Part shown: positions 1 through 64,000 of the stretch, in pieces
Layout: each line of letters opens with the position of its first letter
How positions within the stretch are numbered: position 1 is the stretch's first letter
Source: [Clostridium] clostridioforme AGR2157
Lineage (GTDB): Bacteria; Bacillota; Clostridia; Lachnospirales; Lachnospiraceae
Reading direction: 5' to 3'
DNA length: 64,000 nucleotides
Assembly (NCBI RefSeq): GCF_000424325.1
Contig: NZ_AUJR01000012.1
Coordinates: forward strand, 1 to 64,000
Notes under the pieces: model-generated
Told to the model about the DNA's origin: nothing
Database searches by the model: none
Seen by the model: the letters and a program-made list of their open reading frames with translations, nothing else
Made by a program: the position numbers and the translations under genes

Positions 1-125
1 CCCAGCCTTTTAGCGAAGTATACTGCATATGGATGCATGGCAGCCAGATTCGGCGTCCGGTGTCATGTTTATGGCATCAGAAATAAGCCTCCAAAGGAAG
101 CTTAAAAAATATTCAGTTGCCTTTT

Positions 126-1301
126 TTAACATAGAAGATGCGGTTCTGGCATTGTACAAGGCTGCCCTGCCGGTAAAGGAATGATCCTTCCGCCGCAGGA
201 AGAACACCTGCAGATATCCTTATTGTAAAGCAGCCGGATCATGGCAGGGGCATCCAAATCTTTCAGCCTTGCGATATACTTTCTACAGCCGAGGAGATTC
301 CGGCACAAGGTGATCTTCTTATTCTTGTTCCGGGATGACAGCAGGCCATAGTGGCGTATCCGGACAAAACGCTTTGGCGGGACATGCATCAGAAATCTGC
401 GGATAAACTCCTCACCGGAAACCGTAATCTCCTCCCACTGGCCCTGGTTTTTATAATCTTTTGCAGTAAATGTGACCATAGAATCCGTCATGCATTTGAT
501 ACGATAATTGCTGATGGCAATCCGGTGTGTGTACCTTCCAAGGTACCTGATGACGGATTCCGCGCCATGGAACGGCTTCTTACAGTAGGGTATCCATTCT
601 TTTTTGTAACAGGTATCCAATAATTCCTGTAAGGCATAATGGTTCCTGTAAGGCTCTGCCGTACCGTGGAATTCGAGTTTTCCATCTTTCCATAGCTGTT
701 TCAGTTCAGCAAGATATTTTCCGCGGAACAGCCGGGAGACCACCCTGACCGGAAGGAAGAAGTCCTCCCCGCTGCCTTTCCAGTGATTTCCTGCATCCAG
801 CCCGCCTCCCAGAACAATGGCATGGATATGGGGATGGAAGTTCATGGCGCTCCCCCAGGTATGCAGAATGCAGATATAGCCGATGTCAGCGCCAAGGTAT
901 TTCGGGTCAGCCGCAAGTTCACGCAGGGTATCGGACGCGGCATGGTAAAGCGCTGTATATAAAAGTTTCTGATTGCTGTAGATAACAGGGTTCAGATTTT
1001 CCGGCACAGTGAATACCATATGGAAATATGGCGCGTCCAGCAGATCCTCCCTGCGCGCGTCAACCCATTTTTCTTTCGGGAATTCCTGACACATAGGGCA
1101 GCATCTGTCACGGCAGGAATTATAGTGGATGGAAATACAGCCGCAATCCTCACAGACGCTCACATTTACGCCAAAAGCACCGGTCTTGCAGTTCATGATG
1201 TGGTAAGCCGCCTTTCTCTGGGCAGGGGAAACATCATGGGAAGATGCATAGGAAGGATAAAAACGGTTAAAAACATCCTGGATTGTGCAGTCAGTGTTCA
1301 T
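126..1301 (-). CDS. IS91 family transposase
   Basis: Rolling-circle (HUH) transposase of 391 residues. An N-terminal zinc-binding region carries cysteines at about residues 38-71 (C50, C53, C55, C63, C67, C68, C71). The metal-binding HUH motif HPHIH lies at residues 156-160. A later YLGRYTHR segment, near residue 250, matches the part of IS91 transposases that holds the nucleophilic tyrosine. Length fits the family, so the gene looks intact. Its start overlaps the stop of the upstream recombinase by ATGA, so the two are probably translationally coupled. The family nicks single-stranded DNA at the element ends; no function beyond transposition is suggested. Confidence 0.9.
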   Translation of the reverse strand: MNTDCTIQDVFNRFYPSYASSHDVSPAQRKAAYHIMNCKTGAFGVNVSVCEDCGCISIHYNSCRDRCCPMCQEFPKEKWVDARREDLLDAPYFHMVFTVPENLNPVIYSNQKLLYTALYHAASDTLRELAADPKYLGADIGYICILHTWGSAMNFHPHIHAIVLGGGLDAGNHWKGSGEDFFLPVRVVSRLFRGKYLAELKQLWKDGKLEFHGTAEPYRNHYALQELLDTCYKKEWIPYCKKPFHGAESVIRYLGRYTHRIAISNYRIKCMTDSMVTFTAKDYKNQGQWEEITVSGEEFIRRFLMHVPPKRFVRIRHYGLLSSRNKNKKITLCRNLLGCRKYIARLKDLDAPAMIRLLYNKDICRCSSCGGRIIPLPAGQPCTMPEPHLLC

Positions 1302-2146
1302 TCCTCACCGCCTTGCGGACCATCGAACGGGCTGCGGATGCCGAGGAGGGTCTTGTTGCTTACATGGAGGTAGACATCGGTAGAGCGGGGATCCACATGC
1401 CCGAGAAGGGACTGGATATATTTGATATCGGTCCCGCTTTCAAACAGGTGGCTGGCAAAACTGTGTCGGCACGCATGGGAAGAGACACGGCGGGTAATAC
1501 CGGCAAGCCTGGCGCTTTTTTTAAAGAACTGGTTCACACTGGTTATATCCAGGTATCCACCAGTCCAGGAGCTTGGGAAAAGTATCCCCCTGGGCCGGCC
1601 GCATTTGTACCAATACTCGGTAAGAAGGTCAAGATTCTTCCGGGAGAGGATGGTATACCTGTCGATCCTGCCTTTGGTTTCACGGACATGGATGGTCATG
1701 TTGGTACGGGAAATGTCATCGTAATGGAGATGGACAGCCTCTGAGACGCGTAATCCGGAAGAGTACATCGTCGCAATGATAGCTTTATGCTTCAGGTTTT
1801 GGGTGGCCTCAATGATCGCGTTTATCTCATTACGGCTCAGGACGGCGGGAAGGTTCCGTTCCCTTTTCATGGCAGGAACTATGTCATCATCCCAAAGGAT
1901 CCAGAGCACTTTTTTGTAGAAGAACTTAATTGCTGACCGATAGTGGTTGTGAGTTTCGGGAGACCTGCCTTCCAAACGTTTGGCAGAGAGGAAACTTTCC
2001 GCATCGTCAAGTGTAAGCTCAGAGGCGGTTTTCCCAATACAGCGGAGAAAGTAATTGACATTGGCACAGTACAAGTTTATGGTACTTTCCCGCAGGTTCC
2101 GTTTTTCCGCTTCATAGCGGATAGATTCAAAAATATCATCGTACAT
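1298..2146 (-). CDS. Tyrosine recombinase/integrase of the IS91-like element
   Basis: Tyrosine recombinase of 282 residues. An N-terminal SAM-like core-binding domain (ESTINLYCANVNYFLRC region) precedes a catalytic domain with the RHRHY pattern: first Arg in SSGLRVSEAV, then HACRHSFASH, LLGH, and the nucleophile in STDVYLHV. The start is set at 2146 because AGGAGG lies seven bases upstream of that ATG; the frame stays open to 2257 but has no comparable ribosome site. It is co-transcribed with the transposase. Such recombinases often travel with IS91-like transposases and may resolve intermediates; that role is inferred. Confidence 0.85.
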   Translation of the reverse strand: MYDDIFESIRYEAEKRNLRESTINLYCANVNYFLRCIGKTASELTLDDAESFLSAKRLEGRSPETHNHYRSAIKFFYKKVLWILWDDDIVPAMKRERNLPAVLSRNEINAIIEATQNLKHKAIIATMYSSGLRVSEAVHLHYDDISRTNMTIHVRETKGRIDRYTILSRKNLDLLTEYWYKCGRPRGILFPSSWTGGYLDITSVNQFFKKSARLAGITRRVSSHACRHSFASHLFESGTDIKYIQSLLGHVDPRSTDVYLHVSNKTLLGIRSPFDGPQGGEE

Positions 2147-2259
2147 AATAAAACCTCCTGAAATAAGCAGCGTTGATCGTGGCAGCTGCCTGTCAGGAGG
2201 GGCATTGGCATCATAATTCCGCTTGCGGAAGACACCAAAAAATGCTATTGTATTCATAG

Positions 2260-2335
2260 GCAGTGGAGGTTTCCGTATTTGGTTGTTTTGTGTGGTAACT
2301 TAACAATACCGTATTGCGGAAGATTTTTCCACTGC
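2260..2335. repeat. Inverted repeat at the probable IS right end
   Basis: GCAGTGGA (2260-2267) is the reverse complement of TCCACTGC (2328-2335), with TTTCCG/CGGAA pairing just inside and a T run just outside. TTGCGGAAGA also occurs twice as a direct repeat (about 2224 and 2315). The position next to the recombinase gene suggests an element terminus, but a transcription terminator on the plus strand is equally possible. Confidence 0.35.
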
Positions 2336-2339
2336 TTTT

Positions 2340-2735
2340 TATTTAGAGGAACGTAAAAACTGCGCCACAGCCTTGGCAGGCCATCGCGTAGCGATTTTGT
2401 TCAATTTCAATTTATCGTTCTGTTTCTTCCATTTTACCACAATTCCGAGAGCGTGGAAATAGAGAGTTTTTCGGGCGGATTTCCTACCTTTCGGACATAC
2501 GGCATAGGCGGTCAAAAAAGTGTAGACTTGAGATAGTTCATCAATGGACAGTACCTTGAAAACAGAATGACCGTCCGAAAAGGAATATCCGGTGGGGGAA
2601 GCACGCAGGGAGCCGACTTCTGGACAAAGTGTCCAGAAGTCGCTTCGGGCCACAATGCCCCGAAGCTGTGGGGAGCGTGCCAACGCCGGAAATCCTTTCG
2701 TGGAGAACGGCAACGGAGAACAGACGGAGGGACGC
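2340..2735. other. Intergenic stretch without a supported gene
   Basis: About 400 bases between the IS-like unit and the Cys-rich VLP gene. A minus-strand open frame (2339-2791, ending in WPAKAVAQFLRSSK) fills most of it, but it has no recognisable domain and overlaps the VLP gene start, so I do not call it. The stretch contains two adjacent hairpins, listed separately. Confidence 0.4.
2615..2666. repeat. Two adjacent perfect hairpins before the VLP gene
   Basis: GACTTCTGGAC and GTCCAGAAGTC (2615-2625 / 2631-2641) form an 11-bp stem with a 5-base loop. GCTTCGGG and CCCGAAGC (2642-2649 / 2659-2666) follow at once as an 8-bp stem. There is no U run, so they are not obvious terminators. They may be protein-binding sites or part of a transfer origin; function unknown. 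Confidence 0.6.
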
Positions 2736-3149
2736 ATGATAGAAAATCCATATAAACGCCTACCGCCGTTAGAGCGCAAGCCGGACGGCACTCCCTACCG
2801 CATGACACCAGCACAGCGCAAGCAAGCCAACGCCTTAATACGGCGGGAGTGCTGTAACTGTGAGGACGGCAGCTGCATTGTCCTTGACGATGGGGACACC
2901 TGCACTTGCCCGCAGATGATTTCTTTCTCTGTCTGCTGTAAATGGTTTCGGTGGGCGGTCTTGCCGCTTGCCGGAACGCTGGAAGCGGAGATTTACCGGG
3001 ACAGGGACTTGAAACGCTGTGCGGTCTGCGGCGGCGTGTTCGTCCCCAAATCCAACCGGGCTAAATACTGCCCCGACTGCGCCGCCAGAGTTCACAGGCG
3101 GCAGAAAACAGAAAGTGAACGGAAAAGGAGGTCTGCTGTGGACAGTTAG
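2736..3149 (+). CDS. Cysteine-rich VLP domain protein
   Basis: A 137-residue protein with the cysteine-rich pattern of the Cys_rich_VLP family, seen almost only on conjugative and mobilizable elements. CCNCEDGSCIVLDDGDTCTC is followed by a CCKWFRWAVLPL segment giving the VLP signature, and then a zinc-ribbon-like CAVCGG...CPDC pair. The C-terminus is basic (RRQKTESERKRRS). The start at 2736 follows GGAGG; an upstream in-frame ATG at 2592 lies in the hairpin region and has no ribosome site. Molecular role is not established; context suggests DNA transfer or element maintenance. Confidence 0.75.
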   Translation: MIENPYKRLPPLERKPDGTPYRMTPAQRKQANALIRRECCNCEDGSCIVLDDGDTCTCPQMISFSVCCKWFRWAVLPLAGTLEAEIYRDRDLKRCAVCGGVFVPKSNRAKYCPDCAARVHRRQKTESERKRRSAVDS

Positions 3150-3260
3150 ACAGGAAAAAAGCCTTGATTTACAAGGCTTCGCAAGCCCCAAACCGGGGCG
3201 GGTGGTATCAAGTATCATCTTCCCCGGAAAACGGGCTTCTAACCGTCCACAAAACACGCT

Positions 3261-3656
3261 ATGACAAACACGATTTACATTCATCAGCCGGAAAAGGCGT
3301 TCAGCTTCACCCGGCTCCCGAATTTCCTCTTTGAAGCACCTACATTCCAGCCCTTGTCCAACGAAGCAAAGCTATTGTACGCCTTTATCCTGCGGCGGGC
3401 GGAGTTATCCCGCAAGAACGGGTGGGCGGACGAGTACGGGCGCATTTACCTGTACTATCCCATCTGTGAGCTGGTGGAATTGCTCCACTGTGGACGGCAG
3501 AAAGCCGTCAACACCCTGCGGGAGTTACAGTATGCGGAGTTGATTCACATTAAGAAACAGGGCTGTGGAAAACCCAACTGTATTTACCCAAAATCCTATG
3601 AAGCGGTTTCAAACACCGACTTCAAGAAATCCGGTTTTGGAACGCGGGAGGGCTGA
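3261..3656 (+). CDS. Replication initiator protein A, N-terminal domain (short)
   Basis: A 131-residue protein that matches the RepA_N winged-helix domain throughout: FLFEAPTFQPLSNEAKLLYAFILRR, YYPICELVELLHCGRQKAVNTLREL, then a GKPNCIY strand. The family domain binds iterons of theta-replicating plasmids. Here the protein stops soon after the domain (SGFGTREG), and the bases after the stop keep a RepA-like flavour (KPYPTSTIINPLEVRKPDGI in another frame). It may therefore be a C-terminally frameshifted copy, although short versions are also found on such elements. The ribosome site is weak. Confidence 0.65.
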   Translation: MTNTIYIHQPEKAFSFTRLPNFLFEAPTFQPLSNEAKLLYAFILRRAELSRKNGWADEYGRIYLYYPICELVELLHCGRQKAVNTLRELQYAELIHIKKQGCGKPNCIYPKSYEAVSNTDFKKSGFGTREG

Positions 3657-3753
3657 AAACCGTACCCGACAAGTACGATAATCAATCCTCTTGAAGTACG
3701 GAAACCGGACGGTATATAGAAATACAGAGATTAAAAATATTTTATTTATATCT

Positions 3754-3828
3754 ATTCCATTCCAATCCTATCAGAGATAGTTTCGGCGGGATTTTCCCTG
3801 TGGAAAACCCGCCGGAAAGGAATGGAAT
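3754..3828. other. Nested inverted repeats upstream of mob: candidate oriT
   Basis: ATTCCATTCC (3754-3763) pairs perfectly with GGAATGGAAT (3819-3828). Inside this lies a second stem, CGGCGGG-ATTTTCC (3784-3797) with GGAAAA-CCCGCCG (3802-3814). The structure sits 15 bases upstream of the relaxase start. Transfer origins of MobV-type systems lie directly upstream of mob and contain inverted repeats, so this is the best oriT candidate here. The nic site is not identifiable by eye. Confidence 0.45.
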
Positions 3829-3843
3829 GGGGAAAGGAGCAGA

Positions 3844-4785
3844 ATGTCACAACACGCAATTTTGCGGTTTGAGAAGCACAAGGGCAACCCGGCAAGGCCG
3901 CTGGAAGCCCATCACGAAAGACAGAAAGAACAGTACGCCAGCAATCCTGATATTGACACCAGCCGGAGCAAATACAACTTCCATATTGTCAAGCCGGAGG
4001 GACGCTATTACCACTTCATTCAGAGCCGTATCGAACAAGCCGGGTGCCGCACCCGCAAGGACAGCACCCGGTTTGTCGATACGCTGATAACCGCCAGCCC
4101 GGGGTTTTTCAAGAAGAAATCCCCAAAGGAGATACAGGCGTTTTTCCAGAGGGCGGCAGAGTTTTTAATCGGGCGGGTAGGCCGGGAAAATATCGTGTCG
4201 GCGGTGGTACACATGGACGAGAAAACGCCGCACCTGCATTTGACCTTTGTTCCGTTGACAAAGGACAACCGCCTGTGCGCCAAAGAAATCATAGGCAACC
4301 GGGCGAATTTGACGAAATGGTAGGACGATTTTCACGCCTACATGGTAGAGAAATACCCGGATTTGGAGCGTGGGGAGAGTGCCAGCAAGACAGGCCGGAA
4401 GCATATCCCCACCCGGCTTTTCAAACAGGCGGTTTCCCTCTCCAAACAGGCCAGAGCCATTGAAACCGCCCTTGACGGCATTAACCCGCTGAACGCCGGG
4501 AAGAAAAAAGAGGAAGCCCTCTCCCTGCTGAAAAAATGGTTTCCACAGATGGAGAACTTCTCCGGGCAACTGAAAAAGTACAAGGTCACGATAAAAGACC
4601 TTTTGGACGAAAATCAAAAGCTGGAAGCAAGGGCAAAGGCCAGTGAAAGCGGCAAAATCAAAGACCGCATGGAACGGGCGAAGCTGGAAAGCGAACTGGA
4701 AAATATGCAAAGGCTGGTTGACCGTATTCCGCCGGAGGTGCTGGCGGAACTAAAACGGGGTCGGCATTATGGAAAGGAAAGGTGA
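3844..4785 (+). pseudogene. MobV/MobA-type relaxase, interrupted by an in-frame amber codon
   Basis: A relaxase that would nick oriT for mobilization. The frame starts at 3844 after AAAGGAG. It has the N-terminal SQHAILRFEKHK segment and the metal-binding motif HMDEKTPHLHL (around residues 127-137). At 4321-4323 a TAG follows NLTKW; the same frame continues without a shift as DDFHAYMVEKYP and runs to 4785 with a coiled-coil C-terminus. Relatives, as I recall them, read Q at this point, so the simplest explanation is CAG to TAG. Without readthrough it yields 159 residues that still contain the HxH motif but lack the C-terminal half. Confidence 0.8.
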
Positions 4786-4978
4786 TTTTATAAGTATCAG
4801 ATACAAAAAGGAAACAGAGGTCGTAACTTTTCAGGGAAAGGAGATCACGCTGAAAAATCTCTCCCCGGTGTTCACGCCGGAGCAGGAAGCGGCCAAACGC
4901 CGGGAACTGGAACAGCAGCTTTATGAGGTGTTCCGCAAGTATGCCGACAGACGGCAGAATGAGGAAGCCAGGGCGTAA
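4769..4978 (+). CDS. Small conserved protein of mobilizable elements
   Basis: A 69-residue, charged, probably helical protein starting inside the last codons of the relaxase (17-base overlap), which suggests translational coupling. It reads KETEVVTFQGKEITLKNLSPVF and then a Glu/Arg-rich helix. Similar small ORFs commonly sit between mob and the recombinase on related elements. No domain with a known function is recognised. Confidence 0.55.
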   Translation: MERKGDFISIRYKKETEVVTFQGKEITLKNLSPVFTPEQEAAKRRELEQQLYEVFRKYADRRQNEEARA

Positions 4979-4996
4979 GGTTTTCCGAAGCCATCG

Positions 4997-5040
4997 TTGA
5001 TTTGCGGGGCTGCTGGCGGTATAATATAAGTGTCAGCAGC
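4997..5040 (+). promoter_or_regulatory. Promoter and flanking inverted repeat of the serine recombinase
   Basis: TTGATT (4997-5002), a 17-base spacer and TATAAT (5020-5025) form a good sigma-A promoter. GCTGCTG (5009-5015) and CAGCAGC (5034-5040) are an inverted repeat that straddles the -10 box, so a bound repressor there would block the recombinase. Confidence 0.6.
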
Positions 5041-5072
5041 TCCGTTTCTTTTTCAAGAAAAGGAGCGACAAC

Positions 5073-6584
5073 ATGAACAATAGAATAGACGCGATCTATG
5101 CAAGACAATCGGTAGACAAAAAGGACAGCATTTCCATTGAAAGCCAGATTGAGTTTTGCAAATATGAATTGAAAGGCGGGAACTGCAAGGAATACACAGA
5201 CAAAGGGTACAGCGGCAAGAACACAGACCGCCCGAAGTTTCAGGAACTGGTGCGGGATATTAAGCGGGGCTTGATTGCAAAAGTCATTGTTTACAAACTT
5301 GACCGTATCAGCCGTTCCATTCTGGATTTTGCCAATATGATGGAACTGTTCCAGCAGTACAATGTGGAGTTTGTGTCCTCTACGGAAAAGTTTGATACCT
5401 CTACTCCGATGGGGCGGGCTATGCTGAACATCTGTATCGTGTTCGCCCAACTTGAACGGGAAACGATACAGAAGCGGGTGACGGACGCTTACTATTCCCG
5501 CAGTCAGCGGGGCTTCAAAATGGGCGGGAAAGCCCCTTACGGCTTCCATACCGAGCCTATCAAAATGGACGGTATCAACACAAAGAAGCTGGTAGTAAAC
5601 CCGGACGAAGCGGCCAATATCCGGCTGATATTTGAGATGTACGCCCAGCCCATAACCTCCTACGGGGACGTTACCCGGTATTTTGCGGAACAGGGGATTT
5701 TGTTCTACGGCAAAGAACTGATACGCCCCACGCTGGCGCAGATGCTACGCAATCCCGTTTATGTGCAAGCGGACTTAGATGTGTACAAGTTTTTCAAAAG
5801 TCAGGGGACGGCCATTGTCAATGACGCCGCCGACTTTACGGGAATGAACGGGTGTTATCTGTATCATGGGCGGGATGTAAAGGCCAGCAAGAAAAACGAC
5901 TTGAAAGACCAAATGCTGGTGCTGGCTCCCCATGAGGGCATTGTCCCGTCTGAAACATGGCTGGCGTGCCGCAAGAAGCTGATGAACAACATGAAAATCC
6001 AGTCCGCCCGGAAAGCCACCCACACATGGCTGGCGGGAAAAATCAAGTGCGGGAACTGCGGCTATGCGCTTATGAGTATCTTCAATCCGTCCAGAAAACA
6101 ATATCTCCGCTGTACGAAACGGCTGGACAATAAAAGCTGTCCGGGCTGTGGGAAAATCATCACCTCCGAACTGGAAGCGGTGGTCTATCAGCAGATGGTG
6201 AAGAAGCTGGAAAAGCACAAGACGCTGACGGGCAGGAAGAAAGCGGCAAAGGCCAACCCGAAAATCGCCGCCCTGCAAGTGGAACTTCTCCATGTGGACA
6301 GCGAGATTGAAAAGCTGGTGGACAGTCTGACGGGCGCAAACAATGTCCTGCTCTCCTATGTGAATGTGAGGATAGCGGAACTGGACGGGTGCAAGCAGGA
6401 ACTTGTGAAGCAGATAGCCGAACTGACGGTGGAAGCCATCAGCCCGGAACAGGTCAGCCAGATTTCCGGTTACCTCGATACATGGGACAGCGTATCCTTT
6501 GACGACAAACGGCGGGTAGTGGATTTGATGATTACTACCATCGCCGCCACAAGCGACAGCTTGAACATTACATGGAAAATCTGA
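5073..6584 (+). CDS. Large serine recombinase (element integrase)
   Basis: A 503-residue large serine recombinase. The N-terminal catalytic domain has the nucleophile in YARQSVDKKDSISIESQ (Ser around residue 13), then YKLDRISRSILDFANMM and AQLERETIQKRV. The recombinase domain follows (PYGFHTEPI...NPVYV), then the zinc beta-ribbon (CGNCGYALM, CTKRL, CPGC, around residues 325-360) and a C-terminal coiled coil. It appears complete. AAAGGAG precedes the ATG. Such enzymes integrate and excise their element between short att sites; here it sits at the element edge next to the chromosomal GH105 gene. Confidence 0.93.
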   Translation: MNNRIDAIYARQSVDKKDSISIESQIEFCKYELKGGNCKEYTDKGYSGKNTDRPKFQELVRDIKRGLIAKVIVYKLDRISRSILDFANMMELFQQYNVEFVSSTEKFDTSTPMGRAMLNICIVFAQLERETIQKRVTDAYYSRSQRGFKMGGKAPYGFHTEPIKMDGINTKKLVVNPDEAANIRLIFEMYAQPITSYGDVTRYFAEQGILFYGKELIRPTLAQMLRNPVYVQADLDVYKFFKSQGTAIVNDAADFTGMNGCYLYHGRDVKASKKNDLKDQMLVLAPHEGIVPSETWLACRKKLMNNMKIQSARKATHTWLAGKIKCGNCGYALMSIFNPSRKQYLRCTKRLDNKSCPGCGKIITSELEAVVYQQMVKKLEKHKTLTGRKKAAKANPKIAALQVELLHVDSEIEKLVDSLTGANNVLLSYVNVRIAELDGCKQELVKQIAELTVEAISPEQVSQISGYLDTWDSVSFDDKRRVVDLMITTIAATSDSLNITWKI

Positions 6585-6718
6585 CGGGCGCAACCGCTCC
6601 CGTCAGACCGTTACCCTGTGTAGTCTCTTGTAAACTGTACTTTCCTGCGCCATAAAAATCAGCTTATCCCGCAATCCGGCTGCGGGAGCCATCTTCCCGC
6701 TCACGCCGCAGGCAAATA

Positions 6719-7843
6719 TCAGTCCAGATACAGCAAAGCCTCTGCCAGCGCCAGTATGGTCAGCGACTGCCCGTAAGCCATGGGGGCAATCAATATATTC
6801 CTATAGTGGTCCGCGTCATAACCCATGCCGGTGCCGCCGGACACATTGAGCACAGTGCCGTCCCTGTCAATGTTGTCCAGAATGGCTTCCACTGCCTTCC
6901 AGGCGCAGGGCAGATAGGAATCGTCCAGGATTCCGCAGCGGATTCCCTTGAGAATTCCCGCGGTGATGGCGGCGCTGCCTGACACTTCCTCATAGCTGTC
7001 CCCGTCGGTCAGCACCGTGTGCCACAGGCCGCTTTTGCCCTGAAGTCCCTTAAGGGCCTCCACCTGGGCCTTATATGTATCCACCACAAACTCCTTTACA
7101 CCGGCATTCATGGTACCCTTGAACATGTCGATATAATCCAGTATTCCTAAGGTAAACCAGCTGTTTCCCCTGCACCAGTAGATACCGCCGAAATTATTCC
7201 TTTCATTGAAGGTCCATCCATGGCAGAACAGTCCTGTCTCCTTGTCGCACAGATACTTAATGTGCATCAGCACCTGGTGGATGGACTCGTCAATCCATGC
7301 CTGGTTTTGGTATTTCTGCCCCATCCGGTTGAGAAAGAGCACTGTCATGAAAATGGTGTCAATCCACATCTCATTTTCATTGAGCCGCACTCCCTGACGG
7401 TCCCCGTTGGCGCTGGTCACATGCTGGAATCCCCTTTCCCTGGTCCTGGGCAGGCAGTTCATGAGCCAGTCCGCCCATTTCAGGCACAGCGCTTCAAATT
7501 CCTGGTCGTGATAATACTCGTTAAGCTCTGCCAGGGTGAGAAGGGGCGTGGTGGTATTGATGTTTTTTGAGGGAAGCCCTTCCCTTATATTGTCCTTGAA
7601 CCACTGGTACAGGAACTCCTTATAATCCTCGTTTTTCCGGGCCTGCATGATTCTTAACAGGCCGTACAGTCCCACGCCCTGGGGCCAGTCCCATTCCCGG
7701 ATTCCAAAATCCCGTTTGAAAAAGCCAATGGCCTCACCGCCCTCAGCCAGCTCCTCCCCGTTCTCCGGTCCGCCCAGATTCATGAGCTTTTCAATGACAA
7801 GGTCCAGCTTATCCTGCACTTTCTTTCTATCTGCCGTCCTCAT
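6719..7843 (-). CDS. GH105 unsaturated rhamnogalacturonyl hydrolase
   Basis: An (alpha/alpha)6-barrel hydrolase of the GH88/GH105 group, 374 residues. Typical segments are DWPQGVGLYGLL near the N-terminus, MWIDTIFMTVLFL (conserved Asp), FCHGWTFN, WCRGNSWFTLGILDYI and the C-terminal APMAYGQSLTILALAEALLY. GH105 enzymes remove the unsaturated galacturonyl residue left by pectate or rhamnogalacturonan lyases, releasing rhamnose. There is no signal peptide, so it should act in the cytoplasm. The start is set at 7843: ATGAGGAG at 7858-7851 serves as its ribosome site rather than as a start. It is the last gene of the rhamnose/TRAP operon, and its 3' end abuts the mobile element. Confidence 0.88.
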   Translation of the reverse strand: MRTADRKKVQDKLDLVIEKLMNLGGPENGEELAEGGEAIGFFKRDFGIREWDWPQGVGLYGLLRIMQARKNEDYKEFLYQWFKDNIREGLPSKNINTTTPLLTLAELNEYYHDQEFEALCLKWADWLMNCLPRTRERGFQHVTSANGDRQGVRLNENEMWIDTIFMTVLFLNRMGQKYQNQAWIDESIHQVLMHIKYLCDKETGLFCHGWTFNERNNFGGIYWCRGNSWFTLGILDYIDMFKGTMNAGVKEFVVDTYKAQVEALKGLQGKSGLWHTVLTDGDSYEEVSGSAAITAGILKGIRCGILDDSYLPCAWKAVEAILDNIDRDGTVLNVSGGTGMGYDADHYRNILIAPMAYGQSLTILALAEALLYLD

Positions 7844-7876
7844 TTTTACACTCCTCATTCTGATTCCCTATCCTCC

Positions 7877-9184
7877 CTATTTTAACAATCCCAGGACACC
7901 GGGGAGCCACATGCTGAATCCGGGCACAAAGGTTATGAACATCAATGCCGCAACAATCGCTGCAAAGAACGGAAGCAGCTTCCTCATCACGTCCTCCACC
8001 TGCAGCCTGGCAACGCTGCAGCCCACAAATAGTACATTTCCCACCGGAGGTGTGATGGTGCCGATGGACAGGTTCATGACAATCATGACGCCAAACTGGA
8101 TGGGGTCCATTCCCAGGCTCTTTACAATGGGAAGGAAAATAGGCGTGAATATGAGCAGGGCCGGGGCCATGTCCATAAAGGTTCCCACAATCAGCAGCGT
8201 TATATTGATGATTAACAGTATGACAATCCGGTTATCGGAGATTCCTAAAAGCAGGCTGCTGATGGCCTGTGGCAGTCCTGTGAAGGACAGGACAAAGGAC
8301 AGCACAGAGGACGCTCCGATAATCAGCATGACGATGGTAGTCATAACCGCTGTGTCCACCAGTATCTTGGGGATATCCTTAATCTGAATACTCTTATAAA
8401 CAAATACCGACAAAAGGAAGGCGTACACAACTGCCACGCCCGATGCCTCGGTGGGTGTGAAATAGCCGGAAAGGATGCCGCCAATGATGATGACGATGAG
8501 GAACAGGCTGGGAATGGCCTCCCATATGGTCTTTGCAATGATGGACGCGGTCAGCTTTTCCCGCTTCATCACATATCCGTGCCTTGCGCCGTAGACGCAG
8601 GCCACCGCCATGCAAAGGGCTGCCCACAAAAGTCCCGGCACCCAGCCCGCCATGAGAAGGGCCGCAACAGAGACACCGCCGCTGGCAGCTGAATACACGA
8701 TAAAGGAGGCAGTGGGGGGAATCAGCTGGCCTACAGGCGCGGTGGCTATGTTCACGGCTGCTGAAAAGCCCTTGTCGTATCCCTGCTCCTCCTCCAGCGG
8801 AAGCATGACGCCTCCGATGGCTGTTGCCGCCGCTATTCCTGAGCCGGATATGGAACCAAACATGGCATTGCCTGCTATGTTGGTCATGGCCAGGGAGCCG
8901 GGAACCTTGCCCAGAAAAAGCATGGCCAGGTTAATCAGCCGTTTTGCTATGCCGCCGCTGCTCATGAGCAGTCCTGCCAGAACGAAGAAGGGCACGGCCA
9001 AAAGTGTAAAGTTGTCGATGCCGCTGACAATCTTCTGGGCAGAAACAAACATTCCAAACCCGGGTGTCAGAAACATGATGATGGTCAGCAGTGACGCTGA
9101 AATGATACTGAATGATACCGGTACGCTCATGGCCAGCATGAGAAAGAATACCAGGACCAGAACAATGGCTGCCTGAATTTCCAT
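7877..9184 (-). CDS. dctM: TRAP transporter large permease (DctM)
   Basis: A 435-residue membrane protein with about 12 hydrophobic segments. It shows the DctM core NIAGNAMFGSISGSGIAAATAIGGVMLP and the symmetrical second-half motif FMDMAPALLIFTPIFLPI, with TPPVGNVLFVG near the C-terminus. It is the ion-coupled translocating subunit of a TRAP importer. It follows dctQ after one base, with GGAGG before the ATG. TRAP systems move carboxylated substrates with sodium, which fits import of a uronic-acid-containing sugar by this operon. Confidence 0.95.
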   Translation of the reverse strand: MEIQAAIVLVLVFFLMLAMSVPVSFSIISASLLTIIMFLTPGFGMFVSAQKIVSGIDNFTLLAVPFFVLAGLLMSSGGIAKRLINLAMLFLGKVPGSLAMTNIAGNAMFGSISGSGIAAATAIGGVMLPLEEEQGYDKGFSAAVNIATAPVGQLIPPTASFIVYSAASGGVSVAALLMAGWVPGLLWAALCMAVACVYGARHGYVMKREKLTASIIAKTIWEAIPSLFLIVIIIGGILSGYFTPTEASGVAVVYAFLLSVFVYKSIQIKDIPKILVDTAVMTTIVMLIIGASSVLSFVLSFTGLPQAISSLLLGISDNRIVILLIINITLLIVGTFMDMAPALLIFTPIFLPIVKSLGMDPIQFGVMIVMNLSIGTITPPVGNVLFVGCSVARLQVEDVMRKLLPFFAAIVAALMFITFVPGFSMWLPGVLGLLK

Positions 9185-9185
9185 A

Positions 9186-9656
9186 CTATTTTTCCTCCTT
9201 TAATTCCTTTGTGAACATGATGAGACGCTGCAGGCAGTATAACAACATCAGAACGCCGCTTATGGGTACGCAGATGTAATATACCTGCATGGGCAGCTCC
9301 ATGGCCGGTGATATCTGTCCGGCCGAGTTAATGGTCACCATGACGCCTCCCGCTATCATCACAAAGACGCTGATGAACAGGACCAGAAATTCGATTCCTA
9401 TTTTTGTACTGGTCAGGTTCTTTGGCTTAAATGTCCTGGTAATCAGGTTAATGGACAGGTGGCTCTCCTTGCCGTAGGCATAGGGCACCCCCAGCATGGT
9501 AAGCCATATGAGCATGTATCTTAACAGTTCTTCCGTATATTTGCTGGGATTGTGCAGCAGGAAGCGGGTGATTACCTGCCAGAAGCACCCCACTACCATA
9601 AGCGCCACCAAAATGGCCAGCACGGTTTCCAGGAAACGGTTCAATATTTTCATCAT
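9186..9656 (-). CDS. dctQ: TRAP transporter small permease (DctQ)
   Basis: A 156-residue protein with four predicted membrane helices. The typical DctQ segment LLRYMLIWLTMLGVPYAYGKESHLSI follows the first helix, where the Trp and the Gly-Lys-Glu-x-His run are usually conserved. It forms the membrane complex with DctM. It starts with tandem ATG codons after GGGGGAAAG and lies 15 bases after dctP. Confidence 0.93.
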   Translation of the reverse strand: MMKILNRFLETVLAILVALMVVGCFWQVITRFLLHNPSKYTEELLRYMLIWLTMLGVPYAYGKESHLSINLITRTFKPKNLTSTKIGIEFLVLFISVFVMIAGGVMVTINSAGQISPAMELPMQVYYICVPISGVLMLLYCLQRLIMFTKELKEEK

Positions 9657-9671
9657 CTTGCTTTCCCCCTT

Positions 9672-10694
9672 TTACTCTGCATACTTCTGGATATCGTCAT
9701 ACAGTGCCTTATAACTCTCGCCCTTTGCACAGAATTTGTTATGGATGGGCTGAACCGCCTGTATAAACGCAGTCTTGTCTATGTCTCTGTAAACGTGCAC
9801 ACCGTTGGATTCGGCCTCTTCCATGGCCTGGTCCATCATTCCGTTGTAGAGCTGCTTGAAGCTCTCGTTGGTCTTTTCAAATCCCTTTACCAGGTAGTCC
9901 TGCTGCTGCTTCGTCATACGGTTCCAGGTCTTGGTGCTGATGATGTAGATGTCCGGGGAGTACTGGTGCTCCGTATATGTATAGGATTTCACCAAATCCT
10001 GATGTCCGTCCACGGTAAGGGCCAGCTCCGTATTCTCCGCGCCGTCCACGATTCCCTGCTGCAGTGAAGCGTATGTCTCTCCCGCCGCCATGGGCACCGG
10101 GGTTCCTCCCATGGCCTCAATCATATCCATGGAGGTGGTGTTGGGCATGGAACGTATCTTCTTTCCCTTTAATGCAGACGGTTCCACGCAGGGCCTGTCT
10201 TCCTTCAGATAGAAGTTCCTGGCGCCATTGGCATAGTAGCCTATGGCTATGTAGCCATCCTCCTCCGTGGACATAAACAGCTCTTTAACCTTCTCTGATT
10301 TCTGCATGGCATCGTAATAATGCTGCTGTCCGTTAAAAAGATATGGTACGGCAAATATGGAGTACTCTTCTTTAAACTGCCCCAGGGTGTTGGAGCTGAC
10401 CTTGGCCATGTCCAGGATTCCCGCCTTCACCATCTCGATGATATCCTTTTCTGTCCCAAGGACGCCGCTGGGATAAATCTGTACCTCCATGTTCATGGAT
10501 GCATCCTCTGCCGTGATATCTGATATCAGGGCAATGGAATCCGCTATCTCGGAGCCGGCCGCCTGGTTGTGGGCCAGTCTGATTACCAGCTTGTCGCTGG
10601 CCTTTGCACTTGTCACCTGGAAAAAGGTCACACATATTACGGCTATGCTTAAAAGCGCTGCCGCGATACCGATTGTTTTCCTGCAAAATTTCAT
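9672..10694 (-). CDS. dctP: TRAP transporter substrate-binding protein (DctP)
   Basis: A 340-residue extracytoplasmic binding protein. A hydrophobic signal segment (IGIAAALLSIAVICVTFF) is followed by VIRLAHNQAAGSEIADS. The ligand-contacting region has YANGARNFYL and the conserved GKKIRSMPN, whose Arg normally pairs with a substrate carboxylate, then MGGTPVPMAAGETYASLQQGIVDGAEN. The start is set at 10694 because AGGAG lies seven bases before that ATG; the longer frame begins inside the ribosome site. It follows rhaD by about 80 bases. The carboxylate-binding Arg suggests a uronide-type ligand rather than free rhamnose. Confidence 0.93.
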   Translation of the reverse strand: MKFCRKTIGIAAALLSIAVICVTFFQVTSAKASDKLVIRLAHNQAAGSEIADSIALISDITAEDASMNMEVQIYPSGVLGTEKDIIEMVKAGILDMAKVSSNTLGQFKEEYSIFAVPYLFNGQQHYYDAMQKSEKVKELFMSTEEDGYIAIGYYANGARNFYLKEDRPCVEPSALKGKKIRSMPNTTSMDMIEAMGGTPVPMAAGETYASLQQGIVDGAENTELALTVDGHQDLVKSYTYTEHQYSPDIYIISTKTWNRMTKQQQDYLVKGFEKTNESFKQLYNGMMDQAMEEAESNGVHVYRDIDKTAFIQAVQPIHNKFCAKGESYKALYDDIQKYAE

Positions 10695-10775
10695 GTTCTC
10701 TCTCCTTTTCATACGTGATTCACGCTGAATTGCTGCTGTGCTTTTGTTTGACTAGATTAATCTTCTTTATTCCGC

Positions 10776-11603
10776 CTATTTCTCGTACAGGAATTTCTCA
10801 GGCAGGTTCACATGGAAATCCACTGCCAGATTTCTGAAATCCTGTGGTGTGATGGTCTGGAGCTTGTCCGGACGGATGCTCAGCACCTTTACCAGGATTT
10901 CCGCCGACTTCTCAATGGTATGCATCAGGCCAAAGGTCAGATCAAAGTCCTCGCCCGCGCAGAACAGGCCGTGGTGGGCCCATACAGCTGCGTCGTACTC
11001 TTCCATCAGCCTGCTGGTGGCCACGGCAATGTCACGGCCGCCCGGCACCATCCAACCCACCACGCCTACGCCGGCCGGGAATACCACCGGGCATTCCGTG
11101 GCCATTTCCCACAGTTCCCTGGTAAACACCTCGTCTGTCAGCGGCAGGACAAAGGTCAGCGCAATGATGTTGGCCGGATGGGCATGGTAAATCACCCTGT
11201 ATCTTCCCTCTGTTGCCTTCATCTTCACCTCATGGTTCATCAGATGGGTGGGCAGCTCGCTGGTGGGCCTTCCGCCCTTTACAAGTCCCCAGCAGATGCG
11301 GTAGTTCTCCCCTGCCTGGTCCACTTCTATGATGCAGCAGTTGGTCTCCGGTTCCAGAATCATGTTGCGCATAAACCTGCCGCTTCCCGACACCATGAAA
11401 TATTCCCCTGACAGGGCAGGAATACGAGTGCCGATGGGCTGCCACTTCCCGTCATAAGAAAGCTCCTCCTTCACGGACGCCACTTCCTCCGGTTTGATGC
11501 GGTAGCTTAAGTTGCCGCCGTTCCTCTCATGCCAGTTCTGGTTAAAACCATCATCACATACACGTATGAAGCCTTTTGCAAAGGCTGTGTCCAATACCTT
11601 CAT
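10776..11603 (-). CDS. rhaD: Rhamnulose-1-phosphate aldolase
   Basis: A 275-residue class II aldolase that splits L-rhamnulose 1-phosphate into dihydroxyacetone phosphate and L-lactaldehyde. Visible family features are WHERNGGNLSYR, FMVSGSGRFMRN, the zinc ligands in YHAHPANI and AHHGLF, and PAGVGVVGW. Length equals that of known RhaD. It sits between rhaA and dctP in the same direction. No lactaldehyde-processing or microcompartment genes appear in the window. Confidence 0.95.
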   Translation of the reverse strand: MKVLDTAFAKGFIRVCDDGFNQNWHERNGGNLSYRIKPEEVASVKEELSYDGKWQPIGTRIPALSGEYFMVSGSGRFMRNMILEPETNCCIIEVDQAGENYRICWGLVKGGRPTSELPTHLMNHEVKMKATEGRYRVIYHAHPANIIALTFVLPLTDEVFTRELWEMATECPVVFPAGVGVVGWMVPGGRDIAVATSRLMEEYDAAVWAHHGLFCAGEDFDLTFGLMHTIEKSAEILVKVLSIRPDKLQTITPQDFRNLAVDFHVNLPEKFLYEK

Positions 11604-11693
11604 TTTCTAATCCTCACTCTCTTTCTTTTGCTAAGATTCATTCTTCTGAATTTATGTTACAGGGATTAACCGCCTCCGGCTCCTTGAACCGTA

Positions 11694-12944
11694 TTATCCG
11701 CGCTTTAAGAGCACTTCCTTCTCGTAGGCTTCGGCTTCCTTAAACCACTGCTCCTTCACCGGAACCTGGTTTATCTGGCAGAAATAATCCCATACGTCCC
11801 CAAATGGATATGTTTTAAGCTCTTCCTGCTCCATCATAAGCTCCGTAAACCTGCGCTCCTCCTGAAGCTTTGCAAGCTTCTCATTTGGCATCAGCAGGGC
11901 GTATAAAAGGGCCTTCTGCATGTTTCTCATGCCCACCACCCATGCGCAGATTCGGTTGATGCTGGCGTCAAAGAAGTCCAGGGCCAGAAGCACCCTGTCC
12001 GGGTCATTCCTGACGATTTCCTTGGCAATCTCCCTTGTCTCGTCGTCAAAGAGCACCACATGGTCGCTGTCCCAGCGCACGGGACGGCTTACATGGAGGG
12101 CAACCTTGTCTGAAAACAGCAGCATGGAGGATATCTTATCGGATATCATTTCCGTGGGGTGGAAATGGCCGCTGTCCAGCAGGCACATGATTCCCCTGGC
12201 TGCCGCATAGTTCATATAAAACTCATGGGATCCCACGGTACAGCTCTCCATGCCAATGCCGAACACCTTGGATTCCACTGCGATAAGCACCTTGCTCTTG
12301 TCGTAATCCATGGCCAGAATCTGGTCCAGGGAATCCTTAAGCCTGGCCCTGGGACTCATGCGGTCGGCCGGAATATCCTTGAAGCCGTCGGGAATCCAGA
12401 TATTCATGGAGCAGGGACTTCCCAGCTCCTGGGCAAAGTACTGGGTAATGCGCACACAAGCCTTGCAGTGGTTAATCCAAAATTTTCTGATTTCAGGGTC
12501 CTCACTGGACAGTGTGGCATTCTCAGCCTTTGGATGGGAGAACATGGTTGGGTTAAAATCCAGTCCCAGGCCTCTCTCCTTGGCATATTCCACCCACTTT
12601 GCAAAATGCTTTGGCTCCAGTGAGTCGCGGTCCACTTTTTCCCCATCCGGGAAAATGGCGTAGCTGGCATGAAGGTTGATTCTGTGCTTGCCCGGAATCA
12701 GGCTGAGCGCCTTGTCAATATCCGCCATAAGCTCCTGGGGATTCCTGGCCTTTCCCGGATAGTTGCCCGTTGCCTGGATGCCGCCTGACAGACTGTCCGC
12801 GCCCTCAAATCCCATAACGTCATCCCCCTGCCAGCAATGCATGGAGACAGGGATGTTCTTAAGCCGCTCCACTGCAGCGTCCACGTCAACCCCTAATCCG
12901 GCGTAAATTTCTTTTGCTGATTCATATCTTTCCTGTATATTCAT
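11694..12944 (-). CDS. rhaA: L-rhamnose isomerase
   Basis: A 416-residue isomerase converting L-rhamnose to L-rhamnulose. Family segments include [70 protein letters not shown] and [12 protein letters not shown], which carry the metal-binding Glu, Asp and His residues. Full length. AAAGGAGAG precedes the ATG. It lies between rhaM and rhaD in one operon. Confidence 0.97.
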
Positions 12945-12992
12945 AGTTCTCTCCTTTTCATTATCAAATCTTACTCAAATATCGGTCAACTG

Positions 12993-13307
12993 TTAATCCA
13001 AATGAAACACCGGTACAAAATCCACGCATATCGGACTGTTGTCTGCATGGGTTTCCATGATGTCAGCCATATAGTCCCACCATCTGCGGTTTATGGGCGT
13101 ATCTGCTGATTTGGCCCAGAGCTCCTCGTCCTCCACCTCCAGATACCCATAGAGCACATTGGTTTCCCTGTCCAGAAAAATGCTGTAATTATGTCCGCCG
13201 TACTGGTGTATCATCTCTTTCATCTCAGGCCACAGCTCATTGTGGCGCTTCTCATATTCCTCTGCCATACCCGGATTGAGGAACATCTTAAATCCCTTCC
13301 TTACCAT
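12993..13307 (-). CDS. rhaM: L-rhamnose mutarotase
   Basis: A 104-residue protein that interconverts rhamnose anomers. Signatures are YEKRHNELWPEM, GGHNYSIFLDRETNVLYGYLEV, NRRWWDYMADIM and DNSPICVDFVPVFHLD, with the active-site His in RHNELWP. The start at 13307 follows GGGAG and gives exactly the family length; the frame extends upstream to rhaB's stop, but those residues (TAQTVTLKDLTKG) look like read-through. Confidence 0.95.
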   Translation of the reverse strand: MVRKGFKMFLNPGMAEEYEKRHNELWPEMKEMIHQYGGHNYSIFLDRETNVLYGYLEVEDEELWAKSADTPINRRWWDYMADIMETHADNSPICVDFVPVFHLD

Positions 13308-13361
13308 ACGTTTCTCTCCCTTCGTCAAATCCTTCAGCGTAACAGTCTGGGCTGTTACCAT

Positions 13362-14786
13362 TTAGCAAACCTTCTCAGAAGGTTCATAGGTCTTGATTTC
13401 AAATGAGCGGAAAATACTGTCCCTGGCCTCCTTAAGGCTCTTAAACTCCTTCCCCTCTATCATCTGCGCCGCCAGGTTGCCGATGGCCGTGGCTTCCGTG
13501 GGCCCCGCGTATACGGTCTTTCCTGTGGCCTTTGCCGTCAGGCGGTTTAAGTAGTCTGCATTGGCTCCGCCTCCCACGATATGGATGCAGTCATAGCGCA
13601 CGCCTGTAAGGGCCTCGATTTCCTGGCAGCAGATGCGGTAGCAGTCCGCCAGGCTGTTGTAAATCACAGCCGCCATCTCCCACTTAGTCTCAGGAACCTG
13701 CTGTCCGCTCTCCTCACAGTATGCCTTCACCGCGCCGCACATGCTCTCAGGAGCCAGAAAACGGCTGTCATTGCAGTCCACGATGGAGGAAATGGTTTCG
13801 TGGGAAGCCCTCTCGCATATCTCGCCAAAGGAGTAATCCTCCCCTGATTCCTTCCACTCCTTTTTCACGGACTGAATCATCCACAGCCCCATGATGTTCT
13901 TAAGGAAACGGTACCTGTACTCATATCCGCCCTCGTTGGTAAAGTTGGCCTCCATGCTCATCTCCCGGCATTCAGCGTCCTTAAGCTCTGTCCCCATCAG
14001 AGACCATGTGCCGGAGCTGATATAGAGCACATGGTCGCGGTTGGACGGTACGGCCGCCACGGCGGAACCAGTGTCGTGGGTGGCCGGAAGCACCACCCGG
14101 CAATCCAGTCCTGTCTCTTTCTTCACATCCTCACTGAGCCTTCCCACCACGGTTCCCGGCATGGACAGCCCGCCAAAAAGCTTCTGCGGATATCCCAGAG
14201 TCTCAATCAGTTCCCTGTCCCAGGTACGTTCAGAGGGATTGACCAGCTGAGTGGTGGTGGCATTGGTGTACTCCTGTTTCTTTACCCCGGTCAGCAGGAA
14301 GTTTAAGTAATCCGGTACCATGAGGAAGCTTTCCGCCTGGGAAAGGATATCGGGCTGTTTTTCCTTTACAGCCATCAGCTGGTAAACCGTGTTAAAAATC
14401 TGTTTCTGGATACCGGTCCTCCGGTACAGTTCCTCCCTGGAAATCCGTTCATATACCTTTAAATCCATTCCCTCGGTACGCCTGTCCCTGTAGCCGGCCG
14501 TCTTGCCCAGCACATGTCCCTGTTTATCCAGAAGTACAAAGTCCACGGCCCAGGTGTCGATGCCCATGCTCTCCGGGTTGATGCCCAGTTTTTTACATTC
14601 TCTCATTCCGGCCTTGATTTCCTCAAAAAGCCCATTGAGATTCCAGCACAGAGTCCCGTCCACCATTTCCATTCCATTGGAAAAACGGTAGATTTCCCGA
14701 AGGTTCATCCTTCCATTCTCCATCCACCCCAGGATATGGCGGCCGCTGGACGCCCCTATATCCACTGCAAGATAATAACGGTTCAC
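13362..14786 (-). CDS. rhaB: Rhamnulokinase
   Basis: A FGGY-family kinase of 474 residues that phosphorylates L-rhamnulose. It has the N-terminal phosphate loop AVDIGASSGRHILG, GIDTWAVDFVLLD, ATHDTGSAVAAVP, YISSGTWSLMG and the C-terminal HIVGGGANADYLNRLTA. Translation begins at GTG, with GAGGAGG correctly spaced before it, and no better ATG is nearby. First gene of the rhaBMAD-dctPQM-GH105 operon. Confidence 0.96.
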   Translation of the reverse strand: MNRYYLAVDIGASSGRHILGWMENGRMNLREIYRFSNGMEMVDGTLCWNLNGLFEEIKAGMRECKKLGINPESMGIDTWAVDFVLLDKQGHVLGKTAGYRDRRTEGMDLKVYERISREELYRRTGIQKQIFNTVYQLMAVKEKQPDILSQAESFLMVPDYLNFLLTGVKKQEYTNATTTQLVNPSERTWDRELIETLGYPQKLFGGLSMPGTVVGRLSEDVKKETGLDCRVVLPATHDTGSAVAAVPSNRDHVLYISSGTWSLMGTELKDAECREMSMEANFTNEGGYEYRYRFLKNIMGLWMIQSVKKEWKESGEDYSFGEICERASHETISSIVDCNDSRFLAPESMCGAVKAYCEESGQQVPETKWEMAAVIYNSLADCYRICCQEIEALTGVRYDCIHIVGGGANADYLNRLTAKATGKTVYAGPTEATAIGNLAAQMIEGKEFKSLKEARDSIFRSFEIKTYEPSEKVC

Positions 14787-14923
14787 TGTCCTACCTCCTC
14801 GTTATGAGCACTTGGCGTCTGTCTTTTAGACGCTTACGTGCGATACATGTCACTGGCACTTAGCGAGGTCTTTTACGAGCTTAGTGCAGTGACTCATTGC
14901 TTCCATGATATAACAGATAAAGC
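14787..14923 (-). promoter_or_regulatory. Structured leader of the rhamnose operon (two similar hairpins)
   Basis: Reading toward rhaB there are two consecutive stem-loops of similar design: CACTGCACTAAGC pairing with GCTAAGTGCCAGTG, then CACGTAAGCGTCT pairing with AGACGCCAAGTGC (14808-14837). Each has an A-rich loop (TAAAAGA). The second stem ends just before the GAGGAGG ribosome site. This may be a dispersed intergenic repeat or a regulatory leader; no known riboswitch is recognised. Confidence 0.45.
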
Positions 14924-14967
14924 AAAAAAATAAGAACGGCATTTATGAAAAAATGCGTCCTTATTTG
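14924..14967 (-). terminator. Intrinsic terminator after the AraC regulator
   Basis: On the minus strand AAATAAGGACGCATTT pairs with AAATGCCGTTCTTATTT and runs into TTTT. It lies 50 bases after the AraC stop and separates it from the rhaB leader, so the operon should start from its own promoter. Confidence 0.7.
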
Positions 14968-15015
14968 TACATAAACACAATTTGAAACTGAGGGGTATTC
15001 CATGCCCGGGACATT

Positions 15016-15984
15016 CTATCCGGTCTTCCTGTACTCCCTGGGCGACATACCGTAATAGGTCCTGAATATCCTGTAAAAGTAGCTGGTATTGTCATACCCC
15101 ACAGCAAAGCTCACATCCGCCACCGGCATACGCGTATTGTGCAAGAGAAACGCGGCCTGGTTCAGCCGCTTAATCTGCAGCAATTCCTTGTAATTGCGGC
15201 CCAGCAGGCGGTTTATGGCCCGGCTGAGCCAGTATACGTCATATCCCATCAGGGCTGCCAGCTCTGTCAGGCTGCCCTCCCGGTAATGCTCGTCTATGTA
15301 GCGCAGCACCTGTAGGGTGAGCTGCTGCTCAAAGGATTGTTCGTTGTCGCGGTTTACCCGGATCCGTCCCGTATAATGCATGAGATGCCGCAGCAGCAGG
15401 CCCATGGTGGTCTGGTTCATGGCCTGCATTCCCTCCCGCTCATGCATAAGGGACCACACCAGGTTCTCCACCAGGTTCTGGACCGGCAGCACATCCGCTA
15501 TCTGGAAATGAAGATAGCGTCCATACCTGGTATCATCGCAGAGACATCCCACGATAAAATCCCGCAGCAGGTTCTCCTCCTCCCCCATCATGCGGAAGGC
15601 CGTGTCAAAGAATTCAGGAAGAATAATGAAGTTCACCGCAATGTCATCCTGCCCGGCAGGCTGGATTTCCTGGACCGCGTGCTGGTTTAAAAACAGCAGC
15701 TCCCCTTCCTTAAGCTTCAGCTCCCTGCCGTCCACCACATGGGTGGTCTCCCCCCTGCACATGTAGATTACCTCCACATAGTTGTGGGTGTGCTCCGGAA
15801 AATGCACAAAACGGGTATGGGGCCGGATGGTAATAAGCTGTCCGGCCTCCAGTAGCTTATCGCTGTCAATGACCATGTCCTCGCGGTCCATATACAGGGT
15901 TCTGTCAATATCCGCACTGCCTGCCAGTATCTTCTGTTCTTCTTCCGTAATGACGCTTAGGCTTTGAATCAGCTCCTGGTTCAT
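15016..15984 (-). CDS. AraC family regulator of rhamnose operon
   Basis: A 322-residue regulator. The N-terminal cupin domain shows HTRFVHFPEHTHNYVEVIYMC and GELLFLNQHAVQEI, as in sugar-sensing AraC proteins. The C-terminal double helix-turn-helix has LTELAALMGYDVYWLSRAINRLLGRNYKELLQ, then VADVSFAVGYDNTSYFYRIFRTYYGMSPREYRK. The start at 15984 follows AGAGG; the longer frame to 16026 does not. Its position directly upstream of rhaB, in the same direction, suggests control of rhamnose uptake and use. Confidence 0.88.
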   Translation of the reverse strand: MNQELIQSLSVITEEEQKILAGSADIDRTLYMDREDMVIDSDKLLEAGQLITIRPHTRFVHFPEHTHNYVEVIYMCRGETTHVVDGRELKLKEGELLFLNQHAVQEIQPAGQDDIAVNFIILPEFFDTAFRMMGEEENLLRDFIVGCLCDDTRYGRYLHFQIADVLPVQNLVENLVWSLMHEREGMQAMNQTTMGLLLRHLMHYTGRIRVNRDNEQSFEQQLTLQVLRYIDEHYREGSLTELAALMGYDVYWLSRAINRLLGRNYKELLQIKRLNQAAFLLHNTRMPVADVSFAVGYDNTSYFYRIFRTYYGMSPREYRKTG

Positions 15985-16291
15985 GTAAATCCTCTTTCTG
16001 TATTGGAGAAAACTGACGAAAAGCAATTTTCAGACACGCATTAGTGCCGCCCGGCGCGTCAGCCGTATTGATTGAATCAGCTTCACTCAAAGAATCCGGT
16101 AAAATTATTTTCCGGTATGCCTTTTTTGCAAAGATATCCATATCCATTACCCAGATGTCACTGTCAACCAACGAAACCTTACTCTCGCCGCTATATGATG
16201 TTAACCGCATATCCGAACATATTTCTAATGAAAACCCATGATATGACATATATTGATTCATGAGTTTCATAAAATCATCAAATTTACTCAT
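15905..16291 (-). CDS. Small partner protein of the AAA ATPase (C-terminus probably displaced)
   Basis: An unrecognised ORF whose start overlaps the end of the ATPase gene by 8 bases, a coupling typical of two-gene modules. The first 75-80 residues look like a folded acidic protein (FDDFMKLMNQYMSYHGFSLEI, then SDIWVMDMDIFAKKAYRKI). The last 40 residues (from about PGGTNACLK) become basic and run into the araC gene in another frame, overlapping its start by 80 bases. The original C-terminus was probably lost at an insertion or deletion junction. Confidence 0.45.
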   Translation of the reverse strand: MSKFDDFMKLMNQYMSYHGFSLEICSDMRLTSYSGESKVSLVDSDIWVMDMDIFAKKAYRKIILPDSLSEADSINTADAPGGTNACLKIAFRQFSPIQKEDLHEPGADSKPKRHYGRRTEDTGRQCGY

Positions 16292-17564
16292 CCTTTGTAT
16301 CTTCCATCTGAAATTTCAATTTATCAAGTGCAATACTGGCGTCTACTAGTTGAGAAAGCATCTCGGTTGGGTCCTCTGTCACATTCTTAAATCTACACCC
16401 CGATTCAGATATTTCAGACAAATAGTAGGTACACTTATCGTCCCTTTCATACTTCTCAGCATAATACTGCAATGCCTCCACAAAATGCGGACTATGGGTT
16501 GTAAGTATTATGGTAAGCTCAAATACTTTCTGCAAAAGTACGATAATCTCCGCATAACGAAGCTGCCAATCCGGATGTAAATGAATTTCCGGCTCATCTA
16601 AAATAAGTACATCCTTCTGTTTCAGGCTTCCATTTTCCAATAAGGTTTTTATTATTACAAACGATTTCAACCCTGTGGACAGGTTATTTATATTCAACCT
16701 CTCACCAATTTCACGCTCCTTATAATAATAGGAATGGCTCTCATCCATTAAAAGGGTTCCCGATGATATCTGGTTGATTTTCTGCAGTACCTCCTGTACT
16801 TTATCTTCAATCAGCTCCAGCTGTACAATATCCTCAACCACATCAGACTTTCTTTGCAGTTTTTTAATTGTATTCCTTTCCGTTTCATCCGTTCTAATCT
16901 GAATAGTATTCAAAGAATCCAGTACAAAAGGATTATCCAGATAGACTGCCTCGTTCAATATATTCACTTGCTGCCGCAACTCAGTACAATTGTTATTTGA
17001 AAATATAATCGAAATAGTCTTATTGCCAATTACCGCATCAATCGCAGCACTGGCTGATGGCTGATAAATATTATTTATCTCCGAATAAAAAATACGATTG
17101 AAATAAGCTGACACTACCGATTTTGTCAATCTCTCTATCGGCAAATGTCTGATCCTGTCAATTTCACCATTAATGTCCTCTAAAGTTTCATCTTCGTTTG
17201 TTTTTTTATCTTTTAACATACCAGCAAATTCTTTGAGGATTTGTTGCTGTTCTTCCTCCGAATCCAGTATGGCAAGTTCTTCCGCATAGCGTATCATCCG
17301 GTTATGAAATCTGGAAGCCGAACCAAAATACCCATCACTTTGCATTGATATATCTTCCATTTTTCTCTTCAATACTTGATATATTAAATCCCGTTTCTGC
17401 TTTACGATTTTTTCTTCTAAGTTTACCAATGAATTAAACAACGAAAATACAATCTTGCCAATCGTACTTTTTCCTGTATTATTATTACCCGCAATGATAG
17501 TGATTCCATTTAACTCCAGGTCCGCTTCTTCTATTTTGGCAACATTCCTAATTCTTAATTTCAT
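16284..17564 (-). CDS. AAA family ATPase (OLD/RecF-like), possible defence protein
   Basis: A 426-residue ABC/SMC-type ATPase. Walker A is GNNNTGKSTIGK (around residues 25-36). A long helical insert follows, then the signature-like INNLSTGLKSFVIIKTLL, Walker B LILDEPEIHLHPDWQ and the switch His in LTTHSPHF. There is no TOPRIM nuclease domain after it, unlike classical OLD proteins. The start at 17564 has AAGGAG six bases upstream. The gene is clearly more AT-rich than the flanking sugar genes, suggesting transfer. Such stand-alone ATPases with a small partner are frequent in phage-defence and toxin-like modules; that role is inference. Confidence 0.7.
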   Translation of the reverse strand: MKLRIRNVAKIEEADLELNGITIIAGNNNTGKSTIGKIVFSLFNSLVNLEEKIVKQKRDLIYQVLKRKMEDISMQSDGYFGSASRFHNRMIRYAEELAILDSEEEQQQILKEFAGMLKDKKTNEDETLEDINGEIDRIRHLPIERLTKSVVSAYFNRIFYSEINNIYQPSASAAIDAVIGNKTISIIFSNNNCTELRQQVNILNEAVYLDNPFVLDSLNTIQIRTDETERNTIKKLQRKSDVVEDIVQLELIEDKVQEVLQKINQISSGTLLMDESHSYYYKEREIGERLNINNLSTGLKSFVIIKTLLENGSLKQKDVLILDEPEIHLHPDWQLRYAEIIVLLQKVFELTIILTTHSPHFVEALQYYAEKYERDDKCTYYLSEISESGCRFKNVTEDPTEMLSQLVDASIALDKLKFQMEDTKDE

Positions 17565-17668
17565 CTCAATCTCCTTGAACGGCGCTGTCATTTTGTTTAC
17601 AAATTAGTATAACAAAAGGCAGACACTTTGAAAAGCCTTTCATGTACAATGTTTACTACAATATGTTC

Positions 17669-17707
17669 AAAAAAAGCTTTCCTCCCCCTGCCAAAGGTTC
17701 GGAAAGC
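17669..17707 (-). terminator. Terminator after the beta-glucuronidase operon
   Basis: On the minus strand GCTTTCC (17707-17701) pairs with GGAAAGC (17682-17676), followed by a run of seven Ts. It lies about 10 bases after the glucuronidase stop. Confidence 0.65.
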
Positions 17708-17715
17708 CTTTCCTT

Positions 17716-19518
17716 TTATTTATATCCAAAATTCGGAATCCCATTCCACCTGCGTCTGAGGCCATGGGCTGCCAGCTTGGGAGTACGCTCCCTGGTAAAG
17801 ATTCCCTTGCGGTTGCCGCCCACACGCATGGGCCCCTGTACCGTTACAAAATCAGCGAAATTCCATATATGTTCTCCTATGAAGAAGGGACGTTTATCAT
17901 TCTCACAGTTAATCCGCTCATAGTACTGGTCCTGGTATTCCTCACTGAACATTCCCGGCACCATCTGATGGATGCCCGCCACTGCGTCGGCCCCGTATTC
18001 CGTCAGCATAACAGGCTTTTCCTGTTCCGCCCAGAAATCCAGTTCCATGTTCCATCCATTACAGGCAGCATCCAGGTCGCCGCCCAGGTTATACCAGCCA
18101 TAGTAGCGGTTCAGGCATACCACGTCCATGGTCCTGGTGGTGATATCCTTTGTGTAGTCATTCTGGCAGCACACCAGCGTCACAGGACGGTCCTGCGGGT
18201 CCTCCCTGTGGGCCAGCTCATAGAGGGGATGCCAGTAGTCATATGCCTCCTGGGGATAGTGCTCCAGATCCGGCTCATTTCCCAGGCTCCACATCACCAC
18301 GCAGGGGTGGTTCTTGTCCCTCTTAATCAGGTCCTTTATAACCTGCTCATGGTGTTCCCTGGTGCCGCAGGCATAGGGATTTCCATTTCCGCCCATGTTC
18401 AGTCCCACCGCAGTTGTCTCGTCAATTATCACGATTCCTTCCCGGTCGCACAGGTCGTACATCTCCTCCGCATATGGGTAATGGCTGGTGCGGAAGGAAT
18501 TGGCTCCCAGCCAGTGAATCAGGTTCACGTCCTTTACATCCAGACAGAGGTCCAATCCCCTTCCCCGGAAAAAGGAGTCCTCATGCTTTCCGAATCCCTT
18601 GAAATAAAAAGGCTTTCCGTTGAGCAGGAACTGTTTTCCCTTTACCTCCACAGTACGCAGGCCAAAGTGCTGTTCATACATATCCGCTCCATCTTTCCCT
18701 GTCAGGGTGACGCGGGCAGTATACAGGTAGGGTGTTCCCGGCCATGGTTCCCACAGGCGTGGCTCCCGGATGGTCATGGTTCCTTTGCGCCCATGGGACC
18801 GTGCGGCCACATTTCCCTCCCGGTCAAGGACCTGAACTTCCACATCTCCCTGTCCGTCTGTCTCTATCTCATATTCCACGTTTCCCTCCAGGTCAGGCAC
18901 CAGAGTAATGTCTTTAATGAACTGCAGGGGCGTGGTATAGAGATACACGGGCCTGAAAATGCCTGCATAGTTGAAAAAGTCAAAGTTAGGGCGGTTCTGC
19001 AGCTTCTGCTCCCGCTTGGCCTGCTCCACGCTTGGAATGCCCGCATTGTCAGAACCGAAAAACGCTGTCTCTGTGGGGTCATTTCCGGCAGGCAGGGTGG
19101 AATGGTCCAGCCGGTTATCCACTGCCACGGTGAGAAGCAGGCTGCTTCCAGGCTCTGCCAAATCCGTTATCTCTGCCTCAAAGGGCAGAAATCCGCCCTT
19201 ATGGGTACAGAGCAGGGTATCCCCCAGCCACACCATGGCACTGTGGGCCACCGCGCCGAACCGCAGCCACAGTCTCTGCCCCTTAAGCAGAATGGGCACG
19301 GTAAGCGTCCTCTGATAATAGGCCCACCCATAATGGTCCCTGTATTCCATTACATCCTTCTGGTCATTGTAGCTGGCCGGCACCGCCACAGGCTCCCCGT
19401 CTCTTAAGACTCCAGGCATGGGGGCCTGTGCCGCCGAAGTCTCCTGGTCCAGCTTAAAATTCCATATTCCTCCCAGTTCAACGGCCATGCGGCTTTCATT
19501 CTGTCTCACGCTTAACAT
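17716..19518 (-). CDS. uidA: Beta-glucuronidase (GH2)
   Basis: A 600-residue GH2 enzyme: N-terminal jelly roll, immunoglobulin-like domain, then TIM barrel. The acid/base Glu lies in MWSLGNEPD and the nucleophile in VMLTEYGADA. The glucuronidase-specific NxK motif, which contacts the substrate carboxylate, is present as GGNRKGIF. Between TAVGLN and IKDL there are 19 residues, about 14 fewer than in E. coli GUS as I recall it, so it should have a shortened active-site loop (small or no loop 1). No signal peptide: it acts on imported sugars. Last gene of the ABC/GH88/lyase operon. Confidence 0.9.
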   Translation of the reverse strand: MLSVRQNESRMAVELGGIWNFKLDQETSAAQAPMPGVLRDGEPVAVPASYNDQKDVMEYRDHYGWAYYQRTLTVPILLKGQRLWLRFGAVAHSAMVWLGDTLLCTHKGGFLPFEAEITDLAEPGSSLLLTVAVDNRLDHSTLPAGNDPTETAFFGSDNAGIPSVEQAKREQKLQNRPNFDFFNYAGIFRPVYLYTTPLQFIKDITLVPDLEGNVEYEIETDGQGDVEVQVLDREGNVAARSHGRKGTMTIREPRLWEPWPGTPYLYTARVTLTGKDGADMYEQHFGLRTVEVKGKQFLLNGKPFYFKGFGKHEDSFFRGRGLDLCLDVKDVNLIHWLGANSFRTSHYPYAEEMYDLCDREGIVIIDETTAVGLNMGGNGNPYACGTREHHEQVIKDLIKRDKNHPCVVMWSLGNEPDLEHYPQEAYDYWHPLYELAHREDPQDRPVTLVCCQNDYTKDITTRTMDVVCLNRYYGWYNLGGDLDAACNGWNMELDFWAEQEKPVMLTEYGADAVAGIHQMVPGMFSEEYQDQYYERINCENDKRPFFIGEHIWNFADFVTVQGPMRVGGNRKGIFTRERTPKLAAHGLRRRWNGIPNFGYK

Positions 19519-19535
19519 GGTGATATCCTCCTTAT

Positions 19536-21662
19536 CTAATAATCCAGGACTGTTCCGGCCAATGTTTCCCTGGTCCGGTCAAATACGATTATGGTTCCAA
19601 ATCCCATACAGCCCTCTGCCTCCACCATATCCGTAGGGGAATTCACCTCCTGGTGGCAGATTACAGCCACATAATCCCGTCCATTGCCTTTCAGTCTCAC
19701 TGCTTCCGCCATGGAATCCGGATATGTGATCCCCTTAAGAGCAGACTTTACAGGCACCTTTTCCACCTCGCAGGGCCTGTAGCCATCCCCGGGACCGCCC
19801 TGGATGACCGTCAGAAGGGAGGAAAATCCCTTCCTGTCCGCCTTCACCGTGATACAGTCCCTGTCCACGGCCCTGTTATAATCCCTGGCAATACGGCTGG
19901 CTCCTTTTTCTGCCTCCAGCCCGCTTCCCAGAAAGGAAAACAGCGCACGGGTATGACTGGTCCAAAACTCTGCTTCCAGAGACGGCCCTGTTCCTGCTCC
20001 TGTTTCCGCCGTGTCCGCAGCAGTCCGGCCCTGCCCGCGTTTATCCGCTGCCCGCAGCGTAACCCGGCCTTTTTCACTGAAATGCCAGTACTGTCTGTAT
20101 TCGTGGCTTCCCCCTGTGTACAGCTCATCCGTCACAATATAGATATCAGGTTTGATATGGATAATCCTGCGGTTTACCGCCACTGCGTCTTCCCTGTCCA
20201 TGTATCCCAGGTGAGCGCCCTGTACCAGCTCGTATTGTTCCGTAAATCGGTGCTGCCGCTTCACGGGAGCGCAGAGCTTGGAGCACTCCCAGGAATCCCT
20301 GCAAACAGTAAAAAACCGGTTGTCCACAGTGATGGTATTGTGGGCCGTAGGGTCCTTAAAGGCGAAGCGGTCCGGTCCCGGCACATAGGTAAACCGGCCT
20401 GCGTCTGTCAGCACATCCTCCCCGCCTATAACCAGGTCCACATGGAGCTGGTCTGAATGTCCGTGTCCTGCCCCCATGGTCCCGCAGTGAAAGTGAAGCA
20501 GGTTTCCCTCCTCTCCCCATCCGTCCCTGAGGTAGTAATTTCCGCTGTCCTCCAGGGCGGCCGACTGAAACTTTGGCATGGCGGTTTCCATGTCCCGGTA
20601 TTCCTTTGCCGCCCGGATTCCCAGATCCCATGCCATGTCATACTCCAGGCAGGGCGATGCGCCAAATTTCAGTACCGGGTCGTGAAACAGCCATGCTGCT
20701 GCTGAAATGGTGTCCCGTATATCCGCATCATCGCTGTCGCCCATCAGGAACTGCCTGTGGTCCGGTTTTTTCCAGGCAAGATTGACATAGGCCATTTTCC
20801 TGACAGCGGACCGGATGGACTCCGGCACATGGATATGGTTTCTCTGAGCCAGAACCAGCACATCCTCGTAGCAGTGCAGCACCTCATTGTGGTAAGAGGG
20901 CGACTGTTCCCACTGTACCCCGTCCCCCATAATCTGAATTCTTGCCTCCATCTCCAGATGGGAAAGGGCAGTGTCCACATACCGTTTCCTCAGTGCGTCA
21001 TCCGGCATGGCAACGCCTATTTCAAAGAGACCATGGTTTTCAATGACACCCCAGTTGCTTATGTAGCGGTATGGGGAATGCATGCGGATAATGTACTCGG
21101 CATGCTGAATCAGGCACTTATAAAACGCGTCCATTACCTGGTCTGTCAGCGCCTGGCTGTCCTTAAAATACCAGATGGCCTTGACCCAGAACTCCCCTCT
21201 GAAACCAGCCTCCAGGATTCTCCATGTGGTATTTTCCGTCTCCGGCGTCAGCGTCTGTGTGCCGATCCAGTCCATAAGCAGGTTCACAAACGTTCCGGCG
21301 TACTTCTCGTCCCCGGTCATCTGGTAAGCCTGACCTAAGCAGATAAAGAACCTGTGACGGTTAAACTGGAAAATGAATTCCTTGTCATCCCCTGGCATAT
21401 ACCCCCAGTCAATCCTTCCCTCCGGAAATTCCACCGGCACCCAGGTTCTCTCCAGGTCCTGTTTTAAGTCAAAGAGAAACGAGTTCCGGCACACCTGGTC
21501 TGCCACCCTGAGGATGTGGCTGCATTCTCCGGGCCATTCCCTCATGCAGTAATCCGCTATGGCAGCCGGGTCATCCATGAACATGGTCCCCTGTTTTCTG
21601 TCAAAAAATATCTGTTTCGTCATCTGTGTCATTCCAATCTGAGCCATTTCAATCTGAGTCAT
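19536..21662 (-). CDS. Heparinase II/III-like polysaccharide lyase, cytoplasmic
   Basis: A 708-residue protein with the two-part architecture of heparinase II/III-like lyases: an N-terminal alpha/alpha toroid (residues about 60-340; NWGVIENHGLFEIGVAMPDD, QWEQSPSYHNEVLHCYEDVL) and a C-terminal beta-sandwich (GTMGAGHGHSDQLHVDLVIGG, DAGRFTYV, AHNTITVDN). The Asn, His and Tyr residues in these motifs match catalytic positions of the fold. No signal peptide. The first 17 codons are a 15-bp tandem repeat with several Met codons, so the exact start is uncertain. With GH88 and GUS next to it, the likely substrate is an imported uronic-acid oligosaccharide such as a glycosaminoglycan fragment; specificity cannot be read from sequence. 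Confidence 0.75.
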   Translation of the reverse strand: MTQIEMAQIGMTQMTKQIFFDRKQGTMFMDDPAAIADYCMREWPGECSHILRVADQVCRNSFLFDLKQDLERTWVPVEFPEGRIDWGYMPGDDKEFIFQFNRHRFFICLGQAYQMTGDEKYAGTFVNLLMDWIGTQTLTPETENTTWRILEAGFRGEFWVKAIWYFKDSQALTDQVMDAFYKCLIQHAEYIIRMHSPYRYISNWGVIENHGLFEIGVAMPDDALRKRYVDTALSHLEMEARIQIMGDGVQWEQSPSYHNEVLHCYEDVLVLAQRNHIHVPESIRSAVRKMAYVNLAWKKPDHRQFLMGDSDDADIRDTISAAAWLFHDPVLKFGASPCLEYDMAWDLGIRAAKEYRDMETAMPKFQSAALEDSGNYYLRDGWGEEGNLLHFHCGTMGAGHGHSDQLHVDLVIGGEDVLTDAGRFTYVPGPDRFAFKDPTAHNTITVDNRFFTVCRDSWECSKLCAPVKRQHRFTEQYELVQGAHLGYMDREDAVAVNRRIIHIKPDIYIVTDELYTGGSHEYRQYWHFSEKGRVTLRAADKRGQGRTAADTAETGAGTGPSLEAEFWTSHTRALFSFLGSGLEAEKGASRIARDYNRAVDRDCITVKADRKGFSSLLTVIQGGPGDGYRPCEVEKVPVKSALKGITYPDSMAEAVRLKGNGRDYVAVICHQEVNSPTDMVEAEGCMGFGTIIVFDRTRETLAGTVLDY

Positions 21663-21669
21663 TTCATAT
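21625..21669 (-). repeat. 15-bp tandem repeat at the lyase start codon
   Basis: Three imperfect 15-base units (21625-21639, 21640-21654, 21655-21669) share a core TGAGYCATTTCAATC on the plus strand. Within the gene they encode MTQIE-MAQIG-MTQM, placing a Met codon in each unit, so copy number changes would move the N-terminus without a frameshift. Confidence 0.75.
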
Positions 21670-21690
21670 ACCTCTCTTGCCGCGCCGGAT

Positions 21691-22878
21691 TTACCAGTAG
21701 GGATTCCAGTCCCTGCATATCCTGGTCAGGGCCTCCATGTAGAAATAATCCCCCCACAGATTGCACTCATCCACCCCATAGTGATTGCAGGTATTGTAGG
21801 GCGAATGATTGGAGTAGGTGCTGTGGAGCACAAGGCCGTTGGACTTGCTGTAATCCTTCACGGCATAATTGTCGGCCAGGGATTTCATCAGCCTTCTTGC
21901 CATACCAGTGTATCTGGCCCCCTCGCCCGGCTCCATGTAACGCGCCATCTCCAGGAGACCGCAGGCCGCAATGGAGGCGGCCGAGGAATCCCTTGGCTCC
22001 TCATCCCCATCCCCAAATTCCAAATCCCAGAACGGTACCAGGTCCTTTGGAAGGCGCCTGAAAAAATAATCTGTCACGCCTTTGAACAGATTGACGTAAG
22101 ACGGTTCCCTGGTATACCTGTATCCAATGGCCGTACCGTAGATACCCCAGGCCTGGCCTCTGGCCCAGGCAGAGCCGTCCCTGTAGCCCTGGCAGGTGGC
22201 GCCATGGTCCGGCTCCCCTGTTTCCCTGTTAAAGAAGAAGGTGTGCCAGGTGGAAAAATCCGGGCGGATTACATTGGCCAGGGCCGTGCGGATATGGGCC
22301 TGGGCTATATCCCTGTATACGGACTTCCCTGTCTCCTCACATGCCCAGTAAAGAAGGGGCAGGTTCAAAAGACAGTCAATTATCAGCCTGTAATTGTCCG
22401 GGGCATTTAAAGGACCCCAGGCCTGGATGAACTGCCCCCGTTCATGGAACCGGGTGGTCAGCTGGTCAGCCGCCTTGACGGCAGCCTCCCTTCCCACGCT
22501 GCTGCCTGTCAGTTTATAACCGGCCACACAGGAGGGCGAGTACATGAAGCCCAGATCATGTGTCTCCACATCCGTCTTTTCATTGATTCGCTTCAGGAAG
22601 CTTTCCATCTGAATATCACCGGCAGCGCGCAGACGGCTGTCCCTGGTGTATTCGTATGCCAGCCATATCTCGCCGGTCCAGAATCCGGGCGTCCAGTCCA
22701 CATTGTCCGCGGGCGGATAAAATCCGTTCTCGCTGTAGGCCCGGGGGAACCGGCTTGTAAACTGGGGCAATACCCGAAGCACCTGCCCGGTTGCCGCTTC
22801 GAGCGCCTCCCTGGCCTCTCCTTCCGTTATCTCTGGCATATCAGCCAATCTGTCCATATCAATCCATTTTTTCATCAT
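21691..22878 (-). CDS. GH88 unsaturated glucuronyl hydrolase
   Basis: A 395-residue (alpha/alpha)6 hydrolase that removes the 4,5-unsaturated uronic acid from lyase products by enol-ether hydration. GFWTGEIWLAYEYT, HDLGFMYSPSCVAGYKLTG (first catalytic Asp) and NYRLIIDCLLNLPLLYWA (second Asp) match the UGL family, as do WARGQAWGIYG and CNLWGDYFYMEALTR. No signal peptide. It follows the second permease gene after two bases and precedes the lyase gene, so lyase products can be processed in the same compartment. Confidence 0.92.
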   Translation of the reverse strand: MMKKWIDMDRLADMPEITEGEAREALEAATGQVLRVLPQFTSRFPRAYSENGFYPPADNVDWTPGFWTGEIWLAYEYTRDSRLRAAGDIQMESFLKRINEKTDVETHDLGFMYSPSCVAGYKLTGSSVGREAAVKAADQLTTRFHERGQFIQAWGPLNAPDNYRLIIDCLLNLPLLYWACEETGKSVYRDIAQAHIRTALANVIRPDFSTWHTFFFNRETGEPDHGATCQGYRDGSAWARGQAWGIYGTAIGYRYTREPSYVNLFKGVTDYFFRRLPKDLVPFWDLEFGDGDEEPRDSSAASIAACGLLEMARYMEPGEGARYTGMARRLMKSLADNYAVKDYSKSNGLVLHSTYSNHSPYNTCNHYGVDECNLWGDYFYMEALTRICRDWNPYW

Positions 22879-22880
22879 GT

Positions 22881-23717
22881 CTACCCCTTCACGCCGGTGG
22901 CTGCCACGCCTTCCACAAAATACTTCTGAAGTGAAAGGAACACAATCAGCACAGGAATCAGGCTCAGGACAGATGCGGCCATGATTAATCCGTACTCAGA
23001 ACCAAACTGGCTGATGAACATGCGCAGTCCCAGCTGCAATGTCTTTTTTGACTCCGTTGTCAGGTAAATGAGCGGTCCAAGGAAATCATTCCATGTATTT
23101 ACAAAGGTAAATATGGTGAGCGTGGAAAGGGCCGGTTTCGACAACGGCAGCATAATTTTGCTCCAGATGCGGTATTCGCTCATACCGTCGATTCTGGCCG
23201 CCTCACACAGTTCCGTGGGGATTCCCTCATAAAACTGCTTCATCATGAACACGCCAAAAGCCGAAAACGCCTGCAGAAAAATGATGGACAAATGGGTATC
23301 TGCCAGTCCCATGGAACGCATCATCATGAACTGGGGAACCATGTATACCTGCCACGGCACCGCGATGGTGGCAATGTAGGCCATAAACAGCAGGTCCTTT
23401 CCCTTAAAGCTCAGCTTGGCAAAGGCATACGCGGCAAAGCTGCTGGTAAGAAGCTGTAAGAAGGTGACAATCAGAGTCAGCTTCACAGTGTTAAGCACAA
23501 ATTTCCCCAGGGGTATCCTGGTCCAGATGTCCAGATAATTCTGCCATCTGGGGTTGGTGGGAATCCACTGGATGGGAAAGATGAATACGTCCTTATCCAG
23601 TTTAAAGGAAGCTGAAAGCATCCACACAAAGGGCACCAGCATGATAAGGGCCATGGCTGTCAGCACGATGTAGAGAACCACCTTAAATATCTTTGATTTT
23701 GTATTCTGAACTTTCAT
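22881..23717 (-). CDS. Sugar ABC transporter permease (MalG/CUT1 type)
   Basis: A 278-residue permease with six membrane helices and the cytoplasmic EAA loop EAARIDGMSEYRIWSKIMLPLSKPAL, which docks on the ATPase. It pairs with the 23732-24805 permease. GGAGG precedes its ATG. No ATP-binding gene exists in this operon, as is common for Firmicutes CUT1 systems that share one MsmK-like ATPase. Confidence 0.93.
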   Translation of the reverse strand: MKVQNTKSKIFKVVLYIVLTAMALIMLVPFVWMLSASFKLDKDVFIFPIQWIPTNPRWQNYLDIWTRIPLGKFVLNTVKLTLIVTFLQLLTSSFAAYAFAKLSFKGKDLLFMAYIATIAVPWQVYMVPQFMMMRSMGLADTHLSIIFLQAFSAFGVFMMKQFYEGIPTELCEAARIDGMSEYRIWSKIMLPLSKPALSTLTIFTFVNTWNDFLGPLIYLTTESKKTLQLGLRMFISQFGSEYGLIMAASVLSLIPVLIVFLSLQKYFVEGVAATGVKG

Positions 23718-23731
23718 TCCGGCTCTCCTCC

Positions 23732-24805
23732 CTAATTCGCATATTTTTTCTCACCGCGGAACTGGACCAGAGTGATGGCCAGAACGATGAGGAACAGCAC
23801 CATGGCAACCGCGCTGGCATATCCCAGATTCCAGTTGCGGAACGCCTCTTCGTAGATATGGTACACCAGGACAATGGCGGATTCGTTCAGCACCCCGGTG
23901 TTGCCTCCTGCCAGCATATACACGATGTCATACACCTTGAAGCAGTTGATGGTCAGTATGATGGTCACGAAAAATGTGGTGGGCCGAAGCTGCGGCCAGG
24001 TTATGTAGCAAAACCTCTGCCATACATTGGCTCCGTCCAGGCTGCATGCCTCATAGAGCTCTGCGTTGATGCCCTGAAGCCCGGCCAGATAAATGACCAT
24101 ATAGTAGCCCATGTTCTTCCACACTGAAAAGGTGATGACCGTAAACATGACCCAGTCCTTGCCCGCCGACCATTTGGGGAGGGATTTGGCGGCAACGCCC
24201 AGGTTGTATAAAATCATGTTCACAGGGCCGCTTTTTGCCGGGGAAAACAGCATGTTCCAGACAGCTGCCACCGCAACCAGCGACGCCACGTAGGGGAAAA
24301 AGCTCACGGTGCGGAAGAAATTCCTTCCCCTTATTTTCTGGTTCAGGACCACGGCCAGCCCCAGAGCGACGGCCAGGGTCAGGGGAACCGTGGCCACGCA
24401 ATAGATAATTGTATTTCTAAGAGATGCCAGAAAACGCGTATTTCCAATCATCTTGGCGAAATTATCAGGTCCCGCAAACTGGATGGGACTGTTCCCGTCC
24501 CACTGCAGAAAAGCCAGCACAAAGGCAAATATAACAGGTCCCAGGGTAAATACCGCAAAGCCTATGAAATTAGGCGCTATGAAGGAATAGGCCACAAAAT
24601 TCCTCTTGGTCTGGCGGCTGAACCGCTCTCCTGTCTTGGCCTGCCTGATTTTATCCTCTGTCTTTTCTATTTTTTTAATCAGCTTTTTCTTTTGCCGCGA
24701 ATCCTTTTCCCGCTGTACCTTAAGCTCCAGTTCTTCCAGCTGCGGTCTCAGGACAGCCAGTTTCCTTTCGGCCTCTGACGGGTCGGTTGTTGTTACCTTG
24801 GCCAT
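23732..24805 (-). CDS. Sugar ABC transporter permease (UgpA/CUT1 type), with coiled-coil N-terminus
   Basis: A 357-residue permease. The C-terminal 280 residues are a standard MalF/UgpA-like domain with EAA loop EACSLDGANVWQRFCYITWPQLRP. The first 75 residues are an unusual charged coiled coil (LAVLRPQLEELELKVQRE and following Lys-rich repeats) before the first membrane helix. GGAGG precedes ATG. Typical family members lack this tail; it may sit on the cytoplasmic side, but its role is unknown. Confidence 0.9.
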   Translation of the reverse strand: MAKVTTTDPSEAERKLAVLRPQLEELELKVQREKDSRQKKKLIKKIEKTEDKIRQAKTGERFSRQTKRNFVAYSFIAPNFIGFAVFTLGPVIFAFVLAFLQWDGNSPIQFAGPDNFAKMIGNTRFLASLRNTIIYCVATVPLTLAVALGLAVVLNQKIRGRNFFRTVSFFPYVASLVAVAAVWNMLFSPAKSGPVNMILYNLGVAAKSLPKWSAGKDWVMFTVITFSVWKNMGYYMVIYLAGLQGINAELYEACSLDGANVWQRFCYITWPQLRPTTFFVTIILTINCFKVYDIVYMLAGGNTGVLNESAIVLVYHIYEEAFRNWNLGYASAVAMVLFLIVLAITLVQFRGEKKYAN

Positions 24806-24903
24806 ATCGCTCCTCCATTCCTCATGTTCTTCTTTCTTTAAATGAGGCAGACGGTTGATGTCCCGTCTGCCTCTTGGTGAATCCTGTCTGATGTGATATG
24901 GGC

Positions 24904-26265
24904 CTACTGTCCCAGTACAGCCGCCACCTTCTGTTCCATGTCTGCGATACCTTCGTCTACGGTCATGTTGCCGGTCATGATATTGTCATGAGCCTCATTC
25001 AGCACGATTTCCACCTCAGAACTCTTGGCATTGACAGGCATCTCCAGATAGAGATTGGCAGTCTGAAGCGCTTCCCTGCTGGCATCATCTGTGGGGAATC
25101 CGCTGGTGGATGCCACGGTACTTACAATGTCATCGGTCATGATGGCAGGGAAATTGCCTGTGGACGCCAGGACCTTTGCCCCCTCTTCACCGCATACGAA
25201 CTGCATGAACTTCCATGCCGCATCCTTGTTGGGAGCGCTGGCAGGGATGGCCAGGGATGTAATCTGGGCCGCGGTGGAACCTGGTTCCACGCCCTCAGCA
25301 TGAGGGTACTTCACAATAGCCCAATTTGCACAGTCTGTGTACTCCCCGCTTCCAACCTTTTCAATCAGGGTGGAAATGAACCATGTACCCATGTTCATCA
25401 TTCCGATGTTTCCCTGTGAAAACGCACCTGAGTAATGGAGATTGGATGTCTTTAAGGTTGCGTAATCCTGGCAGATTCCGTCCTCCTGCTCCTTTAATAT
25501 GGTTTCATAATACGGTTTCAGGAAATCATATTTCCCATCCAGGATGGTGTGCTTTCCATCCAGCATCGCAAACATCTGGACCGTACTTCTCCATGTATGG
25601 TAGTGGGAACCATAGACCTCCTGTCCCGGTTCCGTGTTGGCAATCCTTCCGGCCAGCTCATCGTACTGCTCAAAGGTCATGTCATTTGTGGGATATTCCA
25701 CTCCGGCCTTGTCAAATATATCCTTATTATAATAAATCACCCAGAAATCGCTCTTGAAGGGCAGCTCATACAATTTACCGTCCACCGCAATCTGGTCGGT
25801 TAAGCCTTTATATCCGCTTAAGTCCACTCCGGCCTTCTCGATATAGGAATCAAGCGGTTCCAGAATTCCCTTGTTCACCAATGTGGTATATCCGGGGGTA
25901 TCCTTGATGGACACCACGTCAAAGCCGGATCCGCTGCCCGTAAGCTGCGTGGTCAGGACCGTGTTGTAATCAGAACTTCCCAGGTCCACCATTTCCACCT
26001 TAATGTCCGGGTTGCCGCTTTCAAATGCCTCAATCAGCGGTTTATAGTAAGCGGTCAGGTCCTTGTCCCACATAGCCCATTTGATGGTGGACTGTCCCGA
26101 GGCATCCTGCGCCTGTGTACCTGTCTGTGTACCTTCCGTGGTTCCTGACTCAGCGCCTGAGGCTGTGCCTGGGGCTGTTGTATCTGCTCCTGCTCCCCTT
26201 CCGCAGCCTGCCAGGGAACCTGCCATGACTGCTGCCATCATAAGACTGATTAAACGTTTCTTCAT
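24904..26265 (-). CDS. Sugar ABC transporter substrate-binding lipoprotein
   Basis: A 453-residue extracellular binding protein. The lipobox SLAGC (Cys around residue 21) is followed by a Thr/Ala/Gly-rich linker and then a type 1 binding fold: IKWAMWDKDLTAYYKPLIEAFE, YNKDIFDKAGVEYPTNDMTFEQYDELA, GNIGMMNMGTWFISTL. It binds the oligosaccharide imported by the two permeases. First gene of the operon, transcribed divergently from the YesM/YesN genes, which probably control it. Confidence 0.92.
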   Translation of the reverse strand: MKKRLISLMMAAVMAGSLAGCGRGAGADTTAPGTASGAESGTTEGTQTGTQAQDASGQSTIKWAMWDKDLTAYYKPLIEAFESGNPDIKVEMVDLGSSDYNTVLTTQLTGSGSGFDVVSIKDTPGYTTLVNKGILEPLDSYIEKAGVDLSGYKGLTDQIAVDGKLYELPFKSDFWVIYYNKDIFDKAGVEYPTNDMTFEQYDELAGRIANTEPGQEVYGSHYHTWRSTVQMFAMLDGKHTILDGKYDFLKPYYETILKEQEDGICQDYATLKTSNLHYSGAFSQGNIGMMNMGTWFISTLIEKVGSGEYTDCANWAIVKYPHAEGVEPGSTAAQITSLAIPASAPNKDAAWKFMQFVCGEEGAKVLASTGNFPAIMTDDIVSTVASTSGFPTDDASREALQTANLYLEMPVNAKSSEVEIVLNEAHDNIMTGNMTVDEGIADMEQKVAAVLGQ

Positions 26266-26307
26266 CTTCTTCCTCCTGCCTTTATACAGCTTGTTTGTTA
26301 TGCCTAT

Positions 26308-26336
26308 ATTATAGCTGCCGGGCTCTGGATCCTGAA
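26308..26336 (-). promoter_or_regulatory. Probable promoter of the ABC/GH88/lyase/GUS operon
   Basis: On the minus strand TATAAT (26313-26308) is preceded at 17 bases by TTCAGG (26336-26331), a poor -35 box. A weak -35 fits a promoter that needs an activator such as the adjacent AraC-type response regulator. Confidence 0.45.
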
Positions 26337-26482
26337 TGGAATATCTATGAAAAAAGATTCATTTTTTATTCACAAATAAGGACATTTTACAGGAACACCC
26401 GGATAATACCTGTATTTTTTTACGATAAACAAGTAATATTTTACAATACATTCAAATAGTACGCCACGTTTTTTGATTCTAT

Positions 26483-26511
26483 TTGACAAATGATTTTCCA
26501 TTGTCTATAGT
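26483..26511 (+). promoter_or_regulatory. Promoter of the YesM/YesN pair
   Basis: TTGACA (26483-26488), 17-base spacer, TATAGT (26506-26511): a near-consensus sigma-A promoter 23 bases before the kinase start. Confidence 0.75.
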
Positions 26512-26534
26512 ATTGGTGAAAGGCAGGTATTCCT

Positions 26535-28388
26535 ATGATAAAACGAATCATGCCATCCAGCATACGCAGCAAAATCATGCTCTGCACCGGGGCCATCACC
26601 CTTTTGATTGCAGCGGTCACGGTATCCATCTGCTTTGTGGTCTTTCAGTCTTTCCTTCGCCGCAATCAGATTCAGTCGGCTGAGTATAACCTTCAGGTGG
26701 TATCCCACAATGTATCCAATGACATGGATAATATTATCTACTTCAATAAATGGTGCACTTCCAGCACGGATATCATCCAGTATCTGGAGGGCTTCCAGAA
26801 CCAGGTTAAGATGCCGTCCATCTCATCCGCAAAGGCGCCCCTGCGCTCCATGGCCTTAAACGCCTATAACCGGCTGAAAGAAGAATTCTTTAAAACTTCT
26901 TCCTCCCAGTATATCATCCGGGCCATTGTAAGCCCTGAAAACTGCATGAATTACCTCCAGGTCAATGACAAGGCGGCTTCCTCCATTCCCAGAGCCGCGT
27001 CCACGGTACAGGACCTGCCATATTTTCATGAGCTGGTCACTGCCGGCCAGTATGTCTGGATGGGATTAGAGGACTGTCTCTATCCAACCTCCGACTCCTC
27101 CCTGTGTATCCCCATGGCACGTCCTGTAAAAAACCAGTACAATACGGAAACCGTTGGCTGGACCTATCTGGCTGTTTCCGACCGCATTTTTCTGGACTAC
27201 CTGAAGGCATTTCCCCTGGAACCGGACAGTCTCCTTTACATAACCATTGGGACACATTCCTATCAGTACAAGGACGGTCTGTTTACAGAGGCCTCCCCTG
27301 ACTATACCGCTGTCAGGGAAATAAATAAGGATGTTCTGAACAACAGCACCACGGTGCGTTTAATACGCATGGCAGACAACACCACAAGACGGATGATATC
27401 CCGTCCCCTGTGGGACCAGGGCTGGAGCATTTCCCTGGTACTCTCGGAGCAGGACTACAATGCCCAGAACCAGATGTATCTGCTGCTTATCGGCACCATT
27501 GTCATCATCATCGGCCTGATGGGACTGATGCTGGCCTATATACTGAACCGCACCATCAGCCAGCCCGTGAACCAGATTCGGGACAAAATCCGCCTTATAT
27601 CGGAAGGGGACTTTTCCAGGGATCCGTCCATAGAATGGAAGGACGAGCTGGGAGTCATCGGGCGGGGCATTAACCAGATGTCGGAAAACGTGGTCAGCCT
27701 CATGGAAAGAAAGGTGGAGGATGAGAAGCAGAAAAAGGACCTGGAATACAGAATCCTCCAAAGCCAGATTAATCCTCATTTTCTCTACAACACCCTGAAC
27801 TCCATCAAGTGGATGGCCACCATCCAGAATGCCCCCGGCATCGCGGAAATGACCACTGCCCTGGCCCGGCTCATGAAGAACGTATCAAAGGGAACGGATG
27901 TGAGAATTTCTCTCAGAGAAGAGCTGGATTTGGTCAGAGATTATTTTCTCATCCAGCAATACAGGTACGGAGGCAGCATTTCCATTGAATACGAGATAAC
28001 AGATGAAGCTCTGTACCAATGCCAGATTCACCGCTTCACCCTGCAGCCCCTTGTGGAAAATGCCCTGTTCCACGGTATCGAGCCAAAGGGATGCGCGGGA
28101 AAAATCGTTATACGGGCTGAAAAGGCTGCCGTAACCGGCTCCCGCCCTGCCCTCGTCATATCCATTACGGATGGCGGCGTGGGCATGAGTCCGGAGACCA
28201 TCCGCAGCGTATTAAGCGGCGACGCATCACCCAGCGCTGATTTCTTTAAACAGGTGGGCATTAATAATGTAGATAAACGGATCAAGTACAGCTTCGGACC
28301 AGAATACGGAATCCGTATAGAAAGTGTAGTGGATGAATACACCACCATGGTAATCACCCTGCCTTATATGATATCGGAGAGGATATGA
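26535..28388 (+). CDS. YesM-type sensor histidine kinase
   Basis: A 617-residue membrane kinase. An N-terminal helix (ITLLIAAVTVSICFVVFQ) leads to an extracellular sensor domain of about 250 residues, a second helix (LLIGTIVIIIGLMGLMLAYIL), a HAMP segment, and a cytoplasmic kinase with SQINPHFLYNTLNSIKW (phospho-acceptor His around residue 415), HRFTLQPLVENALFHGI (N box) and ISITDGGVGMSPE (G box). This is the family that senses extracellular sugars or their binding proteins and works with YesN-like regulators. It is followed by its regulator after one base. Confidence 0.93.
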   Translation: MIKRIMPSSIRSKIMLCTGAITLLIAAVTVSICFVVFQSFLRRNQIQSAEYNLQVVSHNVSNDMDNIIYFNKWCTSSTDIIQYLEGFQNQVKMPSISSAKAPLRSMALNAYNRLKEEFFKTSSSQYIIRAIVSPENCMNYLQVNDKAASSIPRAASTVQDLPYFHELVTAGQYVWMGLEDCLYPTSDSSLCIPMARPVKNQYNTETVGWTYLAVSDRIFLDYLKAFPLEPDSLLYITIGTHSYQYKDGLFTEASPDYTAVREINKDVLNNSTTVRLIRMADNTTRRMISRPLWDQGWSISLVLSEQDYNAQNQMYLLLIGTIVIIIGLMGLMLAYILNRTISQPVNQIRDKIRLISEGDFSRDPSIEWKDELGVIGRGINQMSENVVSLMERKVEDEKQKKDLEYRILQSQINPHFLYNTLNSIKWMATIQNAPGIAEMTTALARLMKNVSKGTDVRISLREELDLVRDYFLIQQYRYGGSISIEYEITDEALYQCQIHRFTLQPLVENALFHGIEPKGCAGKIVIRAEKAAVTGSRPALVISITDGGVGMSPETIRSVLSGDASPSADFFKQVGINNVDKRIKYSFGPEYGIRIESVVDEYTTMVITLPYMISERI

Positions 28389-28389
28389 C

Positions 28390-30021
28390 ATGATTAAAAT
28401 ACTGATAGCAGACGACGAACCACTGGTGCAGATTGGCATCAAATCCATGATAAACTGGGAGGAATTTGGCATTGAGGTGTGCGGCGCTGCCATGAATGGA
28501 CAGGCTGCCCTTAAAATGATTGAGGAATATGCTCCGGAATTAGTCATCACGGACATCAAAATGCCCATTATGAACGGCCTGGAGCTGGCAAAAAAATGCC
28601 GGGATACCTATGGACCCATCCCCCTCTTTATTTTCCTTACCAGCTATGAGGAATTTCCTCTCATCAAGCAGGCTCTTTCCTACAGGGCCGTAGACTATCT
28701 GATTAAACTGGAGTTGGATGCGGAGGGCCTTAAGGACACGGTGAGAAAGGCTCTGGATCGTCTGGAGGAACTGCGGGCCAGCCAGGCCTACCGCCAGGAA
28801 GGGGAAGGCAGGCCCCTGCTGCAGAATTATAACGACAAATTTTTTATGCGGCTCCTCCACAACCTGTTTGACAGCAGGGAGCAGTTTGAGATTCAGGCCA
28901 GGGATTTAAAGCTGGACTTTTCCGCCCGCTGTTTCCTGGCCGCCCATGGGGAGATGCACAGTCAAAAGGCAGGAGAGATGAACCCGGACCAGCAGATGAA
29001 GCTTTATTCCAGCAGCCTTCAAATGATACGGGAAATCCTCACGAAGTATGCCTCCTGCCATGTCATATCCCTGGACAAACAGCATTTTGCCGCCATCTTC
29101 TGTTTGGACAGGCAGGAGGAGTTAAATTCCGGCGTGATGGATGATGCCTGGGAAAATACCTGCCATATGGTCCACAATTACTTTTCTGTAGAGCTCGCCG
29201 TGGGCCTGGGAACTCCGGTGGAGGACCCCCTTAAAATCAATGAGTCCTACCAGGAAGCCCGCCAGGCATCCGCCATGGCGCACGGCAATACGCCGGTGAT
29301 ATCCTTTGCCGGGATAGCGGAGGACTCCATTAAGAATGCCTTCAACATCGCTGTTTTCAAGGAAGACCTGACCAAGGCCTTTGAGGAATTTGACACGGAT
29401 GTGCTCCATGCCGCCATTTCCCAAATCATAGAGCTTTTTGCCTCCCATCCCATGCGCTACATACAGGCTCTGGATGGCGCCTGCAACATCCTCTACCTGG
29501 CCCTCTCCCTTCTCCCGGACGGTGAGGATACCATGGACCAGGTATTTGCGGGATACACAGACGGCTACCGGTCCATCTATAAAATGCAGCAGGCGGAACA
29601 GATCAACGGCTGGCTGGCCCAGTTTCGGGACGGCCTGTGCCAGGTGTTAAAGAGCCGGAGAAAGACCTATAAGGACCATGTGGTTACCAATGTCCAGAAG
29701 TACATCCAGAACCATATCGAGGAACGCCTTTCCCTTAACGAGGTGGCTGCCGTATTCGGCTTAAGTCCCAACTACCTAAGCTCCCTTTTTAAGAAGACCT
29801 GCACCATTGGTTTCTCCGAATATATCACCCAGAAGAAGATTGCACGCGCTAAATCCCTGCTGCTGGACCAGGATGTAAAGATATACGAAGTGGCTGACCG
29901 GCTGAGCTTTGACAGCGCCTTTTATTTCAGCAAGGTGTTTAAGAAGGTGGAAGGAATCTCCCCAAGGGAGTTCATGCAGTCCCATATGCCGGGGAGCATG
30001 AAGAATAGCGGTGAGAAATAA
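28390..30021 (+). CDS. YesN-type response regulator (REC + AraC)
   Basis: A 543-residue regulator. The receiver domain has the acidic pocket IADDEPLVQIG, the phospho-acceptor Asp in LVITDIKMPIMNGLEL (around residue 55) and Lys in YLIKLELDAEGL. A long middle region follows, then a C-terminal AraC pair: LSLNEVAAVFGLSPNYLSSLFKK and IYEVADRLSFDSAFYFSKVFKKVEGISPREFMQ. It probably activates the divergent ABC/GH88/lyase/GUS operon and may also act on the downstream rhamnosidase. Confidence 0.93.
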   Translation: MIKILIADDEPLVQIGIKSMINWEEFGIEVCGAAMNGQAALKMIEEYAPELVITDIKMPIMNGLELAKKCRDTYGPIPLFIFLTSYEEFPLIKQALSYRAVDYLIKLELDAEGLKDTVRKALDRLEELRASQAYRQEGEGRPLLQNYNDKFFMRLLHNLFDSREQFEIQARDLKLDFSARCFLAAHGEMHSQKAGEMNPDQQMKLYSSSLQMIREILTKYASCHVISLDKQHFAAIFCLDRQEELNSGVMDDAWENTCHMVHNYFSVELAVGLGTPVEDPLKINESYQEARQASAMAHGNTPVISFAGIAEDSIKNAFNIAVFKEDLTKAFEEFDTDVLHAAISQIIELFASHPMRYIQALDGACNILYLALSLLPDGEDTMDQVFAGYTDGYRSIYKMQQAEQINGWLAQFRDGLCQVLKSRRKTYKDHVVTNVQKYIQNHIEERLSLNEVAAVFGLSPNYLSSLFKKTCTIGFSEYITQKKIARAKSLLLDQDVKIYEVADRLSFDSAFYFSKVFKKVEGISPREFMQSHMPGSMKNSGEK

Positions 30022-30063
30022 AAAAGAAGCGCACAGGGACCTCCCACCCTGTTGAATTATCCG

Positions 30064-30093
30064 GTGCTGCCGCTTTTAGCGGCGGCACATTTA
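30064..30093 (+). terminator. Terminator after the YesM/YesN genes
   Basis: GTGCTGCCGC (30064-30073) and GCGGCGGCAC (30079-30088) form a 10-bp stem with one wobble pair, followed by ATTTATCTT. It lies between convergent genes and may serve both. Confidence 0.55.
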
Positions 30094-30095
30094 TC

Positions 30096-32468
30096 TTAGC
30101 ATTCCTGATGGATTTCTTCCATGGACATATCATCGTTTATCCTGTAAAATTTTATCCTTTCCTTCCCATTGTCCTTCCTGACCGCATACCGTTTTCCTCT
30201 GAACGGCACACTCATCGCGAAATGGCTCAGCTTTGCCGGAATATGGGGAAGCAGCCCAAAGCCCCGCGCCTGGCCGGGGTCCGGCACAAAACCTGCAATC
30301 TCCTCAATCAGCACAGGGATGGGAGCGCTTGCCCACGGATGGCAGAGGCTGGTGTTCCACTTCTGTTCCTTCCCCCATGCCTCAAAGCAGGTATCTGCCC
30401 CCTCTCTCAGCATATTCACCCATCCATGTTCGGATTCATTCACAATAGACCGGAACACATCTTCATACCGGCCAAGTCTGGCCAGGGCTTTCAGATAAAA
30501 ATAACTTACCAGCACACCGCAGGCCAGTCCCTTTTTTACCAGAAAATCCCCTATCCCGCCGGAGGCTTCCCCGGGCTCTAATCCATAATATGCAGCATAA
30601 ACATTGGAGTGCAGGGCACAGTGGCTGCTTGTCTCACTGTCCGCAAAAAGCCCCTTTTTCGGACGGTAAAATGCCTTTATATAGGAATTCCGCAGTTTTT
30701 CCCAATCCATGGAGTGAGCCAAACCCAGTATTTCTTCTATCTCTGTCAGATTCTTCGCCGCCCCGGTATACAGAGCGTTTATGACGTTATGACATCCATA
30801 GGCCACCACCGGACGGCTCAGCTCAAAATCATATCCATCCCGCAGATTTTCCGGCCAGTCCACCAGATTCCACTTATCCCCTGCCCGAACCAGCAGTCCG
30901 TCCTCCCTGGCATATGTTCTGAAATGCCCCATCACACCGGCGGCCGTCCGGTAATGGGACCGCAGGAAATCCTTATCCCCTGTAAACCGGTAGTCAATCA
31001 GAAGCAGTTCCAGCCACAGCAATGAAAAGTCCGCAATTTCCTGCATAAAAGAACCGGGCGCCACCGCCATAAGACCGGGGCAAATGTGTCTGGTAAGGGC
31101 AAACTGTCCTATACACTTGCGAAGCATCTCCACGCTTCCCGTAAGCCATACCTGGGAATGGGCCGTCACCACGGCGTCTCCCAGATACTGTCCCTTTTCC
31201 CTGGTAGGGCAGTCCAGGTATCCTTCCTGGGTGCCCAGCCTTACCCCATTCTTACAGATGGCAAATATGCGGTCTAAATTTCCGTCACTGCTCTTTACGG
31301 TACAGAGACCTGTGTCCATAGGATAATGGCGCACCAGCCCCTTTATATTCTCGATCCTCACTCCGGTATCCGGTATGATTCTGGCGTAGCGGAATCCTTT
31401 ATAATCATAAGGCTCCAGGGTGCTTACGCCGTTGTCCAGAGTCCATATCTCCTCGTAACGGCAGTTGCAGCGCATATCATAGCGGACATCCCCGTCCCGG
31501 CACTCCTCCGCACACCGTATGATGACCCTGTCCCCGGCCTTCCCCGCTGCCCGTATTACCAGGGCCCCGGTTATCTCCTGTCCCATGTCTACGAACCAGG
31601 ATGAACGGGATGGATTCTCTTTTGACTGTGGGGACCTTTCTTTGTTCGGTGGGAGTTCTTCCTTTGCCGGCGAGGTTTCTTCCTCCGCCGGTATTGGCTC
31701 TTCCTTTATCTGCCTCGGCTTAATCTCATATATATCCAGCATCTTCACAGGCTGTTTTGTAAGCCGGTAATCCGTCCATTCTGCCTGTACCATGTATGGC
31801 CAATCCCTGTCCTCGTACTCAGGAAGCTTCCATCCCTCATCCCATTTCCGGCTGTCAAAATTCTCCAGAAATTGTGTATCATATCCGATGACATCTCCTG
31901 AGTAGGCATGGCAGATTTGGTATCTCCAGCGCAGACCGCAGTCCGGGAAGGCCGCTCCCGCCGGCTCATCCGCCGCGGTCAGTTCCGCCATCTCATCCCC
32001 AGCGGTCAGCTCCGCCATCCCATCCGCCGCAATCAGTTCCGCCATCCCATCCGCCGCAATCAGCTCCGCCGCCACGCCAAAACGGCCGTCCCCGCTGTTC
32101 CAAACCCGGTTGACCAGGCCCTGGTAATAGAGATGGACGGCCACTATGTTCTTTCCCTGATGAAGGAAAGGCGTAATGTCCAGTGTATTGTAATAATAAT
32201 GTTCCGGGTATGACGGCGCCGGTCCCTGGGCGATGAAGATTCCGTTGATATATAGTTTATAGTAGTCGTCTGCTGATATCCGCAAAATAACTCTCTTGAT
32301 TCCGTCCCATTCCATGCCGGACCTGGCCAACACATGAAGATTGCGTACAGGTTCCTTCTTCTGTCTCTCCCTGCTGTCAGCCAATTCATTCTCCTTGTGG
32401 TATACACAGACCGGAATCTCTTTTGAGAATTCAGGAATGGTATACCATATTGGCTGGAATATCTGCAT
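30096..32468 (-). CDS. Alpha-L-rhamnosidase (GH78) with low-complexity insertions
   Basis: A 790-residue GH78-type enzyme. N-terminal beta domains (ISADDYYKLYINGIFIAQGPAPSYPEHYYYNTLDI) precede an (alpha/alpha)6 barrel with DCPTREKGQYLGDAVV, DFSLLWLELLLIDYRFTGD, NLVDWPENLRDGYDF and the C-terminal WNTSLCHPWASAPI. It would release terminal L-rhamnose, feeding the rha operon. No signal peptide. Two odd inserts lie in the N-terminal half: four copies of a 9-residue AELIAADGM-type repeat, and a Pro/Glu/Lys-rich stretch of about 40 residues ending in NPSRSSW. Both look like surface loops expanded by repeat slippage. Confidence 0.85.
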   Translation of the reverse strand: MQIFQPIWYTIPEFSKEIPVCVYHKENELADSRERQKKEPVRNLHVLARSGMEWDGIKRVILRISADDYYKLYINGIFIAQGPAPSYPEHYYYNTLDITPFLHQGKNIVAVHLYYQGLVNRVWNSGDGRFGVAAELIAADGMAELIAADGMAELTAGDEMAELTAADEPAGAAFPDCGLRWRYQICHAYSGDVIGYDTQFLENFDSRKWDEGWKLPEYEDRDWPYMVQAEWTDYRLTKQPVKMLDIYEIKPRQIKEEPIPAEEETSPAKEELPPNKERSPQSKENPSRSSWFVDMGQEITGALVIRAAGKAGDRVIIRCAEECRDGDVRYDMRCNCRYEEIWTLDNGVSTLEPYDYKGFRYARIIPDTGVRIENIKGLVRHYPMDTGLCTVKSSDGNLDRIFAICKNGVRLGTQEGYLDCPTREKGQYLGDAVVTAHSQVWLTGSVEMLRKCIGQFALTRHICPGLMAVAPGSFMQEIADFSLLWLELLLIDYRFTGDKDFLRSHYRTAAGVMGHFRTYAREDGLLVRAGDKWNLVDWPENLRDGYDFELSRPVVAYGCHNVINALYTGAAKNLTEIEEILGLAHSMDWEKLRNSYIKAFYRPKKGLFADSETSSHCALHSNVYAAYYGLEPGEASGGIGDFLVKKGLACGVLVSYFYLKALARLGRYEDVFRSIVNESEHGWVNMLREGADTCFEAWGKEQKWNTSLCHPWASAPIPVLIEEIAGFVPDPGQARGFGLLPHIPAKLSHFAMSVPFRGKRYAVRKDNGKERIKFYRINDDMSMEEIHQEC
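31962..32075 (-). repeat. 27-bp coding tandem repeat in the rhamnosidase
   Basis: Four consecutive 27-base units encode AELIAADGM, AELIAADGM, AELTAGDEM and AELTAADEP. The first two units are almost identical in DNA, showing recent expansion in frame. Confidence 0.8.
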
Positions 32469-32591
32469 CTGCTTTTACCTCCTTCTGGGCAAATTCATAC
32501 TGTGCAGTCAAGCATAACACCAGCCAATCCAATGAACCATGGCAAAATCCAGGTAAATGATGTAATTTTTCCGGATACATTCTGCATTCCG

Positions 32592-32714
32592 TTAATATCC
32601 GGCTCTGCCATGGAGACGCAGCCACGCATAGGCGGAATCGGAAACAGATACTTCCGCCCCCGGATTGGCCTGCATGTCCTTATACACCTCCTTCCGGTTA
32701 TTGATTTGCCACAA
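32592..32714 (-). pseudogene. Fragment of a pyridoxamine 5'-phosphate oxidase-like protein
   Basis: The minus frame from 32714 to the TAA at 32594-32592 reads LWQINNRKEVYKDMQANPGA and then YAWLRLHGRAGY. This pattern (KEVYK-M-ANP followed by WLRLHGRA) is typical of the flavin-binding barrel of the PPOX/HugZ-like family. A stop lies immediately upstream in frame and the rest of the domain is missing. The assignment rests on about 40 residues. The remainder of the 32469-32815 gap holds no other gene that I can support. Confidence 0.45.
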
Positions 32715-32742
32715 TTATTTTAATGTATTCTAATATTTTTTG

Positions 32743-32771
32743 TTGAAAAATCCCAGTAACTCTGTTACAAT
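32743..32771 (+). promoter_or_regulatory. Promoter of the pyrophosphatase-derived gene
   Basis: TTGAAA (32743-32748), 17-base spacer, TACAAT (32766-32771), 44 bases before the ATG, which has AGGAGGG upstream. A strong and complete initiation region for an internally deleted gene. Confidence 0.7.
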
Positions 32772-32815
32772 CCCATTAAGAAGATCTTATCTTAACCAAT
32801 AATTAGGAGGGTATT

Positions 32816-33574
32816 ATGGAACAAATGTTATTCTTAGTCCCAGTAGTGGGGCTGCTGGGACTCCTGTTTGCCGTCATTCTAAGACAGCAGGTCGTCAAGG
32901 ATGATCCAGGCACTGACAAGATGCGTGAGATTGCCGACGCAATCGCAGAGGGCGCCAATGCGTTCCTGGCTTCCGAGTACCGCATACTGGTCGTCTTTGT
33001 AGCTGTGTTATTCTTTGTCATCGGTTTCGGAACACGACTTTTCATCGGCGGAATGCTGACTTTCCTCTTCTCCGCCATGACCATGGAATCCGTATCCAAG
33101 GCCGCCCATCAGATGATTGAGGAGGTACGCCGCCAGTTCAGGGAAAACCCCGGCATTCTCAAGGGAACTGACCGTCCTGACTACGCTTCCTGCGTATCCA
33201 TCTCCACCAAAGCCGCCCTTCGCGAGATGTTCCTGCCAGGTCTGATGGCAGTGCTGGCGCCTCTGGCAACCGGCCTCATCCTTGGCCCTTCTGCCCTTGG
33301 CGGACTTCTGACCGGCGCTCTGGTAACCGGCGTATTAATGGCCATCTTCATGTCCAACTCCGGCGGCGCATGGGATAATGCAAAGAAGTACATCGAGGAA
33401 GGAAACCACGGAGGCAAAGGCAGTGATTCTCACAAGGCTGCTGTAGTTGGCGATACCGTAGGCGATCCCTTCAAGGATACCTCAGGTCCTTCCATCAACA
33501 TTCTTATTAAGCTGATGACGATTGTGTCTCTGGTATTTGCTCCTCTGTTCCTGCAGTTTGGAGGATTAATTTAA
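32816..33574 (+). CDS. Internally deleted membrane pyrophosphatase (mini-HppA)
   Basis: A 252-residue membrane protein made of the two ends of an H+/Na+-translocating pyrophosphatase, normally about 650-700 residues with 16 helices. Residues 1-72 match the N-terminus ([20 protein letters not shown], first helices). From about residue 75 ([18 protein letters not shown]) it continues as the C-terminal quarter, with [20 protein letters not shown] and [20 protein letters not shown]. The middle, including the DVGADLVGKVE-type and first acidic catalytic motifs, is absent, yet the frame is perfect and promoter, ribosome site and terminator are intact. Canonical pyrophosphatase activity is not expected; it may be a decayed gene or a functional mini-protein. 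Confidence 0.8.
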
Positions 33575-33612
33575 TCACAAAGCCGAATTCTATTTACGGC
33601 TATACAACAGTT

Positions 33613-33660
33613 AATGGGAAGGAAAATCCAAAACACGGATTTTCCTTCCCATTGTTTTAT
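33613..33660 (+). terminator. Strong intrinsic terminator of mini-hppA
   Basis: A perfect 17-bp stem (33613-33629 with 33637-33653), 7-base loop, followed by GTTTTATT. With A-rich bases on the other side, it may also act for thiC, whose stop is at 33718. Confidence 0.9.
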
Positions 33661-33717
33661 TAAAATGCTGTTGGCAAAGGGCTGTATCAGGCGAAAACCT
33701 CCCTCCATCCACTCCCA

Positions 33718-35025
33718 TCACTCATCAAAAATACTCACAATTTCCCCATCCAATATCCTGTTCATGTTTTTCACCGCACAGAAATTACCGCACATGGAAC
33801 AGGTGTCCTCCTTTTCCGGTTTGGCTGATTCCCGGTATTTCCTGGCTTTTTCCGGGTCAATGGACAGCTCAAACATACGCTCCCAATCCAGTTTTTTCCG
33901 GGCCGTACTCATCTCGCGGTCCCACTGTGCCGCCCCTCTTATGCCTTTTGCAATATCAGCTGCATGAGCGGCAATCTTGGACGCCATGATGCCCTCCTTA
34001 ACATCGTCCAGGTCCGGCAGTCTCAGATGTTCAGCCGGCGTAACATAGCACAAAAAGGACGCTCCGCTGGCAGCGGCCAGGGCTCCGCCTATGGCTGCGG
34101 TGATATGGTCATATCCCGGAGCAATGTCTGTCACCAGAGGGCCAAGGACATAGAAGGGGGCTCCCTGGCATATGGTCTGCTGTATCTTCATATTGGCCTG
34201 AATCTGGTCCAAAGGCATGTGGCCCGGTCCTTCTATGATGACCTGCACATTCTTCTTCCACGCCCTTCTGGTCAGCTCGCCCAGCGTCACCAGCTCCTCA
34301 ATCTGGGATATATCCGATGCATCCTCAATACATCCCGGACGGCAGGCGTCTCCCAGGCTCAGGGTCACATCATAGGCCTGGCAGATATCCAGTATCTCGT
34401 CAAAATGCTCATAAAACGGATTTTCCTTTCCCGTCATTTCCATCCAGGCAAATATGATGGAGCCTCCCCTGGAAACAATATTGGTAAGGCGCCTCGCCTT
34501 CTTGAAGCGCTCCGCTGTCTGCCGGTTGATTCCCACATGGATGGTCATGAAGTCCACCCCATCCTCTGCATGCATCCTTACAATATCCAGCCACTCCTGT
34601 GAAGTAATTTCCTTCAGCGGTTTGTGGTAATAGACCACGGCATCGTAGATGGGAACAGTGCCTATGATAGCAGGGCACTGGGTGGTCAGCTTTCTTCTGA
34701 ACGTGCGGGTATCCCCCCATGAACTCAGATCCATAATGGACTCTGCCCCCATCCTCACAGCATCGTTTACCTTCTGTAATTCCATGTCCAAGTCCTTGCA
34801 GTCCCTTGAAGTGCCAAGGTTTACGTTAATTTTCGTCTTAAGCCTGGATCCGATTCCATTTGGCTCCAGACAGGTATGCAGCCGGTTGGCAGGAATGGCA
34901 GCCTTGCCCTCGGCCACCTGCTGCATCAGTTCTGCTGGTTCAAACAATTCCTTTTCCGCCACCCTTTTCAGTTCCTCTGTCAGGATTCCTTTCCTGGCTG
35001 CGTCCATCTGTGTGGTATAATCCAT
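33718..35025 (-). CDS. thiC: Phosphomethylpyrimidine synthase ThiC
   Basis: A 435-residue radical SAM enzyme making HMP phosphate from aminoimidazole ribotide for thiamine synthesis. Family segments include [68 protein letters not shown], and the C-terminal cluster motif [11 protein letters not shown] (CxxCxxxxC). The start at 35025 follows GAGGAGG; the frame is open to 35076 but without a site. It is preceded by a TPP riboswitch. No other thi genes are adjacent. Confidence 0.96.
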
Positions 35026-35134
35026 GTTTTCCTCCTCTTCGCCCGGAGCCCGCATGTGGTAAAAAGCAATTTTCACACATAATCCATTAAACCGTGTTCA
35101 TTTGCCCACGTCACGCCAGATATACTTCAGGACG

Positions 35135-35165
35135 CAAAAGGGCCCATACCGGTAAGGAATGGACC
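35135..35165 (-). terminator. Probable expression platform of the TPP riboswitch
   Basis: On the minus strand GGTCCAT (35165-35159) pairs with ATGGGCC (35147-35141), followed by CTTTTGC. It lies between the aptamer and thiC and could stop transcription when TPP is bound. Confidence 0.45.
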
Positions 35166-35198
35166 ATTCATATCATGCAAGCTAGTGCATACTCCATA

Positions 35199-35285
35199 TT
35201 TCCCTACGTTGGCATTATCCAAATCAGGTTTAATAGGTCGAAGTTCGATTACTTCCTCTCAGCCTGCTCCACAAGCTCCCTGTTG
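35199..35285 (-). ncRNA. TPP riboswitch aptamer upstream of thiC
   Basis: On the minus strand the THI-box consensus is clear: ACAGGGAGC at the 5' side of P1, GGCTGAGAGG in the pyrimidine-sensor arm, then ACCTGATTTGGATAATGCC and AACGTAGGGAA closing P1. It lies about 170 bases before the thiC start and should shut thiC down when thiamine pyrophosphate is plentiful. Confidence 0.95.
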
Positions 35286-35348
35286 TAATATGACTGAATA
35301 CGGCAGCTCTCCTGCTGTATCCGAAAGGCATTTTCGCCTCACTCTGTC

Positions 35349-35377
35349 AGTTTATATGGAAAATATCTGCTTGTCAA
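35349..35377 (-). promoter_or_regulatory. thiC promoter
   Basis: On the minus strand TTGACA (35377-35372) is followed at 17 bases by TAAACT (35354-35349), or at 15 bases by TATAAA. It lies about 65 bases upstream of the TPP aptamer. Confidence 0.5.
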
Positions 35378-35448
35378 CCATTATTCTCAAATGTTTATCC
35401 AATATTCTCCTGCCAATACCCCGGGGCTCATGGGTTAGAACTTCGGGC

Positions 35449-36663
35449 TTAAGCCTTCTTTAACCTCTTATTCTCCAGATGGGAAACAATCACTGCGCAG
35501 GCAGCGTCTCCTGTAATATTCACCGTGGTACGTCCCATGTCAAACAGACGGTCAATACCAGCCACAAGGGCAATGCCTTCCACAGGAAGCCCTACACTCT
35601 GAAGCACCATAGCCAGCATAATCATACCGGAGCCCGGCACGCCGGCCGTGCCCACGGAAGCCAGAACAGCTGTCAGTATAATGACAATCTGCTGGGGCAG
35701 AGTCAGGTTGATTCCATAACAGGAAGCGATGAACACAGCGCACACGCCCTGGTAAATGGCGGTTCCATCCATATTGATGGTAGCTCCCAGTGGAAGCACA
35801 AAGCTGGCAACCTCTTTTCTGGCCCCTAACTTTTCCGCGCATTCCAGGTTAAGAGGAAGGGCGCCTACAGAGGATGCGCTGGAAAACGCCATTATCATAG
35901 CCGGTGCCATGCCCTTGAAAAACTTAAGCGGTCCAATGCCCGCAAGAGACCTCACGGTCAGCGAATACACCAATGAGGCGTGGAGTATGTACCCAATATA
36001 GGCCACCAGAAGCACAAAGGCCAGGCTGCCCAGTATCTGAGGTCCGTTGGCAGCCACCACAGGCGTAATCAGACAGAACACGCCGATAGGGCTCAGCTTG
36101 ATGATGAAGGACATAACCGCGATGGACACATCATTGGCGCTCTCCACAAAGTTTCCAAACACCTCTCCCTTCTTTCCCGCCACAATGGTGCCAAAGCCAA
36201 AGAGCAAAGCTACCACGATTACCTGAAGCATGGATGCCTCGGCCATGGGCTGTATGATATTGCTTGGGAAAATGCCAATCAGGGTCTGGATAAAACTGGG
36301 TGCTTCCGCTGCCGTATACTCCAGGGAGCTGGTGGACAGCACCGGAAATCCCTTTTTGAACAGATTCGCTATCAAAAGTCCCAGGGTAACCGCAAAAAAG
36401 GTAGTGCACATATAATAGATGACTGTCTTACCTCCAATGCTTCCCACCTTCTTAATATCCTTCATGGAAATAACACCGTTCATGATGGAGAACAAGACAA
36501 TGGGGACTACGATGAATTTCAGCAGGTTCAGAAACAGGGTGCCAAAGGGCTTGATGTAAATTTCCGCAATGTCCGGCCGGCTCATCAACAACATACCTGC
36601 CACAATACCTAATGCCAATCCAATAAAAATCCATAGTGCAAGTGGTTTCTTTTTCATACGCAT
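35449..36663 (-). CDS. Dicarboxylate/amino acid:cation symporter (DAACS family)
   Basis: A 404-residue transporter with eight membrane helices and two re-entrant loops. Signatures are the serine-rich SSASSVGALP (HP1), LPLGATINMDGTAIYQG (TM7, NMDGT sodium site), AGVPGSGMIML (HP2) and DMGRTTVNITGDA (TM8). The family takes up C4-dicarboxylates, glutamate/aspartate or neutral amino acids with sodium or protons; the substrate cannot be settled here. It ends 70 bases upstream of the thiC promoter region and starts after AGGGG. The 270-base region upstream (36664-36933) shows no gene. Confidence 0.93.
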   Translation of the reverse strand: MRMKKKPLALWIFIGLALGIVAGMLLMSRPDIAEIYIKPFGTLFLNLLKFIVVPIVLFSIMNGVISMKDIKKVGSIGGKTVIYYMCTTFFAVTLGLLIANLFKKGFPVLSTSSLEYTAAEAPSFIQTLIGIFPSNIIQPMAEASMLQVIVVALLFGFGTIVAGKKGEVFGNFVESANDVSIAVMSFIIKLSPIGVFCLITPVVAANGPQILGSLAFVLLVAYIGYILHASLVYSLTVRSLAGIGPLKFFKGMAPAMIMAFSSASSVGALPLNLECAEKLGARKEVASFVLPLGATINMDGTAIYQGVCAVFIASCYGINLTLPQQIVIILTAVLASVGTAGVPGSGMIMLAMVLQSVGLPVEGIALVAGIDRLFDMGRTTVNITGDAACAVIVSHLENKRLKKA

Positions 36664-36933
36664 AATTCCCCTTTTTTAGTATTTTTATATAAATGCAATT
36701 ATAACACAATCTTAACACTATTACTACCACATACTAAAAAAGTAAATGTTTAACAATCTCTGAAACCAACCACGCCAACGCTTAAAATGAAACCTATTAA
36801 CGACAGTTATTATACAAGAGAAAATCATGGAAAGGGAGGCAAACGGTTTGGATCACATGTTTGCCGTATAGAGGACATAAAGTTTTTCCGGAAGCAAGTA
36901 TCAAAAGGCCGGCCAGACATGCCTTTGTTCGTT

Positions 36934-37236
36934 TCATCCTTTCCTGCCAAGCCACCCACCCGGCGCTTTATTTACATAATGGGCATCAAATTCAACCACC
37001 CTGTACTCCTGTATTCCGTGGACAAAAAACGGCTCGTTGTCCAGGTATTCCTGTAATTCACCTGCATCCTCTGCCCTCATGACGGATATGCCGCCGCTCA
37101 TATCCGCCTTCAGACCGGACATGAATATCATCCCCCGAGCCATGGCTGCCTGGGTGTAGGCCATATGCTCTTTCATGATATCATCCGTCATCCTGCCGGC
37201 GTCTTTTATGTTTCCTTCCACTAAAAAATACTTCAT
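36934..37236 (-). CDS. YciI family protein
   Basis: A 100-residue ferredoxin-like fold protein of the YciI group. The pattern MKYFLVEG, then KEHMAYTQAAMARGMIFMSG (conserved His and Gly), SGGISVMRAEDAGELQEYLDNEPF and YRVVEFDAHYV is characteristic. The biochemical role of most members is unknown. AGGAGA precedes the ATG. It appears to be a single-gene unit. Confidence 0.85.
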   Translation of the reverse strand: MKYFLVEGNIKDAGRMTDDIMKEHMAYTQAAMARGMIFMSGLKADMSGGISVMRAEDAGELQEYLDNEPFFVHGIQEYRVVEFDAHYVNKAPGGWLGRKG

Positions 37237-37283
37237 AATTTTGCATCTCCTGTTCTGTTTTAATTTGTTTTATCTCTGCCGCG

Positions 37284-37484
37284 CTGATATATATACCGAA
37301 GACTGCCGGGCACAAAAAGCGCTGGGGTGAGGGGACCTCCACCCGACAGGAGCTTCGTCTTCGCAATCACCAGATTTACAGTGATTATCTGTCCGGCGCA
37401 AGTACGGACGAGCTGTCCTCCCTATACTGTCTGTCACTTAAAAGCATACAGCGAATCATAGGCCAGGAAAAGAAAGGCAAATAA
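37284..37484 (+). pseudogene. 5'-truncated CD3324/Mor-like helix-turn-helix protein
   Basis: The plus frame reads IYIPKTAGHKKRWGEGTSTR, ELRLRNHQIYSDYLSG, TDELSSLYCLSLKSIQRIIG and ends at 37484. This is the C-terminal two-thirds of the CD3324-type (Mor activator-like) DNA-binding family: YIYIP, K-WGE, RN-IY and LS-KSI-RI. No start codon or ribosome site exists upstream, and the N-terminal part is replaced by the divergent YciI 5' region, so the gene is a remnant. Its own terminator is preserved. Confidence 0.65.
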
Positions 37485-37493
37485 GCATAAAAG

Positions 37494-37535
37494 ACCCGGA
37501 CCCATGCGAATCAACCGCATCTGTCCGGGCTTTTT
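37494..37535 (+). terminator. Terminator after the HTH remnant
   Basis: CCCGGAC (37495-37501) pairs with GTCCGGG (37523-37529), with an inner ATGCG/CGCAT stem, followed by CTTTTTG. Confidence 0.8.
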
Positions 37536-37665
37536 GCATCCCATCTGTATGTCTCAACTTTATTTATCAAACAAGAATTAGGTTGGTATCCGCCTGTCAG
37601 GATGTTACACTCTTTACTGCCCGCAGAACCCGTGCTCCGCCAGACAGACAGGAAAGGAATACAAT

Positions 37666-38259
37666 ATGAAAGACATCAAATGGACCATACAGTATGACAG
37701 GCCGCCTGCTCCTGTGAGATACTGTAAAAAATGCAATACCAGACAGGAATTCATAAGCTCCGGACAGTTCCGGGTCAATGCCCAGGGAAAGTACCTGGAT
37801 ATATGGCTGATTTATAAATGCTCCTGCTGCAGCTCCACCTGGAACGCAGCCATCTATTCCCGCGTAAATCCCGGAAGCCTTCCTACCGGGCTGCTCTCCC
37901 GCTTTCACGGAAACGACCCTTCCCTGGCTATGCAGTACGCCATGGACACCGGCTTCCTCCGCCAGAATGGTACCGTAATACAGCTGCCTTCCTACCACGT
38001 AGAAGGCCAGGTTTTCCAACTGGCTGATTCACCTGCATCTGCTGACCCAGCCTCCTCCATCGTCCTGTTGATTGATAACCCATACCCGCTTCCCGTACGG
38101 GTACATGCCATATTAAAAAGTAAACTGCACCTGTCCCAGCGCAGACTGGACCAGCTGACTGACAGCGGCAGGATCCAATGCGCAGATGGCCGGGAGCTGA
38201 AGAAAAGCAGGGCAGGAAACCATATCAGACTTTACATCACCGGCGTTTTAATTCCCTGA
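37666..38259 (+). CDS. DUF1062 domain protein
   Basis: A 197-residue protein of the DUF1062 family. An N-terminal zinc-ribbon-like part has CKKCNTRQEF and CSCCSSTWN, with the family pattern FRVNAQGKYLDIWLIYKC. The C-terminal part resembles an S4-like module (LHLSQRRLDQLTDSGRIQC). Function is unknown. GGAAAGG precedes the ATG. Its 3' end overlaps the convergent NuoE-like gene by 23 bases. Confidence 0.8.
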   Translation: MKDIKWTIQYDRPPAPVRYCKKCNTRQEFISSGQFRVNAQGKYLDIWLIYKCSCCSSTWNAAIYSRVNPGSLPTGLLSRFHGNDPSLAMQYAMDTGFLRQNGTVIQLPSYHVEGQVFQLADSPASADPASSIVLLIDNPYPLPVRVHAILKSKLHLSQRRLDQLTDSGRIQCADGRELKKSRAGNHIRLYITGVLIP

Positions 38260-38719
38260 GTATGCCCTCTGCGTCCAGGCCGGAACACATACGTCCGTCC
38301 ACCATGACATTGGGCGCCTTTCGGCAGTTCTTCAGGCAGTTCCTGGTCTTAAGGCACACGGTCTCGTCTTCTGATATGCCGTTTTTTCCCACTCCCAGTC
38401 TCTTTCTCAGTTCATCCATGACTGTGAGACTGCCCTTTGCCGCGCAGTTCCTTCCGGTGCAGAGTATGATCTCATGGTTATAGGGTGCTGTCTTTAAGCT
38501 GGGATACCGCTTACATATAGCCTGTACCATGGAGTCCCGTACCCCGGCAGCCTCTGCTGCCTGCTCCAGCACATAAGGGCTGATGCAGCCATGGACGTCC
38601 TGTAGTTCCCTCAGCATCTCCACAATGGCCTCCTGTGAAGAACGCTCCGGCAGCCCGCGGTAGTAGTCCAGGATTTCCCTCATCCGGTTATCCCGGGCTT
38701 CATCTTCATTTATCTGCAT
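38237..38719 (-). CDS. NuoE-like [2Fe-2S] thioredoxin-fold protein
   Basis: A 160-residue protein with the NuoE/HoxE layout: N-terminal helices (LREIQ-like MLRELQDVHGCISPYVLEQAA) and a thioredoxin-like ferredoxin domain. The cluster cysteines are ILCTGRNC (Cx4C) and LKNCRKAPNVMVDG with the preceding Cys (Cx3C). In complex I and electron-bifurcating hydrogenases this subunit passes electrons to NuoF, but no NuoF or NuoG homologue is nearby, so it stands alone. The start at 38719 follows GAGG at 8 bases. Confidence 0.85.
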   Translation of the reverse strand: MQINEDEARDNRMREILDYYRGLPERSSQEAIVEMLRELQDVHGCISPYVLEQAAEAAGVRDSMVQAICKRYPSLKTAPYNHEIILCTGRNCAAKGSLTVMDELRKRLGVGKNGISEDETVCLKTRNCLKNCRKAPNVMVDGRMCSGLDAEGILRELKRR

Positions 38720-38816
38720 ATGCAAAACCTCGCTTCCAGTATAACTTTGGGCTTCCGGGACGGATTTTATTCACAAGAATCTGTTTTTACCGGATCCTTT
38801 TACCGCATCTTTTATA

Positions 38817-40304
38817 TTAATCCCCCAGGTAATAGATTGCGGTAAAGTGCCCCCTGGCATTGTAATAGAGCCGGTTCCCCGTCACCCGGCTGTAAATAAC
38901 CTGCCCTGTTTCCGGGTCCACCGGACCGGGGCAAATCTCCCGCTGATACTGTGATGCCCTCAAAAGCCCGTTATCTGCACCAGAGACAGCTCCCTTCATG
39001 ATATAGATATCTCCCCTGTAGACCGTCTTCATCACCGTATCCCAGCTGGTCTGCCACAGGTGGTATTCATCCGTATTGTAATCCAGCCTGATTCCTGTCT
39101 CGTATCCCTGGCCTGCCGGCTCTTCCCCCGCTTCATGAAGCAGGAATCCATAAGGCGTATCTTCCTGACCGGGATTCAGCGTCAGCATCCGGCTCTCGCC
39201 TGTAAGCTCATCCAGAGTCACCCTTACCTGGCCGCCCTCCATGGCTGTCTGAAGCTGCTCCCTGGTAATGGAAGCAGGAACCGATATCTCCCCCGGCACA
39301 GCGTAGTATGCCCCCATATCCCTGGCCTGAGTCAGGTCACCGCTCAGCCCGGTTTCATCATACCTGCCCAGATATGACAGATAGGGCGCCGGAGGAAGGT
39401 CCTCCAGCCCATACTGATTCCGCCCGTCCAGTTTGTCTCTGTTCGTATCATTTTCCATTTTCTGTATAAGGGAAATGTTTCCGGATTCCACATCCGACAG
39501 AATGGAATCTGAAAAGGAATCCGGTGCAATGATTCCTCTGTACCATCTTTTTTCCGAGAAATACCGGCTCAGCACATCGGATTTAAACTGTCGTCCATTG
39601 GCTGCATATATTTCATTCCGAAGAAGCCACAAATCCTCCGTGGGCCACAGGCAGAGATCTGCCCTGGACAGATAGCGCGAAAATACATCCGGAAAGGTCA
39701 GGCTGTCCTCAAACAGATAATAGTCGCCGGCCAGTCCTCCCTCCCCTTTCACTGAAATATGAGGGTCAGAGACATCATCCATGGCAAATTTAATGGTATA
39801 TGTTAGCGCCGGGACCCGCGGAACCTCTTCCATGGTCTCCGGTGTTATCTTATATGCCTTTTTCCCCTTCTCAGTCAGGATTTCAGCGCTTCTCATGCTG
39901 TCATAATAGCTGGCATGCATCTCATCCGGAAGGGTAAAAACACATTTCAGCCGGTCCGATTCCCAGCCTTCTCCGGTGAGTTCAAAGGACAGGCCGCACC
40001 GTATGTCCCCCGCCTTAAAGAACCTGCCTGTTATAAGCCGGTTACAGGCTCCCAGGTTTTGTACTGCTCTGACAGCGGTTCCCGGCCCTTCCAGTCCGGC
40101 ACCCCCTGCTGCTTTGGCATCCCCGGCTGCAGGCTTCCGGGACAGCCCCTTTTCCTCATGGGTTTCAGACTGACCGACAGCCTTAGTCTGCTGTTGCGTG
40201 ATACCTTCCGGATATGTCTGCTTCGTATCCTTCATCCGGCAGGAGGTCAAAACCAGCAGGACCATTGAGGTCCATCCAGCCCTGTATATCTGTTTCCTAA
40301 TCAC
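38817..40304 (-). CDS. YARHG-domain lipoprotein, function unknown
   Basis: A 495-residue secreted lipoprotein. The signal peptide ends in a lipobox VLTSC (Cys around residue 22), followed by a Gly/Ala/Lys-rich linker. Around residues 245-285 it has LWLLRNEIYAANGRQFKSDV and SRYFSEKRWYRGI, a YARHG-type domain seen on extracellular proteins. The rest is not recognised; the C-terminal TAIYYLGD end resembles no known family to me. It is probably surface-exposed and monocistronic. Confidence 0.65.
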   Translation of the reverse strand: MIRKQIYRAGWTSMVLLVLTSCRMKDTKQTYPEGITQQQTKAVGQSETHEEKGLSRKPAAGDAKAAGGAGLEGPGTAVRAVQNLGACNRLITGRFFKAGDIRCGLSFELTGEGWESDRLKCVFTLPDEMHASYYDSMRSAEILTEKGKKAYKITPETMEEVPRVPALTYTIKFAMDDVSDPHISVKGEGGLAGDYYLFEDSLTFPDVFSRYLSRADLCLWPTEDLWLLRNEIYAANGRQFKSDVLSRYFSEKRWYRGIIAPDSFSDSILSDVESGNISLIQKMENDTNRDKLDGRNQYGLEDLPPAPYLSYLGRYDETGLSGDLTQARDMGAYYAVPGEISVPASITREQLQTAMEGGQVRVTLDELTGESRMLTLNPGQEDTPYGFLLHEAGEEPAGQGYETGIRLDYNTDEYHLWQTSWDTVMKTVYRGDIYIMKGAVSGADNGLLRASQYQREICPGPVDPETGQVIYSRVTGNRLYYNARGHFTAIYYLGD

Positions 40305-40625
40305 CGTAACCCCATCCCTTCCATTAATTCGGATCGGATATATCCATCATTTCGTCCTGCCTGTCCTCCTTGGTCCGCAGAGGCTCCACAATGCTGCACC
40401 GGCGTTTATCTGCCGGTGAAACCGCTTATCATGCGGCCGAACCAGGCACCATCTTCATTTCCTACTTATATAATCGTGGTTTCACCAAAACAGACATTCT
40501 TTTGACAAATTTCCAATGGTTTAAATATAACAAAAACAGGTGGAAAATGCAATAGGACGCCACAGAAACCAAATCATATAAGCATGCACCTTTTTCATCA
40601 TCCCGGCACCATTTTTGTGTATATT
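40305..40625. other. Non-coding stretch upstream of the purine riboswitch region
   Basis: About 320 bases with no supportable gene. It holds one hairpin, CACCGGC (40397-40403) / GCCGGTG (40412-40418), without a U run. The sequence becomes strongly AT-rich from about 40480. Confidence 0.5.
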
Positions 40626-40639
40626 ACACAATATTGTGT
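40626..40639. promoter_or_regulatory. Perfect 14-bp palindrome upstream of the xanthine operon promoter
   Basis: ACACAATATTGTGT is self-complementary and lies 25 bases before the -35 box, a usual place for an activator site. The regulator is unknown. Confidence 0.5.
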
Positions 40640-40663
40640 CCGTAATTTTCACAATTATTGCCG

Positions 40664-40692
40664 TAGACTAAAACTTTTTTAGGTACTATAAT
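40664..40692 (+). promoter_or_regulatory. Promoter of the xanthine dehydrogenase operon
   Basis: TAGACT (40664-40669), 17-base spacer, TATAAT (40687-40692). Transcription would start about 30 bases before the purine aptamer. Confidence 0.6.
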
Positions 40693-40726
40693 TCTTTTTA
40701 AGATAACAATTTAACATTTCTTTTGC

Positions 40727-40794
40727 CAATATGTATATCCTGGGGATTGGCCCAGAGTCTCTACCAACTACCGCAAAGAGTTGGCTACATATCT
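40727..40794 (+). ncRNA. Purine riboswitch aptamer (guanine-type pyrimidine, variant L2)
   Basis: P1 is ATATGT (40729-40734) with ACATAT (40787-40792). P2 is CTGGG/CCCAG (40740-40744/40751-40755). The J2/3 core AGTCTCTACC is canonical. P3 is CCAACT/AGTTGG, with loop CCGCAAA. The base that selects the ligand is C (40785), as in guanine/hypoxanthine aptamers rather than adenine. L2 is GATTGG, six bases, instead of the usual seven-base GATATGG, a departure from consensus. It precedes xanthine dehydrogenase and a purine permease. Confidence 0.85.
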
Positions 40795-40817
40795 TAATGT
40801 AGCCAGCTCTTTTTTTC
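40777..40817 (+). terminator. Riboswitch-controlled terminator overlapping the aptamer
   Basis: AGAGTTGGCTACAT (40777-40790) pairs with ATGTAGCCAGCTCT (40797-40810), one wobble pair, followed by seven Ts. The 5' half of this stem is the 3' half of aptamer P3 and P1, so aptamer and terminator cannot form together: ligand binding should allow transcription. Confidence 0.85.
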
Positions 40818-40874
40818 TATTTGTGTAAAGATTCGCACTAAAATTGGCAGGAAAAGTAAGGAGGAAATCAAAAA

Positions 40875-43301
40875 ATGAATATTGTAGGGCAGCAAGTAAA
40901 ACGTGTTGATGCTTACGGGAAGGTGACCGGTGAGGCCAAGTACACCGCGGACCTGGAACCAAGAGACATCCTGCACGGTAAGGTCGTGCACTCTGCCATT
41001 GCCAACGGACTGGTCAAAAGCTTTGACTTGACAGAGGCCTATCAGGTACCTGGTGTGGTGAAGATTGTCACATGCTTTGATGTTCCCGACTGCCAGTTTC
41101 CTACGGCAGGCCATCCATGGAGCGTGGAAAAGAAGCATCAGGATATCTGTGACAGGAAAATACTGAACCAGAGGGTCCGTCTGTACGGGGATGACATAGC
41201 GGCTGTCATCGCTGAGGATGAGGTGGCCGCAGCCAGGGCAGCCCGCCTGATTAAAGTGGAATATAGAGAATATACTCCTATTGTTACAGTGGAGGCAGCC
41301 ATGGCAGAGGACGCCACTCCCCTGCACCCGGATCTCAGGAAGGACAATGTAATCGTACACTCCCACATGACCATGGGTGACAGTGATTTCACCTATGAGG
41401 ACGGACTTAAGAAAGCCGGGTCCTGTTACGGACCGGAGGAAATCATTTCCCTGGAAAAGGAATACGATACCCCAAGGATTTCCCACTGCCACATAGAGCT
41501 GCCAGTTTCATGGGCCTATGTGGACACCAACGGCAAGATAACCGTGGTATCCTCCACCCAGATTCCCCACATAGTCAGGCGCTGTACGGCACAGGCCCTG
41601 GGAGTTCCAATCGGAAGGGTGCGCATCATAAAGCCTTACATCGGAGGCGGCTTCGGCAACAAGCAGGACGTGCTCTATGAACCCTTAAACGCATTCCTGA
41701 CCATGTCCGTCGGAGGACGGCCTGTCAGGCTGGAAATCAGCCGGGAGGAAACCATCTCCGGCACCCGCACCCGCCACGCCATCAAGGGAAAATGTAAGGG
41801 CCTGGTGACAAGGGACGGACGCATCCTTGCCAGGAAGCTGGAGGCCTATGCCAACAACGGCGCCTACGCATCCCACGGCCACGCCATCTGCGCCAACTGC
41901 GGCAATGTATTCAAGGACCTTTACAGGGATGAGCTGGGTACTGAGGTGGACTGCTTCACCGTATACACCTCCTCTCCCACGGCCGGCGCCATGAGGGCCT
42001 ACGGCATTCCCCAGGCAGCATGGTTTGCGGAATGTCTCACCGATGACCTGGCAGACGCCATTGGCATGGACCCCTGTGAATTCAGGCTGAAAAACTGCAT
42101 GGAGGACGGATTCGTGGACCCGGCCAACGGCATCACCTTCCATTCCTACGGTCTGAAGAAATGCATCGAGGAAGGGCGCAGGCACATCCGCTGGGACGAG
42201 AAGTGGAGCGCCTACCGCAATCAGACCGGTCCGGTCCGAAAGGGTGTGGGTATGGCTATCTTTTGTTATAAGACAGGCGTGCACCCCATCTCCCTGGAAA
42301 CAGCTTCCGCCCGCATGATACTCAACCAGGACGGCTCCATGCAGCTGTGCATGGGCGCTACGGAAATCGGCCAGGGGGCCGACACCGTATTCACCCAGAT
42401 GGCTTCACAGGCAACCGGCATAGCCTTTGACAAGGTCTACATCGTATCCACCCAGGACACGGACGTGACCCCCTTTGACACCGGGGCCTATGCATCCCGC
42501 CAGACCTATGTGTCCGGCATGGCCTGCAGGAAATGCGGTGAGGAATTCCGCCTTAAGATACTGGAATACGCCGCCTACATGCTGAGCCACGATGTAAGCG
42601 ACCTCTCCAAAACCGTGTACGCCGACGAAGTAAAGGCAGCAGCTGCCCTGCTCCGGGAGACTCTGGGACTTAAGGAAGGGGCACTGGTGTCGCCGGATAT
42701 GCTGGACATAGAGAACAGCAAAATCGTGGTAAGCGGAGGGGATCCGGTGCTCTTCGACCTGTCCGTGGTAGCTGACACTGCCTTTTATTCCCTGGACCGC
42801 TCCGTACATATCACAGCCGAGGTCACCAGCCAGTGTAAGGACAACACATTTTCCTCCGGCTGCTGCTTTGTGGAAATCGAGGTGGACATTCCCCTTGGAC
42901 TGGTGACGGTGAAGGATATCATCAATGTCCATGACTCAGGAGTGCTCATCAATCCTATGACCGCGCGGGCCCAGGTCCACGGCGGCATGAGCATGGGACT
43001 GGGATACGGGCTTTCGGAGGAGCTGCTGGTAGATGAAAAGACAGGCAGGCCCTTAAACAATAACCTGCTGGATTACAAGATTCCCACTGCCATGGATACG
43101 CCGGACTTAAACGTGGCGTTCATCGAGCTGGAGGACCCAACCGGCCCTTACGGAAACAAATCCCTGGGCGAGCCTCCTGCTATTCCGGTGGCCCCCGCTA
43201 TCCGGAACGCCATCTTAAACGCCACCGGAGTCCACATGGATGTGACTCCCATGACCGCCCAGCGGCTCATAGAAAAATTCAAAGAAAAAGGTCTGATATA
43301 A
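40875..43301 (+). CDS. xdhA: Xanthine dehydrogenase, molybdenum-binding subunit
   Basis: An 808-residue MoCo-binding subunit of the xanthine oxidase family. It opens with VGQQVKRVDAYGKVTGEAKYTADL. Cofactor and substrate segments are IGGGFGNKQD, AMRAYGIPQAAWFAE, ATEIGQGADTVFTQ, the DTGAYASRQTYVSG loop and the C-terminal LGEPPAIPVAPAIRNA with the catalytic Glu. Purine hydroxylation is supported by the purine riboswitch upstream and the purine permease downstream. Some clostridial homologues carry a labile selenium ligand, which sequence cannot show. Start follows AAGGAGG. Confidence 0.9.
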   Translation: MNIVGQQVKRVDAYGKVTGEAKYTADLEPRDILHGKVVHSAIANGLVKSFDLTEAYQVPGVVKIVTCFDVPDCQFPTAGHPWSVEKKHQDICDRKILNQRVRLYGDDIAAVIAEDEVAAARAARLIKVEYREYTPIVTVEAAMAEDATPLHPDLRKDNVIVHSHMTMGDSDFTYEDGLKKAGSCYGPEEIISLEKEYDTPRISHCHIELPVSWAYVDTNGKITVVSSTQIPHIVRRCTAQALGVPIGRVRIIKPYIGGGFGNKQDVLYEPLNAFLTMSVGGRPVRLEISREETISGTRTRHAIKGKCKGLVTRDGRILARKLEAYANNGAYASHGHAICANCGNVFKDLYRDELGTEVDCFTVYTSSPTAGAMRAYGIPQAAWFAECLTDDLADAIGMDPCEFRLKNCMEDGFVDPANGITFHSYGLKKCIEEGRRHIRWDEKWSAYRNQTGPVRKGVGMAIFCYKTGVHPISLETASARMILNQDGSMQLCMGATEIGQGADTVFTQMASQATGIAFDKVYIVSTQDTDVTPFDTGAYASRQTYVSGMACRKCGEEFRLKILEYAAYMLSHDVSDLSKTVYADEVKAAAALLRETLGLKEGALVSPDMLDIENSKIVVSGGDPVLFDLSVVADTAFYSLDRSVHITAEVTSQCKDNTFSSGCCFVEIEVDIPLGLVTVKDIINVHDSGVLINPMTARAQVHGGMSMGLGYGLSEELLVDEKTGRPLNNNLLDYKIPTAMDTPDLNVAFIELEDPTGPYGNKSLGEPPAIPVAPAIRNAILNATGVHMDVTPMTAQRLIEKFKEKGLI

Positions 43302-43311
43302 GGAGAAGGTT

Positions 43312-44202
43312 ATGTTTGATATCAAATCATTTTATGAGGCCAAGGATGTGGCTGACGCCATAAATGCCCTGGTAAAAAATCCTGACGCCGAAATCATAAG
43401 CGGCGGCACAGACGTTCTGATTCGTGTCAGGGAGGGAAAGGATGCCGGAAGGTCCGTTGTATCCATCCATAATATAGAAGCATTAAAGGGAGTCCGCCTC
43501 CTTGATGACGGCGATCTGTGGATAGGTGCAGGCACTGCATTTTCCCATATCACCAACGACGCCCTGATCCAGAAATACATACCCATGCTGGGGGACGCTG
43601 TGGACATGGTGGGCGGACCCCAGATACGCAACACCGGAACCATCGGCGGCAATATCTGCAACGGCGCCACCTCGGCTGACTCCGCTTCCACCATGTGGAC
43701 CCTGGAGGCAGATGTTCTGTTAGAGGGCCCGGAGGGCAGACGCAGTGTGCCGGTCTGTGAATTCTATACAGGTCCCGGCCGGACGGTCCGTGAACGGACC
43801 GAGGTCTGTACCGGTTTCCTGGTACACAAAAGCAGCTTCGAGGGCTGGAGCGGCCATTACATCAAGTATGGCAAGAGAAAGGCCATGGAGATTGCCACCC
43901 TGGGCTGTGCGGTGCGTGTAAAGCTGAGCCGGGATAAGGAACGGATTGAGGACGTCAGGCTGGGATACGGCGTGGCCGGTCCTACTCCCCTGCGCTGCCG
44001 GAGGGCAGAGGATGGTTTAAAGGGTCACGCTGTCAATGACAGTGCGGCTATCCTGGCTTTTGGCAAGGCTGCCCTGGAAGAAGTGAACCCCCGCTCCTCA
44101 TGGAGGGCGTCAAAAGAATTCCGTCTGCAGCTCATTGAAGAATTATCCAAACGGGCCCTGGCAGAGGCAATAAAAAAAGCAGGAGGTGCGGTCAATGATT
44201 AA
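43312..44202 (+). CDS. xdhB: Xanthine dehydrogenase, FAD-binding subunit
   Basis: A 296-residue FAD subunit. FAD-contact motifs are ISGGTDVLIRVREGK near the N-terminus and GTIGGNICNGATSADS in the middle, with the C-terminal CO-dehydrogenase-flavoprotein domain. It takes electrons from the iron-sulfur subunit. It begins 10 bases after the molybdenum subunit and overlaps the next gene by 8 bases. Confidence 0.92.
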   Translation: MFDIKSFYEAKDVADAINALVKNPDAEIISGGTDVLIRVREGKDAGRSVVSIHNIEALKGVRLLDDGDLWIGAGTAFSHITNDALIQKYIPMLGDAVDMVGGPQIRNTGTIGGNICNGATSADSASTMWTLEADVLLEGPEGRRSVPVCEFYTGPGRTVRERTEVCTGFLVHKSSFEGWSGHYIKYGKRKAMEIATLGCAVRVKLSRDKERIEDVRLGYGVAGPTPLRCRRAEDGLKGHAVNDSAAILAFGKAALEEVNPRSSWRASKEFRLQLIEELSKRALAEAIKKAGGAVND

Positions 44203-44695
44203 GATTGTACACATGAAAGTAAATGGTAAGGAAGTGGAGCTGGCTGTGGATGAAAGGGAATCCCTGCTCGATACCCTGCGCCAGCGTCTGGGGCTTACAT
44301 CCGTGAAAAAGGGCTGCGAGGTCGGGGAATGCGGCGCCTGTACCGTACTGGTAAACGGAGAAGCCATAGACAGCTGTATCTACATGACCCTGTGGGCCGA
44401 GGGAAAAAGCATCATGACAGTGGAAGGTTTAAAGGGGCCCAACGGGGAATTGTCACCCATTCAGAAGGCATTTATCGAGGAGGCAGCCGTACAGTGCGGT
44501 TTCTGTACCCCCGGCCTTATCATGAGCGCGGTGGAAATCGTGGGAACCGGAAAAAAATACAGCCGGGAAGAGCTTAAGAAGCTGATATCCGGGCATCTGT
44601 GCAGATGTACCGGCTATGAGAACATCCTCAACGCCATGGAGCGCATTGTGGATGAGGTGTACCAGGTCAGCCACAGAACCAGCGGGACCGATTAA
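44195..44695 (+). CDS. xdhC: Xanthine dehydrogenase, [2Fe-2S] subunit
   Basis: A 166-residue ferredoxin-type subunit with two clusters: plant-type CEVGECGACTVLVNG (with a later Cys in SCIYMTLW) and the four-helix CGFCTPGLIM/CRCTGYENI pair. The start is placed at 44195, seven bases after GGAGG, overlapping xdhB. It completes the three-subunit enzyme. Confidence 0.93.
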   Translation: MIKIVHMKVNGKEVELAVDERESLLDTLRQRLGLTSVKKGCEVGECGACTVLVNGEAIDSCIYMTLWAEGKSIMTVEGLKGPNGELSPIQKAFIEEAAVQCGFCTPGLIMSAVEIVGTGKKYSREELKKLISGHLCRCTGYENILNAMERIVDEVYQVSHRTSGTD

Positions 44696-44722
44696 CTATT
44701 ATTAAAATAGGGGGAACAAATC

Positions 44723-46063
44723 ATGAACAGCAATACCAATTGCAGCATCAACAACATATACAGACTGGAAGGCAGGGTGCCCATTGCCAAGGCCATCCCC
44801 TTCGGCCTCCAGCACATCCTGGCCATGTTCGTCTCCAACCTTGCGCCTATTACCATCATAGCAGGCGCTGCCCAGCCGGCCCTAAGCCAGGCACAGACAG
44901 CCATCCTGCTTCAAAACGCAATGTTTGTGGCAGGAATCGCCACCATGATTCAGTTGTATCCCATCTGGCGGATTGGCTCTAAGCTTCCCGTTGTCATGGG
45001 CGTCAGCTTTACCTTCGTCACAGTCCTCAGCACCATTGCCGCCAACTACGGTTATCCCGCCGTGGTGGGAGCCGTGCTCATAGGCGGTATCTTTGAAGGA
45101 ACCCTGGGACTTCTGGCCAAATACTGGCGCAGAATCATTACCCCTGTGGTGGCTGCCTCTGTGGTTACAGCCATCGGATTTTCCCTTTTTACGGTGGGCG
45201 CCAGGTCCTTTGGCGGCGGATACGCAGACGACTTCGGTTCCGCCCAGAACCTGATTCTGGGTACCATCACCCTGCTGACCTGTCTTTTGTGGAACATCTT
45301 TGCCAAAGGATACTTAAAACAGCTGTCCGTACTGGCCGGCCTGATTGTGGGGTATGTAATCGCCATCTTCCTCGGGAAAGTGGATTTGAGCCTGATTATG
45401 TCCGGCGGAATCATCTCCTTCCCCCATCTGCTGCCCTTTATGCCTGAGTTCCATGCAGGGGCCATCATCTCCGCCTGCATCATCTTCCTGGTGTCTGCGG
45501 CAGAGACCATAGGCGACACCTCGGCCCTGGTTTCAGGCGGTTTAAACCGCGAAATCACGGGAAAGGAAATATCCGGCTCCCTGGCCTGCGACGGCTACGC
45601 ATCCACCCTCTCCACTGTATTCGGATGTCCTCCCGTGACCTCATTCTCCCAGAACGTGGGCCTGGTGGCCATGACAAAGGTGGTCAACCGTTTCACTATC
45701 ATGACAGGGGCGGCCTGTATGCTTCTGGCCGGACTCCTTCCGCCTGTGGGAAACTTTTTTGCTTCCCTGCCCCAGGCAGTGCTTGGCGGATGCACCATCA
45801 TGATGTTCGGCACCATCCTTACCTCCGGCGTACAGATGATTGCCAAATGCGGCTTTTCCCAGAGGAACATAGTCATTGTCTCCCTCTCCCTGGCAGTGGG
45901 CATCGGCTTTACCACAGCCAGTGAAATTGGGATCTGGGATATCTTCCCTGAATTGGTCCGGTCCGTATTTTCGGCCAATGTGGTGGCTGTTGTATTTGCC
46001 GTTTCCGTATTTTTAAGCCTGGTGCTTCCAAAGGATATGGATATCAAGACCCTGGAGGGGTAA
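44723..46063 (+). CDS. NCS2 family purine (xanthine/uric acid type) permease
   Basis: A 446-residue nucleobase:cation symporter with about 14 membrane segments. The NAT signature QNVGLVAMTK is present: the Gln and the final Lys fit the xanthine/urate branch better than the uracil branch. PFGLQHILAMFVSNLAP begins the first helix, and SAAETIGDTSAL carries the conserved Glu. It follows the xanthine dehydrogenase genes by 27 bases and is likely under the same riboswitch. Confidence 0.9.
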   Translation: MNSNTNCSINNIYRLEGRVPIAKAIPFGLQHILAMFVSNLAPITIIAGAAQPALSQAQTAILLQNAMFVAGIATMIQLYPIWRIGSKLPVVMGVSFTFVTVLSTIAANYGYPAVVGAVLIGGIFEGTLGLLAKYWRRIITPVVAASVVTAIGFSLFTVGARSFGGGYADDFGSAQNLILGTITLLTCLLWNIFAKGYLKQLSVLAGLIVGYVIAIFLGKVDLSLIMSGGIISFPHLLPFMPEFHAGAIISACIIFLVSAAETIGDTSALVSGGLNREITGKEISGSLACDGYASTLSTVFGCPPVTSFSQNVGLVAMTKVVNRFTIMTGAACMLLAGLLPPVGNFFASLPQAVLGGCTIMMFGTILTSGVQMIAKCGFSQRNIVIVSLSLAVGIGFTTASEIGIWDIFPELVRSVFSANVVAVVFAVSVFLSLVLPKDMDIKTLEG

Positions 46064-46196
46064 AGACTGAGCACTTTTTTATATTATCTTCCGTTTTTCA
46101 TCATTTTTATAATTATTTTGCATAAATCTCTGTCTTTTTCCTCCAATATATGATACAATCTGTATAAATATCCAACACCAATCAGGGGGAAATGTT

Positions 46197-47405
46197 ATGG
46201 CTAAAGAAATGATTGCAATGCTTCTTGCCGGCGGCCAGGGTTCCCGTCTCTACGCGCTGACCCAAAAACTGGCAAAACCCGCGGTTCCTTTTGGCGGTAA
46301 ATACCGCATCATCGATTTTCCGCTTTCAAACTGCGTGAATTCCGGAATCGATACAGTGGGCATCCTGACCCAGTACCAGCCTCTTGTCCTGAACGAGTAT
46401 ATCGGCAATGGACAGCCCTGGGATCTGGACCGTCTTTACGGCGGTGTTCATGTACTCCCGCCCTACCAGAAAGCATCCGGTTCAGACTGGTACAAAGGCA
46501 CGGCCAATGCCATCTATCAGAATATCTCCTTTATTGAACGGTACGACCCGCAGTATGTAATCATCCTTTCAGGAGACCAGATTTGCAAACAGGACTACAG
46601 CGACTTTCTTAAATTCCACAAGGAAAAAGGAGCCGAATTCAGCGTGGCTGTCATGGAAGTACCATGGGAGGATGCATCCCGTTTCGGACTCATGGTGGCT
46701 GACGGGGATGACCGCATCACCGAATTCCAGGAAAAGCCAAAGAATCCAAAGTCCAACCTGGCTTCCATGGGCATCTACATATTCAACTGGGACATCCTCA
46801 GACAGTACCTCATAGAGGATGAGGCTGACCCGCACTCTGAGAATGACTTTGGCAACAACATCATTCCCAACCTGCTGCGCGACGGACGCAGGATGTATGC
46901 TTATCACTTCAACGGATACTGGAAGGACGTAGGGACCATCTCCTCCCTCTGGGAAGCCAACATGGAGGTCCTGGACCCGGAGCACAGCGGCATCAATCTC
47001 TTTGATGAAAACTGGAAGATTTACAGCCGCAACAGCGGTATGACCGGACACAAGATAAGCGGCAATGCCCTGGTAGAGAATTCCATGATTACCGACGGAT
47101 GCCGTATAAACGGACAGGTCAGGCACTCCATCCTCTTCTCAGGCGTAAAGGTTGAGGCCGGAGCACAGGTGGAAGACGCTGTTGTCATGGGCGGCACCAC
47201 CATCAAATCAGGCGCCGTGGTAAAACATTGTATTGTGGCTGAAAACGTGGTAATTGGAGAGAACGCAGTGGTTGGAGCCATGCCGTCTGACGGAGAAAAG
47301 GGCGTGGCCACCATCGGTCCCGGCATTGAAATCGGGCCCAATGCCAAGATTGGTCCCAGTGCCATGGTAAAGAATAATGTAAAAGGCGGTGAAGAACAAT
47401 GGTAA
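46197..47405 (+). CDS. glgC: Glucose-1-phosphate adenylyltransferase GlgC
   Basis: A 402-residue ADP-glucose pyrophosphorylase. The nucleotidyltransferase domain has [32 protein letters not shown] and GTANAIYQN, with the glucose-phosphate-binding FQEKPKNP. A left-handed beta-helix follows. It makes ADP-glucose for glycogen and pairs with GlgD, whose start overlaps its end by 7 bases. AGGGGG precedes the ATG. Confidence 0.96.
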
Positions 47406-48544
47406 ATTCCAATGCAAATGCCCTGGGCATCCTTTTTCCCAACAGCTATGATTCCCTGGTTCCCGACCTGGTCAGCGAGCGCCTGATGGCCTCCATTCCT
47501 TTTGCCAGCCGTTACCGTCTGGTGGATTTCATCCTTTCCAGCATGGCGAACTGCGGAATTGACAATATTTCCCTGATTGTCCGCAGGAATTATCACTCCC
47601 TGATGGACCACCTGGGCTCAGGCCGTGAATGGGACCTGACGCGCAAAAACGGCGGCCTTAACCTGGTCCCGCCCTTTGCCGAAAAGACAGTGAGCATCTA
47701 CAACGGACGCGTGGAAGCGCTGGCCAGTATCCTGGATTTCCTGAAGGAGCAGAAGGAAAAGTATGTGGTCATGGCCGATACAAACCTGGCTGTAAACTTT
47801 GATTTCAACGCATTGATTCAGGCCCATATGGACAGTAATGCCGATGTTACCGTGGCATACAGGGAGGAACCCCTTCCCGGCGACCTCACCGGACACCGAG
47901 ACATCGGAAAAAGCCTCTACTATACCCTGTCCATTGACAATGGCCGTGTTACCAAGATGTACATGAACTCCAAGGAACCGGGAGTGCAGAATTTCTCCAT
48001 GAACATCTACATCATTGACCGGGAGCTCCTGATTGACCAGATAAACACTGCCTATGTGCGCGGACAGGTATTCTTTGAGCGCGATATCCTGGCACCTCAG
48101 ATAGGAAGGCTGAACGTGCATGCATTCCGCTACGACGGATATGTGGCGCGAATCAGCAGCATGAAGAGCTATTTTGACGAGAATATGAAGATGCTGGACG
48201 ATGCCAATGTGCATGCACTCTTCTCCGCCGGCAATCCCATCTATACCAAAATTCGCGACGACAATCCGGCCCGGTATATCAACGGAGCAATGGCCAGCAA
48301 CATCATGGCTGCCGATGGATGCATCATCGAGGGAGAGGTGGAAAACAGCATCCTGTTCCGCGGTGTCAAGATAGGAAAGGGCGCCAGGGTAAAGAACTGT
48401 GTGCTCATGCAGGATACGGTGATAGAAGCAGGCGCCAGCGCGGAGTATGCTGTGACTGATAAGAATGTGACCATCACAAAAGGCAAGGATATAAAAGGCA
48501 CTGATACGTTCCCGGTGTACGTGGCAAAGTATCAGGTTGTATAG
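47399..48544 (+). CDS. glgD: GlgD, regulatory partner of GlgC
   Basis: A 381-residue GlgC-like protein. The N-terminal [39 protein letters not shown] lacks the GGxGxRL phosphate loop that GlgC carries, as is typical of GlgD. A beta-helix follows. GlgD forms a heteromer with GlgC and raises its activity in Firmicutes. No glycogen synthase or branching enzyme is in the window. Confidence 0.94.
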
Positions 48545-48568
48545 GAAGCAGCTGAACGGGCTGAAAAA

Positions 48569-48604
48569 GGAGGGTGTCCGCCCTGATGGGGACATCCTCC
48601 TTTT
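48569..48604 (+). terminator. Terminator of glgCD
   Basis: GGAGGGTGTCC (48569-48579) pairs with GGACATCCTCC, one mismatch, followed by TTTT. Confidence 0.75.
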
Positions 48605-48701
48605 ATCCGCCGATCCTCTCCGGCCGGAACCTGAGATAATCCGATGAAACCAGCTTATACTCGATTCCGTCCACCTCCCCCAGAAAGCTGTCCTGATACA
48701 C
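48603..48701 (-). pseudogene. Possible C-terminal remnant of an unidentified protein
   Basis: On the minus strand a 33-codon frame reads YQDSFLGEVDGIEYKLVSSD and ends DYLRFRPERIGG with a stop at the glgCD terminator. Composition and codon use look like real coding sequence, but there is a stop just upstream and no start signal. I do not recognise the family. Confidence 0.3.
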
Positions 48702-48747
48702 CTATATATTTTTTCAATCTCTAATCAAATGTCATTCAGAATATCGA

Positions 48748-48777
48748 TTGGACTATTTTTTCTCAGTTATTTATACT
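48748..48777 (+). promoter_or_regulatory. Promoter of the double-cubane reductase operon
   Basis: TTGGAC (48748-48753), 18-base spacer, TATACT (48772-48777), 37 bases before the ATG. Confidence 0.55.
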
Positions 48778-48814
48778 CAAATAGGTATAGAAGCGAAAAA
48801 ACAGTGGAGTTTAT

Positions 48815-49588
48815 ATGTTTAGTTTAGGGATTGATTCAGGCTCAACCATGACCAAGGGGGTCCTGTTCGACGGAATGAATGTGGTGGGATGCCACATGCT
48901 TCCCACCTCCATGCGTCCGGGCGAGATTCTAAGAGACATTTACGACCAGCTTTACACAGAGGACACCGGGTTCGTGGTGAGCACCGGGTATGGCCGGGAA
49001 CTTTTAAAGGAGGCGGACGCAAAAATCACAGAAATCACCTGCCACGGCGCAGGCGCCTCCTATCTGGCCCCTGGCTGTGATACAGTCATTGATATCGGCG
49101 GACAGGACTGTAAGGTCATTACCCTTGACAGCCATGGCCAGGTAAATGATTTTTTAATGAACGACAAGTGTGCGGCCGGCACCGGACGTTTCATGGAAAT
49201 GATTATGGCCCGGGTAGGAAGCGACATCTCACATCTGGACGAGTTCGTCCATGGATGCCGGCCGGTACCCATCAACAGCATGTGCGCTGTCTTTGCGGAA
49301 AGCGAGATTGTAGGACTGATGGCCCAGGAGACGCCTCCGGGCGACATTGTACTTGGATGTGTCCACTCCATCTGCCACAGGACCGCCATCTTTGCACAGC
49401 GTCTGACAGGAGGACATCCTGATATTTTCTTTTCAGGAGGCTTGGCACAGTCAGAAGTCATGCGGTCCGTACTGGGAGAATATATGAACACCTCCCATAT
49501 AACCACTCACCCACTCTCTCAGTATACCGGAGCCATAGGAGCCGCCGTACTGGGATATGGGAAACTAAAGAAAAGGAGCCGAAGCTGA
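48815..49588 (+). CDS. ASKHA-type activator ATPase (2-hydroxyacyl-CoA dehydratase activase family)
   Basis: A 257-residue BadF/BcrAD/HgdC-like ATPase. Phosphate-binding motifs are GIDSGSTMTKGVLFD and DIGGQDCKVITLD. The bridging-cluster cysteines are in NDKCAAGTGRFMEM and INSMCAVFAESE. The homodimer shares one [4Fe-4S] cluster and uses ATP to push low-potential electrons to a partner. The partner is the double-cubane-cluster protein encoded one base downstream; no hydroxyacyl-CoA dehydratase subunits are present, which argues for a DCCP-reductase role rather than amino acid fermentation. Confidence 0.9.
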   Translation: MFSLGIDSGSTMTKGVLFDGMNVVGCHMLPTSMRPGEILRDIYDQLYTEDTGFVVSTGYGRELLKEADAKITEITCHGAGASYLAPGCDTVIDIGGQDCKVITLDSHGQVNDFLMNDKCAAGTGRFMEMIMARVGSDISHLDEFVHGCRPVPINSMCAVFAESEIVGLMAQETPPGDIVLGCVHSICHRTAIFAQRLTGGHPDIFFSGGLAQSEVMRSVLGEYMNTSHITTHPLSQYTGAIGAAVLGYGKLKKRSRS

Positions 49589-49589
49589 C

Positions 49590-50738
49590 ATGGAGCTGAA
49601 AAAAGAACTGCCTGAAATATTTGAAGAATTTGCGGATGCAAGGAAGAATTCATTTCTTGCCATAAAAGAATTAAAGGAGGAAGGCATACCTGTGGTCGGT
49701 GTCTTCTGTACCTATCTTCCCAGGGAAATCCCCAATGCCATGGGCGCCTCTGTTGTGGGACTCTGCTCTGTTACTGACGAAACCATACCTGACGCTGAGA
49801 AGGATTTGCCCAGAAACCTCTGTCCCCTCATCAAATCCAGCTACGGCTTTGCCAAGACGGATAAATGTCCCTTCTTTTATTTCTCCGACCTGATTGTAGG
49901 CGAGACAACCTGCGACGGCAAAAAGAAAATGTATGAGATGCTGGCTGAGTTTAAGCCCGTCCATGTCATTGAGCTGCCAAACTGCCAGACAGAGGCCGGA
50001 ATAGGTCTTTACCGCCAGGAACTGATACGTTTTAAGGAGGTACTGGAAAAGAAATTCGGCACTGTCATCACAGAGGATGCCATCCGCCGCCAGATACATA
50101 ACAGAAACCAGATTCTCGCGGCCCTTAACCGCCTCCAGTATGTGATGGCCCAGGATCCGGCCCCTGCCCTGGGACTGGATATCGTCAACATTGTTTACGG
50201 CACCGGGTTTAAGATGAAAATTGATACACTGGCAGAGGAAGTTAATGCCATCACGGATAAGATTGAGGCTGAATACACCCAGGGAAAGAATATTGGAAAG
50301 AGGGCCAGAATCCTTGTGACCGGTTCTCCCTCCGGCGGTGCCGCCCTCAAGGTGGTGCGCGCCATTGAGGATAACGGCGGCGTGGTGGTCTGCTTTGAAA
50401 ACTGCTCCGGCATGAAACCGTTAGACCCCATTGATGAGGATAACCCCGACGTATATGACGCCCTGGCCAGGAAGTACCTGAACATCGGCTGTTCCTGCAT
50501 GTCCCCCAACCCCAGGCGTATGGAACTGTTAGACAGGCTAATTGACGATTTCCATGTGGACGGCGTGGTGGATTTGGTTCTACAGGCATGCCACACCTAC
50601 AATGTGGAGACCTCCCTGGTCCGCAAGCTGGTGAAGGAGAAAAAAGGACTTCCCTATACCGTTGTGGAGACAGACTATTCCCAGGCCGACGTGGGACAGC
50701 TGAACACCAGGATGGCTGCTTTCATCGAGATGCTATAA
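49590..50738 (+). CDS. Double-cubane-cluster protein (YjiM/HgdB-like reductase)
   Basis: A 382-residue protein of the 2-hydroxyacyl-CoA dehydratase D fold. Cysteines likely to hold iron-sulfur clusters lie in VGVFCTYLPREI, CPLIKSSYGFAKTDKCPFF, GETTCDGKKKMYE, IGCSCMSPNPRR and VLQACHTYNVETS. Such stand-alone proteins bind a double-cubane [8Fe-9S] cluster and reduce small molecules at very low potential when driven by the adjacent activase; the natural substrate of the family is unknown. Confidence 0.87.
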   Translation: MELKKELPEIFEEFADARKNSFLAIKELKEEGIPVVGVFCTYLPREIPNAMGASVVGLCSVTDETIPDAEKDLPRNLCPLIKSSYGFAKTDKCPFFYFSDLIVGETTCDGKKKMYEMLAEFKPVHVIELPNCQTEAGIGLYRQELIRFKEVLEKKFGTVITEDAIRRQIHNRNQILAALNRLQYVMAQDPAPALGLDIVNIVYGTGFKMKIDTLAEEVNAITDKIEAEYTQGKNIGKRARILVTGSPSGGAALKVVRAIEDNGGVVVCFENCSGMKPLDPIDEDNPDVYDALARKYLNIGCSCMSPNPRRMELLDRLIDDFHVDGVVDLVLQACHTYNVETSLVRKLVKEKKGLPYTVVETDYSQADVGQLNTRMAAFIEML

Positions 50739-50750
50739 TGTAATATCCAA

Positions 50751-50784
50751 AAGGACAGCCTCAGGAAAAGAGACTGTCTTTTTT
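50751..50784 (+). terminator. Terminator of the double-cubane operon
   Basis: GGACAG pairs with CTGTCT around an A-rich loop, followed by a TTTTTT run. It also separates this operon from the convergent metallohydrolase gene. Confidence 0.6.
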
Positions 50785-50803
50785 CGCTCATCACAGTCCC
50801 CGC

Positions 50804-51949
50804 TTAAGCCCAATCCTCATAAATATAATCCGGGGCACAATACATAATTTGTCCATCCTTTACCGTCATCTCAGGCTTCAGCAGTTTATCTGCGGTAAAG
50901 GCAGTTCCCTTCCAGTCCTTATAGGTCTGCTTACAAGCCATCCACCGGAAGATTGCTACATCCGCCCTGGACCCTTCTGACAGGCATCCAATCTCACCCT
51001 GCATTTTCATCAGTCCGGCCGGACGCTCCGTGGCCATGCTGACCACCTGGTTCATGGGGATTCCCATGCAGATATACCGGGACATCAGATTTGGCAGTGA
51101 AAATATGGGTCTTCTGAACATGCTTCCCAGCACCAGGTCCGTACTGCACATGTCCGCAATAAAACCCTGCTCCATGGCAGCCAGCATTACGTCATAATCA
51201 CCGTGCTTCCTTCCCTCTGCCGTGTCAAAGATGATGCCCCGTTTCCTGGCCTCCCTGACGCTAGTATATAATTTGCCGTTTTCATCAATAATTGTGTTCT
51301 TCACGCCCTGATATACATGCTCAAAGATATCTCCCGGACGCAGAACCTTAAGCACCTCGCTGGTGGGTACCGGTATATTGGTGCAGTGCACTTCCACCGG
51401 ACAGCCCACCATTTCGGCAATGCGGACTGTTTCCTTCAACGGCTCAATGCCCAATCCCTCTGCCAGTTCCTCACTCTGCCGGATTTTAAGCCCCAGAATA
51501 TTGTCCTGGTTATCATGGTACATCCGGTCAATCTTTTCCGGGTTGAAAAACCTGGGATTGATGCATTCATGGTAACTGGTGGTGGTCAGCCCTGCGGAAC
51601 ACACCTGAAGGAAGCTTTTGATGGTAACCCTGCTCCTGGCTATCACTGCCGACCGGAAGATGGGATAATTGGCAACTCCTGCCGAGAAGTCTATGGCAGC
51701 CGTGACCCCCGTTGGCAGATAGGCCACATCCGGATATATGCCGATTTCCGTCCCTTCCCATAACATATGGGCATGGGCGTCAATCAACCCCGGAAACACA
51801 TATTTTCCCCTGGCATCCACCACATGCCTTGCAGGCTCCCCTTCCTCATATCTGGTGATTCTCCCGTTATAGATTGCTATGTTCCCCACCTGGTCTGTCT
51901 GGTTTGCCGGGTCAATCACATGTCCGTTCTTAATCAATAAATCTAGCAT
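50804..51949 (-). CDS. Amidohydrolase/deacetylase-family metallohydrolase
   Basis: A 381-residue amidohydrolase-superfamily enzyme. The first metal motif is PGLIDAHAHML (HxH); the probable bridging Lys is in ILGLKIRQSEE; His residues follow in VEVHCTN and GDIFEHVYQG, and Asp in MCSTDLVLGS. It resembles the Atu3266/EF0837 branch, which cleaves small esters or amides of hydroxy acids, more than true dihydroorotase. The start at 51949 follows GGAGGTGGAGG. Last gene of the operon with transporter, dehydrogenase and RraA-like protein; it could hydrolyse an imported conjugate. Confidence 0.8.
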   Translation of the reverse strand: MLDLLIKNGHVIDPANQTDQVGNIAIYNGRITRYEEGEPARHVVDARGKYVFPGLIDAHAHMLWEGTEIGIYPDVAYLPTGVTAAIDFSAGVANYPIFRSAVIARSRVTIKSFLQVCSAGLTTTSYHECINPRFFNPEKIDRMYHDNQDNILGLKIRQSEELAEGLGIEPLKETVRIAEMVGCPVEVHCTNIPVPTSEVLKVLRPGDIFEHVYQGVKNTIIDENGKLYTSVREARKRGIIFDTAEGRKHGDYDVMLAAMEQGFIADMCSTDLVLGSMFRRPIFSLPNLMSRYICMGIPMNQVVSMATERPAGLMKMQGEIGCLSEGSRADVAIFRWMACKQTYKDWKGTAFTADKLLKPEMTVKDGQIMYCAPDYIYEDWA

Positions 51950-51968
51950 TCCTCCACCTCCAGGTATC

Positions 51969-53381
51969 TTACCAAAGTCCAATGAGCTTCCAATAAGGCA
52001 AGCCAATCAAAAAGAATATAACAAGGGCCATTGCCACCATAATGGTGCCAACTCTCCAGAAATCCTTCTGTGGCACATAGTCCGATGCAAAGGTTATCAG
52101 ACCGGCTCCATTTCCATAATGAGTCAGAAGGGCTCCAAAGCTGGCGAAAAACGCAAGCAGCAGTCCCACAACCATGGGGGTTGCCTTTGTGTTCACTGCA
52201 AGTGAGAACAGGACCGGATAAAAGGATGCCACAAATGCACTGTTGGAGACAAAGAAATAGCGGACTGCCAGGCTGACAAGGACCAGAATCACAGTCACCA
52301 CCATGCCGTTCAGCTGGGAAAGGTCCAGCACAACACCCAGCTGGTCTGCCAGCCAGGTGTAGAATCCGGCTGAGGACAGGGCTGAGGCAATACCATAGAA
52401 AGCGCCGTACCAGATGAAAATACTCCAGGCTCCTTTGGCAGCCATCACATCGTTCCAGTCCAGCACATCCAGAAGCAGCACCAGTGCCAGGAATACAAAG
52501 CCCACCACCTGCATGCTCAGGTTGACAACCGGAAGCTTCGGTCCAAACATCCAGCCCAGAATGGCAAGAAGGAACAGCACAAAGAGTTTCTTTTCAGCAG
52601 CCGTAACAGCGCCCAGCTCCTTTAGTCCCTTTTCTGCAAGGGGCTTGATATCATTCAGGGATTTCAGTTCCGGCGGATAGTTTTTGTAAATCACATAAGG
52701 AGCCAGCAGCAGGAACAGGCCAACCGGTACAATGGATGCCAGAAACCAGGTTCCCCAGGTAAGGGTGATTCCCAGCATCTCACTCATCAGGGAGACCGTT
52801 ATGGCATTGGTGGCCATTCCGGTCAAAAACAGGGCCGAGGTTCCCTGGGAGCTTGCATACATGAGTACGGTCAGATACGCGCCCAGCTTCCTGGGAGACT
52901 TTTCTGCGCTTGAACCAGTGCCCTCTGCGATATTCTGAAAAATGGGATAGATGATGCTTGTCCTGGAAGAATTAGAGCCTGTTGCAGGACTTAATACAAG
53001 GTCCGTGAATACCATGATATAGCCCAGGCTCAGGGTATTGTTACCGGATTTAAGCAGCAGGTTATAGGCAATCCGCTTGCCCAGCCCTGTCTTTACAAAA
53101 GCAGTGCAGACAATGGTAACCATGGCGATAAACCATGCCATGTTGTTCCCGTATCCCTTTAACAGAATGGATGTATCCATGAACATGGCTGCAATGCCAA
53201 CGATGATAAGGGTAATGATTGGCTCTGAAAATGGTTTGATTACCAGCCCCAGCAGCAGCCCCAGATACAGCGCCGCAATATGCCATGTCTCCACTTCCAA
53301 TCCGGCCGGCGCCGGTATGTTCCAGATAGCAATGGTTGCAGCAGCTATCAGGAATAATTTTATAAACCGTTTCTTCTCCAT
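51969..53381 (-). CDS. DASS family anion:sodium symporter
   Basis: A 470-residue transporter of the divalent anion:Na+ symporter family. Signatures are SPATGSNSSRTSIIYPIF (SNT-like motif of the first half), ASSQGTSALFLTGMATNAITVSL and the C-terminal SNSAFVASFYPVLFSLAV with THYGNGAGLITF. The family carries di- and tricarboxylates such as succinate, citrate, tartrate or oxoglutarate. The start at 53381 follows GGAGGAG. It is located between a gltS remnant and the metallohydrolase, so it probably imports the operon's organic acid. Confidence 0.9.
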   Translation of the reverse strand: MEKKRFIKLFLIAAATIAIWNIPAPAGLEVETWHIAALYLGLLLGLVIKPFSEPIITLIIVGIAAMFMDTSILLKGYGNNMAWFIAMVTIVCTAFVKTGLGKRIAYNLLLKSGNNTLSLGYIMVFTDLVLSPATGSNSSRTSIIYPIFQNIAEGTGSSAEKSPRKLGAYLTVLMYASSQGTSALFLTGMATNAITVSLMSEMLGITLTWGTWFLASIVPVGLFLLLAPYVIYKNYPPELKSLNDIKPLAEKGLKELGAVTAAEKKLFVLFLLAILGWMFGPKLPVVNLSMQVVGFVFLALVLLLDVLDWNDVMAAKGAWSIFIWYGAFYGIASALSSAGFYTWLADQLGVVLDLSQLNGMVVTVILVLVSLAVRYFFVSNSAFVASFYPVLFSLAVNTKATPMVVGLLLAFFASFGALLTHYGNGAGLITFASDYVPQKDFWRVGTIMVAMALVIFFLIGLPYWKLIGLW

Positions 53382-53411
53382 ATGTTTCTCCTCCAAATGT
53401 TCCAATCAGCC

Positions 53412-53692
53412 GGCAATGTCTGCCGGCCTTTCCTTCTGTTAAAAAACGCAAATCCGGCCACGGCAAATCCAATCATCATGGCAAGCCCCACCCCAAAGGT
53501 CTGGCCAATTCCATTCATGAGTCACACAGGTGTCAGGCCCACGTATATGTCCTTCCAGGACATGATGGCAGAGTAGACGCCATGGGTATCCCCTGCCCCT
53601 GACTGTGAGTCCGGGTCTATTGCCCGCACCAGGGCCAGTCCGGTGGATGTGTTGCCGGTAGCGGCCCCAAAGGCCTGTAATTTTAAGCCCCA
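53412..53692 (-). pseudogene. gltS: 3' remnant of a sodium/glutamate symporter (gltS)
   Basis: The minus frame from 53692 reads WGLKLQAFGAATGNTSTGLA, then LVRAIDPDSQSGAGDTHGVY, MSWKDIYVGLTPV, a TGA at 53524-53522, then LMNGIGQTFGVGLAM and a final helix ending FAFFNRR. FGAATGNTSTG followed by LVRAIDP matches the C-terminal part of GltS. The TGA sits where Trp would be natural (PVWLMNG). The first 300 or so residues are missing, and a stop lies just upstream. The 53382-53722 gap between live genes is therefore a transporter relic. Confidence 0.6.
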
Positions 53693-53722
53693 TTATAACA
53701 TGAATCCCCGTACCGCCATAAA

Positions 53723-54751
53723 TTAAAGGTCAAACATGCCGGAACTTTTCCTGTTTGGTTTTTTTGTATCTGTATAGGCAGGTGCGGTGACGTAATCAAT
53801 ATCATTGATTGGCCAGGTAGGTGCTTTCCCCTCGTAGACCTCCTGTATACCCATAGCCGCAAAATAAGATGCCCTGTGGGCTGCCTCCACGGTATTTCCT
53901 CCAATGTGGGGGTAAATGATTACATTGTCCAGGGTCAGAAGCGGATTGGCGGCATCCACCGGTTCCTTCTGGATGGCATCCAGTCCTGCTCCTGCAATAG
54001 TTTTATTCTTACATGCCTCGTACAGGTCCTGCTCCACAACACAGCCGCCCCGCGCCGTATTAATCAGGAATGCAGTGGGCTTCATCATTTCCAGACGCTC
54101 CCTGTTTACCATCCCCCGTGTAATCGGCGTATTGGGCACATGCAGGGATACATAATCGCTTTCCTTAAATATCCGTTCCAGGAACCTGACCACCTCAACT
54201 CCCTCAGGAAATTCATCCGCCTTCTTATAAGGGTCATAAGCCATAACGTTCATTTCCATGCCAAGGGCACGAACTGCCAGACGGCTTCCGATATTTCCGC
54301 ATCCAATGACGCCCACCGTCTTGCCGTTTAAGGTAGTCTTCCTGGTCTTAAGCTTTGCCTTATAGTAGTCCTGGACCCATGTTTTCCTCAGCTCTATCAC
54401 ATTGCGGCTGCATTCCAGCATCAAGAGCATTGCTGTCTCTGCCACTGAGGTACTGTTTGCCACTGGCGCGTACAGGGTCTGTACCCCGTTGTCATGGCAT
54501 GCCTTCACATCCAGTGCGTCAAAACCCGCGCCATGGCGTACCACCACCTTCAGATTGGCATTGGCCTCGATTACTTCTCTGGTGATTGGCGTAATACGCA
54601 CAATCATTGCATCCGGCTGGTGCTCCTTCATGTCGGCCAGCACGTCCTCTGTCTCAAATCCGCGTCCCCTAACCAGGGTATGTCCTGCATCCAGTAATAA
54701 CCGCTCTCCTTCATCCATGATTTCCTGCGGCAATAAAATCTTCCATCCCAT
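53723..54751 (-). CDS. D-2-hydroxyacid dehydrogenase (NAD-dependent)
   Basis: A 342-residue member of the SerA/LdhA superfamily. The nucleotide fold has VGVIGCGNIGSRLAVRA; the catalytic Arg is in NTARGGCVVEQ, Glu in AIQKEPVDAANPL and His in IYPHIGGNTVEAA; N-terminal substrate-side VVRHGAGFDALD. It interconverts a 2-hydroxy acid and a 2-oxo acid. Located after the RraA-like gene and before the DASS transporter, it probably oxidises the imported hydroxy acid. Exact substrate unknown. Confidence 0.9.
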   Translation of the reverse strand: MGWKILLPQEIMDEGERLLLDAGHTLVRGRGFETEDVLADMKEHQPDAMIVRITPITREVIEANANLKVVVRHGAGFDALDVKACHDNGVQTLYAPVANSTSVAETAMLLMLECSRNVIELRKTWVQDYYKAKLKTRKTTLNGKTVGVIGCGNIGSRLAVRALGMEMNVMAYDPYKKADEFPEGVEVVRFLERIFKESDYVSLHVPNTPITRGMVNRERLEMMKPTAFLINTARGGCVVEQDLYEACKNKTIAGAGLDAIQKEPVDAANPLLTLDNVIIYPHIGGNTVEAAHRASYFAAMGIQEVYEGKAPTWPINDIDYVTAPAYTDTKKPNRKSSGMFDL

Positions 54752-54827
54752 TTTCTAATCTCTCCCTGTGAATTTTTTTAATGATTTGCGGCTTATATTT
54801 TAAGACGTTCTAAACTGTTACGATTTA

Positions 54828-55529
54828 TCATGGTCTGTAAACATCGTCAATGATTTCAAATCCCTTTGCTTCCAGCGTCTTTTCCACCCATTCGCGTTTG
54901 GCTGTGCCGTTTTTGGAAGCTTCCAGCTTGGCCTCGTCCGCTGCCTGGAATTTCCTGGCTTCCTCCAGAATCACCGCTGCATCCTTGCGCGGTATGACAA
55001 TGACACCGTCCGGGTCTGCCAGGATGATATCGCCCGGATTTACGCTGATTCCTCCGCAGGCAACCGGCACATTGACCTCGCCCGGTCCTTCCTTATAAGG
55101 GCCGCCTGGCGTGGTCCCCGTACAGTAAACAGGGAAATCCCATTTGCCAATCTCGTGGATATCGCGGATTGGACCGTCCAGCACAATGCCTGCCACCTTC
55201 TTTGTATATCTGAGATACGCCATCATGACCTCTCCAATCAGAGCCCTTGTGCTGTCCTCCTCATTGGAAACCACAATCACGTCCCCCTCGCTGCACATGC
55301 TGAGAGCTGCGTGCAGAGCCAGGTTGTCACCTGCCCGGCATTTAACCGTGCAGGCAGGCCCTGCCATCATCTGTTCCCTTGGACTGCTGACCAAACGGAT
55401 ACGCGGGTTCATGGCGCAGCTCCTGCCCATGACATCCGCTGTGTTGGAGGCCGGTATGGTCTTAAACTGGTTCATCACCTCCATATCCGGCATCTCCCTT
55501 TTTAGATAAATACGTTTCCCTACTGACAT
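54828..55529 (-). CDS. RraA-family protein (HMG/CHA aldolase-like)
   Basis: A 233-residue RraA-like protein. Core motifs are FKTIPASNTADVMGR, AGPACTVKCRAGDNLALH, VIVVSNEEDSTRALIGEVMM, GIVLDGPIRDI (substrate Arg and Asp) and NPGDIILADPDGVIVIPR. In catabolic settings such proteins act as aldolases or decarboxylases on 4-hydroxy-2-oxo acids, producing pyruvate or related products. The start at 55529 follows GGAAGG. First gene of the operon, divergent from the LysR regulator. Confidence 0.85.
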   Translation of the reverse strand: MSVGKRIYLKREMPDMEVMNQFKTIPASNTADVMGRSCAMNPRIRLVSSPREQMMAGPACTVKCRAGDNLALHAALSMCSEGDVIVVSNEEDSTRALIGEVMMAYLRYTKKVAGIVLDGPIRDIHEIGKWDFPVYCTGTTPGGPYKEGPGEVNVPVACGGISVNPGDIILADPDGVIVIPRKDAAVILEEARKFQAADEAKLEASKNGTAKREWVEKTLEAKGFEIIDDVYRP

Positions 55530-55579
55530 ATTTTTACCTTCCTTTCCAACACTTTTATGGATTAGCATATTCTCTTTTA

Positions 55580-55644
55580 TTGTGATTTTACTTAAAACCA
55601 TTTGCTTTCCTGATGATTTTATTGTAATATATAGCTAATCACAA
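55580..55644. promoter_or_regulatory. Divergent control region of LysR and the hydroxy-acid operon
   Basis: TTGTGATT (55580-55587) and AATCACAA (55637-55644) are exact inverted copies 49 bases apart in an AT-rich intergenic region, and ATTGTAATATATAGCTAAT overlaps the second. LysR proteins often bind two such sites between divergent genes; that these are the sites is a guess. Confidence 0.3.
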
Positions 55645-55699
55645 ATCAAACAATGTATTTTCAAATTTTTAACAAAATATTTTTGTGGAGGTCAAAATC

Positions 55700-56686
55700 A
55701 TGGATACACTAAGTCTGTATTATTTCTCTGAGCTTGCCAAGGATTTGCACATCACCCGCACTGCCAGCCGGTTGTTCATATCCCAGCAGACCCTCAGCAA
55801 CCACATCATGAGGCTGGAAGAATATTATGGAGTGAAGCTGTTAAACCGTAAGCCCTCCCTCTCCCTTACATATGCCGGCGAATATGTGCTGGCATTTGCG
55901 GAAACCATGAACCGCGAGAATGCAAACCTCCAGGATATTCTGGCAGATATACAGCAGCAGAAACGGGGACTCATCCTGTTCGGCGCCAGTACCCTGCGCA
56001 TGAGCGCCAGCCTGCCTGACATCCTGCCTGAGTTCACCTCCCGGTATCCAAACGTGGAAATCCGCATTACGGACATGAATTCCAAGCGATTGGAACAGCT
56101 GATTCTAAACGGAGACCTGGACCTGGCCATCGTCATATCAGGAGGCGAGCATCCCAGTATTGAAGAAACGCCTCTGATGTCCGACCAGATTTACCTTTGT
56201 GCTACGGATACACTGCTCAGGAAATATTATGGAAATGAGACAGAAGATTTGAAACGGAAAGCCCGGAACGGGGCGGATGTAAAAGATTTTTCCAGGCTGC
56301 CGTTCTGCATTCTCAATAACCGCATGGGGCAGAACATACAAAAATGCTTTGACGAGGCCGGATTTGTCCCTAATACCTATACCACCAGCGCCTATGTACA
56401 GATTAGTACTTCCATTGGGTTAAAAGGCCTTGCCGCATGTTTCGCCACCCGCAACAGCATACTGAACCAGAAGGGAGAAATCTCTGAGGATATCAATGTA
56501 TTTCCCCTGTACTGCAGGGGGAATCCCCTACTTCAGCAGATATCCGTGATTCATCATAAGGAACGTTACCTGTCCAGCTATACACAGTATTTTCAGGAAT
56601 TAATCCTGAAGTATTTCCATGAGGCGGAGCAGATTCCCATTGAAAAGCTTGTTAGCTCTGCCCCAAACCGTCATGTGCATCGATAA
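55700..56686 (+). CDS. LysR family transcriptional regulator
   Basis: A 328-residue regulator. The N-terminal winged helix is YYFSELAKDLHITRTASRLF with ISQQTLSNHIMRLEEYYGVKLLNR. The effector domain begins LILFGASTLRMSASLPDILPEF and has LDLAIVISGGEHPSI. The start is set at 55700 (ATG eight or nine bases after GGAGG), not the upstream GTG at 55685, which overlaps the ribosome site. It most likely senses the acid handled by the divergent RraA/dehydrogenase/DASS/hydrolase operon. Confidence 0.9.
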   Translation: MDTLSLYYFSELAKDLHITRTASRLFISQQTLSNHIMRLEEYYGVKLLNRKPSLSLTYAGEYVLAFAETMNRENANLQDILADIQQQKRGLILFGASTLRMSASLPDILPEFTSRYPNVEIRITDMNSKRLEQLILNGDLDLAIVISGGEHPSIEETPLMSDQIYLCATDTLLRKYYGNETEDLKRKARNGADVKDFSRLPFCILNNRMGQNIQKCFDEAGFVPNTYTTSAYVQISTSIGLKGLAACFATRNSILNQKGEISEDINVFPLYCRGNPLLQQISVIHHKERYLSSYTQYFQELILKYFHEAEQIPIEKLVSSAPNRHVHR

Positions 56687-56750
56687 AAAATATAGAAAAT
56701 ACTTATCTATAGAAAAAATAAATGCCAGCCGCCTAAAGGGGCAAAAGCGT

Positions 56751-56778
56751 TTGCATACCATCCCAAACCTGCTATAAT
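56751..56778 (+). promoter_or_regulatory. Promoter of yedF
   Basis: TTGCAT (56751-56756), 16-base spacer, TATAAT (56773-56778), 80 bases before the ATG. Confidence 0.6.
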
Positions 56779-56858
56779 TAGAGACATGTGATGATAATTT
56801 CAAAGCACACTTCCGGGAACAGGAAGAATCAGATACATGCTTAAGGAGGATACGAAAC

Positions 56859-57491
56859 ATGAAATTAGATGAACGCGGAAAGCAGTGCCCAAAGCCGGTC
56901 ATTGACACTAAGAAAGCATTGGAATCCTGTAATCCAGGTGAGACAGTTGAGGTTTTGGTGGACAACGAGATAGCTGTCCAGAACCTGAGCAAGATGGCAG
57001 CCAGCAAGGGCCTTGCAGCTGTTTCCGAAAAAATAAGCGATAATGAATTCGCTGTAAAAATCGTAGTGAGCGAGGGAGCAAACGCTGCTTCCGGCTCAGA
57101 TGCAGCAGCGGATTCCGATGACGAACCGATTGTCTGCCAGCCTGACAGCCGCAGAAAGGGCATGGTAGTGGTTCTTTCCTCCAACCTTATGGGACACGGA
57201 GACCCGGAATTGGGAAAGGCCCTGATGAAGGGTTTTGTCTACGCACTTACACAGCAGGATGCCCTGCCGGAAACCGTGCTTCTGTATAACAGCGGCGCCC
57301 GCCTTTCCTGCGAAGGTTCCGATAACCTGGAGGATTTAAAATCCCTGGAATCCCAGGGCGTGGAGATTCTTACCTGCGGAACCTGCCTTAACTTCTATGG
57401 TTTGGGCGAGAAGCTTCAGGTGGGAAGCGTCACCAATATGTATGAGATTGTAGAGCGCATGACAACCGCAAAATGTCTGGTGCGTCCTTAA
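56859..57491 (+). CDS. yedF: Sulfurtransferase-like selenium metabolism protein YedF
   Basis: A 210-residue protein. The N-terminal TusA-like domain carries the reactive Cys in ERGKQCPKPVIDTKKAL. The C-terminal DsrE-like domain has GMVVVLSSNLMGHGDPELGKALMKGFVYALTQ and ILTCGTCLNFYGLGEKLQVGSVTNMYEI, the signature of the selenium-linked YedF family. It is presumed to bind or deliver selenium or sulfur for selenium use. selD and YedE are not in the window. AGGAGG precedes ATG; monocistronic. Confidence 0.92.
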   Translation: MKLDERGKQCPKPVIDTKKALESCNPGETVEVLVDNEIAVQNLSKMAASKGLAAVSEKISDNEFAVKIVVSEGANAASGSDAAADSDDEPIVCQPDSRRKGMVVVLSSNLMGHGDPELGKALMKGFVYALTQQDALPETVLLYNSGARLSCEGSDNLEDLKSLESQGVEILTCGTCLNFYGLGEKLQVGSVTNMYEIVERMTTAKCLVRP

Positions 57492-57537
57492 TCTCCCGCT
57501 CATGCCAACTCAGACGAACTCCGACGAACACTCAGCC

Positions 57538-57572
57538 AAAGGGCCGCATTCAAGACAATGCGGCCCTTCTCA
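57538..57572. terminator. Bidirectional terminator between yedF and the nucleoside hydrolase
   Basis: GGGCCGCATT (57541-57550) and AATGCGGCCC (57557-57566) form a perfect 10-bp stem, followed by TTCTC on the plus strand and CCAAA before it. It lies between convergent genes. Confidence 0.75.
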
Positions 57573-57584
57573 TCTATAGGTATG

Positions 57585-58532
57585 TCACTTTACTTTTTTC
57601 GATACTTCTTCGGCCCGTATCTCAGGCACGCTCAGCCATGTCTCATAAATATTGTCCTTAAACGCCTTCACGTCCCCAAGGACCGGCAGATTACATGTAC
57701 ATCTTTCTCCTGCCGTCTTGTCTGCCATCCTATCTGTAATCCCGTTTAGCCCCCCATCTGTATCCATCCTCAGATATCCTGTCTCCAAATCCTGCTCCGA
57801 CAGCCGCAGGCATTTCACATCATCTGCAAACAGTTCGGGATGCATGAGATAGGCAGCGGCCGTCACATCCCAGTTATAGAAACCGGGTATGCCGTAATCC
57901 TCTTCATTGTATCCGAACCAATAATCTGTCTTTTCCATGATATATGCGGCCGCCCTGTTTCCCTTTTTTGAGAACCGTTCCCTGTATTCCTGTTTTGTAA
58001 ATAAAGCTTTCAGGCAATTGTTGCCTGTTATCACAGAAACATTCCTTCCCTTTGTAAGTACGGTCCAGGATGCCGGCGGGTCGCAGGAAAAATTCAGCTC
58101 ATCCATCACCTTCTTATCAAATACAAGGGGACCTGTGATTCCGCCCATCAGGACAATTTCTTTTACCTTCTCAAAGAAATGCCGGTCCCTCTCATATGCG
58201 CCTCTCAGGTTTGTCAGGGAACCAGTGGCGAGAACCGACAATTCCCCCGGATGGCGGTCCGCCATTTCCGCCAGGAAGTCAGCCGCCTGGCTCTGGTAAT
58301 CTCCCCGCTTCTCCCCGCCTCTTTTTACGGGAATATCCTGACGTCCCAGCTCTCCCAGCATCCGCAGATTCACTGCCTGTACCACATCCAGGTTGTTATT
58401 TCCATAGGTAGAAGTGACTCCCAGCAATTCAGCGTCCCTGCTTCCCAGCAAATACATCAGGGCCAGCCCGTCATCCACATCGCAGTCTTTTGTTCCAAAG
58501 GTATTGTCACAGTCAAATACGATTTTCTTCAT
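57585..58532 (-). CDS. Nucleoside hydrolase-like protein
   Basis: A 315-residue inosine/uridine-preferring nucleoside hydrolase family protein. The N-terminal calcium-binding Asp cluster appears in an unusual spaced form, DCDNTFGTKDCDVDDGLAL, with extra residues between the first Asp and DVDD. Other family segments are GVTSTYGNNNLDVVQAVNL, SVLATGSLTNL, EIVLMGG and YNWDVTAAAYL (C-terminal Asp). It releases bases from ribonucleosides or an analogue. The start at 58532 follows AAAGGA. It is the last gene of the ABC operon, which hints that the transporter may carry a nucleoside-like compound, though this is weak evidence. Confidence 0.8.
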   Translation of the reverse strand: MKKIVFDCDNTFGTKDCDVDDGLALMYLLGSRDAELLGVTSTYGNNNLDVVQAVNLRMLGELGRQDIPVKRGGEKRGDYQSQAADFLAEMADRHPGELSVLATGSLTNLRGAYERDRHFFEKVKEIVLMGGITGPLVFDKKVMDELNFSCDPPASWTVLTKGRNVSVITGNNCLKALFTKQEYRERFSKKGNRAAAYIMEKTDYWFGYNEEDYGIPGFYNWDVTAAAYLMHPELFADDVKCLRLSEQDLETGYLRMDTDGGLNGITDRMADKTAGERCTCNLPVLGDVKAFKDNIYETWLSVPEIRAEEVSKKVK

Positions 58533-58573
58533 CTTTTTTCCTTTCATGCATGTTTTCCCATTACATGTCTCTC

Positions 58574-58621
58574 CCGGTACATTCCTCTACCGCTACATTC
58601 CTCTACCGGTACATTCCTCTC
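58574..58621 (-). repeat. 16-bp tandem repeat with ribosome-site-like cores
   Basis: Three units (58574-58589, 58590-58605, 58606-58621). On the transcribed strand each contains AGAGGAATGTA, i.e. a Shine-Dalgarno-like core and an ATG, leading to micro-frames such as M-Y-R-stop. The array lies between the ATPase and nucleoside hydrolase genes and overlaps the ATPase stop codon. Confidence 0.8.
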
Positions 58622-59660
58622 ATGTCATGCCATGTCTGAACAGTACAACCCCATCTGTTTCCACGGAAAGTCCTACCTTCATACCTACCTGGAATTTTGT
58701 CTGCAGACCAATGCCTTCCATCCTCTGGCACAGAATGCTTCCTCCGGGAACGATTTTCTCAGGAACCCTTACCCTTATTTCTGTCATCTCCCCCATAAAG
58801 GTGACTTCCTCCACCTCAAAATCCCCGTCCTTTTGCAGTTGGACTGAATACGGGCGTATCATGGCTTCATAGGTCCCATCAGGCAAATCCGACCTTTTCT
58901 CAAACAGATTGCTGGCAAACCTGCCTCCAATCACCTGTCCGGGAACATAATTCACCTTACCAAAATATTCTGCCACTGTTTTTGTCTCCGGTTGATAAAA
59001 CATCTGCTCAGGAGTACCGTACTGCAGGACCTTCCCATGGCCCATCAGCGCAATGCGGTCAGACATGCGGAGGGCCTCTGCCTTGTCATGGGTGACCAGA
59101 ATGGTGGTGATTTTCCATTCCTCATGCAGTTTCCTTACCAGCCGCGCCATCTCCGTCCGCAGCCCCTCGTCCAGACCGGAAAACGGTTCGTCCAGAAGAA
59201 GAACCCTGGGATTTGCTGCCAAAGCCCTGGCCAATGCCACTCTCTGCATCTGCCCTCCCGACATCTCCTTCATCTTTCTCTTCTCAAATCCGGCAAGCTG
59301 CACCGCTCCCAGGAGTTCCCCCACCCGCTCCTTCTGTTCCTTTTTCGGCACCTTTTTTAATTCCATGGGAAAGGAAATATTTTTCTCCACCGTCATGTGG
59401 GGAAACAACCGTAAATCCTGGAACACGATTACCGTTCCCCGCTTCTCCGGCAGCTGGTCCGTCACAGATGTTCCCTGTATCCGTATATCCCCGCTCTCCT
59501 GCTCCAAAAGACCTGCTATGCATTTTAACAGAGTGGTCTTTCCGCAGCCGGATTCCCCTAAAAGGGACACGAACTCTCCCTCCTGTATTTCCAGGTCAAT
59601 TCCGTGCAGTATCACCCTTTTCTGAAGTGATACTGTCAGATTTTCTATGTTAAGACTCAT
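58620..59660 (-). CDS. ABC transporter ATP-binding protein (PotA/FbpC/YnjD-like)
   Basis: A 346-residue ATPase. Walker A is LLGESGCGKTTLL, then Q loop QDLRLFPHMTVEKNI, signature KEMSGGQMQRVALARALAA, Walker B VLLLDEPFSGLDEG and switch His VTHDKAEAL. A C-terminal TOBE-like domain of about 110 residues follows. It powers the two permeases upstream. The start at 59660 has GGAGG six bases before it and overlaps the permease end by 11 bases. Confidence 0.92.
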   Translation of the reverse strand: MSLNIENLTVSLQKRVILHGIDLEIQEGEFVSLLGESGCGKTTLLKCIAGLLEQESGDIRIQGTSVTDQLPEKRGTVIVFQDLRLFPHMTVEKNISFPMELKKVPKKEQKERVGELLGAVQLAGFEKRKMKEMSGGQMQRVALARALAANPRVLLLDEPFSGLDEGLRTEMARLVRKLHEEWKITTILVTHDKAEALRMSDRIALMGHGKVLQYGTPEQMFYQPETKTVAEYFGKVNYVPGQVIGGRFASNLFEKRSDLPDGTYEAMIRPYSVQLQKDGDFEVEEVTFMGEMTEIRVRVPEKIVPGGSILCQRMEGIGLQTKFQVGMKVGLSVETDGVVLFRHGMT

Positions 59661-60480
59661 AATATCCTCCAACCATCTGTCTTGTCCAATGCCCTGCAAT
59701 CCGTTCAAATACAGCAAATACCATCAGGGTAATGCCCATGAACAGAATGCTGTAAATGCAGGCAATGTTCCGGTTGCCGCTCTGTAAATAGGGAACCATC
59801 ACAATCGCAAAGGTCTTTATCCTGCCGCCTCCAAGAAGCAGCGTTAGAAAATACTGACTGAAGGATACGATATAGGACATGCTTACTGCTGACAGTATCA
59901 CCGGGACCAGCATTGGCAGGGTGGTCCTTCGGAATGCCTGAAAAGAACTGGCTCCCAGCACCCTGGCCTGCTCTTCCAGTGTAATGCCGACTGCCTGGGA
60001 GCCGTCCATGATAAGGCGCACAGCGTAGGGCAGGGAATAAATCAGGTGTGCCAGGATAACCCCCGACACAGTGTTATTAAGCCCCAACCGTATAAATGTA
60101 ATCTGTATCCCCATGGCAAACACAGTAGTCGGCACCATCAGCGGAAGGACTACAAGAAAGGAAATCACATCCTTGCCCCGGAACTGGTACAGGATAAGGG
60201 CCCTGGACGTCAATACCCCAACAGTGGCCGATAAAAGGGCCACTACAGAAGAAATCATGATGCTGGACGTCATGAGGGAGGCCAGCTCTCCCTTTCTCCT
60301 GACAATTTCCATGACAGCCCGGTCCGAGAACACCTGGGGAAATAAGCCGGGCCAGGCCCATCGTTCTGTAAATACCCATATCACCAGGCTGGCAGCGGGA
60401 ATCAGGATGGCTGCACACAGCAGGGCTAGAATCATACTTGAAATAAACGATTTTCTTTTCTTCATAACCTTTTGCTCCAT
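59650..60480 (-). CDS. ABC transporter permease 2 (YnjC/PotC-like)
   Basis: A 276-residue permease with six membrane helices and the EAA-type loop EEQARVLGASSFQAFRRTTLPMLVP. It pairs with the permease at 60499-61365; in E. coli ynjC these two halves are one fused gene. It overlaps the ATPase gene start. Confidence 0.88.
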   Translation of the reverse strand: MEQKVMKKRKSFISSMILALLCAAILIPAASLVIWVFTERWAWPGLFPQVFSDRAVMEIVRRKGELASLMTSSIMISSVVALLSATVGVLTSRALILYQFRGKDVISFLVVLPLMVPTTVFAMGIQITFIRLGLNNTVSGVILAHLIYSLPYAVRLIMDGSQAVGITLEEQARVLGASSFQAFRRTTLPMLVPVILSAVSMSYIVSFSQYFLTLLLGGGRIKTFAIVMVPYLQSGNRNIACIYSILFMGITLMVFAVFERIAGHWTRQMVGGYYES

Positions 60481-60498
60481 ATCCTTCTGCTTCGCAGT

Positions 60499-61365
60499 TT
60501 ACTGTTCCATCAACGCCTTCATGTTCTTCCTCATGATGAAATAATAAATCCAGGCGCTGAGCACGGAGAGTACGATGATGATTCCATTCAGTGCCATGGC
60601 ATAAGGCCGTTTTCTTAAATCCGGATGAATATACTGCTGATATGCCAGCACCGGAAGAGCCTTAGGGGAGGTTGCTCCCAGAAGAAGGGGAAGCTCATAG
60701 GCTCCCAGTGCAAATACAAATATAATCAGGAATCCGCTGATTACCGCATCCTTACACAGAGGCAGGGTGACCTTACAAAACGCTGTCCACCGGTCCGCTC
60801 CCAGGTTTATGGCCGCCTCACCCAGTTTTTCATTGATATTTGCCATCAGCGCAATGACAAAATAAATGATGAATGGAATCTCTTTCCACAAATATGCCAG
60901 TATGACCCCAACTCCCCTTGTATCGTAAATGAGCATGGGAAACTGCTGCTGTTCCTGCAATAATCCAAGGGCATAACCAAGCCTGGCCAGCATCCCATTC
61001 TGCGAGAAAATATTAACCATGAAAATGGCCACCACCACATGGGGGACAATGATGGGAAGCTGTATCACCCGCATCATTGGGCCCTTTGTCTTTTTGTGCA
61101 TTACACACACAGCGCTTAAGCACACGCCTGCCGCAGCGGCAATCCCTGCGGACAAGAATGCCGCCCTGAGGCTGTACAACACGGATTTAAGCATTTCCGG
61201 CCTGGCCAGTACTTCCCTGTAATATTTTAACGTTGGTTCCCTTAATCCAAAAGCTGGAATCACCCCCAGACTTTGGGTGATTCCAGTTGCCAATCCTATG
61301 ATAAAAAACAGGGACAGGATGATTTGGGGAACCAGAAGCAAATACGGTGTCAGCTTTCTTCTCAT
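60499..61365 (-). CDS. ABC transporter permease 1 (YnjC/PotB-like)
   Basis: A 288-residue permease with six helices and loop EAAINLGADRWTAFCKVTLPLCKDAV. The start is placed at 61365, seven bases after GGGAGG. The frame is also open from the ATG at 61380 (MGGNG...), which is the last unit of a 14-base tandem repeat. It precedes the second permease. Confidence 0.88.
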   Translation of the reverse strand: MRRKLTPYLLLVPQIILSLFFIIGLATGITQSLGVIPAFGLREPTLKYYREVLARPEMLKSVLYSLRAAFLSAGIAAAAGVCLSAVCVMHKKTKGPMMRVIQLPIIVPHVVVAIFMVNIFSQNGMLARLGYALGLLQEQQQFPMLIYDTRGVGVILAYLWKEIPFIIYFVIALMANINEKLGEAAINLGADRWTAFCKVTLPLCKDAVISGFLIIFVFALGAYELPLLLGATSPKALPVLAYQQYIHPDLRKRPYAMALNGIIIVLSVLSAWIYYFIMRKNMKALMEQ

Positions 61366-61369
61366 TCCA

Positions 61370-61411
61370 TTTCCTCCCATCAGTTTCCTCCCATCAGTTT
61401 CCTCCCATCGG
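61370..61411 (-). repeat. 14-bp tandem repeat of a Shine-Dalgarno/ATG unit
   Basis: Three 14-base units (61370-61383, 61384-61397, 61398-61411). On the transcribed strand the array reads as repeated CTGATGGGAGGAAA. The first two copies encode M-G-G-N-stop, each stop overlapping the next start as TGATG; the third copy is in frame with the permease. Each unit also supplies GGGAGG to the next. Confidence 0.85.
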
Positions 61412-61419
61412 ATTCCTAA

Positions 61420-62640
61420 TTATTTACCAACTACTTCCTCCGCCCAGATTTCCTCAATGATGGGAACCAGCTGCGCAGGCATCTCAGGAAGGCGCTTGGA
61501 GAGGAGCTCATCCTGGGGGATTGTTCCCTTACCCAGGTCCACCCGGTCAAAGGCTGCCTTCTGTTCATCGGAAAGCTTTTCATTGTCCAATACCGGAATG
61601 ACCCTCAGCTTCTCGTAGCGGTCCGCCTGGATTTCCGGTGACAGCATCTCATTGATTGCCACCATGGCGCCGGCCTTATTGCCGGAGTTGGCTGCAATTG
61701 CCATGAAATTGGTATTGCCAATGGTGCCCTTGTCAAACTGGAAGGTTTCCGTGGTATCCGTATATTTGCCGTCCTCAATATTCAGGGCCACGTCATAGGC
61801 TCCGTACGTCATATTCATCACCAGTTCCCCGTCCGCGAACATATTGTCCACAGTAGTGGATGAATCCGGGAAGGTGACTCCCTGGTTCCAAAGGTATGGA
61901 TTCAGCTCCCTTAGGTACTCCATGGCCGGAGCCACTGCCGCTCTTACGGTCTCCTTGTCAGCCTCCATATCCATGAACTGTTCATAGCCGCAGATTTCAT
62001 AGATGATATTTCTTACAAATGCGCTGCCTGTAAAATCAGGAAGCGCCGGATACGTCACCTTGCCCGGATATTTCTGCACGAATTCCATCAGTGCCTGGGC
62101 GCTCTCAGGCACATCCGGCGTCACCGCCAGGTCCGCCACCATGACCACCTGGGCCTTTCCGTAAGGCGCCTCATACCCCTCAATTGGATAAGCAAAGTCC
62201 ATGGTCACATCCTCGCTGTCCCCATCCACATAATCATTGAAATTAGGAAGCTTGTCTGTAAAGGGTCCGTACAGCATGTTGTTTTCCTTTGCCGACTGGA
62301 AATTCTCCCCGTTAATCCAAATCATGTCAATGCTTCCGTCCTTCTCGCCCGCCTGTATCTCTCCGGTTAACTGGCTCAAAACCTGGTCAATATCCATAGG
62401 AACACGTTCCATTGTAATGTCATATTTTTCCTTCATGACAGGCGCAAATACATCGTCCAGCCATTGGTTCAGCTTATCATCCCCGCCCCAGCCGTAGAAC
62501 GTGACCGTGGTTCCCTTTGCAGCCTCCTTCATCTCATCAAAGGACATGTTTTCCATGCCCTGACTACCGGTGCCTGAACACCCTCCAAGAGACAGCATCA
62601 TTACGGCTGCCAATATCGCTGCTGTGATTCTTCTCTTCAT
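61420..62640 (-). CDS. ABC transporter substrate-binding lipoprotein (YnjB-like)
   Basis: A 406-residue extracellular solute-binding protein. The lipobox LSLGGC (Cys around residue 21) precedes VTFYGWGGDDKLNQWLDDVFAPVMKEKYDITMERV, IDMIWINGENFQSAKENNMLYGPFTDKLPNF and LVMNMTYGAYDVAL. This is the YnjB type related to iron and polyamine binding proteins, so a small ligand is likely rather than a polysaccharide. Ligand unknown. First gene after the rhodanese in this operon. Confidence 0.85.
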   Translation of the reverse strand: MKRRITAAILAAVMMLSLGGCSGTGSQGMENMSFDEMKEAAKGTTVTFYGWGGDDKLNQWLDDVFAPVMKEKYDITMERVPMDIDQVLSQLTGEIQAGEKDGSIDMIWINGENFQSAKENNMLYGPFTDKLPNFNDYVDGDSEDVTMDFAYPIEGYEAPYGKAQVVMVADLAVTPDVPESAQALMEFVQKYPGKVTYPALPDFTGSAFVRNIIYEICGYEQFMDMEADKETVRAAVAPAMEYLRELNPYLWNQGVTFPDSSTTVDNMFADGELVMNMTYGAYDVALNIEDGKYTDTTETFQFDKGTIGNTNFMAIAANSGNKAGAMVAINEMLSPEIQADRYEKLRVIPVLDNEKLSDEQKAAFDRVDLGKGTIPQDELLSKRLPEMPAQLVPIIEEIWAEEVVGK

Positions 62641-62664
62641 TTTCTCATCCTCGCTATTAGCACT

Positions 62665-62705
62665 TTTCCCCCTGCCGTGATCTTATGCAGTACGGCAGGG
62701 GGAAA
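62665..62705 (-). repeat. Perfect 14-bp hairpin between rhodanese and binding-protein genes
   Basis: TTTCCCCCTGCCGT (62665-62678) pairs exactly with ACGGCAGGGGGAAA (62692-62705). In the transcribed direction it is followed by AGTGC, not Ts, so it is more likely an mRNA-stabilising or processing hairpin that sets relative levels than a terminator. Confidence 0.7.
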
Positions 62706-62727
62706 TAACATCACCGGAAGGGTTATC

Positions 62728-63645
62728 CTATTCTGTCACAAATGCAGCCTGGATATCCTTATCCTTTGCGCCATTTTCAATAATGAACAGATTGTCAACA
62801 TCAAATCCCGCATCCTTCAAAACAGAAATGCCGGTCTTTGCACACTTGTTGCCGCTGTAGCAAAGCAGGTATACTGGTTTGGACGGGTCCATCTCCTCTT
62901 TTGCCATCTTGTACATGGCAGTCTGGGCATCCGGGTCCTCAATCTCCTTTAAGGGGCACTGCAGGGAACCCTTTAAATGGCCTTCTGCATATGTATCATT
63001 GTCACGCACATCCAGAATCTGAACATTGTCTCCTCCAACTTCCTTTAAGGCATCTGCCGCCGCAACGGTCTTCCAGTCAATGTTCTCGTCTGCGCGGTTG
63101 GTGGTAAGGGCGCCTTTCTCAGATCCCAGGGCTTTTGCTCCGCCCTCCACAGTATAAATCAGGGAGCCGTCGATACCAGCCTCCTTAAGCACTCCGGTTG
63201 TCTTCTCAGCACCTTTCTTGCCGCTGTTGCAGATAATGTAGATTTTCTGTCCGTCGCTTAAGTTCTCCTTTGCATACGTGCTCATGGCATCTGCCAGCGA
63301 ATCATCCTCCAGTGGGAAAATAGGGCACCAAATGGAATCAGCCACTCTTCCCTTCACATAGTTATCCCATTCCCTTACATCCAGCACATGGGCGCTCTTA
63401 TCTTTTGCTGCCGCCACTGCATCTGCAGGGGATACGTACTGATAACTGTCATCTGACTGTGCAGCCGCTGTTGTCTCAGCACCTGCTGCATCAGCTGCCG
63501 TGGTATCTGCGGCAGCTGCATCTGCTGCTGTAGTCTCTGCTGCTGCCTGAGCTGTTGTTTCATTTACTGCTTTCTGGCCGCATCCGGCCGCCACTGTCAT
63601 GGACAGCGCCATCATGATTCCTAATGTTACGATTTTCTTTTTCAT
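62728..63645 (-). CDS. Two-domain rhodanese lipoprotein
   Basis: A 305-residue extracytoplasmic protein. The lipobox VAAGC (Cys around residue 22) is followed by an Ala/Thr/Asp-rich linker made of near-repeats (TTAADAAAAD type), then two rhodanese domains. Each has an active Cys loop: CNSGKKGAEKT (around residue 150) and CYSGNKCAKTG (around residue 265), with DVREWDNYVKG and DVRDNDTYAEGHLKG before them. Both domains thus look competent to carry persulfide or selenide sulfur. Its start overlaps the upstream TVP38-like gene by ATGA. The neighbourhood matches E. coli ynjE beside ynjBCD. Confidence 0.9.
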   Translation of the reverse strand: MKKKIVTLGIMMALSMTVAAGCGQKAVNETTAQAAAETTAADAAAADTTAADAAGAETTAAAQSDDSYQYVSPADAVAAAKDKSAHVLDVREWDNYVKGRVADSIWCPIFPLEDDSLADAMSTYAKENLSDGQKIYIICNSGKKGAEKTTGVLKEAGIDGSLIYTVEGGAKALGSEKGALTTNRADENIDWKTVAAADALKEVGGDNVQILDVRDNDTYAEGHLKGSLQCPLKEIEDPDAQTAMYKMAKEEMDPSKPVYLLCYSGNKCAKTGISVLKDAGFDVDNLFIIENGAKDKDIQAAFVTE

Positions 63646-64000
63646 TTCTTCCTCCTTGAATTATCTTGTTTTTCTATATATATTTTCCTTATCATGACAA
63701 TTAAAGCAGATAAGGCAAATAATATCATTAATCCTGTGACAAAAAACTTGGCGCCGCCGGTCAGCATTCCACCCACATAGGAGTACACGATGGTTGCCGG
63801 AAGCTGCCCAATACCCGTGGCAATGAAAAATGACAGGAAGGGCATGGATGTAAGCCCTGCCGCATAGCTTACAATGTCAAAGGACACGAACGGCAGAAGC
63901 CGGCAAATCAGTATTGTATTTTTGCCGTATTTATCAAAAAAGGGGTCAATCTGTTTAAGCCCTGACTTACTGGTCAGCTTTTCCGCTGCATCCCTTCCCA
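63642..64000 (-). CDS. TVP38/TMEM64 (DedA-like) membrane protein, partial
   Basis: The frame continues past the window edge, so the N-terminus is missing; the apparent start at 63887 is an internal GTG. Visible sequence is GRDAAEKLTSKSGLKQIDPF, then ILICRLLPFVSFDIVSYAAG, GQLPATIVYSYVGGML and a final helix. RLLPFVSFDIVSYAAGL is the SNARE-associated/TVP38 signature shared with YdjX and YdjZ. It is coupled to the rhodanese gene (ATGA overlap). Confidence 0.85.
   Translation of the reverse strand, partial: GRDAAEKLTSKSGLKQIDPFFDKYGKNTILICRLLPFVSFDIVSYAAGLTSMPFLSFFIATGIGQLPATIVYSYVGGMLTGGAKFFVTGLMILFALSALIVMIRKIYIEKQDNSRRKK

Follow-up and report, generated by a model that had tools for sequence, protein, structure and literature searches.

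The adenine riboswitch of pbuE is an ON switch, in which the terminator is formed from the aptamer's own 3′ strands and ligand binding prevents termination. The guanine-I riboswitch of Bacillus subtilis xpt-pbuX (RF00167) is an OFF switch for salvage and synthesis. OFF is also the direction of the four purine riboswitches of C. difficile (PMC11477304). In a 2022 survey of variants of the guanine aptamer (PMC9295807), guanine-II is described as having a one-base insertion in J2/3 and an insertion in J3/1, as ON in Paenibacillus and as heading phosphoribosyltransferase genes; xanthine-II carries G51 and insertions in J2/3 and J3/1, is ON where terminators were seen and has xdh among its genes. 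Xanthine-I (NMT1) regulates purine-degradation genes (PMC7373994). ON switches of the guanine-I type on guanine deaminase or xanthine dehydrogenase were not found in the literature searched, in which few subscription papers were within reach.

Here we describe the leader of a xanthine dehydrogenase operon in a window of 64,000 nucleotides of [Clostridium] clostridioforme AGR2157. With a probability of roughly 0.7, we regard it as a guanine-sensing ON riboswitch that would induce purine catabolism by transcription antitermination.

Aptamer and operon

A scan of the window with covariance models located the purine riboswitch aptamer RF00167 at 40711-40807 on the forward strand; it scored 51.2 bits, the gathering score being 37, and the E-value was 9.7e-6 in this 64-kb scan and 1.8e-7 in a search of the own genome. 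R1, a covariance model built from 63 aptamers with a short P2, gave 70.2 bits. The folding energy of the aptamer alone, -18.0 kcal/mol, was not beyond chance (z -1.21, 22 of 200 shuffles as good); thus, the evidence for the aptamer is the covariance model. Three helices and GG/CC kissing loops were found (Table 1), J3/1 reads GC, and the bases of a guanine-type pocket, U22, U51 and C74, are all present. The Rfam model has seven pairs in P2 and the xdhA leader one fewer, with a C-A mismatch at the bottom of the helix. A preliminary description had recognized a guanine-type purine aptamer with C at 40785 as the ligand-selecting base and an L2 one base short; the alignment agrees in each respect, with C74 at 40785 and six bases in L2.

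Other classes of purine aptamers were considered and rejected. The C at 40785, which is not U74, is at odds with an adenine type, U51 and the junction lengths rule out xanthine-II, and the junction lengths also rule out guanine-II. The xanthine families of Rfam gave no match at gathering score in the window.

Behind the aptamer, the gene order is xdhA-xdhB-xdhC-permease. The three xdh frames are intact and score above their NCBIfam equivalog cut-offs; the permease reached 393.6 bits, just below the pbuX cut-off of 414.15. These NCBIfam and Pfam matches agree with the xanthine dehydrogenase and purine permease named earlier as the controlled genes. Three promoter-like sites were found in 601 bases, as compared to 1.8 expected in shuffles, so the site in Table 1 is weak when taken alone. 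A TATAAT-like hexamer lies at a comparable distance in the leaders of relatives, as judged by eye.

Table 1. Features of the xdhA leader and operon (positions in the window)
Feature	Position	Strand	Basis
Promoter-like site, TAGACT-17-TATAAT	40664..40692	+	promoter scan
P1, 5′ strand	40729..40735	+	RF00167 alignment, pair counts
P2, 5′ strand, six pairs, lowest pair C-A	40739..40744	+	parsed aptamer, pair counts
L2, six bases GATTGG	40745..40750	+	GG pairs with CC of L3 (kissing loop)
P2, 3′ strand	40751..40756	+	parsed aptamer, pair counts
J2/3, GTCTCTAC, U51 at 40762, without insertion	40757..40764	+	RF00167 alignment, parsing
P3, 5′ strand	40765..40770	+	parsed aptamer, pair counts
L3, CCGCAAA	40771..40777	+	parsed aptamer
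Terminator hairpin (intrinsic), 16 pairs (40775-40790 with 40797-40812), T run 40810-40816	40775..40812	+	terminator scan, folding
P3, 3′ strand, doubles as terminator 5′ arm	40778..40783	+	folding, terminator scan
Position 73, G (A in nine aligned relatives), pairs with C in terminator	40784	+	leader alignment
C74, base selecting guanine-type ligands	40785	+	RF00167 alignment, parsing
P1, 3′ strand, partly also terminator 5′ arm	40786..40792	+	folding, terminator scan
Shine-Dalgarno, GGAGG	40860..40864	+	sequence
xdhA, molybdenum subunit of xanthine dehydrogenase, 808 aa	40875..43301	+	NF043082 1150.5 bits, cut-off 780
xdhB, FAD subunit, 296 aa	43312..44202	+	NF043083 415.5 bits, cut-off 310
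xdhC, 2Fe-2S subunit, ORF 169 aa from GTG	44186..44695	+	NF043084 255.3 bits, cut-off 217
NCS2 purine permease, 446 aa	44723..46063	+	PF00860 (Xan_ur_permease) 262.5 bits

Competition between aptamer and terminator

The terminator scan returned one terminator-like site, with 0.5 expected in shuffles of 601 bases. The hairpin at 40776-40818 has a folding energy of -22.9 kcal/mol, whereas its shuffles average -5.6 (z -8.24, with none of 200 reaching the real value). Its 5′ arm, given as 40777-40790 in the preliminary description and extended by the scan to 40775-40790, includes the 3′ strand of P3, position 73, C74 and part of the 3′ strand of P1. Aptamer and terminator are mutually exclusive because the terminator uses these 3′ strands, and the layout is therefore that of an ON switch. 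When P1, P2 and P3 were enforced on 40727-40820, no hairpin was left before the T run (-18.0); the same stretch folded freely into the 16-bp terminator together with P2, and P1 and P3 were lost (-33.4). Folding of the growing transcript kept P1 intact up to 40800, and the terminator took over from 40804. The earlier proposals of mutually exclusive folds and of an ON layout like that of pbuE thus hold in constrained and growing-transcript folds, with the terminator made from the aptamer's own 3′ strands. Minimum-energy folding, calculated without ligand, kissing loop or kinetics, provides the score for ON; by this computed direction, it is well supported that the xdhA leader is built as an ON switch.

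Guanine-I riboswitches are described as OFF in PMC9295807, PMC9881172 and PMC11477304, and a leader of that kind would repress the operon in the presence of guanine. OFF layouts also occur in six-pair aptamers, namely in 4 of 66 in the family and in 7 of 38 outside it among the matches listed; several of the latter head biosynthetic genes, guaB- or purL-like by ORF reading. In the xdhA leader, however, no terminator is possible once the aptamer has formed, and constrained folding rules out the OFF reading for this leader, which we consider highly improbable.

For the ON switch, the following course of events is proposed. Transcription would start near 40700, and the aptamer (P1-P2-P3 with kissing loops) would form first. 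With guanine or, more weakly, a related purine bound, P1 and P3 would hold and RNA polymerase would pass the T run. In the ligand-free transcript, the nascent strand 40797-40812 would invade and take the 3′ strands of P3 and P1, leading to termination about 55 bases ahead of the xdhA start. An ample purine supply would thus switch on synthesis of xanthine dehydrogenase and the permease. The analysis shows the sequence, the two competing folds, the gene set and the repeated occurrence of the layout at catabolic genes; from these we infer that a ligand binds, that it is chiefly guanine and that the switch works in this direction in vivo.

A six-pair subtype in the genome and the family

The preliminary description had treated the switch as single; instead, it is one of three in the genome and of many in the family. 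A search of the own genome returned three RF00167 matches and none further at E up to 0.001. The second switch lies on contig C17 ahead of guaD-permease-xdhA, the encoded XdhA being 68% identical to the first one, and the third lies on contig C20 ahead of a gene for an FAD oxidoreductase. All three combine a six-base L2 with a six-pair P2. Two remoter XdhA-like genes, on C5 and C3, are both without a switch.

In the family, RF00167 was found in 65 of 299 genomes and 64 of 298 genera, the survey comprising nearly one genome per genus. The 83 aptamers fetched and the one of the xdhA leader were all parsed (n = 84); P2 has six pairs in 68 of them and seven pairs in 16. First genes were counted as catabolic when they were guaD (guanine deaminase), xdh, adeC (adenine deaminase) or the gene for the uncharacterised FAD oxidoreductase. 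Six-pair aptamers head catabolic genes in 54 cases, uptake or salvage genes in 6 and others or none in 8, with guanine deaminase alone accounting for 29 of the 68; the seven-pair aptamers head 1 catabolic and 15 uptake or salvage genes (Fisher 2.8e-10). This value and the other Fisher values of the family survey ignore relatedness beyond the one-per-genus draw. One representative each was checked for the labels XDH, guaD, permease, xpt, pbuX, ade, MATE and ABC, the guaD representative scoring 351 with a guan_deamin cut-off of 375. The labels azgA and BMP lipoprotein, for which no NCBIfam match was obtained at 1e-20, and the labels guaB, purL and TyrRS were assigned by reading of the sequences; remaining members were labelled by blastp clustering.

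L2 has six bases in 47 of the 68 six-pair aptamers; long L2 readings are parser artefacts (L061, L098, L100 and L112 in the family, L262 and L312 in other families). Across 63 subtype sequences, 94.6% of cells are paired, both partners vary in 18 of 21 pairs and the GG/CC contact is invariant. The six-pair P2 is real, since all six of its pairs vary on both sides. The xdhA-leader aptamer is a member of this subtype, in which P2 measures 6 bp and L2 mostly has six bases; in Lachnospiraceae-type bacteria, the subtype is found ahead of purine-catabolic operons.

Direction was scored in two ways. A first scoring considered hairpins no longer than 65 bases; among the 68 six-pair aptamers it classed 31 as ON, 10 as partial, 14 as downstream, 10 as weak and 3 as none, and among the 16 seven-pair aptamers it classed 4 as ON. 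Because it missed long terminators such as that of L055, whole-leader folding was adopted after this had been seen; it was then used on other families with slightly wider parsing limits. By whole-leader folding, six-pair platforms were ON in 60 of 66 cases (42 by the strict rule, 18 by a looser rule in which the helix starts inside the aptamer), OFF in 4 and other in 2; a further 2 had no terminator. Seven-pair platforms were ON in 4 of 15 cases, OFF in 9 and other in 2, and a further one had no terminator (six versus seven pairs, Fisher 1.0e-6). Two of the four seven-pair ON scores (L033 and L036) are doubtful, their T runs lying far downstream. When grouped by first gene, 50 of 53 catabolic and 7 of 20 uptake or salvage loci in the family were ON (Fisher 3.5e-7).

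A strand-swap test was also made. The own strand beat the swapped one in 65% of comparisons at catabolic loci and in 54% at uptake or salvage loci; 25 of 73 catabolic as compared to 5 of 47 uptake or salvage loci beat 95% of shuffles. The test modestly favours a matching of aptamer strand and terminator.

Occurrence in other families and at xdhA loci

Model R1 found matches in 88 of 392 order-level and 102 of 391 class-level genomes, both sets including some genomes of the family. From the matches listed, 80 of other families were fetched by hit length (39 short, 41 longer), and 79 were parsed, L275 being dropped as unparsed. This set derives from a model trained on the short type and from strict filters, and it describes the matches listed and is no census. 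Among these matches, 24 of 26 catabolic and 8 of 27 uptake or salvage loci were ON (Fisher 3.1e-6), and so were all 7 loci beginning with guaD. Likewise among the matches listed, ON was scored for 28 of 38 aptamers with six pairs in P2 and for 10 of 34 with seven (Fisher 3.2e-4). As a universal marker, P2 length was rejected: outside the family, 10 of 38 six-pair aptamers listed were not ON and 10 of 34 seven-pair aptamers were. Gene class and direction are associated widely; P2 length is a family-level marker and a weaker one outside.

At 80 XdhA loci of named genomes, a search with R1 gave 16 matches in 15 loci. All 16 score ON, 14 by the strict rule and 2 (L120 and L145) by the looser one. 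The ON-scored switch lies directly ahead of xdhA in [Clostridium] asparagiforme, Enterocloster alcoholdehydrogenati, Clostridiales bacterium 1_7_47_FAA and Clostridium sp. chh4-2. XdhA loci titled Flavonifractor, Anaerotruncus, Treponema, Sphaerochaeta and Oscillospiraceae gave no R1 match within, at most, about 5 kb on either side.

Variation at position 73

Position 73, for which the Rfam consensus is A, is A in 45, T in 13, C in 6 and G in 4 of the 68 six-pair aptamers of the family. Among ten aligned leaders, G73 is unique to the xdhA leader, where it pairs with a C of the terminator; five of six xdh orthologues have A73, mismatched with the same C. Of 33 ON-scored six-pair aptamers of both sets with a base other than A at position 73, 30 have this base paired within the predicted terminator, as counted from folds that favour pairs; about five of the C cases come from aptamers whose J3/1 contains an additional base. 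The terminator and the aptamer strand seem to be adjusted to each other, and G73 could weaken the aptamer of the xdhA leader.

Taken further, the copy in the xdhA leader would be a weakened or dead sensor, with G73, the C-A pair in P2 and an A-G position atop P3 cutting affinity and a perfect terminator keeping the operon mostly off. The restriction of G73 to this one leader among the ten, and the strengthening of the terminator by G-C in place of A-C, would fit. We nevertheless consider such a loss improbable: the C-A and A-G positions are common to the xdh orthologues, 23 of 68 subtype members carry a base other than A at position 73, the three xdh genes are intact open frames, and the aptamer lies 14 bits above the gathering score and scores well with R1.

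Probable identity of the sensed purine

C74 is present in all 37 loci that begin with guaD and in all 7 that begin with xdh. U74 was found in three of four loci beginning with an adenine deaminase gene; the fourth has C74 and continues into guaD and xdh. Since base 74 follows the deaminase, we argue that the aptamer senses the purine on which the first enzyme acts. Judged by these sequences, guanine is our best guess for the ligand of the xdhA-leader switch, with hypoxanthine or xanthine as alternatives. The preliminary description had suggested that the six-base L2 may alter ligand preference. This suggestion was dropped because the short L2 is general to the subtype, guanine deaminase leaders included, and tied to the shorter P2; furthermore, the kissing loop lies off the pocket and the pocket bases are unchanged.

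The same ON device may instead report a substrate of xanthine dehydrogenase, its real ligand being another oxopurine (xanthine, hypoxanthine or uric acid). The first gene is indeed that of xanthine dehydrogenase, and position 73 is relaxed in the subtype and G in the xdhA leader. Furthermore, the preference of guanine aptamers for guanine over hypoxanthine and xanthine is only about 10-fold (PMC9295807), and one C. difficile aptamer with C74 is reported to be xanthine-specific (PMC11477304). However, the pocket consists of the bases of guanine aptamers, guanine deaminase, whose gene the subtype also heads in the family, has guanine as its substrate, and the change described for xanthine-II in PMC9295807 (U51G with insertions in J2/3 and J3/1) is absent. 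Another oxopurine is thus rather unlikely, and guanine is kept as the ligand of the proposed ON switch.

Discussion

The textbook guanine riboswitch is OFF. If the reading proposed here is true, many gut-type Clostridia use this very aptamer as an ON switch by which the substrate induces purine catabolism, and the direction of control therefore follows the pathway and not the ligand class. For purine degraders of the gut it predicts that guanine induces guanine deaminase and then xanthine dehydrogenase. The natural pairs of C74 and U74 aptamers are usable for tests of ligand logic, and an FAD oxidoreductase of unknown function is flagged as a likely purine enzyme.

More tentatively, these switches could make up a purine-catabolic regulon throughout the Clostridia, governed by guanine aptamers of a distinct structural subclass, marked by a 6-bp P2, a six-base L2 and a relaxed position 73, which co-evolved with ON platforms and in which base 74 matches the deaminase, C74 for guanine and U74 for adenine. 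The FAD oxidoreductase (PF21688), the most frequent member of unknown function, would then be an unrecognised enzyme of purine breakdown, and the xdh branch may have drifted in its ligand. We regard this wider picture as possible, though less likely than not.

In comparison with the known systems, the xdhA leader shares with guanine-I of xpt-pbuX the three-way junction, the GG/CC kissing loops and U22/U51/C74; it differs in being ON, in having six P2 pairs and six L2 bases where guanine-I has seven of each, and in controlling catabolism. The fold of xanthine-I is unrelated, although control of purine degradation is alike (PMC7373994). As described in PMC9295807, guanine-II shares U51 and the ON direction with the xdhA leader, which is without the J2/3 insertion, and xanthine-II shares the scaffold of the guanine aptamer, the xdh genes and the ON direction, whereas the xdhA leader has U51 and lacks the insertions. 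The adenine switch of pbuE has the same ON layout; the xdhA leader carries C74 and not U74, and it controls xanthine dehydrogenase together with uptake.

Genes behind purine riboswitches and other features

The third purine riboswitch (RF00167) of the AGR2157 genome lies within locus L115. Its first downstream gene encodes an FAD oxidoreductase, in which a domain search identified the C-terminal domain PF21688. An NCBIfam search with this protein returned no name passing the cut-off, and the closest solved structure, 3nlc, is itself that of an uncharacterised protein. The same oxidoreductase family provides the first gene in 18 of the 84 Lachnospiraceae loci and in 15 of 79 loci outside this family; the enzyme behind the L115 switch is a candidate purine enzyme.

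Two more distant XdhA-like genes were located on contigs C3 and C5, where the own-genome search gave no RF00167 match. Near the C3 gene, an aminohydrolase of the guanine-deaminase superfamily is encoded. The window also contains a TPP riboswitch.

Location of additional features
Feature	Position	Strand	Remark
XdhA-like genes	C3:25598-33417 and C5:164377-166644		two, more distant
TPP riboswitch	window 35183-35292	-	66.6 bits (Rfam scan)
Third own-genome switch	C20:35662-35757		within L115, C20:35362-42257

Aptamer variants and arrangements

Short-P2 aptamers L279 and L280 carry U74, and folding predicts an ON layout for both; both precede, by 700-800 bases, an ORF that resembles tyrosyl-tRNA synthetase and may not be their target. 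Three short-P2 ON-type aptamers are immediately followed by MATE-type efflux genes, checked for L102 and assigned via similarity for L038 and L256.

Three purine aptamers (L284, L288, L292), each followed by transporter-like genes, occupy about 3 kb of contig G919:C46, and model R1, built from short-P2 aptamers, matched two subtype switches (at 3409 and 10875) in the single 12-kb xdh locus L121.

Outside the family, extra J3/1 bases were parsed in six of seven xpt-first loci (L294, L298, L299, L304, L308, and L322), recalling the J3/1 insertions described for guanine-II.
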